Positions 1 through 49,724 of a stretch of 49,724 nucleotides of DNA are shown here, in pieces. The notes under the pieces were generated by a model that was not told where the DNA came from, searched no databases, and saw only the letters and a program-made list of their open reading frames with translations. The DNA is from an uncultured Chlorobiaceae bacterium (GTDB lineage Bacteria; Bacteroidota; Chlorobiia; Chlorobiales; Chlorobiaceae). Made by a program: the position numbers and the translations under genes. The stretch spans positions 1 to 49,724 of the forward strand of contig CAIPYV010000029.1 in the NCBI GenBank assembly GCA_903869365.1, given 5' to 3'. Within the stretch, counting starts at the first letter, position 1, and each line of letters opens with the position of its first letter.

Positions 1-173
1 CTCGCTTTTCCCTTCATCTCATTACCGTCAAATAACATGCCATCTTTCAGGCTATCCCCACCTCCAAATCTCACTTTCGCTCATTCTTCAGTGGGCTCCC
101 AATGTATCACCCCCACCGCTCACTTCCAAATTCTTTCTTCATTATTTGTCAAGAAAAGCATAAAAAAGAGCTT

Positions 174-1871
174 TTATTGTGCCGTTTCATGCTCTACAGG
201 AAGAAAAGAGGGCATAGTAACCGTTAAATCAAGCTGATGAGCTCCCCCGGTGTGCTCCTTGGCTGCCGCCACAAAACCATGAAACAGGGGATGCACTTTC
301 TGCACTCTCGACTTGAGCTCTGGATGAAACTGTACGCCGACAAACCAGCGATGGCCTTTCAACTCTATAATCTCAACCAGTTCACCGTTTGGAGAGGTAC
401 CGGAAAAGATGATGCCGCCATCTTCAAAATTTTTTCTGTAGACATTATTGAACTCGTAACGGTGACGATGCCGTTCGTTGATCAGAAACTTCTGATAGAC
501 TTCCTGCGCCTTTGTTCCCTCCTTGATAATGCAGGGAAAACTGCCAAGACGCATTGTCCCTCCTTTCTCCTTGACCTTTTTCTGATGTTCCATGAGGTCA
601 ATAACAGCAAATCGAGTGCGTTTGTTAAACTCTGTTGAATTAGCATCCTGCAGACCGCATACGTTACGTGCGAACTCAACAGTCGCGCACTGCATACCAA
701 GACAGATACCCAAAAATGGAATATTCTGCTCCCTTGCATGCTGGATAAACTTTATTTTCCCTTCGATGCCTCGGTCTCCAAAACCGGGTGCAACCAATAT
801 ACCGCTGACACCTTCCAGTTCTTTGGTAAAATCAAATCCCTTCAATTCAGCATCTTCCGCTCTGAGCAGCCTGACGTTAACCTTGACGTTGTTGCTTGCA
901 CCGGCATGAATAAATGATTCAAGAATAGATTTGTAGGCATCGGGGTATTCGGTGTACTTGCCACAGATACCAATGGTGACCTCGCCGTCCTGGGGAAATT
1001 TAACTTTGTTGCAGAAGTCTCGCCAGTAATCAAGGCTGGGTTCCTTGTATTTTTTGAGCCCAAGCTTCTTCAGCACGCGCAGGTCGAGCTTTTCCTTGAG
1101 AAGCATCAGCGGTACTTCGTAAATGGTATCGCAGTCGTTAAGGCCGATAACGTCGTGTTCGTTAACGTTGCAAAAATGGCCAACCTTGTTCTTGATTTCA
1201 CGTGACAAGGGCTTTTCACTGCGGCATACAAGAATATCGGGCTGTATACCGACTCCGAGAAGCATTTTAACGCTATGCTGGGTTGGTTTTGTCTTTAGTT
1301 CGCTTGCCGCCTTGATATAGGGGACAAAAGTAAGATGGATGTTCAGCAGATTACTGTCGCCCATCTCAAGCTTCATCTGCCGCATAGCTTCAAGAAAAGG
1401 AAGTGATTCAATATCACCGATCGTACCGCCGATCTCGGTAATAAGCACATCAAGGTTGCTGTTTTTGGCCTGTTCAGCCATTCTGTCCTTAATTTCATCG
1501 ATGACATGAGGCACAACCTGAACCGTGGCACCAAGGTATTCGCCACTACGCTCTTTGTCGATAACCGATTTATAGACCCGCCCCATGGTCAGATTAGAGG
1601 CCTGTGTTGTCGATTCGTCAAGAAAGCGCTCGTAGTGACCAAGATCAAGATCAGTTTCAGCTCCATCATCGGTTACATAGACCTCACCATGCTGGTAGGG
1701 AGACATGGTGCCGGGATCAACATTGATATAGGGATCATATTTCTGTATGGCCACCCTCAATCCACGGGACTTGAGCAGCATCCCGAGAGAGGCCGACAGA
1801 ATTCCCTTACCGAGCGAGGATATTACCCCTCCGGTCACAAAAATATGTTTCACATTTTTCGGTCGAGCCAT
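174..1871 (-). CDS. pyrG: CTP synthase (glutamine-hydrolysing)
   Basis: CTP synthase makes CTP from UTP, ATP and glutamine, the last step of pyrimidine nucleotide synthesis, in the cytoplasm. The 565-residue protein has the usual length and both domains. The N-terminal amidoligase half opens with the P-loop-like stretch [14 protein letters not shown] and continues with [20 protein letters not shown] and the [10 protein letters not shown] region. The C-terminal class I glutamine amidotransferase has the nucleophile motif FLGICLGMQ and the final histidine/glutamate in VGVQFHPE. The ATG start puts the conserved KHIFVTGG at residue 8, as in the family. It is the last gene of a leftward run after gyrA and a CDGSH gene. 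A weak hairpin (AAAAGC/GCTTTT) overlaps its stop codon. Confidence 0.98.
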
Positions 1872-1908
1872 GACAGCGTAAATCGTTGATTAATTGGTAA
1901 AAATTTGG

Positions 1909-2133
1909 TTATTGCAGCGCTTTATGGGTGCCATCGCAGAAAGGAAGATTTGCCGAACGACGACAACTGCATATCGCTATGGTTTTCTCCTCATTGATTT
2001 CAACTTTATCGGGATGCAGACCGCTGCCTTTATGAGCCCCATCGCAGTAAGGCAGATTCTGAGATTTGCCGCATGCACAATAATATTTTGTTCCCGGCTT
2101 TTCCGTTATGAGATATGGTTTTTTCTGCTCCAT
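1909..2133 (-). CDS. Small CDGSH-type iron-sulfur protein
   Basis: This 74-residue protein contains two copies of the CDGSH iron-sulfur motif: [16 protein letters not shown] and [16 protein letters not shown]. Each has the C-x-C-(x)n-C-D-G-x-H arrangement that binds a [2Fe-2S] cluster through three cysteines and one histidine. Bacterial tandem CDGSH proteins of this size are soluble electron-transfer or cluster-transfer proteins of uncertain role. There is no membrane anchor such as mitoNEET has. It lies 17 bp after gyrA and 37 bp before pyrG on the same strand, so it is probably cotranscribed with them, though no functional link is evident. The reading frame is complete and begins at an ATG with an AGGAGA-like ribosome site close upstream. 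Confidence 0.93.
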
Positions 2134-2150
2134 AGGTTCTCCTTTCAGTT

Positions 2151-4637
2151 TTAGACAAAAAGATCAATCTGACCATCAGGATCCTCTACAGGAAAATCAG
2201 GATCCACTTCCTCATCGCTTTTCGGAACTCTTGCAAGAGCAGAAATAAGATCACCAGCCATCAGCCTGACAAGACGAACTCCTGATGTGTTTCTTCCGGT
2301 TAGCCGTATGTCGGAGACGTGCTGACGATTCACAATACCGTGGGTGGTAATGATGATAAGATCATCGTCGTCGTTAACGTCAAGCAGTCCGACAAGAGCT
2401 CCAATTTTTTCATGAGCCTTGAGGGTAATTACCCCGCGTGCCCCGCGTCGCGTCAGACGGTAGTCCTCAACACGGCTTCGTTTGCCAAATCCGTTGTCGG
2501 TGACCGCAAGCAGCGCTGTGTCGAAGCGCTTGGTGGTTACCATTGAAATACATTTTTCGCCCTGGTCGAGTGTAATCCCCTTGACGCCCATGGCTGTCCT
2601 GCCCATAGAGCGAATTTCAGCCTCGGGAAAACGTACAACAAAACCGGAACTCTTGGCAAGAATAATCTGATGTTCACCATCGGTCAGACGGGCATCGAGA
2701 AGCTCGTCGTGTTCTTCGATGGTTATGGCCGCAATACCGTTTTTTCTCGGGTGGGAAAATTCTTCAAGTGATGTTTTTTTAACGATACCGTTGGTCGTGG
2801 CCATAACGATAAAACCCGGGTCATCAAAATTCCTGATATTGATGTAGGCCCTGATTTTTTCGCCAGACTGGAGTTCCATGATGTTGGCCAAAGCCCTGCC
2901 CCGGGCCGCTCGTCCTGCCTCGGGAATTTCGTAAACCTTCAACCAGTGGCAACGGCCTCGGCTGGTGAAGAAAAGAATATAGTTGTGGGTTGAGGCGATA
3001 AACATGTGCTCGATGAAGTCGTCATGCTTGGCCTGTGCTCCGGTTACACCTTTACCGCCTCTTGCCTGGCGGCGGTATCCTGAAACAGGAAAGCGCTTGA
3101 TAAAGCCATCGTGGGTTATTGTAATAACAACATCTTCCTGAGCGATCATGTCCTCAATTGAAAAATCCCCTTCCTGCGGCACAATTTCGGTGCGACGGGC
3201 ATCGCCGTAAACCTCTTTGACTCTCAGAAGTTCCTCCCTGATAATCTGCATCTGCTTCTCGGGACTGCCAAGAATAAATCGCAGCTCCTCAATAAGGGCA
3301 AGGACCTCCGCATACTCGATGTCAATCTTTTTACGCTCCATCCCGGTCAGACGCTGCAGGCGCATCTCAAGAATAGCTTTCGACTGGATTTCTGAGAGCC
3401 CGAATCGCTCTATCAGCCTCTCCTGAGCCGTTGCAGCATCAGGTGATTCCCTGATGGTGGAGATCACCTCGTCAAGGTTGTCGAGACAGATCTTCAGTCC
3501 TTCAAGAATATGCGCTCTCTTTTCTGCTGCGTTCAGGTCAAATTGCGTGCGGCGAAGAATAATCTCGTTTCGATGCTTGATATAATACTCCATCATCTGC
3601 TTGAGATTGAGTACCCTCGGAACTCCATCAACCAGCGCCAGCATAATCACCCCGAAGGTGTCCTGCATCGGGGTATGCTTGTAAAGATTGTTAAGCACAA
3701 CCTTTGCAACCGCATCGCGCTTCAACTCAATCACCAGTCGCATGCCGTCACGATCGGATTCATCGCGTATATCGGCAATACCTTCCAGTTTTTTATCGTG
3801 AACCAGTTCGACAATTTTTTCGATCAACCGTACTTTGTTGACCTGGTAGGGTAGTTCTGTAACAATAATGGATTCCCTGCCGTTTTTCGGGGTAATCTCC
3901 ACAAGGGCTCTTGCACGAATCACCACCTTACCGCGTCCTGTCGTATAGGCTAAACGAACACCTTCGTAACCATATATGATACCGCCAGTCGGGAAATCAG
4001 GAGCGATAACGTATTTCATGAGATCGCTGACTTCCAGTTCCGGATTAGCGATCAAGGCTATCATGCCATCAACAACCTCTCTGAGGTTCTGGGGAGAAAT
4101 ATTGGTTGCCATTCCGACCGCTATCCCTGACGATCCATTGACCAGAAGGTTTGGAATCGCAGATGGAAGTACCGTCGGTTCTTCAAGAGAATCATCAAAG
4201 TTCAGAGAAAAATCAACAGTTCCTTTTTCAAGATCCTTAAGCATTTCGCCAGCAATGCTTTTCATGCGAACTTCAGTATATCGCATTGCCGCAGGTGAAT
4301 CGCCGTCAACTGAGCCAAAGTTTCCCTGGCCGTCAATCAGTGGATAGCGCAGGGAGAAGTCCTGCACCAAACGTACAAGACTGTCGTAAACAGCAGTATC
4401 ACCATGGGGATGAAACTTGCCAAGAACTTCACCAACCACGCGTGCAGACTTTTTATGCGGTTTGCCTGCCTGCAAACCAAGCTCGTGCATACCGAAAAGT
4501 ACCCGTCGATGAACGGGTTTAAGACCGTCCCGTACATCAGGCAACGCACGACTGACAATGACCGACATAGAATAATCGAGATAAGAACCCCGCATTTCTT
4601 CTTCAATACTGATCGGGACTATTCTTTCACGCTGCAT
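2151..4637 (-). CDS. gyrA: DNA gyrase subunit A
   Basis: GyrA is the DNA-cutting subunit of the A2B2 gyrase that introduces negative supercoils. The 828-residue frame starts with [20 protein letters not shown]. The quinolone-resistance region reads [13 protein letters not shown], with Thr81 and Asp85 at the places of E. coli Ser83 and Asp87. The catalytic tyrosine is Tyr120 in [10 protein letters not shown]. The C-terminal beta-pinwheel carries a GyrA box, QARGGKG, near the expected site, which identifies gyrase rather than topoisomerase IV. The tail is acidic and ends in DGQIDLFV. gyrB is not in the window. A hairpin lies in the 123 bp between rsfS and this gene. Confidence 0.97.
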
Positions 4638-4691
4638 AGGTAAATCCTGAGTGATAATTGATATAAATAACTCGACGGAATAATGTAGACA

Positions 4692-4719
4692 AATCCGTCG
4701 AAATTCTTTCCGACGGATT
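4692..4719 (-). repeat. Hairpin between rsfS and gyrA
   Basis: A perfect 9-bp inverted repeat (AATCCGTCG / CGACGGATT) with a 10-nt loop lies in the spacer between rsfS and gyrA. A third partial copy of the arm (CGACGGAA) lies at 4673-4680, nearer gyrA. No clear U-run follows the stem, so it may be an attenuator, a processing site or a protein-binding site rather than a classic terminator. Confidence 0.45.
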
Positions 4720-4760
4720 CAGCTTTGAAGAGGAAAAACTGCAGATTGTGCCTCAAAATA

Positions 4761-5156
4761 TCAGCTTACCGGAAGTACCGGTGCGTCGGACCAGAGTGAT
4801 TCCAAGTCATAAAAACGGCGTTCGTCAGGCATAAAAATATGAACAACAACATCAATATAGTCCAGCAGAATCCAGTGCATGGAATCCATGCCTTCGACAT
4901 GCATTGGACGTTCCCCATCTTCCTTGAGTTCATCAATGACATGCTCAGCGGCAGCCTTTGCCTTACGTTCAGAATCAGCTGTAGCAATCACAAAAAAATC
5001 CGTGACGGAGGTCAGTCCCCTGAGGTCAAGAATTTTGATATCTTCACACTTTTTCTCCAGTGCCAGTTCGGCACTCCTTTTCGCCAGCAATTCACTGATT
5101 TCCACCTCTTTTCCATGGTCTGCTGTATAAGTATCTTCTTTTTCCAGTCTGCTCAT
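4761..5156 (-). CDS. rsfS: Ribosome silencing factor RsfS
   Basis: RsfS (YbeB/Iojap family) binds ribosomal protein uL14 on the large subunit and blocks subunit joining when nutrients are scarce. The 131-residue protein matches the family in length and in its signature: [21 protein letters not shown], the later [15 protein letters not shown] and [14 protein letters not shown]. The first 18 or so residues ([18 protein letters not shown]) are a charged extension before the conserved core. It stands upstream of gyrA with 123 bp between, and a strong terminator-like hairpin lies beyond its start, so it probably has its own promoter in 5157-5246. Confidence 0.95.
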
Positions 5157-5246
5157 AAACCTCCGCTCTTCATATTTTAACTATATTTTATAACAACTTA
5201 CCGCCGAAAAGCAACAACATGGCAATAATAACTTCATTCGAACATA

Positions 5247-5293
5247 CAAAAAAGCCTGATCAGGGACGCAAAAAAAGCCGTCAACATCAGGCT
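5247..5293 (-). terminator. Rho-independent terminator of the DUF6794-like gene
   Basis: Read on the minus strand, AGCCTGAT and ATCAGGCT form a perfect 8-bp stem that overlaps the end of the upstream gene, followed at once by TTTTTTG. Inside the long loop a second small stem (GACG/CGTC) encloses another T-run. This should separate the 102-residue gene from rsfS. Confidence 0.6.
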
Positions 5294-5595
5294 GCACTTT
5301 TCAGCTCATTCCATACCGCTTCTATGATAACCCCTGCGGCACCGTCCGGGTTATCACCATAAAATATATTGTAGGTCTCGCCGTGCTGAGTAAGAGCACA
5401 TGCTTTCATCAAAGCATCATTGCCGTCAAAGAGTCCGAATTTATTGCGGATGTAGACTCCCAAGCCAAAATTGAACTTTGCCAGTTCATCCTTTTTAGTC
5501 CCACGAAATGTCTGCTTGTCTTCTTCGCTCATCTGGGCGATGATACGTTCTGTTGCGTTTTTTATGGTTTTGGGCCAATGTAATTTTCTAGGCAT
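5287..5595 (-). CDS. DUF6794-like small protein
   Basis: This is a 102-residue soluble protein of unknown function. It resembles the DUF6794 family: an N-terminal helical stretch ending in SEEDKQTFRG, then FNFGLGVYIRNKFGLFDGND, a central feature of that family, and a C-terminal stretch PDGAAGVIIEAVWNEL. It has no signal peptide or membrane segment. It stands alone, flanked by a terminator on one side and 160 bp of spacer on the other. Members often occur as isolated genes, which gives no hint of function. The family assignment is from memory of the pattern; that it is a real gene is supported by its length, terminator and compact composition. Confidence 0.75.
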   Translation of the reverse strand: MPRKLHWPKTIKNATERIIAQMSEEDKQTFRGTKKDELAKFNFGLGVYIRNKFGLFDGNDALMKACALTQHGETYNIFYGDNPDGAAGVIIEAVWNELKSAA

Positions 5596-5755
5596 ATCGG
5601 TGAACAGAGTTTATTGTCGGTGTTTTAGTCTCATACCAATTGCACGGTTTTGTGCCTGAATGTGGGAAAGACATGAATTGTAATATAAGATAATTCGGAC
5701 GTAATTTTATGGATTTTTAAAGCGATACGTTAAACGCCTTTACGGGAGAAATGAT

Positions 5756-6424
5756 TTACGCTTTCCCAACATTGGGAATAAACATTTGCCGATAATCAGG
5801 AACAACTCGGTCAAGCCCTGCAGCATCTGCCCCCTTATATTGCCTTTCGGCCGTATGGAGAAGGGAACGGGCTGAAAAAAAATCAGCATTTGCATGAATT
5901 ATGCCGCAACCGGCAAACAATGGAAGAAGTTCATCGAGCTGACGACCAACAACCACGCTCGATGACTCGGCTGCTGCTGCAGCAACATCAGTGGCAGACC
6001 CTCTTTGAATTTCATCATGCCATTCACCTGAAGAGAGCTTTTCCGAACTATAGACGGCATAATAATATTCCCCTTTTCGAGCCTGAATAACGGCCATGAC
6101 CGTGCCTGATCCAGCCAGAAATGATGCAGCCATTGCCGGCATTGTGGGCACTGGAATCAGGGATATTCCAAGACCGTATGCAATACCCTTAGCAACAGAC
6201 ATGCCAATGCGCAATGAAGTAAAAGAGCCAGGGCCTGATGAAATTGCAAGAGAGTCCAACTCCCCCTTATTGAGACTGCTTTGCAGCATGGCTTCCTCAA
6301 TAAGTGGAACAAGCGCTTCAGCGGCCTTCCGCCAATCGGCACTCTTAACCTCGTTAACTACTCCAGCTTTCTTGACAGCGACACTCAGTGCGGCATGAGT
6401 GCACTCTATGGCGAGAATATTCAT
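5756..6424 (-). CDS. tsaB: tRNA threonylcarbamoyladenosine biosynthesis protein TsaB
   Basis: TsaB is the inactive partner that binds TsaD and TsaE in the complex making t6A37 on ANN-decoding tRNAs. The 222-residue protein starts with NILAIECTHAALSVAV, the actin/ASKHA fold start, and contains LAISSGPGSFTSLRIGMSVAKG, the family signature. Its start codon overlaps the stop of tsaE by four bases (ATGA), so the two are translationally coupled. tsaD is not in the window. The C-terminal part (residues 120-222) is variable, as is normal for the family. Confidence 0.95.
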   Translation of the reverse strand: MNILAIECTHAALSVAVKKAGVVNEVKSADWRKAAEALVPLIEEAMLQSSLNKGELDSLAISSGPGSFTSLRIGMSVAKGIAYGLGISLIPVPTMPAMAASFLAGSGTVMAVIQARKGEYYYAVYSSEKLSSGEWHDEIQRGSATDVAAAAAESSSVVVGRQLDELLPLFAGCGIIHANADFFSARSLLHTAERQYKGADAAGLDRVVPDYRQMFIPNVGKA

Positions 6425-6861
6425 GGCGTGATATGATGTATAACAATTCTGCGAAGATCATCGCCGGCATATTCAAGAAAAACCGTTGCCGTATAGAGAA
6501 GAGCATATTCCGGAAAACGATCGCCCCACTCCACCACAGAAAGATATCCGCTGGTAAGATATTCATCGAACCCTATAGTGTCCAGTTCCTGAAGGGAGTG
6601 GATTCTATAAAGATCGAAATGATTCAGTGTGACCTGTTCACCGCTCAAAACACCCTGATATATATTAAATATGGGAAACGTCGGGCTCGACAGCTGGTCG
6701 TCACAGTTGAAAAACTCCGTAATTCCCCTCATGAACATGGTTTTACCTGCACCGAGCTGACCGGTAAGAGAGATAATTGCTCCAGGATGCAACCCCGAGG
6801 CAAAATCCTTTCCATACCTGCGGGTCTCTTCAGCAGAGGAAGAGAGGAACTCTTCAATCAT
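6421..6861 (-). CDS. tsaE: tRNA threonylcarbamoyladenosine biosynthesis ATPase TsaE
   Basis: TsaE is the P-loop ATPase that drives turnover of the TsaBDE t6A-synthase complex. The 146-residue protein has a Walker A in LTGQLGAGKTMFMRG, the SSPTFPIFNIYQG stretch, the HFDLYRI motif and VVEWGDRFPE near the C-terminus, all in family order and at normal length. It overlaps tsaB by four bases and follows the DUF1015 gene with a gap of only 6 bp, so tsaE-tsaB are probably part of the scpA-DUF1015-tsaE-tsaB transcript. Confidence 0.95.
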   Translation of the reverse strand: MIEEFLSSSAEETRRYGKDFASGLHPGAIISLTGQLGAGKTMFMRGITEFFNCDDQLSSPTFPIFNIYQGVLSGEQVTLNHFDLYRIHSLQELDTIGFDEYLTSGYLSVVEWGDRFPEYALLYTATVFLEYAGDDLRRIVIHHITP

Positions 6862-6867
6862 AATGTA

Positions 6868-8154
6868 TCAGTCGAGCGGATTAAACAGAAGACCTGTCAT
6901 GATTTTCGGGTAGAAAAAAGTCGATTTCTGCGGCATGACTTCACCCGTTTCCGAAACGGCAAGTACCTGCTCAACAGTTGTCGGTTTCACGACAAATCCG
7001 ATCTGCACTCTGCCTGATGCGACTGACTCGAAAACCTCCCTGTCATCTTTTACATAGAGGAGATTTGTCTGCTTTGCCATGGCTTCCGGGGAAATGCCAA
7101 GCAATCTGCCCAGCACAAGATCATGCAAAAGTACCAAGCCGAGACGTTTGAGCGCTTCTGGCCGTGCAGGATCGAAAAGCTGATCCTGATGAGCATTAAG
7201 TGATATTCCAAAAACCTTGCCGGATGTAACCACGCCATAAGCATAGTTTGACGGCTCACTTTCGAGAAATGCTTTCAGGGCAGCTCTGTCCTGTAGTTCG
7301 GTAACTGTAAAATATTCTTGAAGGTGCAGTTTTAAAGCATCGGCATCAAAACCCTCCAGACTATGCACCAGACGGTGAATCGGAAAAATAATCAGCCCTT
7401 CATCATAAATATTTGCCAGATAGACAAGAATAAAATTATAGGGCTCTTGACCGGTATGTGAGGGATTCGCTGCTGCGCATTCATTGCGATAGTTCACTCC
7501 GGTCTCGTATCGGTGGTGACCGTCAGCGATATAGACCGTGCGTTCTAAGAGCGAGTGCTGAAGCTGCCCGATGAGCTCCGGATCGGTGATTCGCCACATC
7601 TGATTTCTCACTCCCTGAAAGGTGGCATCCACAATTGGCTCATGGGTTTCGGCAAACGCTCTCAACAGGCGATCGGCGGTTTTATCCTCATCGGCATAAA
7701 GGCCGAAAATACTGCTGATATTGGTTTTTGTTTTTCTGAAAAGATTTAACCGGTCAGCTTTGGGGCCCGAAAGCGTCTTTTCATGAGGCAGCACCTTTTT
7801 TTCCGCAAACTCATGCAGCCTCATGGCAGAAAAAAAACCGCTCCGGGTATGGGAGTTTCCTTCAGAATCCTGGAATGTCTGAAAATACGGGTAGATCGCC
7901 GGAACAGTGTCGTGTTTCAATTCACCATCACGCAACCACTCACCAAGGCGCAAGGCCGCCGCGGCATAGGGATCGGATTCCAACGGAAGTTCAAGGCGTA
8001 TTGCGTTCAACGGTGAGCTCGCATAGAGCTTCTGCTGCAGTTCTTCTGATATAACATCGTACGGCGGACAAATAAGCTCCGAGGCGTTCAACAGCAATTC
8101 GGAGTTATAGAGAATTCCCTTAAAGGGTACGATTTCAGGCATAGTACCAAACAT
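6868..8154 (-). CDS. DUF1015 family protein
   Basis: This 428-residue protein belongs to the DUF1015 family, widespread in bacteria and archaea but without an agreed biochemical function. The hallmarks are the N-terminal PFKGILYN, the PPYDVISEE stretch, the internal LPHEKTLSGPKADRL and the IADGHHRYETGVNYRNE motif, which is histidine-rich and could bind metal or phosphate. It has no signal peptide. An alternative ATG lies four codons in at 8142; neither start has a clear ribosome site. It begins 11 bp after the scpA stop and ends 6 bp before tsaE, so it is embedded in an operon whose other members concern chromosome condensation and tRNA modification. Confidence 0.9.
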   Translation of the reverse strand: MFGTMPEIVPFKGILYNSELLLNASELICPPYDVISEELQQKLYASSPLNAIRLELPLESDPYAAAALRLGEWLRDGELKHDTVPAIYPYFQTFQDSEGNSHTRSGFFSAMRLHEFAEKKVLPHEKTLSGPKADRLNLFRKTKTNISSIFGLYADEDKTADRLLRAFAETHEPIVDATFQGVRNQMWRITDPELIGQLQHSLLERTVYIADGHHRYETGVNYRNECAAANPSHTGQEPYNFILVYLANIYDEGLIIFPIHRLVHSLEGFDADALKLHLQEYFTVTELQDRAALKAFLESEPSNYAYGVVTSGKVFGISLNAHQDQLFDPARPEALKRLGLVLLHDLVLGRLLGISPEAMAKQTNLLYVKDDREVFESVASGRVQIGFVVKPTTVEQVLAVSETGEVMPQKSTFFYPKIMTGLLFNPLD

Positions 8155-8165
8155 TTAGACGGTTA

Positions 8166-8900
8166 TTATAGAGGACTCAACACTGTTCTCATGGTAATCC
8201 AGAAATCGTCATGGCCATCTTTCACCAGTACAATAATTTTCCTGTTTTTACACAATTCAAGAACAGCAAGAAAGGTAACGACAAGAATAATACGTTCAGT
8301 AACTCCCTCAAGCACTGAAAGAAAAGAGAGCGGCTCCTGAGCTTGAAGTCTCGACAGAATCAGTATGGTCTGCTCTTCAACCGTTACCGGTGCATCCATG
8401 ACATTGCGAGTCATTGTACGAGGCATGCTTTCAAGCACGGATTTATACGCATGCATGAGGTGGTAGAGTGTTGGACGATTGATCAGTTCATCATGTTCAT
8501 CGATCGTCTCTGGCTCAATTTCCTCAAAAAAACCACGGACAAAAAGGTTTGCCCGAACTTCAGCAAGCTGGATCAAGGCCTCTGAGGCCTCCTTAATCCT
8601 TTTGTATTCCAGCAGTCGCTGGACAAGTTCTGTGCGCGGATCAAACTCATCGGTATCTGAGCCATCCATGGTTTCTCGGGGAAGCAGCATTTTTGCTTTA
8701 ATGCTCATCAGCATGGATGCCATATAAATAAATTCAGCAGCAACCTCAAGATTCAGATTTCTGACATCATGGATATAGCCAATAAAATCAGCAGTAATGG
8801 TTGAGATCGGAATATTATAAATATCCAGTTCATCTCGTCTGATAAAAAAAAGCAGCAAATCAAGCGGCCCTTCAAATTCCTCGAGACTGATCCTGAACAT
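8166..8900 (-). CDS. scpA: Segregation and condensation protein A
   Basis: ScpA is the kleisin that bridges the SMC dimer with ScpB in chromosome condensation. I place the start at the ATG at 8900 because the conserved N-terminus FRISLEEFEGPLDLLLFFI begins there; the open frame extends to 9014 but that extra part is not family-like. The conserved helix DIYNIPISTITADFIGYI and the AAEFIYMASMLMSIKAKMLLP stretch follow. The C-terminal winged helix is present (from about residue 170). The length of 244 residues is normal. scpB is not in the window. Confidence 0.93.
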   Translation of the reverse strand: MFRISLEEFEGPLDLLLFFIRRDELDIYNIPISTITADFIGYIHDVRNLNLEVAAEFIYMASMLMSIKAKMLLPRETMDGSDTDEFDPRTELVQRLLEYKRIKEASEALIQLAEVRANLFVRGFFEEIEPETIDEHDELINRPTLYHLMHAYKSVLESMPRTMTRNVMDAPVTVEEQTILILSRLQAQEPLSFLSVLEGVTERIILVVTFLAVLELCKNRKIIVLVKDGHDDFWITMRTVLSPL

Positions 8901-9092
8901 TGACGAGAATATACATTGAGAATATTTTATAGCAGCAAGATAGAAAAAGCCGAATAACTTGTGCAAATATACATAATGAAAGCCGGTCGTAGTGCCACCC
9001 TCAAAATAAGTCACTACTTATGACCAAAACTATAGTACAATGCTACGCTGCATTTCTGTTTTATTCTTTTTAGACTTTTGATCCTGGCATCC

Positions 9093-9686
9093 ATGAGAAG
9101 GATTTTATGTTTTATCACCATTGCGGCCATATTGATACTGTTTCACAGCAGCATAACCTTGGCTGAATCTGCAAACCGTTATTTCAACGAAGGATATGAC
9201 AAACACCTTCATGGAGATCTTGCAAATGCCGTACTTTTATATTCCCAGGCCATTGACAATAACCCTACGTTTGCCATGGCTTACCAGATGCGGGGCGTTG
9301 CCGAACAGCAGCTGAAAAAATATTCCCAGGCCATCAATGACTACTCCATGGTCATAACCTACGGAGAACCATATTTCAAGGCTGTGGGCTACTATAACCG
9401 CGGAGTGGTGAAAAATATGAATGGCAATTATGAAGAAGCTATTCCTGATTTTTCAAAAGCCATTGAACTGGATAAAAAAATGGGAGCTGCGTTTTTTCAC
9501 AGGGGAATAGCAAAAAGCAAAATCGGTGATGTAACCGGACGTCTGGAAGACTTCCGCCAAGCCGCCAAACTTGGCGAAAGCAACGCGGAAACATGGCTGA
9601 ACACCTATGTTCCTGAATGGAAGCTGATGCCGATCTCTTCTGAACCGGCATCAGCAAACCCATCATCAAGTGTAATACCGCAATAA
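9093..9686 (+). CDS. Secreted or periplasmic TPR-repeat protein
   Basis: This 197-residue protein has a signal peptide (MRRILCFITIAAILILF, then HSSITLAES with a likely cleavage after LA-E) followed by about three to four tetratricopeptide repeats, for example GDLANAVLLYSQAIDNNP, KYSQAINDYSMVI and NYEEAIPDFSKAIELD. TPR arrays bind partner proteins, so this is probably a periplasmic scaffold; its partner is unknown. I chose the ATG at 9093, which gives a normal signal peptide; a TTG at 9078 would add five residues. It is a lone rightward gene between two leftward operons, and its end is only 6 bp from the convergent glnB stop. Confidence 0.85.
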   Translation: MRRILCFITIAAILILFHSSITLAESANRYFNEGYDKHLHGDLANAVLLYSQAIDNNPTFAMAYQMRGVAEQQLKKYSQAINDYSMVITYGEPYFKAVGYYNRGVVKNMNGNYEEAIPDFSKAIELDKKMGAAFFHRGIAKSKIGDVTGRLEDFRQAAKLGESNAETWLNTYVPEWKLMPISSEPASANPSSSVIPQ

Positions 9687-9692
9687 AATTCG

Positions 9693-10034
9693 CTAAATCG
9701 CTGTACCGCCTCGTTCCCTGGTTCGTATCCGAATGCACTCCTCAAGCGGAGTTATAAATATCTTGCCATCGCCTATCTCTCCAACACCATGACTGGCAGC
9801 CTGAATGATCGTATCAACGGTGATATCGACAAACTCGTTGTTGACGGCAATATCAATCCTTATTTTCGGAATAAGATTGGGTGCAATTTTTTGGCCTCTA
9901 TATAGCTCAATATCCTCCTGCCTGCCATGACCGGTCACGCGGCTGACGGTAATTCTTGTTATATCAGCTTGAATCAATGCCTCGCGAACATGATCGAGCC
10001 TGTCCGGCTGAATGATTGCTGTTATCAGTTTCAT
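9693..10034 (-). CDS. glnB: Nitrogen regulatory protein P-II (GlnK/GlnB family)
   Basis: P-II proteins are small trimers that sense 2-oxoglutarate and ATP/ADP and control ammonium transport and nitrogen assimilation. The 113-residue frame starts at the ATG at 10034, where MKLITAIIQPDRLDHVREAL matches the family start; the longer open frame overlaps amtB and is not family-like. The T-loop region reads GHGRQEDIELYRGQKIAPN, and the Walker-like B-loop is GVGEIGDGKIF. The residue matching the uridylylated Tyr51 of E. coli GlnB is an isoleucine, so classical uridylylation seems unlikely. It lies 10 bp after amtB, the standard amtB-glnK pair, so its likely target is AmtB. Confidence 0.94.
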   Translation of the reverse strand: MKLITAIIQPDRLDHVREALIQADITRITVSRVTGHGRQEDIELYRGQKIAPNLIPKIRIDIAVNNEFVDITVDTIIQAASHGVGEIGDGKIFITPLEECIRIRTRERGGTAI

Positions 10035-10044
10035 GAGAAAAAAA

Positions 10045-11379
10045 TTAGTTGAGGTTGATAAGGCCATATCCATGCTCACCGTGCATGCTGTGATCCAGAC
10101 CGGACATTTCATCATTTTCGCTGATACGCAGGCCAATTGTTTTTTCAACAAGAAAGAGCAGAATAAAGGAAATCAACCCTGCATAGACAATGGTAACTCC
10201 TACCGCAGTAGCCTGAACGCCAAGCTGTTGCCAAACTGTCCAACTCCCTCCAACTTTTGCAGCGGCATCAGCCATCCATGCCGGGCGGATAAAAAACACA
10301 AGAGCAAGAGCACCAACTATACCGCCAACACCATGGACACCGAAGGCATCAAGACTATCGTCGTAACCAAGCTTGTTCTTTATTAGAATTGCCGTATAGC
10401 AAAACATGGCTGCAAGTGCTCCAAGTGCAAACGCTCCTGATGGCTGAACAACTCCAGCGGCAGGTGTAATAGCAACAAGACCTGCCAAAATTCCGGATGC
10501 CACACCGAGACTGGTGGCTTTACCATGCTGGAATATTTCAATAATCATCCAGGTAAACGCACCCGCTGCAGCTGCCACCTGCGTGACCGTCAACGCTCTT
10601 GCTGTTGCGAGGTCACTGGCGATAGCGCTTCCTGCATTGAATCCGAACCATCCAACCCACAGCAGACCGGCGCCAGTAAGGGTCATGACAAGATTGTTCG
10701 GATGCATGACGTTATTCGGGTAAGCACGTCTTTTGCCAAGATAAAGTGCCGCTACAAGTGCTGTAACGCCGGAAGAAATATGCACGACGGTACCACCGGC
10801 AAAATCGATAGCGCCAGCAGCCCCGAGGTTGAAAAGAAAACCGTCGGACGCCCATACCCAATGACAAATCGGCGTGTAAACAAATATGCTCCAAAGGGCA
10901 ATAAATACAGAGTAACCTTTAAAATTAACCCTTTCAGCAAACGCTCCGGCAATCAGAGCTGGTGTAATAATGGCAAATTTACCTTGAAACATGGCAAATA
11001 CGTATTCGGGAATATGGGTAGGCATGATAGCATCATCTATCCCCTGCAACATAAAATAACGGCTGTCCCATCCTATAAAACCACCAAGAATGCCGTGACC
11101 AAAACTGAGAGCATAACCAACCAGCGGCCAAAGAACACCAATAATCACCATAGAGGAAAAACTATGCATCATGGTTCCAATCACATTCTTCGTCCGGACA
11201 AGTCCTCCGTAAAACATGGCCAATCCTGGCACCATAAGAAGAACCAGTGCTGTAGATGTCAGCATCCATGCGGTAGTACCGGTATCAGTGACCACTGCTG
11301 CAGCTGCATGGGCGGTATCCTGCTGAAACAACGATGCAGCTAAAAGGAACAGCACCGTTGTTATATTTTTTGTACTCAT
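10045..11379 (-). CDS. amtB: Ammonium transporter AmtB
   Basis: AmtB forms a trimeric inner-membrane channel for ammonium. The 444-residue protein has a cleavable-type N-terminal signal (TTVLFLLAASLFQQDTAHA) and then eleven predicted membrane segments. Family motifs include MVPGLAMFYGGLVR, GYALSFGHG, the first pore histidine region GGTVVHISSGVTALVAA, GAGLLWVGWFGFNAGSA and the second pore histidine in DAFGVHGVGGIVGAL. The C-terminal tail contains GLDHSMHGE, the cytoplasmic segment to which P-II proteins bind. glnB follows 10 bp downstream. A perfect palindrome lies 42 bp before the start codon. Confidence 0.97.
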   Translation of the reverse strand: MSTKNITTVLFLLAASLFQQDTAHAAAAVVTDTGTTAWMLTSTALVLLMVPGLAMFYGGLVRTKNVIGTMMHSFSSMVIIGVLWPLVGYALSFGHGILGGFIGWDSRYFMLQGIDDAIMPTHIPEYVFAMFQGKFAIITPALIAGAFAERVNFKGYSVFIALWSIFVYTPICHWVWASDGFLFNLGAAGAIDFAGGTVVHISSGVTALVAALYLGKRRAYPNNVMHPNNLVMTLTGAGLLWVGWFGFNAGSAIASDLATARALTVTQVAAAAGAFTWMIIEIFQHGKATSLGVASGILAGLVAITPAAGVVQPSGAFALGALAAMFCYTAILIKNKLGYDDSLDAFGVHGVGGIVGALALVFFIRPAWMADAAAKVGGSWTVWQQLGVQATAVGVTIVYAGLISFILLFLVEKTIGLRISENDEMSGLDHSMHGEHGYGLINLN

Positions 11380-11802
11380 GAATAGAAGAGATAAAATTAA
11401 GTCTGCCTAAATTATTAACGATAACTACGTATATGTAGTTATTTTATTAACCATAACCAAAACATTATCGGTTTTTATTACGCGACTGTAGATTTTTCAC
11501 TGTTTGCAGCGAAGGGGGCATGAATGCGTTTTCAGATTCAGCCAGTCACGAACAGTAACGATACCGTGCCGCGAAGATGAAATATCGGCATATTTCGATC
11601 ACAGAGAACATCCGAAATGTCCAAGAAGGATGCGTATAAATTTATGAGTTGCGAGTATTTTATTTTTGAAAACAACTATTAATTACGATAAATTACTCAC
11701 TGAAATCAGCCAATGGTTGTCTGATCGTTATGCAGGTAATTTGTGCCTTGGTTGCCTGCCAGCGCTTCTTTCTATCAATGCACATGTTTACTGAAACTAA
11801 CA
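11380..11802. other. Intergenic region between amtB and the RRM gene
   Basis: This 423-bp divergent spacer contains no convincing gene. It should hold the promoters of amtB (leftward) and of the RRM gene (rightward). Apart from the palindrome near amtB I see only weak inverted repeats (for instance ATTTCG/CGAAAT near 11595-11620). The side next to the RRM gene may be a long untranslated leader, but the sequence alone does not prove it. Confidence 0.5.
11421..11442. promoter_or_regulatory. Palindrome upstream of amtB (candidate operator)
   Basis: A perfect inverted repeat (ATAACTAC - GTATAT - GTAGTTAT) lies 42 bp before the amtB start. The arms and 6-bp centre fit a dimeric DNA-binding regulator or a small hairpin. 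No U-run follows on the amtB strand. The core TAC-N6-GTA is not the NtcA consensus (GTA-N8-TAC), so the regulator is unknown. Confidence 0.4.
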
Positions 11803-12075
11803 ATGAATATTTACATTGGTAATTTGCCTTACACTGTTACTGAAGATGATCTTCGTGATGCTTTCTCTCAATTCGGACAGGTCGACAGCGCGAACATCAT
11901 AAATGACAAGTTTTCAGGACGATCCAAAGGGTTCGGATTTGTTGACATGCCAAATGAAAGTGAAGCCCGAGAAGCCATCGAATCAATGAATGACAAAGAT
12001 TTGAAAGGCCGCACTATAAAGGTAAATGAAGCAAGACCGCGCGAAGAAAGGCCTGTAAGAAGAGAGCGCTACTAA
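11803..12075 (+). CDS. Small RRM-type RNA-binding protein
   Basis: This is a 90-residue single RNA recognition motif. RNP2 is NIYIGNL at the N-terminus and RNP1 is KGFGFVDM, separated by about 40 residues as in the family. The tail after residue 78 is short and charged (PREERPVRRERY) rather than glycine-rich. Bacterial RRM proteins of this kind bind single-stranded RNA, and in cyanobacteria some are cold-induced; the role here is unknown. I chose the ATG at 11803, since the RRM fold begins there; the open frame extends upstream to 11743 without family-like sequence. It is monocistronic and ends just before a hairpin. Confidence 0.93.
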   Translation: MNIYIGNLPYTVTEDDLRDAFSQFGQVDSANIINDKFSGRSKGFGFVDMPNESEAREAIESMNDKDLKGRTIKVNEARPREERPVRRERY

Positions 12076-12097
12076 GCTTTTCCTCTTTTTTATACAG

Positions 12098-12127
12098 AGC
12101 CAGACAGCAAGTAAGACCTGTCTGGCT
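12098..12127. terminator. Shared hairpin between convergent genes
   Basis: GCCAGACAG and CTGTCTGGC form a perfect 9-bp stem, with one more A-T pair, around a 10-nt loop between the RRM gene and the ferritin-like gene. On the plus strand it is followed by a short TTTG; on the minus strand an A-rich then pyrimidine stretch follows, so it is a modest bidirectional terminator candidate. Confidence 0.45.
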
Positions 12128-12157
12128 TTGTCAGTATTATGGAAAGAGAAACAACCG

Positions 12158-12655
12158 TTACGGCTTAAGGAGAAAAACACCAAGATCTTCGAGAAGTGCC
12201 TGCAGATCCTCTTCATGTGCTACTTCGTCCTGGAGAATCTGTACAGCAAGATTATAGGTAACCGGGTCCTTGAGACCAATCTCACCTATGATGCTGTTGT
12301 ATACATTAATAGCACACTGCTCACCGGCAATGTTCTGCTCAAGAATCTTTTTAACAAAGGGGTCATCCGGTGCCTCATAACCGCAGTTCGACCAGGTAAA
12401 CCACTCAAGAGGACTGGTAATTGGTGTTCCCCCAAGCTGAATGATCCTTGTTGTTATCATACCAGCATGCCGCAGCTCATCAGCTGCATGCTGCAGAAGT
12501 TCTGCAATGACAGCATCTTTCATTGGGCCCTGCACCACCTTTGATCCAAGCCAGTATTGATAATAGGCAAGCCATTCATCGGCAAATGCCTTGTTAAGCA
12601 GTTCAAGTACGCGGGGGAGATTCTCGCCGACAATTTCCCTTCCTCTTGTACCCAT
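12158..12655 (-). CDS. Ferritin-like di-iron protein of the Dps-like (DPSL) type
   Basis: This 165-residue four-helix protein carries a full set of di-iron ligands: Glu27, Glu60 and His63 in ELRH, Glu112, and Glu144/His147 in DEVAHEED. Two cysteines, Cys91 (SNCGYEAP) and Cys114 (GEQCA), sit 23 residues apart near the metal site. This combination of bacterioferritin-like ligands with a cysteine pair is the pattern of DPSL or thioferritin proteins, which protect anaerobes by consuming peroxide and storing iron. It could instead be an ordinary rubrerythrin-domain protein without rubredoxin. It is monocistronic and leftward, with an AGGAG-type site just before the ATG. Confidence 0.82.
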   Translation of the reverse strand: MGTRGREIVGENLPRVLELLNKAFADEWLAYYQYWLGSKVVQGPMKDAVIAELLQHAADELRHAGMITTRIIQLGGTPITSPLEWFTWSNCGYEAPDDPFVKKILEQNIAGEQCAINVYNSIIGEIGLKDPVTYNLAVQILQDEVAHEEDLQALLEDLGVFLLKP

Positions 12656-12687
12656 GGTAGACTCCTTTGTTTTGTTTCTGAAACCGT

Positions 12688-13629
12688 TTATTTCTTGTTT
12701 TTCACAAGGTCTGCAAGCGCTTCGGCCAGTTTCGGATACCTGAAGACAAAGCCTTGATTCTGCAGAAAAGCAGGCTTTATTTTCTGGCCTTTCACCGCAT
12801 ATTCACCACCTTCTCCCATAAGAAGCTGAACAGCAAATTTCGGCACTGGCAACAGCGATGGCCTGCCGAGAACTTCACCAAGCTGAGTTGCAAAGTCTTT
12901 CATGGAAACCGGTTCAGGGCTTACGGCATTGATCGGGCCCTTGTATGATGGATTATCGAGAGACTGAAGGATGCAGGCAATCTCGTCGTCGACATGAATC
13001 CAGGAAATACACTGTAAACCTGACCCTATCGGCCCTCCAAGGAAGTAATTAAAGGGTGCAAGCATTTTCTGCAGCATTCCCCCTTTTGTTGAGAGTACAA
13101 TACCGGTTCTCAGAAGCACAAGACGCACACCGGTCTTTTGAGCTTCAAGCGCCTCCTTTTCCCAATCGATACAGATTTTCGCAAGAAAATCTCCACCTTT
13201 AGGGCCTGACTCTACAATATCTTGAGTATCACTGCAGCTGTCAAAAGAGCCATAGTAGCCTATGGCTGAGGCAGAAATAAAAACTTTTGGTTTTTCCGAG
13301 GCACTGGCAATAGCTGATACAATGTACCGGGTACCGAGAATTCTCGAATTATAACACTCTTCCTTGTGAGCTTCATTCCAGCGACTTTCAAGCAGGGGTT
13401 TCCCTGCCAGATGAATAACAGCTTTGGCACCGTTAATAAAACCAGTCCATTCTCCGCTTTTCATATCCGAGTCCCACTTGACATACTCTGCCGCACCAGG
13501 AATTTTCCGTGCTGCACTCTCTGGCGAGCGGGCGAGGAGGACAACTTTTTCTCCCCTACCAATCAGATTTCTGGCAAGTTCAGCGCCTATGACGCCGGTA
13601 GCTCCGGTAATAACAATATGACCTTGCAT
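12688..13629 (-). CDS. TIGR01777-type NAD-dependent epimerase/dehydratase (YfcH-like)
   Basis: This 313-residue protein has a Rossmann fold with the nucleotide-binding motif VITGATGVIGAELARNLIGRG at the N-terminus, AVIHLAGKPLLESRW, and a Tyr-rich catalytic segment SASAIGYYGSF. The C-terminal DUF1731 region (LLPVPKFAVQLLMGEGGEY) completes the architecture of the TIGR01777/YfcH family of extended SDR proteins. The substrate is not known; in plants and cyanobacteria relatives are linked to plastid division. It lies 32 bp upstream of the ferritin-like gene on the same strand, with no terminator between, so the two may be cotranscribed. Confidence 0.92.
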   Translation of the reverse strand: MQGHIVITGATGVIGAELARNLIGRGEKVVLLARSPESAARKIPGAAEYVKWDSDMKSGEWTGFINGAKAVIHLAGKPLLESRWNEAHKEECYNSRILGTRYIVSAIASASEKPKVFISASAIGYYGSFDSCSDTQDIVESGPKGGDFLAKICIDWEKEALEAQKTGVRLVLLRTGIVLSTKGGMLQKMLAPFNYFLGGPIGSGLQCISWIHVDDEIACILQSLDNPSYKGPINAVSPEPVSMKDFATQLGEVLGRPSLLPVPKFAVQLLMGEGGEYAVKGQKIKPAFLQNQGFVFRYPKLAEALADLVKNKK

Positions 13630-13779
13630 ATCTTTTCAGTTGGGAAAAAAATTGTTCATTAAAACTCAGCTTAACCTGCTCATAAACTGGCTATTATGCA
13701 TAAAAATTCCCCAAGAAAGCCATTACGCCTTTCCCAGGGTTATTTTCGATGAAGATGTTGTGATCGTAACTGCTGAATA

Positions 13780-15624
13780 TTACTCAACCGTTACGGATTT
13801 TGCTAAATTTCTTGGTCTGTCAACATTGCAGCCGCGAAGAGTGGCTATATGATAGGCAAGAAGCTGCAGGGGAATGACCGTTAAAAGAGGAGTAATCGGC
13901 CCTGAAGATTGCGGAATATAAATAACATGTTCGGCCAAACGGCTTATTTCCTTATCACCCTCATTGGCGATAGCGATAACCCTGCCTTTACGGCTTCGCA
14001 CTTCTTCAATATTACTGAGAATCTTGGCGTACGTACTATCTCGGGTTGCAATGAAAATAACCGGCATATCCTTGTCGATCAAGGCGATAGGGCCATGCTT
14101 CATTTCAGCGGCTGGATAACCTTCGGCATGAATATAGGAGATTTCCTTGAGCTTCAACGCCCCTTCAAGAGCAACTGGAAAGTTGTAGCCCCGACCCAGA
14201 TAGAGTGCATTCCGTGTGTCCTTGAACTGTTCGGCTATATGCTTGATCTGACTGTCAAGTTCAAGAATACGCGTGGCTTTTTCTGGAAGGCGTGAAAGCT
14301 CTCTAAGATTCAGGGCAATCTCATCCTGGGAAAGAGTTCTCCCTCGGCTGAGCGCCAGAGCAAGCATGTAGAGCATGATCACCTGAGCAGTAAAAGCTTT
14401 TGTCGAGGCTACACCTACCTCAGGTCCGGCATGGGTATACATTCCACACAAGGTTTCACGGGCAATAGTTGAACCGACAACATTACAGATACCCATGACA
14501 AGCGCACCCTTTTCCTTCGCTGTGCGAAGCGCTGCAAGAGTATCGGCTGTTTCGCCTGACTGGGAAATGAGAATCACCACGTCATCAACTCCAACAATGG
14601 GATTGCGGTATCTGAACTCGGATGCATAGTCGACCTCAACTGGAATACGCGCAAACTCCTCGATAAGATATTCACCGATCAGAGCTGCATGCCAGCTTGT
14701 CCCGCAAGCACAGATAACTATGCGTTTTGCATGCTTCAGACGGTCGAGATAATCCTCTATCCCTCCAAGACAAATCCGACCTTCCTCAAGGCGTACACGC
14801 CCTCGCATGACATCATGCATGACAGCTGGCTGTTCAAAGATCTCCTTGAGCATGAAGTGCTCGAATCCGCCTTTCTCTATTTTTTCCAACGAGAAATCAA
14901 GTTCAGTTATAACCTTTTCCTGCTCGACATTCTCAATCGTTTTGACAACGTAACCATCTTTTTTCACCACGGCAAGCTCGCCATCCGAGAGATAAACTAC
15001 TTTATTGGTATGCTCAACAATCGGAGCAGCATCCGAGGCAATAAAATATTCACCGATGCCAATACCGATCACCAAGGGACTGCCCTTACGTGCGACAACG
15101 ATCTTGTCAGGCTCGCGCGAAGAGATAACACAGATACCATAAGCACCATCCACATGACGAAGCGCATTGCGGGTCACCGATTCAAGGTCAAGCGAGGGGT
15201 CACTCTTCCATATCCTGTCAATCAAGTGAACCAGCACCTCGGAATCGGTCTCGCTTGAAAATATATACCCCTGAACGATCAGCTCATGCTTCAGCACAGA
15301 ATAGTTTTCGATAATCCCATTGTGAATAACAGCAATATCACCTGCACTGTTCTGGTGAGGATGAGCATTCATGTCGCTGGGTTCACCATGAGTTGCCCAA
15401 CGGGTATGGCCAATGCCGACCTTCGCAGCCTTCATGTCCGCACTGAGTTCCTCTGCAGCAATTTCAAGGCCGCTGACACTTCCCTTCTGCTTCATAACTA
15501 ACAGGTTATGATTCAACAGGGCGATCCCTGCAGAATCATAACCTCTATATTCCAGGCGCTTCAACCCTTTCAGAAGCAGCGGAGCAGCTTCGCGCCACCC
15601 TATATATCCAACAATTCCACACAT
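13780..15624 (-). CDS. glmS: Glutamine-fructose-6-phosphate aminotransferase (isomerizing)
   Basis: GlmS makes glucosamine-6-phosphate, the first step to UDP-GlcNAc for peptidoglycan and lipopolysaccharide. The 614-residue protein starts MCGIVGYIG, which places the N-terminal nucleophile Cys2 correctly and fixes the start. The glutaminase domain continues with GIGHTRWATHGEPSDMNAHP. Two SIS domains follow, with CGTSWHAALIGEYLIEE, SQSGETADTLAALRTAKEKG, and EVGVASTKAFTAQ. The C-terminus LRGCNVDRPRNLAKSVTVE is canonical. A terminator-like hairpin separates it from pyrF upstream. I see no trace of the glmS ribozyme. Confidence 0.97.
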   Translation of the reverse strand: MCGIVGYIGWREAAPLLLKGLKRLEYRGYDSAGIALLNHNLLVMKQKGSVSGLEIAAEELSADMKAAKVGIGHTRWATHGEPSDMNAHPHQNSAGDIAVIHNGIIENYSVLKHELIVQGYIFSSETDSEVLVHLIDRIWKSDPSLDLESVTRNALRHVDGAYGICVISSREPDKIVVARKGSPLVIGIGIGEYFIASDAAPIVEHTNKVVYLSDGELAVVKKDGYVVKTIENVEQEKVITELDFSLEKIEKGGFEHFMLKEIFEQPAVMHDVMRGRVRLEEGRICLGGIEDYLDRLKHAKRIVICACGTSWHAALIGEYLIEEFARIPVEVDYASEFRYRNPIVGVDDVVILISQSGETADTLAALRTAKEKGALVMGICNVVGSTIARETLCGMYTHAGPEVGVASTKAFTAQVIMLYMLALALSRGRTLSQDEIALNLRELSRLPEKATRILELDSQIKHIAEQFKDTRNALYLGRGYNFPVALEGALKLKEISYIHAEGYPAAEMKHGPIALIDKDMPVIFIATRDSTYAKILSNIEEVRSRKGRVIAIANEGDKEISRLAEHVIYIPQSSGPITPLLTVIPLQLLAYHIATLRGCNVDRPRNLAKSVTVE

Positions 15625-15650
15625 AACTTTTTCTATTGTTAGAGATCATG

Positions 15651-15677
15651 AAAAACCTCACGATACATCTGTGAGGT
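15651..15677 (-). terminator. Hairpin between pyrF and glmS
   Basis: On the minus strand ACCTCAC and GTGAGGT form a 7-bp stem with a 9-nt loop, followed by TTTTT. It would end pyrF transcription 47 bp after the pyrF stop. The loop (CGATACATC complement) can also pair with 15709-15717, which could compete with the terminator fold. Confidence 0.55.
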
Positions 15678-15723
15678 AAAAGTAAAATGCCTCCATGTAA
15701 TGACAAATGATGTATCGAAAAAA

Positions 15724-16557
15724 CTACATCCGCTGTAAAACACGTTTCATTATATCGTGAATTTTTGAAGCTTCACTGGCAACAGCCCGCTCATAATCCT
15801 CAATGTCTGAAAATGATCCTGAAGGATAGATTAAACTCCGGCTGAGATTGATAACCGCACTCTGCCTGTTGCCATCAACACCATAATGCACAGCATCTTC
15901 AAGAGAACCGCCCTGTGCGCCAACCCCAGGAATCAGCAGAAAAAGAGCGGGATTTTCACGACGAATCTCTCCAAGCAAGGTGCTTTTTGTTGCGCCAATC
16001 ACAACACCAGCGTTTCCGTTCCGGCTCCATGATGCAACCTTGCCAAGCACACTTCGATAAAGCGGCTCTCCGTTCTGCATTGGTTGTTCCTCGAAATCTT
16101 CCGATCCCTTATTCGAGGTCAGAGCCAGGACAAATACCAGCTTATCTTCATAGGCAAAAAACGGTTCGAGGGAGTCAAACCCCATGTATGGGGCAACCGT
16201 CACAGCATCAAAAGACCAGTGCTCGAAAAAAGCCTGAGCATACATTCTGCTTGTGTTGCCGATATCAGCCCGTTTGGCATCGGCAATCGTCATGACGGTG
16301 TCGGGAATGTTGCGAAGTGTTTTTTCCATATCCTGTAATCCTGCAATACCTCTGGCTTCGTAAAAAGCAGTATTGAGTTTATAGGCTACGGCGACATCAC
16401 GGGTTGCTCTGATAACTGAGCAGTTAAACTCAAGAACGGGATTCTCATACTCAAAAAAAACCTTTGGAATTTTCTCGGGATCACTGTCAAGCCCGACACA
16501 CAAAAGAGATTGTAATGCTGATATCCTGCGGTTTGTCTTATCCCGTACTACACTCAT
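15724..16557 (-). CDS. pyrF: Orotidine-5'-phosphate decarboxylase, type 2
   Basis: PyrF decarboxylates OMP to UMP, the last step of de novo UMP synthesis. The 277-residue length and the motif TIADAKRADIGNTSRMYAQA, with the catalytic Asp-Lys-x-x-Asp set, are typical of the longer type-2 subfamily, not of the 230-residue E. coli enzyme. Other family motifs are LLCVGLDSDPEKIP at the N-terminus, DAVTVAPYMGFDS, and LLIPGVGAQGG near residue 200 for phosphate binding. The gene is divergent from ftsH across a spacer of about 270 bp. Confidence 0.96.
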   Translation of the reverse strand: MSVVRDKTNRRISALQSLLCVGLDSDPEKIPKVFFEYENPVLEFNCSVIRATRDVAVAYKLNTAFYEARGIAGLQDMEKTLRNIPDTVMTIADAKRADIGNTSRMYAQAFFEHWSFDAVTVAPYMGFDSLEPFFAYEDKLVFVLALTSNKGSEDFEEQPMQNGEPLYRSVLGKVASWSRNGNAGVVIGATKSTLLGEIRRENPALFLLIPGVGAQGGSLEDAVHYGVDGNRQSAVINLSRSLIYPSGSFSDIEDYERAVASEASKIHDIMKRVLQRM

Positions 16558-16828
16558 TACCTGCCCCTGCCTCGCTGTGTTTAAAAAAAAATTAACCGGA
16601 TGTTTTTTATCGGATGAGTATAAAGCAATAAAAAGCAGCTAAACAACACACTACAAGCTTCATTGAAACTTATAACTGCAGGAATACCGTTTATATCCAC
16701 GTAATATATAATATGTTTTGTTATGAGATGCTTCTTTAAATGGAAGAATCCCGTAAATTGGAAGTCCTGAATCCGCGAACGGTGAACACAGAACTGAGTC
16801 GCATTATTATAACCATGATTGATGATTG

Positions 16829-18892
16829 ATGGCAAAAAAACTGAGTAAACCTTCAAATCCCTATAAAAATTTACCGGAAAATAACGTACCGCGTCCGAAA
16901 TTCTCGATAATGTATTATGTGGTCGTCATTGTTCTTCTCATAGGAGTGCAGCTTGCCTTTTTCTGGTCAGGCTCCACACAGGAAATCCCTTACAGCACCT
17001 TCCGCAAACTTATTGCAGAAAACAAAATTGAATCGGTAAAGATAGCACAGGAAAGGATCTATGTCAAGCTCAAACCGGGCGTGAGTAGTGGCGTAACACA
17101 AAAAGAACAGCAGAAAGATGGCCCCGGCATGTTTCTGCCTCAGACCACAGCAAAACAGGATGAAATTTTTGTCAATGCCGTGCGTGATGAATCGCTCATA
17201 GAGCTCCTTGAAAGCAAAGGAATTAAATACCAGGGAGTGCCAAGCAGCACCTGGATCAGTGAACTGCTGCAATGGATACTCCCTTTCGGACTGATGATCG
17301 GCATTTACTTTTTTGTTTTTCGCCGTATGGGCGGCCCCGGCTCCCAATTCATGAATATCAGCAAGAACAAGGCTGCACTTTATGAAAATCTTGACGAACA
17401 CACCCGCATCACGTTCAAAGATGTAGCCGGTCTCGATGAAGCGAAGGCTGAAGTGATGGAGGTGGTCGATTTTCTCAAGGATCCTAAGAAGTATACGACT
17501 CTGGGTGGAAAACTACCAAAAGGAGTTCTGCTGGTCGGCCCTCCAGGGACAGGAAAAACCCTGCTTGCAAAAGCTGTGGCCGGGGAGGCTGATGTCCCGT
17601 TTTTCAGCATCAGCGGCTCCGACTTTGTAGAAATGTTTGTCGGCGTTGGTGCGGCAAGAGTTCGAGACCTGTTCAAGCAAGCCAAGGAAAAAGCTCCCTG
17701 CATCATCTTTATTGATGAAATTGACGCTGTCGGCCGCAGCAGGGGGAAAGGTGCTATGATGGGCGCCAATGACGAGCGGGAAAATACCCTCAACCAGCTG
17801 CTTGTCGAAATGGACGGATTTGCAACTGACAAGGGCGTCATCTTAATTGCGGCGACCAACCGTCCCGATGTGCTTGATTCGGCATTGCTGAGGCCAGGAC
17901 GTTTTGACCGTCAGATCATGGTCGACAAACCCGACCTGAAAGGACGTATTGATATTTTCAAAGTGCACACGAAGGAGCTTTCACTTTCGAAGGACGTGAA
18001 CCTGAAAGCGCTTGCGTCGCAGACACCGGGATTTGCGGGTGCTGAAATTGCCAATGCCGCCAATGAAGCTGCTTTGCTTGCCTCTCGCCGCAACAAGCTG
18101 AGCATTGAGATGAAAGACTTTGAAGATGCTATTGAGCGGGTTGTGGCAGGACTTGAAAAAAAGAATAAGGTCATCAATCCCCGAGAGAAGCAGATTGTTG
18201 CCTATCATGAAGCTGGACATGCCATTATCAGCTGGATGATGGCTGAGAATGATCCGGTTCAGAAAATCTCCATCGTTCCAAGGGGAATGAGCGCACTCGG
18301 TTATACCATGAACATCCCGCTTGAGGATCGCTATCTCATGACGAAAAGCGAGCTTCTTGCCCGCATTTGCGGGCTTCTCGGCGGGCGCATTGCTGAAGAG
18401 ATTATTTTCAATGAAATCTCGACTGGTGCACAGAATGATCTTGAAAAAGTAACGAGTATCGCTTACAACATGGTCATGGTCTACGGCATGAGCGAAAAAC
18501 TGGGCAACCTTTCTTTTTTTGAAAGTAACAATCCTTATTACGGAAGTCCGGGTATCGACAAGAAGTACGGTGAAGAAACTGCCCGACTTATTGACAGAGA
18601 GGTAATGGCTATCGTAGAAGCATCGCGTCTTAACGTGATCAATTTACTTACCCTGCACCGCGAAAAGCTTGAACAGCTCGCAAATGAACTGCTGTTGAAG
18701 GAGATGCTTCAGTACGCTCAAATAGAGGACATTCTGGGGAAACGTCCCGAAAGCCTCTTTCCTGTTCATATTGAAGATGAGAGCTTGGACGAAAGTGATG
18801 GAACTACAGATCAACTCAGCAGTAACGAGCAAGCTGAACTTGAAGCGGCCGTTGCCAGGCTCAGGGAAGTGAGGAATATTCCGGAAATTTGA
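16829..18892 (+). CDS. ftsH: ATP-dependent zinc metalloprotease FtsH
   Basis: FtsH is the membrane-anchored AAA+ protease that degrades unfolded and regulatory membrane proteins. Numbering from the ATG at 16829, the 687-residue protein has a first membrane segment near residues 28-46 ([18 protein letters not shown]), a periplasmic loop of about 95 residues, and a second segment near 145-162. The AAA module has Walker A GPPGTGKT at 237-244, Walker [10 protein letters not shown] and the [22 protein letters not shown]. The zinc site is HEAGH at 460-464, and the third ligand lies near [18 protein letters not shown] at 16826 is a possible alternative start. The ATG overlaps the stop of a four-codon upstream frame. 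Confidence 0.97.
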
Positions 18893-18914
18893 ACCAATAA
18901 CTGAACAAAACAAT

Positions 18915-18943
18915 AAAAGGCAGGAGATACCTGCCTTTTATTT
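18915..18943 (+). terminator. Rho-independent terminator after ftsH
   Basis: AAAAGGCAGG and CCTGCCTTTT form a perfect 10-bp stem with a 5-nt loop, followed by ATTTGTC, 22 bp after the ftsH stop. Because the stem ends in A-runs and T-runs on both sides it can also stop transcripts of the convergent tRNA-Val. Confidence 0.8.
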
Positions 18944-18965
18944 GTCTATGAGTAAAGAGAAGATG

Positions 18966-19039
18966 TGGGTCCCGAGGGATTCGAACCCCCGACCTACTGG
19001 GTGTAAACCAGTCGCTCTAACCAGCTGAGCTAGGAACCC
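18966..19039 (-). tRNA. tRNA-Val (anticodon UAC)
   Basis: The minus strand folds into a complete cloverleaf of 74 nt. The acceptor stem is GGGTTCC with GGGACCC, the D-arm GCTCAGCTGGTTAGAGC, the anticodon stem ACTGG/CCAGT encloses TTTACAC, giving anticodon TAC (UAC, valine), and the T-arm is GGGGG-TTCGAAT-CCCTC. The discriminator base is A and the CCA end is not encoded. It is a single tRNA gene, transcribed toward ftsH, with its own promoter in the dxr upstream region. Confidence 0.97.
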
Positions 19040-19053
19040 GTTACAAGGGCCGT

Positions 19054-19082
19054 ATTATAATATAATTTCAGGGGAATACAAA
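19054..19082 (-). promoter_or_regulatory. Candidate promoter of tRNA-Val
   Basis: On the minus strand a perfect TATAAT hexamer (19054-19059) lies 14 bp before the tRNA 5' end. A weak -35-like TTTGTA/TTGTAT lies 16-17 bp further upstream. Transcription would then start a few bases before the tRNA. Confidence 0.45.
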
Positions 19083-19197
19083 AAGAAAAAACTGTACTGT
19101 ACATCCGATCGCTTCCAGTTATTTGTAAGCCTTCACTAAAAAGCATAAATTCAGGCCAATAATTAAACTGCAAGCCCGATAAAAATTTTTACTCATT

Positions 19198-20346
19198 ATG
19201 AGATCACTAACCATTCTCGGCTCTACAGGTTCAATCGGGCTCAGTACTCTTGATGTCGTCAGGCAACACCCTGATAAATTCAGTATCTCCTGCCTGGCTG
19301 CAGGGCTGGATGTCAGCGTTCTGGCGGAACAGATCAAGGAGTTCAGGCCTGAAGCGGTTTCTGTCAAGGACACAGCGTCAGCCACAAAGCTTGAGGCACT
19401 GCTTGGGGATTACAAACCGGAAATTTTATATGGAGTGGAAGGCGCATCCACCATTGCCGCTGCTGATGGAGCTGATATGGTGGTCTCTGCCATTGTCGGT
19501 GCAGCCGGCCTGGTACCGACGGTTAGCGCGATAAAGGCAGGAAAGCATATTGCTCTGGCTAACAAAGAGACTCTTGTTGTTGCAGGGCAACTTGTTGCTG
19601 ATCTGGTGAAAAAACATGCCGTTCGCCTTCTGCCGGTTGACAGCGAGCACTCGGCAATTTTTCAGTCACTCGAGGGACACAGGACAGAAGATGTCGAACG
19701 TATCATTCTTACTGCTTCAGGCGGACCGTTCCGCAATACCTCTGCAGAAGAGCTGAAAAATGTAACCCTTGAACAGGCTCTGAAACATCCGCAATGGTCA
19801 ATGGGTGCAAAAATCACCATTGACTCAGCAACAATGATGAACAAGGGCCTTGAGGTGATTGAAGCTCACTGGCTTTTTACTATGCCAGCTGAAAAAATCA
19901 GCGTTGTGGTGCATCCCCAAAGCATCATTCACTCTATGGTCGAATATATTGATGGCTGCGTCATCGCCCAACTTGGCTCTCCCGATATGCGCGCACCAAT
20001 TGCCTACGCATTATCTTATCCTGAACGGTGCGAAAGCGGCATCAAGAAACTTGACCTGATCAAGATCGGAACGCTGACTTTCCAGGAACCAGATATGCTG
20101 CGGTTTCCGGCTCTTCGCCTTGCATTTGATGCTTTGAAAGCAGGTATGACCTATCCTGCAGTGCTCAATGCAGCAAACGAGATAGCAGTGGCAGCTTTTC
20201 TCGATAAAAAGATTGGATTTACCGAGATCGCCGCGACGGTTGACAAAACCATGCAGGCTCACGAAGCCTTTACCCCTATTGAACTTGGCGAATATCTTCA
20301 GGCAGACCGATGGGCTCGTGAAACTGCTCAAAAAATTATTGCATAA
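19198..20346 (+). CDS. dxr: 1-deoxy-D-xylulose-5-phosphate reductoisomerase
   Basis: Dxr converts DXP to MEP, the committed step of the non-mevalonate isoprenoid pathway that supplies quinones and photosynthetic pigments. The 382-residue protein starts with the NADPH-binding [20 protein letters not shown]. The conserved [24 protein letters not shown] and LTASGGPFR loop follow, then the substrate site [21 protein letters not shown] and [14 protein letters not shown]. Length and motif order are those of the family. rseP follows 81 bp later, the same neighbour as in many bacteria; a weak hairpin lies in the spacer. Confidence 0.97.
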
Positions 20347-20371
20347 ACCTGTAAACCAACCTGAAAAAGAC

Positions 20372-20407
20372 ACTGCCAAGTGTAAGAACGGCAGTACCTC
20401 TTTTTTC
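20372..20407 (+). terminator. Weak hairpin with T-run between dxr and rseP
   Basis: ACTGCC and GGCAGT form a 6-bp stem with a 12-nt loop, followed by ACC and TCTTTTTTC. It may act as a partial terminator that lowers rseP and prfA transcription from the dxr promoter. The stem is short, so confidence is low. Confidence 0.3.
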
Positions 20408-20427
20408 TACTGAAACGAAGGATTGTT

Positions 20428-21789
20428 ATGGATTTTCTTAATTCGACATTTTTTTTCATTGTTGCCATTTTCATTCTGGTCACCGCGCATGAACTCGGCC
20501 ATTTTCTGACCGCCAAACTGTTCGGCATGAGGGTTGATAAGTTTTATATCGGTTTTGACTTCTATAATCTGAGATTCTGGAAAAAGAAAATCGGCGAAAC
20601 CGAATATGGTCTTGGAGTTTTTCCACTTGGAGGCTATGTCAAGATAGCAGGCATGGTAGACGAAAGCCTTGACACCAATTTTCAGAGTTCGGAACTGCAG
20701 CCATGGGAGTTCAGGGCAAAACCTGTCTGGCAGAGGCTTATTGTTCTGGCGGGAGGGGTAACGATGAATTTGATTCTTTCCGCAATGATCTTTATCGGCA
20801 TAACTCTTGTTCTTGGTGAGCCCCGGACCAGCATCAACAATCCTGCCTTTGTTGAAAAGGGATCGGTCTTTGAGACAATGGGAATGAAGAGCGGCGACCA
20901 GATTTTGCTTGCAAACGGAAAATCGCTTGCATGCTGGGAAGAAGCGCTGGACCCTGAACTCTTTACTGCAAAGTCACTCAACTACACCATCCTTCGCAAT
21001 GGTAAAAGCATCGTCCTTGACGCACCATCGAACATCATGTCGAGGATTAACGACAATCGCAGTATTGGGATACGACCTACAATACCACCGGTGATCGATG
21101 AAGCTCTTGCAAAACAACCCGCCCAGAAAGCCGGCATTAAATCAGGCGGACTTATTACAGCAATCAACGGCAAACCGGTCTCTGACTGGACTGAAGTTGT
21201 TGGTATTATCTCCGCACATGCGGCTAAACCTATCACCCTTACATGGCAATACCTTGAACCCGTGCCGGGTCGGAAAATCACTGTCGAAAATCTCCGCACT
21301 GAAGGGAAAACGTTTATCACCACCGTGGTACCGAGCAAGGCTGGTAAAATCGGAATTTCGCTAAAACAGACCATTGCAACCGAACGAAGAAAACTTGGTG
21401 TCGGCGGCTCTTTATTGAGCGGAATTGGCCAGACCTGGAAAATGAGTGCCATGACTGTACAGGGCTTTGTAAAAATTTTTACCGGCCAGGAGGATTTCCG
21501 AAAGTCAGTGGGAGGCCCGATCAAAATTGCAAAAATAGCCAGCCAGAGCGCAGAACAGGGCCCGGTAAGCTTTCTCTATTTTCTTGCCATGCTCTCTATT
21601 TCTCTGGCGATCATCAATATTCTTCCAGTTCCGGCACTTGACGGTGGACAGTTTCTGCTGAATGCTGTTGAAGGCGTGATCCGCAGAGAGATCCCCTTTG
21701 AAATCAAAATGCGTATTCAACAGGTCGGCATGGCATTGCTCCTTGCGCTTTTCGCATACATTCTTATTAATGATATTTTCAATTTCTGA
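20428..21789 (+). CDS. rseP: Site-2 intramembrane zinc protease RseP
   Basis: RseP (MMP1/S2P family) cleaves membrane-spanning anti-sigma factors and remnant signal peptides inside the cytoplasmic membrane. In the 453-residue protein the zinc motif HELGH lies at residues 21-25 in the first membrane segment. The GxxxN/S/PxG-type loop reads [18 protein letters not shown] domain occupies the middle ([20 protein letters not shown]), and the third zinc ligand lies in [16 protein letters not shown] near the C-terminus. It sits between dxr and prfA, all rightward and closely spaced, so cotranscription is likely. Confidence 0.96.
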
Positions 21790-21807
21790 GGCTGACGTCC
21801 CGAATCA

Positions 21808-22881
21808 ATGCTTGAAAAACTCCATTCCATAAAAGAAAAACATCTTGATCTTGAGCAGCTGCTTGCTGACCCAAAAGCAGCGGCTGATCAAGCCCGCTTC
21901 AGAAAACTGAACAAGGAGTACAGCGACCTTAAGGAAATCGTACAGGCCTATGACCATTATGCTCATGCAAGAACAGAGCTTGATGAATCACTCCATCTGA
22001 TGAAAAATGAGACGGATCAGGAGATGAAGGAGCTTGTACAGGCTGAAATTAATGAACTGCAAAAAAAACTGCCTCATCTCGAACAGAAGTTAAAAGTACT
22101 CCTGCTGCCAAAAGATGAAGCGGATTCACGCAATGTTATTATTGAAATCCGGGCTGGAACCGGCGGCGAGGAAGCTGCACTGTTTGCTGCTGATCTAACG
22201 AGAATGTACCAGCGGTATGCTGAAAAACAGGCATGGCAGTGTGAGGTACTCCATTTTAATGAAAGTTCCATGCCGGGTGGATTCCGCGAGATTACCCTCG
22301 GCGTGAGCGGACACGATGTTTATGGTACCATGAAATATGAAAGCGGAGTACATCGCGTACAGCGTGTCCCGGATACTGAAACGCAGGGGCGTATCCATAC
22401 CTCAGCGGTCAGCGTTGCAGTACTGCCGGAAGCGGAGGAAGTGGATGTGGAGATTCGCAGGGAAGATCTGCGGTTCGATACCTATCGAAGCGGAGGAAAG
22501 GGGGGGCAGAACGTCAATAAGGTAGAAACAGCCGTCAGAATCACCCATATACCAAGCGGTATGGTTGCCGCCTGTCAGGAAGAGCGATCCCAGCTCCAGA
22601 ACAAGGAACGCGCCATGAAAATGCTCCGGACGAAACTTTATGACATCCAGCTTGCCGAGCAGCAGCAGCAAAGAGCTGATTTGCGTCGCTCGATGGTAAC
22701 GACCGGAGACCGAAGTGCCAAAATCCGTACCTACAACTACCCGCAATCACGAGTAACTGACCACCGTATCGGTTTTACAAGCCATGCTCTTCCCCAGATC
22801 TTGCAGGGAGACCTCCAGGATATTATTGAAGCATTAAAAATGCATGACCAGGCGGAACGTCTGCAAGCGGAGCTTCTGTAA
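21808..22881 (+). CDS. prfA: Peptide chain release factor 1
   Basis: RF1 recognises UAA and UAG stop codons and triggers peptide release. The 357-residue protein has the N-terminal helical domain, the family signature [15 protein letters not shown], the [20 protein letters not shown] stretch and the catalytic GGQ in [18 protein letters not shown]. The C-terminal basic helix ([17 protein letters not shown]) is canonical. The length and the [12 protein letters not shown] form fit RF1 rather than RF2, and there is no programmed frameshift site. It starts 18 bp after rseP. Confidence 0.96.
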
Positions 22882-23014
22882 TCACGCTATCGTTTCAATA
22901 AGCCACCTTTTGAAAGGATTGGTTTTCACAGATTCTCTTTATATTTGTCAGTAACAATCGTATGAAAGATTTTCCATCCCTCTCAAATTAAAAGAACCAT
23001 AGGGAAAGCGGCCA

Positions 23015-23626
23015 ATGGAAATGCATGCTACAGGAGTAAGCAAGGGAGAGTGGATATTTTCTGCAGGATTTGACCGGACAGCGGCTTACCTCTCCGATCT
23101 CAAAAAAATATTGGGATTCAACCCTTTCTGTTATAGTGTTGAGCTTACCGATACTGAGAATGTCTATAGATGGAATTTCCGTGTAACTGATCCGCAGAAC
23201 AACCCCTTTGATATCATATTTTTTGTTGAACAGTCAGAAGAACTGCAGGTTGAACTTCCTGACCATATCGAATGCGCTGACCCTGACGATCTTACCGATG
23301 AAATGGTTCAAAACTATACTGTCTGCAAAAAAGTTCGATGGAAGCACCACCCTGTCGGGCATAAAATTTCGGATCCGAAAAAATATCGTTTTGAAGGAAA
23401 AGTAACCGGTGCAATGGATATTTATCGCGAAAGTGAAAAAAAAACCAAAGTTCACTTCGATATGAAAGTTGAAGTACACTTTCTCCTTTATCCTGCTTTC
23501 AGGATTGTCCCAAAAAAAATTGTTCGAACGATGGTCAATGGCGGGATGACGTTTATTATGCAGACTGCTACAAACAGTATGTTTCACTCAATGTCGAAAG
23601 ATTTCTGCAAGATCCATAAGATATGA
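23015..23626 (+). CDS. DUF1997-like protein (SRPBCC superfamily)
   Basis: This 203-residue soluble protein resembles DUF1997 proteins of cyanobacteria and green sulfur bacteria, which have an SRPBCC lipid- or ligand-binding fold. The visible features are the N-terminal strand-rich region (AGFDRTAAYLSDLKKILGFNP), a middle rich in aromatic residues (WNFRVTDPQNNPFDIIFFVE), the FEGKVTGAMDIYRE strand and a C-terminal helix (VRTMVNGGMTFIMQTATNS). No catalytic motif is visible. Its stop overlaps the iorA start by four bases (ATGA), so it is coupled to the indolepyruvate oxidoreductase genes. A ligand-binding role in that pathway is possible but unproven. Confidence 0.75.
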   Translation: MEMHATGVSKGEWIFSAGFDRTAAYLSDLKKILGFNPFCYSVELTDTENVYRWNFRVTDPQNNPFDIIFFVEQSEELQVELPDHIECADPDDLTDEMVQNYTVCKKVRWKHHPVGHKISDPKKYRFEGKVTGAMDIYRESEKKTKVHFDMKVEVHFLLYPAFRIVPKKIVRTMVNGGMTFIMQTATNSMFHSMSKDFCKIHKI

Positions 23627-25224
23627 ACAAACAACTTTTACTGGGAGCGGAAGCAATTGCTCTTGGTGCTCTTGACGCTGGAATATCAGGCGTCTATGCT
23701 TACCCCGGAACCCCCTCGACTGAAATCACCGAATACATCCAGAAAAAACATGCTGGCCAGGTACAAGCGGTTCGCTCTTCCTGGTCAGTCAACGAGAAAA
23801 CTGCCTATGAGGCGGCTCTCGGCATGTCTTATGCCGGTAAACGAAGCCTGGCGTGCATGAAACATGTCGGTCTTAACGTAGCTGCTGATGCGTTCATCAA
23901 CTCTGCGATTACCGGCGTCAACGGTGGACTGGTCGTAGCAGTTGCTGACGACCCCTCAATGCATTCGTCACAAAACGAGCAGGACAGCCGGGTTTACGGC
24001 AAATTTGCAATGCTGCCGGTCCTTGAACCTTCGTCACAGCAGGATCTGTACCATGCGACCAGAGAGGCTTTTGATCTTTCTGAATCCGTCCGGCTTCCTG
24101 TACTCCTGAGGCTTACCACAAGGCTTGCACATTCACGAGCCGGAGTGGAACGCAGCGCTCCACGTATGCAGAACCCCCTGCATGCTCTCTATGCCCCTGA
24201 ACGCTTTGTCCTGATCCCGCAGAATGCCCGAAGGCAATACAATCTGCTGCTCGGCATGCAGAATAAGCTTGAACAACTTTCGGAACAGTCATGGTTGAAC
24301 CGGCTGATCACGGGATCGGGCTCAAAAGGTGTCATCGCATTCGGTATTGCCTTTAACTATGTCATGGAGGTACGTCAGACTTTTGAGCTCGACTTTCCTG
24401 TCCTTCAAATTGGACAGTATCCTCTTCCGAGGAAGAAGGTTGAAAGCCTCTTCAATGCCTGCGATACCGTTCTTGTCGCCGAAGAGGGGTATCCCGTCTA
24501 CGAAGAGCTGCTGAGAGGCTTTTTTGGCGGCGACAACATCAAGGGGCGCATGGATGGAACTTTGCCACGCGCAGGAGAACTCAATACCGATAGTATCGCC
24601 AGAGGACTTGGAATTGAACCAAAAGGAGTGATACCGGTACCAGATCTCGTTGTTGGTCGACCGCCAGCACTCTGTAAAGGGTGTGGTCACCGTGATCTGT
24701 ACGACGCCCTTACCTTCGTTATGAGTTTATTATCAGAGCACCATGTATTCTCTGACATAGGCTGCTACACCCTTGGTGCTCTGGAACCATTCAATGCTAT
24801 TCATACCTGCGTCGATATGGGCGCATCGATCACCATGGCCAAAGGTGCAGCAGATGCCGGACTGCGGCCGGCAGTGGCGGTTATCGGTGATTCGACGTTT
24901 ACGCACTCCGGTATGACGGGACTGCTTGATGCCGTTAACGACCGGTCACCTCTGACTGTCATTATTGCTGATAATGATACCACAGCTATGACCGGCGGTC
25001 AGCAATCATCGGCCACAGGTTCAAAGCTTTTTGAAATTTGCAGGGGACTCGGGGTTGAGGAGCTGCATCTGAGAACCATTATACCGCTGAAATCACATCT
25101 TGAAGAAAATATGACGGTGCTGAGAGAAGAAATCGCCTATGAAGGAGTATCGGTAGTGATTGCCCAGCGCGAATGCATTGAAACTGCTTCTCGCAAAAAA
25201 CGAAACAAGGTAGCAAATACGTAA
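23623..25224 (+). CDS. iorA: Indolepyruvate:ferredoxin oxidoreductase, alpha subunit (short form)
   Basis: IorA with IorB interconverts aryl pyruvates plus CoA and aryl-acetyl-CoA plus CO2, using thiamine diphosphate and ferredoxin. The 533-residue protein begins with the pyrimidine-binding half (GVYAYPGTPSTEITEYIQ) and its CMKHVGLNVAADAFINSAITG stretch. The thiamine-diphosphate half has LCKGCGHRDLYDAL, GCYTLGALEPF, and the metal/ThDP motif GDSTFTHSGMTGLLDAV..DND. Usual IorA proteins run to about 600 residues with a C-terminal 2x[4Fe-4S] ferredoxin domain; here the frame stops soon after the ThDP domain (ending RKKRNKVANT), with no cysteine cluster. An outside electron carrier must therefore act directly. 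Confidence 0.92.
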   Translation: MNKQLLLGAEAIALGALDAGISGVYAYPGTPSTEITEYIQKKHAGQVQAVRSSWSVNEKTAYEAALGMSYAGKRSLACMKHVGLNVAADAFINSAITGVNGGLVVAVADDPSMHSSQNEQDSRVYGKFAMLPVLEPSSQQDLYHATREAFDLSESVRLPVLLRLTTRLAHSRAGVERSAPRMQNPLHALYAPERFVLIPQNARRQYNLLLGMQNKLEQLSEQSWLNRLITGSGSKGVIAFGIAFNYVMEVRQTFELDFPVLQIGQYPLPRKKVESLFNACDTVLVAEEGYPVYEELLRGFFGGDNIKGRMDGTLPRAGELNTDSIARGLGIEPKGVIPVPDLVVGRPPALCKGCGHRDLYDALTFVMSLLSEHHVFSDIGCYTLGALEPFNAIHTCVDMGASITMAKGAADAGLRPAVAVIGDSTFTHSGMTGLLDAVNDRSPLTVIIADNDTTAMTGGQQSSATGSKLFEICRGLGVEELHLRTIIPLKSHLEENMTVLREEIAYEGVSVVIAQRECIETASRKKRNKVANT

Positions 25225-25233
25225 CAACATAGT

Positions 25234-25824
25234 ATGCAGATTAACATTATTCTTGCAGGAGTAGGCGGACAAGGAATACTCACTATCGCGGCAGTAATCG
25301 GACGGGCTGCTCTGCTAAGCGACCTCACTATTCGTCAGACAGAAGTTCATGGTATGAGCCAGAGGGGAGGCGCGGTTCAGTCGCACCTTCGTATTTCAAA
25401 CAGACCGATTTATTCTGATCTTATTGCTTTGGGAACAGCACACTTGATACTCTCTGTCGAACCCCATGAAGCGCTGCGCTATCTGCCATTTCTTGCACCC
25501 GAAAGCAGTGTTATTACCTCTATAGACCCATTTATCAACATTGAGGACTACCCGGCAATTGAAGATATACTCGCTGAACTGCACCGCACGAATCGCCCTG
25601 TTCTGGTCAATGCGTCTGAACTTGCCCGTGAGGCTGGCCATGCAAGAACATCCAACATGGTGATGCTTGGTGCAGCATCACCGTATCTCGGCATTGCCGC
25701 AGAACAGCTTGAATCGGCTATCGGGGAACTTTTTCATGCAAAAGGCCCTGATATTGTTGATGTCAACATCAGAGCATTCAGAAAGGGACAACAATTATCT
25801 CAAACTCAAGCGACTGAGACATGA
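25234..25824 (+). CDS. iorB: Indolepyruvate:ferredoxin oxidoreductase, beta subunit
   Basis: IorB is the gamma-type subunit that binds CoA and pairs with IorA. The 196-residue protein starts [21 protein letters not shown] and contains [21 protein letters not shown], both diagnostic for pyruvate/2-oxoacid ferredoxin oxidoreductase gamma domains. The length is normal for the family. It begins 9 bp after iorA and its stop overlaps the start of the CoA-ligase gene by four bases, so the three are translationally linked. Confidence 0.95.
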
Positions 25825-27122
25825 TCTGGAACGAGCATTACGAGTGCATGGAGCGGGAAGAGCTCCTGAAGCTTCAGGGAATACGGATAAAGGAGATGGT
25901 AAAGCGGGTCTATGACACGGTTCCTTTTTACCGTAACAAACTGCAGGAACAGGGTATTGAACCCAACGACATCAAAGGTATTGATGATCTGAAAAAACTG
26001 CCCTTCACAACAAAACAAGATCTCCGAGACAACTACCCCTTCGGCCTTTTTGCCGTACCTCAGCATGATATCGTTCGATTTCATGCCTCAAGCGGTACAA
26101 CCGGCAAGCCAACTGTTGTTGGATATTCGCATAACGATATTCAAATGTGGACTGAAGTTGTTGCCCGTTCGCTCACCATGGCTGGTGTGACCAAAGCGGA
26201 CATCATCCAGGTTGCCTATGGCTATGGTCTTTTTACCGGTGGTCTTGGCCTCCACTATGGGGCGGAAAAAGTTGGGGCATCAGTTGTTCCGATTTCAGGA
26301 GGCAACACAAAAAAACAACTTCAGCTTATTGAAGATTTTGGTTCTACCGTGCTGGCCTGCACTCCTTCCTATGCTGCCTTTATAGGAGAATCCCTTGTCG
26401 AGGAAAAAATTGATCCCAGAAAAATAAAACTGAAAGCCGGAGTATTCGGAGCGGAACCATGGACACAAGAGATGCGTATGCAAATTGAGCAGGTGCTTGG
26501 TATCAAAGCTTATGACATTTACGGTCTCACGGAAATCATCGGTCCCGGTGTTTCTATGGAGTGCCAATTTCAGCATGGCATGCATATTTTTGAAGACCAT
26601 TTTATCCCCGAAATTATCAACCCGGATACTGGTGAAGTACTTCCTTACGGTGAACTTGGCGAGCTTGTCTTCACTCCGGCAACCAAGGAGGCAATGCCGC
26701 TTATCCGCTACCGGACACGCGACCTGACCCGCCTCCACGCTGAAAAGTGCGAATGCGGCCGTACTCTTGTGCGTATGGAAAAATGCGTGGGTCGCTCGGA
26801 CGATATGCTCATTATCAGGGGGGTCAACGTTTTCCCATCACAAGTGGAATCGGTACTGCTTGAAATGAGTGAAACAAAACCTCACTACCTGATTGTTGTT
26901 GATCGGGCCAACAACCTCGACACTATGGAAATCCAGGTGGAAATTGAAGAAGAGTTCTTTTCTGATGAAGTCAAAGAACTGGAAGGACTTCGGCAGCGTA
27001 TCAAAGCCAATATCGCCAGCACCCTCGGGATCAGCGCAAGTATCAGGCTGGTTGAACCCGGCACCATCGAGCGGAGCATGGGGAAGGCGAAACGGGTAAT
27101 CGACAAACGTAACTTACCTTAA
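25821..27122 (+). CDS. paaK: Phenylacetate-CoA ligase family (AMP-forming aryl-CoA ligase)
   Basis: This enzyme activates phenylacetate or related arylacetates with ATP and CoA. The 433-residue protein has the short PaaK form. Visible motifs are the phosphate-binding loop [57 protein letters not shown] and the hinge [20 protein letters not shown], followed by the lysine-bearing C-terminal domain ([15 protein letters not shown]). It lies between iorB (four-base overlap) and a tandem-ACT gene, an arrangement also typical of other anaerobes and archaea. Exact substrate (phenyl-, hydroxyphenyl- or indole-acetate) cannot be told. Confidence 0.95.
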
Positions 27123-27135
27123 CCAAGGAGGCGCC

Positions 27136-27564
27136 ATGATTATCAAGCAATTGTCGGTGTTTCTCGAAAACAAAACCGGAAGGCTGACTGAACTGACCGG
27201 AATTCTTGCTGACAACGACATCAACATCTCAGCGTTCAGTATTGCAGACACTGCCGATTACGGTATTCTGCGCATGATTGTCGGGAGACCTGAACTTGCC
27301 GCACAGGTGCTCAAAAACAATGGTTTCACCGTGAAAATTACTGATGTTGTGGGCATGATTATTCCTCACAGACCCGGCGGGTTGCACAAGGCACTCCAGA
27401 TCATTTCGGACAACAATGTCGCCATTGAGTACATGTACGCCTTTGCTTCAGGAGATTGCAAGGCTACGGTTGTTATCAGGGCGGACTCTCTCCATAAAAT
27501 TATCGATGTCCTGCAGGAGCACAAAATGGAGCTCCTCAAAGAAGGGGATGTCTATCAGGTTTAA
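27136..27564 (+). CDS. Tandem ACT-domain protein
   Basis: This 142-residue protein consists of two ACT domains: residues 1-70 (QLSVFLENKTGRLTELTGIL, INISAFSIADTADYGILRMI) and 71-142 (IPHRPGGLHKALQIISDNNV, IEYMYAF). ACT domains bind small ligands, usually amino acids. Stand-alone tandem-ACT proteins commonly lie beside paaK/ior genes and are thought to be amino-acid-responsive regulators of the neighbouring enzymes; no catalytic domain is present. A very strong ribosome site (AAGGAGG at 27125-27131) precedes the ATG. The gap to the paaK gene is 13 bp, to the aminotransferase 14 bp. Confidence 0.92.
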   Translation: MIIKQLSVFLENKTGRLTELTGILADNDINISAFSIADTADYGILRMIVGRPELAAQVLKNNGFTVKITDVVGMIIPHRPGGLHKALQIISDNNVAIEYMYAFASGDCKATVVIRADSLHKIIDVLQEHKMELLKEGDVYQV

Positions 27565-27578
27565 CCATCTACACTCTC

Positions 27579-28772
27579 ATGCCAAGGTTTTCAAAAGCAG
27601 TTGCATCACTTCGTTCCTCTGAAATCAGGGATCTCATGACCTTGGCATCAAGACCCGACATAATTTCTTTTGCTGGAGGAATGCCCGGGAATGAACTTTT
27701 TCCTGTTCATGAAATCGAAGAGCTTTATCGGTCGCTTGATATCAAACAAAAACAGGCTGCATTTCAGTACGGTCCGACCCCGGGTTTGCCTTCGCTTCTT
27801 GAATCACTTGCAGGTTTTCTTGAAAAAAAGGGTTTGCCGGTCAAGGAAAACAGGCTGCTCATAACAACAGGATCCCAACAGGCTCTTAACGTTCTGGCAA
27901 AAGCCTTTATTGATCCTGCCGAACCGGTCCTTGTCGAAAACCCCTGTTTCATCGGGGCACTTTCAGCCTTTCGCTCCTATGAAGCTGAATTGAGAGGAGT
28001 TCCGGTTGATCGTGACGGTATTTCAATAGACGCGCTATGCCGGGAGATCGAGAGGAAAGATAGGGCTAAGCTGCTCTATATCACGCCATATTTTCACAAT
28101 CCGGCTGGACTACTTTATACCATCGAACGCAAACAGCAACTCATAGCACTCCTTCAGGGAACCAACATTCCGCTTATTGAGGATGATGCTTACGCTGACC
28201 TCTATTTTTTTGAAGAAGATCTTGAGCGTCTCAGACCAATCAAAGCAATGAATCCGGATGGTATCAATGTCTGCTATACCGGCTCGTTCTCAAAAATTCT
28301 TGGCCCCGGCCTGAGACTTGGATGGATGCTGGTGCCTGAAAAGATTTACGGGAAATGTGAACTCATTAAACAGTCTGCTGATGCCTGTTCTCCAAGCTTC
28401 ACCCAGGTGCTTGCCGATGCCTTCATTCGTTCCGGCCAGATATACAGCTATGTGGCGAGTGTACGGCAGGAGTATAAAAAACGAGCGACCGCCATGGTCT
28501 CAGCTCTCCGTGAACACCTGCCGGACTATGTGCAGTGGAATGAGCCTCGAGGGGGATTCTACATCTGGCTCACCCTGCCGGATGAAGCCGATGCAACCCA
28601 GATCATGACACTGGCTATCGAAGGCGGGGCGGTGTTTGTTGCGGGAAAAACATTCGATCCTGCAGGCAAACAAAACAACTCGCTACGACTCTCCTACTGT
28701 AACAACACCCCTGAACAGATTGGGGAGGGTATACCGATTGTTGCAGGCGCTATACGCAATATCTGCGGCTGA
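27579..28772 (+). CDS. Class I/II PLP-dependent aminotransferase (aromatic/2-aminoadipate type)
   Basis: This 397-residue aminotransferase has the architecture of the PLP-binding domain of the LysN/Aro8 group. PLP-binding Lys239 lies in YTGSFSKILGPGLRLGWM; other motifs are ISFAGGMPGNELFP near the N-terminus, LLITTGSQQALNVLAKAFIDP, YITPYFHNPAGLLY, EDDAYADLYF and RLSYCNN. There is no N-terminal helix-turn-helix, so it is not a MocR regulator. Its place at the end of the ior-paaK-ACT unit suggests transamination of aryl pyruvates to phenylalanine, tyrosine or tryptophan. The stop lies 7 bp from the convergent ligase. Confidence 0.93.
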   Translation: MPRFSKAVASLRSSEIRDLMTLASRPDIISFAGGMPGNELFPVHEIEELYRSLDIKQKQAAFQYGPTPGLPSLLESLAGFLEKKGLPVKENRLLITTGSQQALNVLAKAFIDPAEPVLVENPCFIGALSAFRSYEAELRGVPVDRDGISIDALCREIERKDRAKLLYITPYFHNPAGLLYTIERKQQLIALLQGTNIPLIEDDAYADLYFFEEDLERLRPIKAMNPDGINVCYTGSFSKILGPGLRLGWMLVPEKIYGKCELIKQSADACSPSFTQVLADAFIRSGQIYSYVASVRQEYKKRATAMVSALREHLPDYVQWNEPRGGFYIWLTLPDEADATQIMTLAIEGGAVFVAGKTFDPAGKQNNSLRLSYCNNTPEQIGEGIPIVAGAIRNICG

Positions 28773-28779
28773 GTCAGCC

Positions 28780-30471
28780 TCAAACCCCGAGAGCATCGCA
28801 ATGCGCTGCGACAAGTGTTCGGCGCAGAACCTTGCCTATTGTTGATTTTGGAAGTGAGGTCGTAAATTCAACATGTTTCGGAACTTTATAGGCGGCAAGA
28901 TCTTTTCGGCAATGCTCCTGAAGTTCTTCGGCGGAGAGTTGATGACCTTCACGAAGAACCACCCAGGCCTTAACAGCTTCTCCCTGATAGGCGTCAGGCA
29001 CCCCCGCAACACCAACTTCGAATACTGCAGGGTGAAAGGCTATGATCTCTTCAACATCCCGCGGCCAGACCTGGAAGCCTCCTGGCTTGATGACATCTTT
29101 TTTACGGTCAACAATAAAAAGGTAGCCGTCCGCATCGAGATAACCAAGATCGCCGGTATAGAGCCATCCATCACGAAGCACGAGCGCCGTTTCAAGCGGG
29201 TTCTGCCAGTACTCCTTCATGATCTGGGGGGCTCGCATAATGATTTCCCCAACTTCAAGCTCAGCCAAAATATCAAGACCGTTCTCCTGCTCAACAATCC
29301 TCACCTCAACATCCGGAAGAGGAATACCTACCGATCCGTGTTTATAGGTACCTAAAATCGGAGTAAAAACTGATGCAAGTGCAGATTCGGTTAGACTGTA
29401 TGCATCAATGATCCTGCCGCCGGTAAGTTCTTCAAACCGTCTTTTGTTCTCAAGCATGAGGGGGGCTGCTCCCGACACACTGAGTTTAAGTGATTTAAGG
29501 ATTGAACCGTCACGCTTAACTTTTGGATGATTGATCAGTGCGGTAAAAAGGGTTGGAACCCCGGGAAGAACTGCCGGTTTCAGAGTTTTTATCGTATGCA
29601 GCAAGTCGTCAATATCACGCGGATTCGGAACCAGGGCAAGAGGATAGCGCTGAATCAAAGCCGCTGTCATGATACCAACCTGGGCATAGACGTGAAACAG
29701 TGGCATATTCAGGAGAATAACATCTTTTCCTTTTTCGAGAATGACACTGAACCAGCTGGCAATCTGCATACCTGTAATCACAAGCCCCTGATGCGTAATG
29801 ACAACACACTTGGGATTGCCAGTCGTTCCTCCTGAAAAGAGAAAAATCGCCGGTGTGTCATGCTGGATGAGCATCGGAGTGAATGTAAGACCGGAATGAG
29901 CTCTGATAAGATTGCCAAACCAGTGATCTCCACGCTTCAAGAGTACCCTGTGCCCATCCTTTTTTTCTTTAAAAACCGTAAAAAGAAGGGTGTTAAGAGG
30001 CGAAAGATACTCCTTGATATTGGTAGCAATAATTCTTTTCAGACGTGAATCCGGCTGAACCTGCTTGATTTTCTCATAAAAAGGAGTCAATACAATAGCT
30101 GTTTCCGCGCCGCATTCATTGAGTGCGTGTTCAAACTCATTGAGGGTATAGAGCGGGTTCATGGGAACCGCAATAGCTCCTGCTTTCCATATACCAAACT
30201 CGCTGATCAGCATCTGCGGAGAGTTTGGCATAATCAAGGCTACGCGATCACCTTTGCCGATACCAAGTGATAGAAGCGCCAAGGCTAAGGCATTGCTTTG
30301 CTGTTCAAATTCTCCGTATGAGATAGAGGCACCTTTAAAGAACAGCATCGTCTGTTGCGGAGACTCTGCTGCCGTCGTTCGGACGACATCAATCAATGTC
30401 TGCTCCGGATAAGGCTGAAGCGTGTGGGGAACCCCTTTGTCGTAATGGCTGATCCAGGGTTTAGCTCTCAT
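28780..30471 (-). CDS. Long-chain fatty acid-CoA ligase (FadD-like)
   Basis: This 563-residue AMP-forming acyl-CoA synthetase has the standard layout: an N-terminal extension, SISYGEFEQQSNALALALLSLGIGKGDRVAL, the P-loop-like segment LFSGGTTGNPKCVVITHQGL, DAYSLTESALASVFTP, GWLYTGDLGYLDADGYLFIVDRKKDVIKPGGFQVWPRDVEEII and the C-terminal KSTIGKVLRRTL with the catalytic lysine. The usual PKG after the P-loop is PKC here. It follows bioA by 75 bp on the same strand, so it might be at the end of the biotin transcript, though the gap holds promoter-like AT-rich sequence. Fatty-acid or aryl substrate is not decided by sequence. Confidence 0.93.
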   Translation of the reverse strand: MRAKPWISHYDKGVPHTLQPYPEQTLIDVVRTTAAESPQQTMLFFKGASISYGEFEQQSNALALALLSLGIGKGDRVALIMPNSPQMLISEFGIWKAGAIAVPMNPLYTLNEFEHALNECGAETAIVLTPFYEKIKQVQPDSRLKRIIATNIKEYLSPLNTLLFTVFKEKKDGHRVLLKRGDHWFGNLIRAHSGLTFTPMLIQHDTPAIFLFSGGTTGNPKCVVITHQGLVITGMQIASWFSVILEKGKDVILLNMPLFHVYAQVGIMTAALIQRYPLALVPNPRDIDDLLHTIKTLKPAVLPGVPTLFTALINHPKVKRDGSILKSLKLSVSGAAPLMLENKRRFEELTGGRIIDAYSLTESALASVFTPILGTYKHGSVGIPLPDVEVRIVEQENGLDILAELEVGEIIMRAPQIMKEYWQNPLETALVLRDGWLYTGDLGYLDADGYLFIVDRKKDVIKPGGFQVWPRDVEEIIAFHPAVFEVGVAGVPDAYQGEAVKAWVVLREGHQLSAEELQEHCRKDLAAYKVPKHVEFTTSLPKSTIGKVLRRTLVAAHCDALGV

Positions 30472-30546
30472 TGATGTGTTTGACTTTTAACCTATAAATC
30501 TGATATGACTTGACATAATACACTCTAATCTACTCCAAAACAAAAA

Positions 30547-31839
30547 CTACCGCATCGTTTTAACAACATTGCACACCGCAGCAGTCAATATGCCGAGTTC
30601 CTCATCGTGCATAATAAAGGGTGGCATAAGATAGACCAGGCGTCCGAAAGGACGCACCCAGACCCCTTGATCGACAAATTGTTTCTGAACGACAGCCATA
30701 TCTAACGGTCGGTACAGCTCAACAACTCCTATCGCACCAAGCACGCGTACATCCAGAACAGAACTCAGCTCCCTGCAAGGCTCGAGTCCTGTAAGCAGTC
30801 CCGTTTCAAGACGCCGTACCGAGGTCTGCCAGTCATAACTGATCAGCAGACTTATACTTGCAGATGCAACAGCGCAAGCGAGCGGGTTGGCCATAAAGGT
30901 TGGGCCATGCATGAAGACACCAGGATTACCTGAACAGATTGTTTCAGCTACCCTGTCTGTTGTAAGCGTCGCAGCAAGAGTCATATAGCCGCCGGTCAAC
31001 GCTTTACCCAAGCAGATAATATCCGGCGCAATACCGGCATGCTCAAGCGCGAACATTCTGCCCGTCCGCCCAAAACCTGTAGCAATTTCATCAAAAATCA
31101 AGAGTACATCATAGCTGTCACACAACTCCCTGAGCATGACAAGATAGTGCGGAGCATAAAACCGCATACCTCCCGCTCCCTGCACAACAGGCTCTATAAT
31201 TACAGCGGCAATCTCCCAATGATGCCGTTCAAGCATCATGCGAATATCGGCAAGATCTTCTTCTGTGCACGGCTCATGAAACCGGCATGCAGGAGCTTCA
31301 GCAAAAAACTGCTCTTGTATCGTTCCTTTAAACAATGAGTGCATACCTGTTACCGGATCGCAGACCGACATGGCGGCAAAGGTATCGCCATGATACCCTG
31401 ACCGCACTGTCAGTAACTTGTTTTTTGAGGTTGCCCCCAGCGCGGCCCAGTATTGAATCGCCATCTTGATGGCAACTTCAACTGAAACTGACCCGGAATC
31501 ACACAAAAAAACTTTCTCCAGAGAGTGTGGAGTCAATGCAATCAGCTGTTTTGCCAGGTTCACTGCAGGTTCGTGGGTCAGACCTCCAAACATGACATGG
31601 CTCATCCGCTGCATCTGTGAGACTATCGCCTCGTTAAGCACCGCATGATTGTAACCATGAATGGCTGCCCACCAGGAAGACATCCCGTCAATAAGTTTTC
31701 GGCCATCCTCCAGCTCAAGAAAGACATCATAAGCGCGGCTAACAGGGTAGACCGGCAGTGGATTGGTCACTGAAGTATATGGATGCCAGAGATGAGAGCG
31801 GTCGAAATCAAGATCTATGGAATGAGACAATATGGCCAT
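30547..31839 (-). CDS. bioA: Adenosylmethionine-8-amino-7-oxononanoate aminotransferase
   Basis: BioA converts KAPA to DAPA using S-adenosylmethionine as amino donor in biotin synthesis. The 430-residue class-III aminotransferase has [14 protein letters not shown] near the start, the BioA-specific [48 protein letters not shown] and [13 protein letters not shown], with PLP-binding Lys279 in [10 protein letters not shown]. These identify BioA rather than other class-III enzymes. It is the last biotin gene, 33 bp after bioD. Confidence 0.97.
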
Positions 31840-31872
31840 AGCAACAGAACAATAGGTGACGTTAAACTTTGT

Positions 31873-32547
31873 TTATAAGCGGAGACTGTGAAGCGACTCT
31901 CCTTCGAACAAACCATCCCGCAGATCTATGATCGGCGCCTTTGAGCCCGCTTTATGAAGGTAGTGAAGGATAACTTCACGAGTATCCTTAGCGATCAGCT
32001 TATCTGTGCTCCCGAAAAGGTTATAGATTACTCCCCTGATAACGATTCCCCGTTTCACACACGCTTCAATCGAGAGAAGGGTATGGCTGATACTGCCAAG
32101 CCTCGGGCCAGTCACAAGAACAAGCTCATATCCGGCATTACGGATATAGTCGGCAAACAGCAGATCATAAGCAAGAGGCACCAGTAAACCGCCAACTCCT
32201 TCCAAAAGGACCAGGTCGTAGCGTTTCTGCAAAGCAAAGGTCGCACGGCGGATGTGCAGGATATCAATCTCAACCTCTTCCATACGTCCAGAAAGGTGAG
32301 GCGAAGCTGGATAGCGGAAAACATAAGGAGAGGTTAACCCCTCTCTGTCAACATCCTGCAGACCGATACCCATAAGATGACGGTGTTTGAGGATATCTTC
32401 CGCGACACCTTCACATCCTGTCTGTACAATTTTCTGGGTAATGACGGCTTTTCCCTGTCGGAGCAGTGCTTTTGCAATAAGTCCTGTCGCATACGTTTTT
32501 CCGATTCCAGTATCAATACCTGAAACAGCAAGAACAGAGCCTTTCAT
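31873..32547 (-). CDS. bioD: Dethiobiotin synthetase
   Basis: BioD closes the ureido ring of dethiobiotin from DAPA, CO2 and ATP. I chose the ATG at 32547 because it gives a four-base ATGA overlap with the bioC stop and starts MKGSVLAVSGIDTGIGKT, the usual P-loop position; the frame is open eight codons further to 32571. Other motifs are IVQTGCEGVAED near residue 40 and LLEGVGGLLVPLA around residue 110. The length of 224 residues is normal. Confidence 0.95.
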   Translation of the reverse strand: MKGSVLAVSGIDTGIGKTYATGLIAKALLRQGKAVITQKIVQTGCEGVAEDILKHRHLMGIGLQDVDREGLTSPYVFRYPASPHLSGRMEEVEIDILHIRRATFALQKRYDLVLLEGVGGLLVPLAYDLLFADYIRNAGYELVLVTGPRLGSISHTLLSIEACVKRGIVIRGVIYNLFGSTDKLIAKDTREVILHYLHKAGSKAPIIDLRDGLFEGESLHSLRL

Positions 32548-33332
32548 AACAGCTTCTTTTTCAGACAGCAATAAACAGGATGATAGGTAAGGTAGACACC
32601 GTTTTCGCAGGAAAACAATCGGCGGTACTCTGCAATGAAAGAGTTATATCTACTTTTTGTCCATGAACTGCGCAGAAGACCGTTAACGCCAGTCTGTCGT
32701 ATATGATGAAGGATCTTATCAGGAGAACTGAATTCAATACGTTGTTCCTCTTCACCGCTGAAAACAAGATCAAAATACCGTCCAGCCAGAATTTCAAGCT
32801 CATTGAGGGAGTGATAACAGAGTCCGACATCCTCGATTGTTGCGATTTCCTGCATATTTGAGGTACTGAAAGTACTGAAGGCCAGAATACCTCCGGGACT
32901 GAGATGATTGGACATGGTTCTGAAAAAGTCATCAAGATCATCAAGCCATTGCAACGTGGCATTTGAAACCACAAGATCGAGCGCTGAAGGCAAATCATCC
33001 CTGCACTCTATGTCGCCGGCGATAAAATGAAACTTCTCAACAGGAAAGCGTTCAAGCACCTTCCGAAGGCAGGGAAGACTCTCTTCAACAAGATCATTGG
33101 CATAATAGCTTTTGACTGAGCAACGACTGAGCAGTTCAGCCATCAGTAAACCTGACCCTGACCCTACCTCAAGAACACGATCGAATGCGCAAACCGTCTT
33201 CTCCCTGCAGATTATTTCCGAAAGCTCTACAGCCATGGTTTTCTGTACTACGGCATTGCCGCCATAACTTCTGAGGGTTCTGCAGAACCTCTGGCGCACA
33301 AGCTCTTTGTCTATTTTTATTTTCTGCAGCAT
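32544..33332 (-). CDS. bioC: Malonyl-ACP O-methyltransferase BioC
   Basis: BioC methylates malonyl-ACP so that fatty-acid synthesis can build the pimelate moiety of biotin. The 262-residue SAM-dependent methyltransferase starts with the BioC-like helix KELVRQRFCRTLRSYGGNA, motif I is VLEVGSGSGLLMAELL, and DLVVSNATLQWLDDLDDFF is the motif region typical of BioC. It overlaps bioG by 16 bp upstream and bioD by 4 bp downstream. The two-gene BioC/BioG arrangement replaces the BioC/BioH pair of E. coli. Confidence 0.94.
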   Translation of the reverse strand: MLQKIKIDKELVRQRFCRTLRSYGGNAVVQKTMAVELSEIICREKTVCAFDRVLEVGSGSGLLMAELLSRCSVKSYYANDLVEESLPCLRKVLERFPVEKFHFIAGDIECRDDLPSALDLVVSNATLQWLDDLDDFFRTMSNHLSPGGILAFSTFSTSNMQEIATIEDVGLCYHSLNELEILAGRYFDLVFSGEEEQRIEFSSPDKILHHIRQTGVNGLLRSSWTKSRYNSFIAEYRRLFSCENGVYLTYHPVYCCLKKKLL

Positions 33333-34012
33333 GCGAGGACCTCCTGCAGATTAATAAAATGCAAAAAAGGAAAATGGGGCATATCAGCGATAATAGTTTG
33401 AGGAATACCTTTCCATGCAGCGAACTGCTGCTTTGCTGGAAACACAAGATCTTTTCCACCTATAATAGCGTGATTGTAGTGCCATGAAGCAATACCAGTT
33501 CTATACTCCTCTATCGACTGATACTCCTGCAGCCGTTCCAGTTCTTCCAGTTGATCTGAAGTTTTGCGTTCAGGGGAGATGGTGGAAAAAAGAGCAAGTG
33601 CTTCACGGCTTCCGCACATTCTACGATTAAAACGGTCACGATTTTCTTCAGAATAGGTTGAGAGTGTTGCTTGAAAAACCTCTGGAGGAATACCTTGCTC
33701 GGCATCTACGGGATGCAGTGTCCCATTGATGGCAATCGCGCACTCTATTGCGGGAAGCTCAATATGCTGCGCCACCCAGACACCGAAGGACCAGGCGATA
33801 AGCGTTATACTGTCATAACGCCTAAGCTCTTTTATAAAAGAGGGCTCAGGCTCCAACGTACGGTAATCGTAACAGACCAGGAAGTCCGGAGAAAAATCTG
33901 TGGTGAGCGATTCATGCAACAGATGGGCGGCAATACGATAGTCCATACCCCAACCGTTGAAGAAAAGCAAGAGCTCTTCGGCTCCCTCTTTTCGCAGCCA
34001 TACGGTTTTCAT
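33317..34012 (-). CDS. bioG: Pimeloyl-ACP methyl ester esterase BioG
   Basis: BioG (DUF452) removes the methyl group from pimeloyl-ACP methyl ester, ending the disguised fatty-acid route to pimelate. The 231-residue alpha/beta hydrolase starts with VWLRKEGAEELLLFFNGWGMD, the BioG-type oxyanion region, and carries nucleophile Ser75 in LIAWSFGVWVA. The AINGTLHPVDAEQGIPPEVF stretch and the C-terminal histidine region DMPHFPFLHF are also family-like. It is separate from bioC, although in some bacteria the two are fused. It begins 7 bp after bioF. Confidence 0.93.
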   Translation of the reverse strand: MKTVWLRKEGAEELLLFFNGWGMDYRIAAHLLHESLTTDFSPDFLVCYDYRTLEPEPSFIKELRRYDSITLIAWSFGVWVAQHIELPAIECAIAINGTLHPVDAEQGIPPEVFQATLSTYSEENRDRFNRRMCGSREALALFSTISPERKTSDQLEELERLQEYQSIEEYRTGIASWHYNHAIIGGKDLVFPAKQQFAAWKGIPQTIIADMPHFPFLHFINLQEVLACCRK

Positions 34013-34019
34013 GATATCG

Positions 34020-35177
34020 TTATCCTCCTATAATTTCAGGTATTCGTTCAATATCTTCCCACTCCAGGATTGAGCGGAGAGAAATACGGATACGGGCACC
34101 ATGTTCCGGAACGGTAGGAGGACGCACCGGCATACAGAGCAATCCGGCATTGCTCAACCGGGCTGCCAAGGCTACAGCCAAGGCATTGCTCCCTGTAACC
34201 ACCGGAACAATATGACTTTCTCCCGGGACATCACAACCACGCAAGATCAGTTCACGACGAAGTCTCGCCGCAAGCTTCAGGAGTTCCGCTCTCTCTGTAG
34301 ACATGGAAGTCTGCCTCTGAAGAGTCAACAGGCTCCAGCCAAGAATAACCGGTGGCAGGGCCGTTGTAAAAATGAATGACCGCATGGTATTCAGCAGATA
34401 CTCTTTTACAAGAGCACCCATCACGGCAAATGCTCCCGTTGAGGCCAGAGCCTTACCGAATGTTCCGGTAATGATATCAATACGCTGCACCATTCCTGCT
34501 GTTTCACACAACCCGAGACCACGCTCACCGAATACTCCGACGCCGTGTGCTTCGTCAACAATAAGAAAGGCTCCGTATTGCTCTTTCAAAGCAACAAGCC
34601 GGAAAAGGTCTGCAAGATCCCCGTCCATACTGAACACGGATTCAGTAACAATAAAAATCTGGCGGTACCTGCCCGCTGCCGCTGCAAGAAGCTCTTCGAG
34701 ATGATCATAGTCCCTGTGACGATAACGCTGATAGGGAGCTTCAGCAATTTTCATTCCGTCAATAATGCTCGCATGGTTCAGCCGGTCACTTAACACAAGA
34801 TCGTGACGATTGCAAAGCGCAGGCAGTATTCCTATGTTAGCATGATACCCGCTGTTGAAAACCATCGCCGACTCCCGTCCGTAGAGTAAGGCTAATGCTT
34901 TTTCCAGCTGATCATAAAGCGGATGATTGCCCGTCAGAAGACGGGATGAAGAACTGGTCATGGCATACGAACCCTTCCTGAACTGAGTTCCATACCCTTC
35001 AAGCATCGCTCTATCATCACCAAGACCGAGATAATCGTTCGAGGAAAGGTTCAAAAGCAGCTTCCCGTTTATTTCAATTTTCTTCCCGTTACGGGCCGGA
35101 ATATCTGGAAGCACCCTGTACCGGTCAAGACGTTTGAGTTCATTAAGTTCGTCGCTGATCCGTTCATAAAACTGCAT
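34020..35177 (-). CDS. bioF: 8-amino-7-oxononanoate synthase
   Basis: BioF condenses pimeloyl-ACP or -CoA with alanine to give KAPA. The 385-residue alpha-oxoamine synthase has LLNLSSNDYLGLGDD, GSYAMTSSSSRLLTGNHPLY, MVFNSGYHANIGILPAL, LIVDEAHGVGVFGERG and PLP-binding Lys242 in ITGTFGKALASTGAF. These are in family order at normal length. The absence of a CoA-specific N-terminal extension and its neighbours identify BioF rather than Kbl or HemA. It lies 12 bp after bioB. Confidence 0.95.
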   Translation of the reverse strand: MQFYERISDELNELKRLDRYRVLPDIPARNGKKIEINGKLLLNLSSNDYLGLGDDRAMLEGYGTQFRKGSYAMTSSSSRLLTGNHPLYDQLEKALALLYGRESAMVFNSGYHANIGILPALCNRHDLVLSDRLNHASIIDGMKIAEAPYQRYRHRDYDHLEELLAAAAGRYRQIFIVTESVFSMDGDLADLFRLVALKEQYGAFLIVDEAHGVGVFGERGLGLCETAGMVQRIDIITGTFGKALASTGAFAVMGALVKEYLLNTMRSFIFTTALPPVILGWSLLTLQRQTSMSTERAELLKLAARLRRELILRGCDVPGESHIVPVVTGSNALAVALAARLSNAGLLCMPVRPPTVPEHGARIRISLRSILEWEDIERIPEIIGG

Positions 35178-35189
35178 CGGCAGGCTCCA

Positions 35190-36194
35190 TCAGTTAAAGC
35201 TTGCAATCTGACGTGCAAAGCTGCGGTCGTCAGCAATATCCCTTCCTCGTGTGGTCAGATAACCTCCGGTAAGATAACCATTTGCTCCAGAAAGCATTAA
35301 AAGGCCCTGAAAATCTTTCATAATCGTTTCGCGTCCAGCCGCAAACTTGATGATTTTATCGGGATGTGCAAGACGGCATATTGCGAAGGTTTTCACAATG
35401 TCGGCAACAGAAACTGGTTCACTTCCTTGAAGCGGAGTCCCGTTTATCGGGACAAGAACATTGAGCGGAATAACGGAAACGTCAAGCTCCTGAAGCGCAT
35501 AAATCATCTCAATACGCTCAAGCATTGACTCTCCGACACCAATAATGCCACCACAACAGACAGAGATATTGTTCTTTCTCAACAGGTTAATTGTCTCAAT
35601 CCGCTCTTGAACCGTATGCGTATCGGCAATGAGGTCATGGTATCTGTCAGGAGCAACCTGAATATTGATGTTGTAATGCGCTATCCCCTGCGCAGCAAGA
35701 GCCGCTACTGGCTCTTCGCCAAGAACACCCAATGAAGCACAGACATGCAAACTTGGTAAATCCGTATGCAGTCGCTTGATCATATCAAGCACACGCTGAA
35801 ACTCTGCATTTATCCTTTTATACCCGTAACCGCTGGTAACAATACCGAAATGGGAAACACCCTCTGCGACACAGTTGCGTGCTTCAATAAGTACAGACTC
35901 TTCATCAACAAGATCATAAACCTCAATGTCGGCACGATTGTGCCGTGACTGAGCACAAAACTTGCAGTTTTCGCCGCACACCCCAGACTTGGCATTCATG
36001 ATTGAACAGGCATGAAGCGATTCTGAGCCGTTTGAGTAGCGGTTTTTGACCTTGTTTGCAAGAGCGGCCAGATCGAGCGCCAGCTCACCAGGAAGATCCG
36101 CCAGCAGAACAGCTTCATTCCGACTGATTGGTTCACCCGTTTCAAGCACACGATATGCAGCTGCAATTTGAGGATGAATCGTCGTTGTGTCCAT
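35190..36194 (-). CDS. bioB: Biotin synthase
   Basis: BioB is the radical-SAM enzyme that inserts sulfur into dethiobiotin. I chose the ATG at 36194; a TTG at 36203 is open three codons earlier. In the 334-residue protein the radical-SAM cysteines are Cys73, Cys77 and Cys80 in [14 protein letters not shown]. Other family stretches are [44 protein letters not shown] and [18 protein letters not shown]. The final segment [17 protein letters not shown] fits the family. It starts 21 bp after birA and is the first structural gene of the operon. Confidence 0.97.
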
Positions 36195-36215
36195 AAGATA
36201 CAATGTGGTTAGTAA

Positions 36216-37202
36216 TTATAATGTTTCTTTGCGCAGGTGCGCTTCACCCGATGAAATAAGATGCGTTTGCCCGTCTGAACCTTCAATCACCAGCTCTCCT
36301 CCGCGAGCAATCCCTTTGACCGTTCCACTCAGGGTTCGCTTAAGCTGATCAATAGTGACTTGCTTAGACTGAAGCAGTGAATACTTTTCCAGATAGGGAA
36401 GAATAAAGCCGAGATCCTCCTGCAGAATCCATGCATCGTAAAGTGGTTCAAAATGATTCAGCACAGAAGCAAGAAGCTCAGGGCGGGCAAATAAACACCC
36501 GGTTTCCAAAAAAAGCGACGTTGCAACATCCTGAAGTTCAGACGGCATCAGCGTCTGGTTGATATTCAAGCCGATGCCAACCACAACAAAGTGCGTAAGA
36601 TCGGGCTCGGACTGCATTTCGCACAGTACACCGCAAACCTTTTTACCATTGAGAAGAATATCATTCGGCCACTTGATCAACGGGGCAAGATCAGAAGCAA
36701 CACTGACCAAAGCCTGATGTATGGCCGCCGCTACAAGCAACGTAAGCTGAGGAACACGGATCGAAGGAACCCCAGGGCGCAGAATCAGTGAAAAATAAAG
36801 ATTGACCCCCGATGGCGACACCCAGATTCGACCCATTCGGCCCCGACCCGATGTCTGAGAATCAGCAACAACGACACTGCCTTCAGGTGAACCGTCGTTG
36901 GCAAGGGACTTTGCAAGGAGATTTGTTGATGCAGTAACATCGTGATAGAGTATGTTTCTGCCAAACCGTTGAGCGGTTAAAAACGGTGTAACCTCAGCCT
37001 TGACAGGTCGACCGGTCAGGCACGACAGTCGGTATCCTCTGCCTGTTACCGCATCTACATGATAACCCTCGGCTCGCAACAGCCTGATATGTTTCCAGAC
37101 AGCACTTCTGGTCATACCAAATTCGTAACACAAATCTTCACCCGATAAAAAATCACCAGCTTTCAACAATCGATTTAAAATCTGGGCGGCAATATCGTTC
37201 AT
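36216..37202 (-). CDS. birA: Biotin-protein ligase / biotin operon repressor
   Basis: BirA attaches biotin to carboxylases and, as biotinyl-AMP-bound dimer, represses biotin genes. The 328-residue protein starts at the ATG at 37202; the open frame runs 21 codons further to a TTG without family-like sequence. The N-terminal winged helix (SGEDLCYEFGMTRSAVWKHIRLLRAEG) marks the repressor-type BirA. The ligase core has VTASTNLLAKSLA, SQTSGRGRMGRIWVSP with the biotinyl-AMP GRGRxG loop, and IKWPNDILLNGKKVCGVL. The C-terminal domain follows. It heads the biotin operon, and a BirA-box-like palindrome lies 34 bp before its start, which suggests autoregulation. Confidence 0.95.
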   Translation of the reverse strand: MNDIAAQILNRLLKAGDFLSGEDLCYEFGMTRSAVWKHIRLLRAEGYHVDAVTGRGYRLSCLTGRPVKAEVTPFLTAQRFGRNILYHDVTASTNLLAKSLANDGSPEGSVVVADSQTSGRGRMGRIWVSPSGVNLYFSLILRPGVPSIRVPQLTLLVAAAIHQALVSVASDLAPLIKWPNDILLNGKKVCGVLCEMQSEPDLTHFVVVGIGLNINQTLMPSELQDVATSLFLETGCLFARPELLASVLNHFEPLYDAWILQEDLGFILPYLEKYSLLQSKQVTIDQLKRTLSGTVKGIARGGELVIEGSDGQTHLISSGEAHLRKETL

Positions 37203-37233
37203 AACAGAAAAGGAGTCAAACAATAAAAACTCA

Positions 37234-37265
37234 CCGTCAACCAACTTATACGACTCGGTTGACAA
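37234..37265 (-). promoter_or_regulatory. Candidate BirA operator before birA-bioBFGCDA
   Basis: The minus strand reads TTGTCAACC, 14 bp, GGTTGACGG. The core arms GTCAACC/GGTTGAC (37236-37242 and 37257-37263) are perfect, and the whole matches the known BirA box form TTGTTAACC-N14-16-GGTTAACAA in spacing and outer bases. It lies 34-63 bp before the birA start. That birA has a DNA-binding domain and heads the operon makes a repressor role likely. Confidence 0.72.
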
Positions 37266-37274
37266 TTTTAAAAT

Positions 37275-37308
37275 AAAAAAAAAAGGCGCATATCCGCGCG
37301 CCCCTTTT
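37275..37308 (-). terminator. Rho-independent terminator after the amidase gene
   Basis: On the minus strand GGCGC and GCGCC form a GC-rich stem around an 8-nt loop, flanked by AAAA upstream and a run of ten T residues, about 15 bp after the amidase stop. It should separate the amidase transcript from the birA-bio operon. Confidence 0.75.
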
Positions 37309-37322
37309 CATCTTCATGTCTG

Positions 37323-39053
37323 TCACTCCGTAAGAGATGCCTTGCTTGTTGTTTCGTAATTCTTTCGATAAGCCTGCACTCCCTTAAAAATGCCATAAGC
37401 AACTTTTGTCTGTACCTGTCGATCTCGAAGCATTCGCTCCTCCTCAGGATTAGATAAGTATCCAACTTCAACAAGGATGCTTGGCATTGAAGGAGTCCAC
37501 AACACCATAAAGCCCGCCTGGTGAACTCCTCGATTATTATTGACTGATTGCTGCTTATCAACAGGTTTGATAATGAATTGAGCAAGGGTGGTAGACTGCT
37601 TGGCAAATGCATTCTGGGCCATGCTGCTCATGATAAGATGCTCATCAGAAAAACCTTTGTACTGCTCCTGAAAATTTTCTTCCTGGCGGATTACCGCATT
37701 TTCAAACATTGCAACATCAAGAGCGGCCTTGTTTTTATGAGGTCCGAGAATATAAACCTCCGAACCGCGAGCACTTCTGTTTGGACTTGCATTGCAATGG
37801 ACACTGATAAAAAGTTTTCCTCCGCTTTGGTTTGCGATTTTACCGCGTTCATGCAACGGTATAAAACGATCATCTTTTCTTGTATAAATCACATGAACAT
37901 CCGGCCATTTCTGCGTGATAAAATTTCCCAGGTCGCGAACAATATTCAGAGCGACATCTTTTTCACGAGCACCACTGAAACCAATAGTTCCCGGATCCTT
38001 TCCACCATGACCGGCATCAAGTACAATGGTATTAAGTTTCCATTTTTCAACATCACGGCTGATTACCTTTGCATTCTGCTGTTCCTTTTCTTTTTTACGA
38101 ATTTCTTCAACATCAGCATTACTTCGAACATAGAGCACATAACGATTGCTTTTTTCATCACGGTGAAACTCAACAGAATTAATGACAAACGACTTATTGT
38201 CAAGTGCTACTGTAAATTGCAGACCGCCTTCAGCAAACTGTTTAGGAGTAATAGCCTTGACGACGCCTCCGCTGTATATTTTTGACAAAGTATTGACATC
38301 GCACGATGCTTTTTCAAGCGAGAAATAAACATATCCTTCAGCGTCGGGTTTGAGCAGTGAAAACTGGGTGGGTTTACCGGAAGCTGAAAAATTTATGATG
38401 GCTCCATTTGCCCTATTTTCAATCTCAATACCACTGATAACCGTCGTACCATCTTCAGCAGGCTTGATACTTTGTTGATCTGACGAATGCTCTTCACTCT
38501 TTACAAGCCCGATCATACTGACTGATTCACCAAACCGTTTCCCGTTCAGCCATGCTTTGATCATGCCTGAGGAATAACTATAGACAACCTCCCTGTCAAG
38601 CCATACCGTAAAAAGCCTGCACGCCTGGTTGACAGGCAGATAGATTTTGGATTTTAATAAAACAGGCATAGACTGCAACTGAACCATCCTTTTCAGGTGT
38701 TCTGGATCTTTTGAAATGACTCTTGCAAAATTATTATTGATCATGACCGTGCAGGAACTGCCGGGAACATCGAGAGCCTCCTCGATAACAAGCCTCTCCT
38801 GATCATGGCGAAAGCTCAATCGCAAAGCCCTTGCCATGGATTCAAGATCAATCATAATGGCGCTCCCTTCTCTACGGGCAAGAACCTTGATCGTATAGCC
38901 CTGATCTTTTCCGGTAGTAACATGGAGAGGAACGGTTGACTGTCCTGTCTGAGCTGAGGGGGCGGCTGAAAGAGTCCTGAAAGAAAGCATCAAAAGAGTT
39001 GCAAGCATCAAAACAGCAAAACGATAAGACAGAGGAGGTGAAACGTGGGGCAT
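37323..39053 (-). CDS. N-acetylmuramoyl-L-alanine amidase (AmiC type) with AMIN-like domain
   Basis: This amidase cuts the bond between muramic acid and the peptide in peptidoglycan during cell separation. With the ATG at 39053 it has 576 residues and a normal signal peptide (LSYRFAVLMLATLLMLSF, then RTLSAAPS). A large N-terminal part (residues 40-330) includes a copper-amine-oxidase-like/AMIN-type strand-rich region. The catalytic Amidase_3 domain has LDAGHGGKDPGTIG, GAREKDVALNIV, FISVHCNASPN and VEVGYLSNPEEE, with the zinc ligands in place. Longer starts at 39098 or 39086 are open. The gene is divergent from topA. Confidence 0.9.
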   Translation of the reverse strand: MPHVSPPLSYRFAVLMLATLLMLSFRTLSAAPSAQTGQSTVPLHVTTGKDQGYTIKVLARREGSAIMIDLESMARALRLSFRHDQERLVIEEALDVPGSSCTVMINNNFARVISKDPEHLKRMVQLQSMPVLLKSKIYLPVNQACRLFTVWLDREVVYSYSSGMIKAWLNGKRFGESVSMIGLVKSEEHSSDQQSIKPAEDGTTVISGIEIENRANGAIINFSASGKPTQFSLLKPDAEGYVYFSLEKASCDVNTLSKIYSGGVVKAITPKQFAEGGLQFTVALDNKSFVINSVEFHRDEKSNRYVLYVRSNADVEEIRKKEKEQQNAKVISRDVEKWKLNTIVLDAGHGGKDPGTIGFSGAREKDVALNIVRDLGNFITQKWPDVHVIYTRKDDRFIPLHERGKIANQSGGKLFISVHCNASPNRSARGSEVYILGPHKNKAALDVAMFENAVIRQEENFQEQYKGFSDEHLIMSSMAQNAFAKQSTTLAQFIIKPVDKQQSVNNNRGVHQAGFMVLWTPSMPSILVEVGYLSNPEEERMLRDRQVQTKVAYGIFKGVQAYRKNYETTSKASLTE

Positions 39054-39281
39054 GATTGTCAAATGCAATTGATTTCCTGTGAACATTACGGGTTCCATTA
39101 ATAATAATAAAATATATTTTTCCGCCCCGTAGAAGCGGGTATTATAGCAGAAAACAAACTATTCCTGCACATAATGACCGGTTTATTAAACGTCTCAAGA
39201 ATGGTAAAATTTGTTTTTTGCTCTTCAACACCTATCTTTTTCAAAATTTAATTGTAACGCTCTTACTCCCGGGACTGATCA

Positions 39282-41681
39282 ATGGCTTTAAAAACATCAA
39301 TACCATCTGCCAGAAACAGTACCTTGATTGTTGTCGAATCCCCTTCAAAGGCTAAAACGATCAATAAATACCTTGGCGACAAATATACAGTATTCGCATC
39401 GGTCGGTCATATCAAGGATCTGCCGAAAAAAGAGATCGGCCTTGATTTTGAAAATCATTACGAACCACGGTATGAAATAATTCCCGGAAAAGAAAAGGTT
39501 GTCCGGCTCTTAAAAAAACTGGCTGCAGAGGCTGATGAAATTCTGATAGCCACTGACCCTGACCGAGAGGGAGAAGCCATCGCATGGCATATCTCAAACG
39601 AAATTGGATTGACAAAGAAACCGGTCTTCCGTGTTCTTTTCAATGAAATCACTAAAAACGCCATCATCGCGGCTATTCAGGAACCACGACAGATCGACTA
39701 TCGACTGGTCCGTTCCCAGCAGACCCGTCAGGGCCTCGACAAAATAGTAGGATATAAGATCAGTCCGTTTTTGTGGAAAGTAGTTCTGCGCGGTCTTTCC
39801 GCTGGCAGGGTGCAATCCGTCGCACTTCGTCTGATCTGCGAACGTGAGGCCGAGATCAACCGCTTCCTGATACAGGAGTACTGGACCATTGCTGCGGATT
39901 TTGTAACTCCCGGCAAAGAGTCTTTCTGGACAAAGCTTGTTCGTTTTGAAGGCGACAAGCCTGAGATATCCAATGTCAATCAGGCTGAGACCATCGCGGC
40001 ACTTGTCAAGAACGCAATTTTTTCTGTTGTAGAGATCGCGCCTCGAACCCAGCAGCGCAAACCACCACTGCCATTCACGACATCGCTTCTTCAGCAGGCT
40101 GCATCAAACCAGCTTGGCTTCGGGTCACAGCGGACCATGCGTGCAGCACAACAGCTTTATGAGGGAATTGATCTTGGTGCGGAAGGTGCAGTCGGTCTCA
40201 TCACCTATATGAGAACCGATTCCACGCGCATCGGAGCTGAAGCAATCGTTCAGGCCAGGGAGTATATCGAAAAACTGTTCGGCAAAGAGTACATCGGTTT
40301 CGGCGGAGCTGCAAAAGCTGGAAAAAATGCTCAGGATGCCCATGAAGCAATACGTCCGACCTCGATTTTAAAAAAACCGGAACAACTGAAACAGTACCTT
40401 TCAACCGATCAGTTTAAGTTGTATGAACTGATCTGGAAACGATTTCTGGCAGCCATGATGGCGCCGGCAAAAATCGAGCAGACGCGGGTTGATGTTGAGG
40501 ATACGTTTCAAAAATTCCTGTTCAGAGCAACCGGCAGCAGGGTTCTGTTCCCAGGCTTCATGCGAGTTTTTGACGACCAGAAGGAGCTTGATTACGAGGC
40601 ACAAAGCTCAACTAAAGACGATATAGAAAAAGAACCTTCGGTAAAACTGCCTGAACGGCTTTCGGTGAGCGATCCACTGACCATCGCGGATATTGACCAG
40701 AAGCAGAGCTTTACCCGCCCTCCAGCTCGATACAGTGAAGCCACGCTGGTAAAGGATCTCGACCATTTCGGCATTGGACGCCCATCAACCTATGCCTCTA
40801 TTTTTTCTACCTTGCAGGATCGCCGATATGTAGAGCTTGAAAAGAAAAAAATCAGTCCGACCGAACTTGGTAAAGATGTTTCACTTATTCTTGTTGCAAA
40901 TTTTCCAGAGCTTTTTGATGTAGGCTTTACGGCCTTCATGGAAAATGAACTTGACAAGGTGGCAAATGGAGAGGACGAATACGAAAAAGTACTTGACAGT
41001 TTCTACAAACCGCTTGAAACGGCACTGAACCTGCGTAAAGGCGACCCTATTATTCCGCAGAACAGCGATACTGTCGCCTGTGATAAATGCGGAGAGGGAC
41101 AGATGATTATTAAATGGACGGCCAGTGGAAAATTTTTAGGCTGTTCACGCTACCCGAAGTGCAAAAACATCAAGGCAATAAGCTCGAACCGGGAGAAGCC
41201 AAAAGATACCGCCATCCTTTGCCCGTCCTGCAAAGAGGGGCACATGCTTCTGCGTAAGGGCAGACTCGGACCTTTTCTTGCCTGTTCCAACTATCCGAAG
41301 TGCAATACGCTGCTTAATCTCAACAAACAACGGCACATTGAGCCTATGAAAACCCCTCCGGTTGTGACCAACATTCTCTGTCCAAAGTGCGCTTCCCCGC
41401 TCTTTCTCAGAAGCGGAAAAAGGGGGCTCTGGCTTGGCTGCTCAAAATTTCCGAAGTGCAGGGGACGGCTTGCATGGAGCACGCTTGAAGAGGGTGTCCG
41501 CAACAACTGGGAGTCGATCATGGCCGACCACCAGAAAGCTCACCCGTCAGTGATGCTTCTCATGACAGATGGCCAACCGGTTTCCATGACCACTCCTGTC
41601 GATGATATTATTCTGAAAGCGGAAGAGTCCGGCTTGATTGCCGCGACTGTTGTTCAAGAGCCTGCTGAAGTTACTGCATAA
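39282..41681 (+). CDS. topA: DNA topoisomerase I (type IA)
   Basis: TopA relaxes negative supercoils by a single-strand cut. The 799-residue protein starts with a TOPRIM domain (LIVVESPSKAKTINKYLG and ATDPDREGEAIAWHI) and has the active-site tyrosine Tyr309 in GLITYMRTDSTRI. After residue 595 come three C4 zinc ribbons: CDKCGEG...CSRYPKC, CPSCKEG...CSNYPKC and CPKCASP...CSKFPKC. The N-terminal dozen residues are an extension before the TOPRIM fold. It ends convergent with feoB, the last 11 bp overlapping the end of feoB. Confidence 0.97.
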   Translation: MALKTSIPSARNSTLIVVESPSKAKTINKYLGDKYTVFASVGHIKDLPKKEIGLDFENHYEPRYEIIPGKEKVVRLLKKLAAEADEILIATDPDREGEAIAWHISNEIGLTKKPVFRVLFNEITKNAIIAAIQEPRQIDYRLVRSQQTRQGLDKIVGYKISPFLWKVVLRGLSAGRVQSVALRLICEREAEINRFLIQEYWTIAADFVTPGKESFWTKLVRFEGDKPEISNVNQAETIAALVKNAIFSVVEIAPRTQQRKPPLPFTTSLLQQAASNQLGFGSQRTMRAAQQLYEGIDLGAEGAVGLITYMRTDSTRIGAEAIVQAREYIEKLFGKEYIGFGGAAKAGKNAQDAHEAIRPTSILKKPEQLKQYLSTDQFKLYELIWKRFLAAMMAPAKIEQTRVDVEDTFQKFLFRATGSRVLFPGFMRVFDDQKELDYEAQSSTKDDIEKEPSVKLPERLSVSDPLTIADIDQKQSFTRPPARYSEATLVKDLDHFGIGRPSTYASIFSTLQDRRYVELEKKKISPTELGKDVSLILVANFPELFDVGFTAFMENELDKVANGEDEYEKVLDSFYKPLETALNLRKGDPIIPQNSDTVACDKCGEGQMIIKWTASGKFLGCSRYPKCKNIKAISSNREKPKDTAILCPSCKEGHMLLRKGRLGPFLACSNYPKCNTLLNLNKQRHIEPMKTPPVVTNILCPKCASPLFLRSGKRGLWLGCSKFPKCRGRLAWSTLEEGVRNNWESIMADHQKAHPSVMLLMTDGQPVSMTTPVDDIILKAEESGLIAATVVQEPAEVTA

Positions 41682-43809
41682 GAAGGGCTATGCGGTATAC
41701 CGCAAAAGAGAGTACCCAGGCTACCGAAAGAGAGTAGACAGAATAAAGAAGCACAGGGCGCCAGCGTCCTACCTCCTTTTTCATGACACCCATTGCGGCC
41801 ACACAGGGAATGTAGAGCAGCACAAACACCATGAGACTCAACGCAGTGGCCTTGCTGAATGAAGGATCGCTCCTGAGAATGGATTTCAGCTCCTTTGGCG
41901 CTCCATCGCTTTGTCCGATAGAGTAAATCGTGCCCATGGTTGAAACAACAACCTCTTTTGCGGCAAGCCCGGTTACCAGGGCAATACCAATACGCCAGTC
42001 AAAACCAAGCGGCCTGATCATAGGTTCAAGTACTTTGCCTGCTCTTCCAGCCAGAGAGTATTCGAGCTGTTCAGACTTGATGCGAACGTCAAGTGCCTTC
42101 CTTGTTGCGTCTTTTTCAGAGGAAGTCATACTGTTGCCGGCAATACGCGCTGTTTCCGCGGCAAGCGTTGCATCAAGAGCCGACTGGCGAGGATAGTTGC
42201 TTGCCGCCCAGATAATGATAACGGCACTTAAAATAAGTGTCCCTGCTTTTTTCACATACATCATGGCTTTCATCTTTGCCTGAAAGAACACAGAGGTAAG
42301 TGTCGGCCAGCGATAGGGCGGAAGCTCCATCACAAACGGCTCGGAATCGATTTTAAGAATGGTTGATTTTAAAAGCCACGCTGTCCAGAGCCCGACAGCA
42401 ATACCCAGTAGATAAATTCCAAACATGACATTGGCCGCTACAGCGGGTGCAAAAAAAGCAGCCGTCAGCATGACATAAACCGGAAGCTTCGCTCCGCAAC
42501 TCATAAAGGGAATGATCATGATGGTGACAAGTCTGTCCGTCTGACTTTTCAATGTCCGTGTAGCCATCATTGCAGGAATGGAACAGCCGAACCCCGTGAT
42601 CAGGGGGATAAAGGATTTGCCATGCAGACCGAAACGATGCATCACGCGATCAATAACAAAAGCGGCACGAGCCATGTAACCGGAAGCTTCAAGAAAGGAT
42701 AGGCCTATGAAAAGCAGAACAATATTGGGAAGAAAAATCAGGACTCCGCCAACCCCGGCAATAATACCGTCAACAACAATGGAGCGAAAAGTATCATTCA
42801 AGAGAAAAGGTCCGATGACCGAGGCAATTGTACTGAACAATAAAGCAAGCCATCCCGTAAAAATTGAACCGAGTGTAAAGGTCATCTGAAAAATCCCCCA
42901 GACCACCAGTAAAAAAACAGGAAGCCCAAGCACCCTGTTGAGCACCACCATGTCGATAAAGTCGGTTACCGAAGCCTTTCCTTCTTCCGGTTGCCGGACA
43001 CACTCCTTGATGGCACCACGAATAAAGGCATGACGGTCTTCGGTAATGAGAACCTCGGGTTCGGAATCATGCAGATGCTCAGCGTCCCTGATTGCATCCT
43101 GCAGAACAAGTTCAACTTTAACCCAGACCGGATAGCGTTGTACCTGATGATACACTTCCCTGTCATTTTCCAAAAGCTTGATGGCCAACCACCGGGCATT
43201 GAACAGATTGAGTTCCTTCTGATGAGAAAGAAGTGTTGTGATTTTATCGACCGAAGCTTCAAGTTCAGGACGGAAAAAAAGCTTGTTTTTACGGATCTGA
43301 ATATCCTTCTGAAAAACCCGTATAATATGATCCAGCAGTGAATCCAGCCCTGTCTTCTTTTTAGCCGACGTCGGTATAATATGGCAACCGAGCAGCGCCT
43401 GCAACTGTTTTATTTCAATAACAATACCCTTTTCCTGCACTTCGTCCATCATGTTCAGTGCAACAAGGAAATCAACTTCAAGCTCCATAAGCTGTGTTGT
43501 CAGCAGAAGGTTCCTTTCAAGGTTCGGGCCCTCAAGGACATTGACAACAACATCAGGACGTTCCTTGATAAGATACTCTCTTGTGACTATCTCCTCCGGA
43601 GAGTAAGGGGTAAGCGAATAGGTTCCGGGCAGATCGACCACTCTGATTCTATACCCATGGTAATCGAGATACCCTTCATGCTTTTCAACGGTAACACCAG
43701 GGAAATTTCCAACCTTCTGATGCGCGCCGGTAAGCGCGTTGAACAGTGAGGATTTTCCGCAATTCGGATTGCCGGCCAGCGCGATACTGATTTCCCGGCC
43801 GTCACTCAT
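41671..43809 (-). CDS. feoB: Ferrous iron transport protein B
   Basis: FeoB takes up Fe(II) across the inner membrane and carries a cytoplasmic G-protein domain. The 712-residue protein starts with G1 LAGNPNCGKSSLFNALTG (residues 11-28), then the switch GNFPGVTVEKHEG, G3 DLPGTYSL and G4 NMMD. About eight to eleven membrane segments follow, with the gate motifs VPLITGFGCSIPAMMATR and FMSCGAKLPVYVML. The C-terminal region ends at LMQ, so no FeoC-like tail is present. It is preceded by feoA with a four-base overlap. Confidence 0.97.
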   Translation of the reverse strand: MSDGREISIALAGNPNCGKSSLFNALTGAHQKVGNFPGVTVEKHEGYLDYHGYRIRVVDLPGTYSLTPYSPEEIVTREYLIKERPDVVVNVLEGPNLERNLLLTTQLMELEVDFLVALNMMDEVQEKGIVIEIKQLQALLGCHIIPTSAKKKTGLDSLLDHIIRVFQKDIQIRKNKLFFRPELEASVDKITTLLSHQKELNLFNARWLAIKLLENDREVYHQVQRYPVWVKVELVLQDAIRDAEHLHDSEPEVLITEDRHAFIRGAIKECVRQPEEGKASVTDFIDMVVLNRVLGLPVFLLVVWGIFQMTFTLGSIFTGWLALLFSTIASVIGPFLLNDTFRSIVVDGIIAGVGGVLIFLPNIVLLFIGLSFLEASGYMARAAFVIDRVMHRFGLHGKSFIPLITGFGCSIPAMMATRTLKSQTDRLVTIMIIPFMSCGAKLPVYVMLTAAFFAPAVAANVMFGIYLLGIAVGLWTAWLLKSTILKIDSEPFVMELPPYRWPTLTSVFFQAKMKAMMYVKKAGTLILSAVIIIWAASNYPRQSALDATLAAETARIAGNSMTSSEKDATRKALDVRIKSEQLEYSLAGRAGKVLEPMIRPLGFDWRIGIALVTGLAAKEVVVSTMGTIYSIGQSDGAPKELKSILRSDPSFSKATALSLMVFVLLYIPCVAAMGVMKKEVGRWRPVLLYSVYSLSVAWVLSFAVYRIALLMQ

Positions 43810-44087
43810 ACCTTACCTCCAAACCGCCAGAACTGTTTTGCTGCCGGACATGGAGCATCGTCACCGACTTTACGCACCATAACCCCATCCGCCTCATTTT
43901 TTCTCATTGCAAGATAGAGGCCCTTGAACACAATCTCCATTGGATCGCCGAGCGGGGCAACTCTCAGCACCTTGAATCTGGTGCCTTTTATGAGCCCCAT
44001 ATCCATAATCCTACGCCTGACAGCACTCTCTGCCTTTACCGCCGTAACTTCTGCTTTATCACCAACTTTCAATTCCGATAACCGCAT
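43806..44087 (-). CDS. feoA: Ferrous iron transport protein A
   Basis: FeoA is a small SH3-fold cytoplasmic protein that assists FeoB. The 93-residue frame has the family pattern: MRLSELKVGDKAEVTAV, RRRIMDMGLIKGTRFKVLRVAPLGDP and LAMRKNEADGVMV. Its stop overlaps the feoB start by four bases, so the two are coupled. The upstream 95 bp contain no obvious Fur or DtxR box. Confidence 0.94.
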   Translation of the reverse strand: MRLSELKVGDKAEVTAVKAESAVRRRIMDMGLIKGTRFKVLRVAPLGDPMEIVFKGLYLAMRKNEADGVMVRKVGDDAPCPAAKQFWRFGGKV

Positions 44088-44182
44088 ACCATAATCTCCA
44101 GCAAAACAGTAAAAAAATAAACATGCTTGACTACCACCTCAATAACAATCAGAGCACTGGAAAAATTGCATGCTATAAATGG

Positions 44183-44563
44183 TTATCCGTGCACAGTAGA
44201 CAAACCGGGGAAGGGAGGCCAACCCATCGTGCGTCCTCCTATCAGATGCCCATGAATATGAAAAACGCTCTGCATGGCATCCTTACCATTGTTAAAGACC
44301 AGTCTGTAGCCAGATTCCCTGATACCAAGAATTTCAGCCACAGTTCCGGCGGCAAGAAGAATATGTCCGGCTATCGACTCATCTTCAGGACTAAGATCGC
44401 TCAACGAGGCAATATGCTTCAGGGGAATGATCAGGACATGCTGAGGAGATACCGGCGTGATATCCCTGAATGCCATAACATGATCGTTCCGGTAGACAAT
44501 TGCAGCAGGGATCTCTCCGCTGACGATCCGGCAAAATAAACAGTCTGAGGTATGGTGTGTCAT
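44183..44563 (-). CDS. HIT-family (HINT/PKCI-like) nucleotide hydrolase
   Basis: This 126-residue protein has the histidine-triad fold. It begins near SDCLFCRIVSGEIPAAIVY, whose CxxC is often zinc-binding, followed by FRDITPVSPQHVLIIPLKHI, YRLVFNNGKDAMQSVFHIHGHLIGG with the triad HIHGH, and the usual C-terminus. HINT enzymes hydrolyse AMP-lysine or other nucleoside phosphoramidates. I start it at the ATG at 44563; the open frame goes on into the corC-like gene, and an ATG at 44632 is possible. It lies 95 bp before feoA on the same strand. Confidence 0.92.
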   Translation of the reverse strand: MTHHTSDCLFCRIVSGEIPAAIVYRNDHVMAFRDITPVSPQHVLIIPLKHIASLSDLSPEDESIAGHILLAAGTVAEILGIRESGYRLVFNNGKDAMQSVFHIHGHLIGGRTMGWPPFPGLSTVHG

Positions 44564-44669
44564 AACTTTCTTGCAACTCTTAATTTCAATGTTCTTTAAC
44601 AACAGAGAGCGAAGCTGTTCCACCCTCTCCATTATCAGAAGCCATAATGTAAAGAAAAAGCAGAATCGA

Positions 44670-46001
44670 TCACACAGCCGAGACGGATTCTTCAGTGTGG
44701 CCGTCAACTGACCTGGAAACTTCCGACACCCTTGAGGCAAGAACCTTATCAATCCTCTGACCGTCCAGATCTACTATCTCAAGCGTCCAGCTCTCCCAGG
44801 TCATAATGTCACCAGTTCTCGGCATACGTCCGAGCAGCCACATCATAAGACCGCTGAGCGTATGATAGAGTCCTTTATCCTCCTCCGGAACACATTTCAA
44901 CTCAAGCGTGTCTTTAAGTTCAGGAACAGGAATAAGCCCGTCAAGCAGCCAGGAGCCGTCCTGTCGCTGGATAGCCCATGAATCCTCAAGATTGCGAGGA
45001 ACAAACTCACCGGTAACCGCCTCAAGCATATCCTGCAAGGTAACAAGCCCCTGAATTTCACCATATTCATCAACCACAAAGACCATCTGAGTCCCGGAAG
45101 TTCTGAAATGGTCGAGCAGTTCCATGCCCGTAAGGGTTTCCGGCACATAGACACAGGGCTGCAATTGCGAGGTAAATTCAGTAAGGCCACCTTTCAAGGT
45201 CTTCGATAAAAGCTGTTTAGCATTGACAACGCCAAGCAGAAATTGAAGGCCGCCGTTACAGACCGGAAAGCGTGAATGTTCCGATTCTGTCACTCTGCTG
45301 ATATTTTCTTCAAGGGGTCGGGAAACATCAAGAAAGATAATGTCCGCTCTTGGAACCATCAGAGTGCCAAGTTGTCGGTCATCAAGACGGAAGACATTAC
45401 GAACCATCTCATGTTCATGCTGCTCGATAACCCCTGCTTCAGACCCCTCCTCCAGCATGGCATGAATCTCTTCCTCCGTCACACTCGGCATGGCCTGCGG
45501 GTGCTTCCCCATCAGTCTCAGAATAGCGTCTGTCGAGGCCGTGAGCAACCTCCCAAAGGGACGGGTTATCGTCGAAAGCGTACGCATCGGGCGAGCCACC
45601 AGACAGGCAATTCCTTCCGGATTAAACAGACCAAGGCGCTTTGGAACAAGTTCGCCGATAACAATAGTGATATAGGTAATCGAAAGCACAACAACCGCAG
45701 TAGAAACAATGTGACTTATTTCCCGATCCATACCGAAGGATTGAAGGATGCCAGCGAATGGACTGGCTAAAGCGCCTTCGCCGACAATACCGTTGAGAAT
45801 CCCAATCGACGTAATGCCAATCTGGATAGTCGAAAGAAAACTGGAGGGTTCCTGCCCAAGCTTCATAGCAATCGCCGCAGCTTTTTCTCCATCCTCTGCA
45901 AGTTTTGAAAGACGAGAGCGCTTTGCCGTTACCAGCGCTATTTCCGACATTGCAAAAAGGCCGTTAATTACTATCAGAAATAAAAGTAAAAGTATTTCCA
46001 T
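44670..46001 (-). CDS. CorC/HlyC-type membrane protein (DUF21 - CBS - CorC_HlyC)
   Basis: This 443-residue protein has the HlyC/CorC or CNNM-like layout. The N-terminal DUF21 domain has four membrane segments (LLLLFLIVINGLFAMSEIAL at the start, VSTAVVVLSITYITIVIGELVPKR further on). Two CBS domains occupy about residues 210-340 (VPRADIIFLDVSRPLEENI, VFVVDEYGEIQGLVTLQDML), and a C-terminal CorC_HlyC domain follows (LDGLIPVPELKDTL). Relatives are Mg2+/Co2+ efflux proteins; the older 'hemolysin' name is misleading. I start it at the ATG at 46001; the open frame reaches 46058. Confidence 0.94.
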   Translation of the reverse strand: MEILLLLFLIVINGLFAMSEIALVTAKRSRLSKLAEDGEKAAAIAMKLGQEPSSFLSTIQIGITSIGILNGIVGEGALASPFAGILQSFGMDREISHIVSTAVVVLSITYITIVIGELVPKRLGLFNPEGIACLVARPMRTLSTITRPFGRLLTASTDAILRLMGKHPQAMPSVTEEEIHAMLEEGSEAGVIEQHEHEMVRNVFRLDDRQLGTLMVPRADIIFLDVSRPLEENISRVTESEHSRFPVCNGGLQFLLGVVNAKQLLSKTLKGGLTEFTSQLQPCVYVPETLTGMELLDHFRTSGTQMVFVVDEYGEIQGLVTLQDMLEAVTGEFVPRNLEDSWAIQRQDGSWLLDGLIPVPELKDTLELKCVPEEDKGLYHTLSGLMMWLLGRMPRTGDIMTWESWTLEIVDLDGQRIDKVLASRVSEVSRSVDGHTEESVSAV

Positions 46002-46164
46002 ACATTCGGTTTTGAACCTTTCGGGAGTAGAAGCAACCATACATGACTGCCATAACAAATTCTATGGCAGTCCCCCTTAAAGTTCTGTTCTTACGCCATT
46101 CGTCATTTCACTATGCTACCAACTACACTTTTATTCTGCTAATTCCAAACAGTCAACAAACTGT

Positions 46165-46578
46165 TTACTTATGAGCAGAAAAAAAAGTTTTAACCTTCGC
46201 GACAAGCTGATTTTCGGTCAACCGCTCGCAAGCTTCAACTGCAACTTCTTTTTTGTGCAGTTCAGCAACCTTTTCGATCTCTTTGACAAGTTCAATTTTA
46301 GCCTCCCCAGGGCCGAAAACTGCAAGTTTCGCAGAATCTCCAAGCAACCCTGTCACCTTCTGATAAAAGGTATGATACTGGTGTTTTCGACGTTCTTCAT
46401 CAATATGCTCATTAGAGACACTCTGCGCGACATTGGTTCCACCTGATTTCCATCCACCAGATGGTTTATGGTGGCTTTCAGCATTGGATTCAACGCGCTG
46501 AACAACAACTTCGTCGCCTTCAATTGAAACCAGAATAGCTTCTTTGTGATCAATCCAGAGTCCTGTGTTTTTTTTCAT
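46165..46578 (-). CDS. Small baeRF / host-attachment-like protein
   Basis: This 137-residue protein resembles the short baeRF or 'host attachment' type proteins, relatives of the archaeo-eukaryotic release-factor core domain. The N-terminal strand NTGLWIDHKEAILVSIEGDE and the later LAVFGPGEAKIELVKEIEK match the general pattern of that fold. I start it at the ATG at 46578, 9 bp after a GGAGG site. It has no signal peptide or membrane segment. Its role is unknown; relatives have been linked to ribosome rescue or stress but not proven. It is a lone gene with about 100 bp of spacer on each side. Confidence 0.7.
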   Translation of the reverse strand: MKKNTGLWIDHKEAILVSIEGDEVVVQRVESNAESHHKPSGGWKSGGTNVAQSVSNEHIDEERRKHQYHTFYQKVTGLLGDSAKLAVFGPGEAKIELVKEIEKVAELHKKEVAVEACERLTENQLVAKVKTFFSAHK

Positions 46579-46714
46579 GGCGGCCAACCTCCGTCTGTGA
46601 TTATTTTCGTGAATAATTCAAAAGAGCTTCAAGAACAAACTCACATCTTTCTGTAAAGATAACCAATACTATCCTTTTCTTGTATTTTTTCGACCATCCC
46701 ATGATGGACAACTA

Positions 46715-48411
46715 TCAATACTGCTCGATATCCTGAAAATCTTTAAACAAGGCCAGGCTCTGTTCAGTCTCTGATTCTTTTTCCAGCTTTTCTGGAGAAC
46801 TCCCTGTTTCCAAATGCGGATCTGGGGTATCAAAAACCGCATCAAAAGCATCAGAAGATTGAGGTTCAGGCCAGGGTAGAGCTCCCTTCGAACGCAAGGC
46901 TTCGAGACCTTTTGAAGGAACTCCAGATGATCGCACATAGAGAGGAACCAACTGGCCGTCGATAAGCAGATTGTGATGTTCACGGTTCATTGCTGTTTTT
47001 TCAAGGCGATCGGCAAGAACACCACTGACCTTACCGCCGGCTTCAAGAGCACCACGCATGGCTGCCTGATCGACATGCCTTGATCCCACCACAGCAAGAC
47101 CACCGGTTTCCAACAACTTGATATCACCGCAGCCGTAAAGCACTGCAGGTGCACCTTCACGCAATCGCGTCTTGATACGCCGGGGATATGCTGCATCGGC
47201 ACGGCTGAGCACCCATATTGCACGTGTCTGCCAATGCTCAACAACCTGACTCAGTAAAAAACCACGCCCAAGCAGGCTTTGCATGCGTTTTTCATCAACA
47301 AGAAGAACGGCCCCTTCAGGGAGTTTTGGTACAATGACTGCGAGTGATCCATCAATGTTCCGAGCCTGTTGCGTACTGTTTGCCATGGTTTTCTGCTCTG
47401 GCCGATGGTCTGTCTTTGCAAGCACCATCTGGAATGGCAAATTCAGAGCTTCAGCAAGACGTTTCGCAACATCAGGAACGAGATCAGGGTGACGCAACGA
47501 CGGAACACAAGTTACCCATGTCGGTGCCGGTTCTGGATTCCATGTGTGCATCATAGCAACACAAGCTTTAACCAAAGCATCAGAATAAAAGTTGTCATGG
47601 TATTTTCCTTCTCTGACGAGTCCTCCCCATCCTGCATCACCCCAAATCGAAAGTGCCTTTCCGGTTTGAGCCTGGAAATCTACAGCAATTTTTCCTTTTA
47701 CCTGATATTGCGGCATACCACCAGCAGGACACTGAAGTCTGGGCTCAATGGGCAAATTAGTACGACGCAAAAAAGCGACCGCTTCCCGAACAAGAGCTTC
47801 ATCAACAGGTACCGACAACCCGGCAGACTCATGTTCAAGCGCATGAATAACCTCATCGACTTCCCGTCTGGAGGGAAAAGCATTATTGATGACCAGTCCG
47901 TTATCTCCGTCTCTTCTTTACCACTGAGTAAAATGCCATAAGCTGATTCCAGAGCGCGGCCTGCACGTCCAACCTGCTGATAGTAGGCGACAACCGATCC
48001 CGGCATCTGATAATGGATCACAAATGCCAGATCCGGCTTATCGAAACCCATTCCGAGTGCGGAAGTCGCTACAAGGGCTTTTACTTGATTATGAAGCAGC
48101 GCCTGCTCAAACTCTGGTCGACGGTCACCGGTTTCTCCCGTATAGGCTTCTACACGCAAACCCCGACTTTTCAGCCAACTGGCAACCATATTTGCATCAC
48201 GCACGGTAAGCGTATAGATGATCCCATGACCTTGAAGCGTGGCGAGCTGTTCTGCCAGCCATGCAAGACGCTCGGCTTGATCGGGTAATGTTATGGTTTG
48301 CAGGGTCAGAGAGGGACGATTCAAATTACCACGTAACACCTCCAGATGCGGCCCAAGCACTTCGGCGAGATCCTCCATGACCCGATTGTTTGCGGTTGCT
48401 GTCGTGAACTT
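46715..48411 (-). pseudogene. Decayed RecQ-helicase/PRTase + DprA-like gene relic
   Basis: This is the remains of two genes. From 48411 down to about 47892 the frame reads as the second half of a RecQ-type SF2 helicase: FTTATANNRVMEDLAEVLG, ALVATSALGMGFDKPDLAF, YYQQVGRAGRA. A one-base deletion at about 47892 shifts the frame; the second frame continues as [13 protein letters not shown], then a phosphoribosyltransferase-like tail ([20 protein letters not shown]) to VLLVD (47294). There it joins in frame to DprA-like sequence: [60 protein letters not shown]. Two stretches of the usual DprA core appear deleted, after 47069 and after 46946. The helicase N-terminal half with the Walker motifs is missing; a stop TAA (minus strand) directly precedes FTTATA. 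The DprA-like identity is recognised from motif memory. Confidence 0.82.
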
Positions 48412-48787
48412 TTTTTACACCAATAACGCTTTTTATCTACCCGAATGTAACCGGCCCGGACAGGAATACCCCAAAGGAAAATCGGACAAATTACACATTC
48501 AAGGCCACTTTTTGTCCAAAATTAAATTTTATAAGCTATTTGGCGAGCTTAGAAAATTTTCGGATAGCTTTAATGCTCAATTTTTTTGTAACTGATTCGC
48601 AAAAATTTTTAAAAAAATCAGAGCGGGAAATGGGCGTTCAGATTAGGGAGAGGACAGCTGCTTATTCCTACCATTGCCACCAGCGCCGAACTCGATGATA
48701 TTCTTTTCGTTCAACGATCCACACTGCATTACTGAACGCAGGAGTTAGACTGCTTCATTGCAAAATCAGGCTGTTTACAAATCTCAT
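48412..48787. other. Non-coding AT-rich junction region
   Basis: This stretch of about 375 bp between the helicase relic and the toxin-antitoxin operator has no convincing gene. It contains A/T runs and stop codons in all frames. A short plus-strand stretch near 48660-48740 reads like a decayed coding fragment (IPTIATSAELDDILF, then a stop), but I cannot assign it. No inverted-repeat ends of an insertion sequence are visible. Confidence 0.5.
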
Positions 48788-48821
48788 TTGGTATTACATA
48801 AGATATCATATATAATACCAA
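48788..48821 (+). promoter_or_regulatory. Palindromic operator/promoter of the PIN-RHH locus
   Basis: A perfect 9-bp inverted repeat, TTGGTATTA (48788-48796) and TAATACCAA (48813-48821), brackets 16 bp. The left arm contains a -35-like TTGGTA and the right arm overlaps a perfect TATAAT at 48811-48816, with a spacing of exactly 17 bp. A repressor bound here would block the promoter. The predicted start lies at or beside the ATG at 48823, which suggests a leaderless transcript. Confidence 0.65.
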
Positions 48822-48822
48822 C

Positions 48823-49254
48823 ATGAGCATACATGATATTGTACTTGACACCAATGTCGTTATTTCCGCCCTTCGTTCTTAGAAAGGGGCTTCATACAAG
48901 TTATTGTCACTGGTTGGAACACATCAGTTTGAAATCCACGACTCCGTGCCTCTTGTTCTTGAGTACGAAAATGTCATTCAACGCCACCGTGAAGAATTGG
49001 GATTATCAAAAGAAGATGCCGCAATTTTTATTGATTCACTCTGTTCGATAGCGCAGCATCATAAAATTTATTTTCTGTGGCGGCCGTTTTTGAGTGACCC
49101 AAATGATGAACGTGTGCTCGAATTAGCGGTGTCAGCCAAATGTGAATATATCATCACACACAACATAAGGGATTTCAGAGGTAGCGAAAAATTTGGTATG
49201 CATGCAATAACCCCGAAAGAGTTTTTGCAAATTATACATGAGGTGAAAGAATGA
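48823..49254 (+). pseudogene. PIN-domain toxin (VapC/COG1569-like) with premature stop
   Basis: PIN toxins are small RNases that cut tRNA or rRNA. The frame starts at 48823 with the hallmark IHDIVLDTNVVISALRS, whose Asp9 is a metal ligand, but codon 20 is TAG (48880-48882). The same frame is then open for 123 codons and continues as family-like sequence: KGASYKLLSLVGTHQFEIHD, YENVIQRHREELGLS, FLSDPNDERVLELAVSA and YIITHNIRDFRG with the later acidic residues. A single change (CAG or AAG to TAG) explains it. Reinitiation at TTG 48904 would lack the N-terminal Asp. Its stop overlaps the antitoxin start by four bases. Nonsense suppression cannot be excluded. Confidence 0.85.
49240..49245 (+). promoter_or_regulatory. 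Ribosome-binding site of the RHH antitoxin
   Basis: GAGGTG lies 5 bp before the ATG at 49251, inside the toxin frame. It lets the antitoxin be translated although toxin translation stops early. Confidence 0.6.
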
Positions 49255-49487
49255 GCACATTAAGTTTACGTTTACCAAAATCATTACACGAGCAACTTCG
49301 TGAAGTGGCACAAGAAGAAGGTATTTCCGTCAATCAGTTTATTATGCTTGCTGTTGCTGAAAAAGTTGCTGCTCGTTCAGCAATTGAATATTTAGAAAAG
49401 CGGGCAAAACGCGGCAGCCGCGAAAGATTCCTTGAAATATTAAACAACGTTCCTGATGTAGAACCAGAAGCGTTTGATAAACTGTAA
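49251..49487 (+). CDS. Ribbon-helix-helix antitoxin
   Basis: This 78-residue protein starts with an RHH fold: strand STLSLRLPKSLHEQLREVAQ, then GISVNQFIMLAVAEKV, as in Arc/MetJ and HicB-tail type antitoxins. The charged C-terminal part (EYLEKRAKRGSRERFLEIL) should wrap the toxin. It normally binds the PIN toxin and represses its own operon through the palindrome upstream. It overlaps the toxin frame by four bases (ATGA). The gene is intact, unlike the toxin. Confidence 0.9.
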   Translation: MSTLSLRLPKSLHEQLREVAQEEGISVNQFIMLAVAEKVAARSAIEYLEKRAKRGSRERFLEILNNVPDVEPEAFDKL

Positions 49488-49569
49488 CGGGGTTTAACAA
49501 AACGAGCATCTGACGTGTGAAGCGAATGGAGCTACTTATGAATACGAAAGACATTCGATTATCCCCCAC

Positions 49570-49724
49570 ATGGCAGGGTACTATGCTGCAATGCAACGTG
49601 CAGGGAGAGCTGCTGAGGACTTGGCTATTCGAACCAATACAGCGATTATTACCATGATTGATGGGCACGTTGTCAGGCTTACTGCTGAAGAAATCATCAA
49701 GCGCCGTGAAGCTGCGAGTAACAC
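49570..49724 (+). CDS. Partial small hypothetical gene at the window edge
   Basis: A reading frame starting at the ATG at 49570 runs off the window end. It reads AGYYAAMQRAGRAAEDLAIR, NTAIITMIDGHVVRLTAEEI, KRREAAS..., with even composition and no stop. The frame is open back to 49498, but no start or ribosome site is clear there. I do not recognise the family. The position after a toxin-antitoxin pair and the small size would fit another accessory or toxin-antitoxin gene, but this is a guess. Confidence 0.4.
   Translation, partial: MAGYYAAMQRAGRAAEDLAIRTNTAIITMIDGHVVRLTAEEIIKRREAASN

Follow-up and report, generated by a model that had tools for sequence, protein, structure and literature searches.

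Near one end of the window analysed here, a 49,724-nucleotide stretch of DNA from an uncultured Chlorobiaceae bacterium, a single open reading frame joins the phosphoribosyltransferase (PRTase) part of a RecQ-like protein to DprA-like sequence. Does this frame encode a new fused protein, or is it what remains of two separate genes? Our analysis indicates that the locus is very probably a recently ruined rqlH-rqlI (PsyrTA) toxin-antitoxin operon rather than a new protein. The frame, its surviving parts and the adjoining flank are as follows, with L112 denoting the intact orthologous locus of a sister species (G080).

46715..47818, minus strand: fused open frame of 367 codons, comprising an rqlH PRTase fragment and rqlI (DprA-like) fragments
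47292..47818, minus strand: surviving rqlH PRTase part (L112 RqlH ~482-657), 86% nucleotide identity to L112 4771-5298
46715..47299, minus strand: surviving rqlI (DprA-like) parts, in three blocks (L112 RqlI ~67-143, ~174-217 and ~270-309) plus a divergent C-terminal tail, from the L112 alignment and Pfam PF02481
47819..48405, minus strand: surviving rqlH helicase C-terminal block (L112 RqlH ~185-383), 86% nucleotide identity, Pfam Helicase_C
44662..46696, minus strand: collinear downstream flank, consisting of a CNNM/CBS/CorC gene and intergenic sequence, 88% identity to L112 and L117

The frame begins with a TTG codon, encodes 367 amino acids, spans 400 codons from stop to stop and ends at what is apparently the native rqlI stop. 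Its N-terminal half corresponds to residues 482-657 of RqlH/RecQ-PRTase with 82% protein identity, its last surviving residues being VLLVD, directly before the PRPP-loop motif, while its C-terminal half is RqlI/DprA and matches Pfam DNA_processg_A with an E-value of 5e-10 although truncated. The composition that a first-pass annotation had proposed for this frame is therefore real. The DprA-like part did not reach the competence DprA equivalog model TIGR00732 (18.6 bits against a curated cut-off of 191), and no Rfam match for a structured RNA was found in the region. Blocks that still align to L112 run from 48405 to 47808, 47819 to 47292, 47299 to 47069, 47087 to 46945 and 46953 to 46830. The remaining rqlI C-terminal tail and following sequence (46697-46829, about 134 bp) exceed their L112 counterpart by 66 bp and have no DNA match to it. 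The helicase C-terminal block lies mostly in another frame, where it yields a 226-amino-acid ORF (48378-47698) overlapping the fused frame; the helicase and PRTase parts are now in different frames because one base is missing at ~47893.

At least two sister species share this site, and what stood there before can be read from them. L112 carries rqlH (691 amino acids) and rqlI (332 amino acids) 2 bases apart and adjoining the same CNNM/CorC gene, and L117 (G037) has the same site and arrangement with an intact rqlI and a damaged rqlH (two stops and a frameshift). The window locus is orthologous to both, as the downstream flank is collinear over about 2,036 bp with a single 1-bp gap, and the large deletions are therefore confined to the pair. 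A 140-amino-acid ORF without a Pfam match (46168-46587, minus strand) lies between the ruin and the CNNM gene and is likewise collinear with the relatives. The rqlH-rqlI pair behaves as a cassette at a site between an sdhB-like gene and the CNNM/CorC gene, since in species without it (e.g. L130, L134 and L136) some 170-280 bp lie between the 3' end of the sdhB-like gene and sequence of the CNNM side. The sdhB side falls outside the visible window, in which other DNA extends upstream of 48483 to the contig end, so that the downstream flank is shown for all three genomes and the upstream flank for two. Within that other DNA there is a second toxin-antitoxin module, in which a PIN_3-domain toxin gene (48823-49251, plus strand) looks broken, its codon 20 (about 48880) being an in-frame TAG, and adjoins an intact HicB/Arc-like antitoxin gene (49251-49487, plus strand).

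We mapped the deletions base by base on L112, whose blocks are 84–90% identical to the window, with L117 as a second relative. Five large deletions and one 1-bp frameshift deletion were identified:

48405..48412, minus strand: deletion junction 1, ~769 bp lost against L112 and 748 against L117, removing the rqlH start and codons 1-184
47892..47893, minus strand: 1-bp deletion (frameshift) upstream of the fused frame, relative to all relatives
47806..47819, minus strand: deletion junction 2, at the 5' edge of the fused frame, 303 bp lost (a linker, RqlH ~385-486)
47292..47301, minus strand: deletion junction 3, which fuses both genes, 317 bp lost (RqlH 657 to the end, the intergenic bases and RqlI 1-~70), with the 8-bp GTTGATGA
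47069..47087, minus strand: deletion junction 4, 90 bp lost (RqlI ~144-173, most of the SGGAKGID motif)
46945..46953, minus strand: deletion junction 5, 168 bp lost (RqlI ~217-273, the RNKLIYAL...GGTWAGA core), with the 6-bp TGGTTC

Summed over the deletion intervals, 1,430 of the 3,077 bp of rqlH and rqlI (46%) are gone. The last four large deletions have equal sizes against L112 and L117, and none of the six lesions was found in the relatives. The three junctions that had been called in-frame deletions from the sequence alone are thus confirmed against L112 (317, 90 and 168 bp), while the count of three falls short, as the 303-bp, the ~750–770-bp and the 1-bp deletions are also present. A search of the remainder of the genome, which is rated 99.99% complete, for the missing segments recovered only an intact pair of ~54% identity, and relocation of the missing pieces within the genome was accordingly rejected.

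The lost segments include most of what is needed for function in the intact system. Both the helicase Walker A motif (TGWGKS, residue 45 in L112) and the DEAH box (residue 150), which together define a RecQ-type ATPase in RqlHI/PsyrTA, were removed with codons 1-184. The fusion cut falls within VLLVDDMVDSRWT, the PRPP loop, with the 317-bp deletion starting at VD|D, so that the intact loop (VDDxxDS) of RqlHI/PsyrTA is absent. E. coli RqlH altered at DIVD663 in this loop no longer inhibited growth or induced the SOS response (PMC4670107); as the equivalent loop is deleted here, we infer by homology that the toxin domain of the window copy is disarmed. Nor is there a separate, full DprA-like antitoxin: the N-terminal ~70 residues and core pieces of 30 and 56 codons are gone and the remainder is fused to rqlH. 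Antitoxin function has probably been lost as well, because E. coli RqlI variants without the N-terminal 84 residues and without the HTH gave no protection (PMC4670107). Relative to an intact orthologue the locus carries inactivating lesions, as is characteristic of a bacterial pseudogene, and its start has also been lost.

Short-repeat recombination had been suggested as the source of the junctions, and this holds for two of them. At the fusion junction, GTTGATGA (8 bp) is found on both sides in the consensus of six relatives, and the last junction has TGGTTC (6 bp) as microhomology; the remaining junctions show 0–3 bp of clear homology, so that the suggestion is weak there. Microhomology is underestimated when the ancestor is represented by only one of L112 and L117, since both have drifted by 10–15%. 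When deletions of the sizes of the fusion and last junctions were placed at random in L112 (20,000 draws), about 0.3–0.4% of the draws had runs of at least 6 bp and none had a run of 8; short-homology deletion is thus the likely origin of these two junctions. Long repeats flanking the deletions were not found beyond short imperfect pairs. We propose that the deletions arose by short-homology events, which may have been slippage or end joining, and that they would have been tolerated or favoured because a half-broken toxic unit would be a burden and because the genome still has a second, intact pair. On the same proposal, the youth of the damage would explain why the fused frame is still open, and the frame is probably untranslated.

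How young the damage is can be gauged from the surviving codons. In a codon model of about 506 of these, omega was 0.14 on the window branch compared to 0.19 in the background, omega=1 on the window branch was rejected by ~43 lnL units, and no stop was found in 505 codons. Relaxed selection on the terminal branch, the mark of a pseudogene of some age and of neutral decay, was therefore not found, whereas the damaged rqlH PRTase block of L117, which served as a control, gave a significantly raised omega of 2.0 (2dlnL 9.5). The window copy is accordingly a young ruin at most. A mixed model limits the neutral share of the branch to at most about 5%, or ~15 substitutions in 506 codons (bound at the 1.92 log-unit limit, with the absence of stops counted). 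Six lesions alongside at most ~15 neutral substitutions mean that the deletions are both recent and clustered. That is odd for plain decay, as had been remarked of the open frame at the outset, and the ratio of deletions to substitutions looks far higher than expected from passive decay. Most Salmonella pseudogenes have a single lesion, and few are shortened by more than 20% (PMC2916853). Recency and clustering fit either a compound event or selection for getting rid of a toxic unit already half broken.

That selection has kept the frame as a functional remnant, e.g. one that serves the other, intact RqlHI pair of the genome as a decoy or anti-addiction partner, is a reading we regard as quite improbable. 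It would account for a native-looking stop codon at the end of a frame that lacks internal stops, and for the four deletions that lie within this frame or at its edge, all of which preserve the downstream frame; the corresponding chance of 1/81 is a biased figure, since the frame was noticed for its length. The fused part alone likewise has an omega of 0.20 with omega=1 rejected (2dlnL 32). However, the helicase block outside the fused frame is equally constrained relative to its background (omega 0.075 versus 0.084), which argues that the constraint on the surviving codons mostly predates the damage. Moreover, both nucleotide-binding cores, the PRPP loop and the DprA Rossmann fold, are cut, and a fused copy occurs in none of the other family genomes (86 searched). 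The native rqlH start and the DNA just before it have been deleted, the available starts (TTG at 47818, which is an internal rqlH leucine codon, ATG at 47716 and later ones) are internal codons of the old gene, and by eye none of them is preceded by a convincing ribosome-binding site; translation of the predicted fusion protein is for these reasons unlikely. The openness of the frame thus mostly reflects recency rather than demonstrated selection on a fused product.

An assembly or sequencing artefact might also be suspected, as the contig ends 1.9-3 kb from the locus and the 1-bp deletion, taken by itself, might be an error, yet the junction repeats of 0-8 bp are far under any assembler word size, the junctions are clean with equal sizes against two relatives, and the missing segments did not turn up in the rest of this nearly complete genome; an artefact is, in our judgement, very improbable. 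Scarcely credible is a natural fusion family, that is, an intact and widespread protein of the same domain order and length. Both genes are in the same frame in L116, which makes fusion by stop loss conceivable, but a stop separates them there, and the 1158-codon 'open frame' of G068 proved to be a read-through count. Such a family, named beforehand as the observation that would count against gene collapse, was sought in 80 fetched loci and 86 family genomes and was not found, the window's being the only frame holding both parts among the 80 loci and 12 more from the family. Taking together a selected and translated fragment, domesticated as an anti-addiction or decoy protein, and several deletions arising from one complex template-switching event, we allow these a small chance. 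If true, the template-switching reading would mean that the operon was dismantled at one stroke, and the fragment reading that the protein was built by successive in-frame deletions.

Read as the ruin of a toxin-antitoxin operon, the locus offers a base-resolved case of the loss of a chromosomal toxin–antitoxin pair. A single deletion took both the catalytic loop of the toxin and the N-terminus of the antitoxin, so that after this step no active toxin was left unguarded and no antitoxin orphaned. At the same site, L117 took another route, in which the toxin was broken by stops and a frameshift and the antitoxin stayed intact. Across the relatives the loss of such pairs goes both ways, toxin or antitoxin first, given that L117 and L115 have a broken toxin frame (with the antitoxin of L115 also intact), while in L118, L119 and L122 rqlI is broken or mostly lost and the rqlH frame is intact including the PRPP loop. 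The last three appear to carry unguarded toxin genes, in three species, and contradict a rule by which the toxin is always lost first. L121 retains no more than fragments of the antitoxin, in which the first ~25 and last ~100 codons of rqlI (L121:493-859, G070) are joined by another internal deletion. The high ratio of large deletions to substitutions in the window copy makes selected loss of such pairs testable in the genus.

The first-pass annotation had described RecQ-PRTase and DprA-like genes as a recurrent adjacent pair of suspected conflict or defence function, and the comparative data bear this out. From a scan of 124 relatives (Chlorobiaceae, many Proteobacteria and others) 80 loci were kept, and 68 of these hold near-full-length copies of both genes; 14 of the 86 family genomes have a match, with the collapsed form only in the window genome. 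The L112 pair matches the PADLOC models PsyrT (E 6e-265) and PsyrA (E 7e-122), which stand for a toxin–antitoxin unit of the phage-defence type, and the second, divergent intact pair of the window genome (~54% identical; 715 and 458 amino acids; L125) lies at 755-4182 of contig C130, which is only 5.4 kb long. Both pairs match the PsyrT/PsyrA models over nearly their full length. Homology of the window copy with RqlHI/PsyrTA follows from the presence of both partners, with rqlH followed by rqlI, and from relatives that are intact at the site.

The closest described counterpart is RqlH-RqlI of extraintestinal pathogenic E. coli, in which a RecQ-like helicase with a C-terminal PRTase is likewise followed by a DprA-like protein and RqlI relieves the toxicity of RqlH, the part that is known being toxicity only (PMC4670107). 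The same PRPP-loop region reads DIVD663 in E. coli and DMVD, DMVG or DLVD in the intact relatives of the window copy. Unlike the E. coli pair, the window copy is without the helicase ATPase half, the PRPP loop, much of the DprA core and the native start, and its genes are fused. More distant are ShosTA and the DprA-PRTase system of P2-like phages, which also combine a DprA-like antitoxin with a PRTase; DprA homologues have been grouped together as antitoxins in shosTA, syrTA and rqlHI (PMC9122126). The ShosA model matched L112 RqlI more weakly (E 1e-26). To our knowledge, ShosTA and the P2-like phage systems have no RecQ helicase part. Among these systems, the window copy is best described as a ruin of PsyrTA, a known kind of system that is unusual here mainly for the number of deletions it has accumulated before ordinary mutations.
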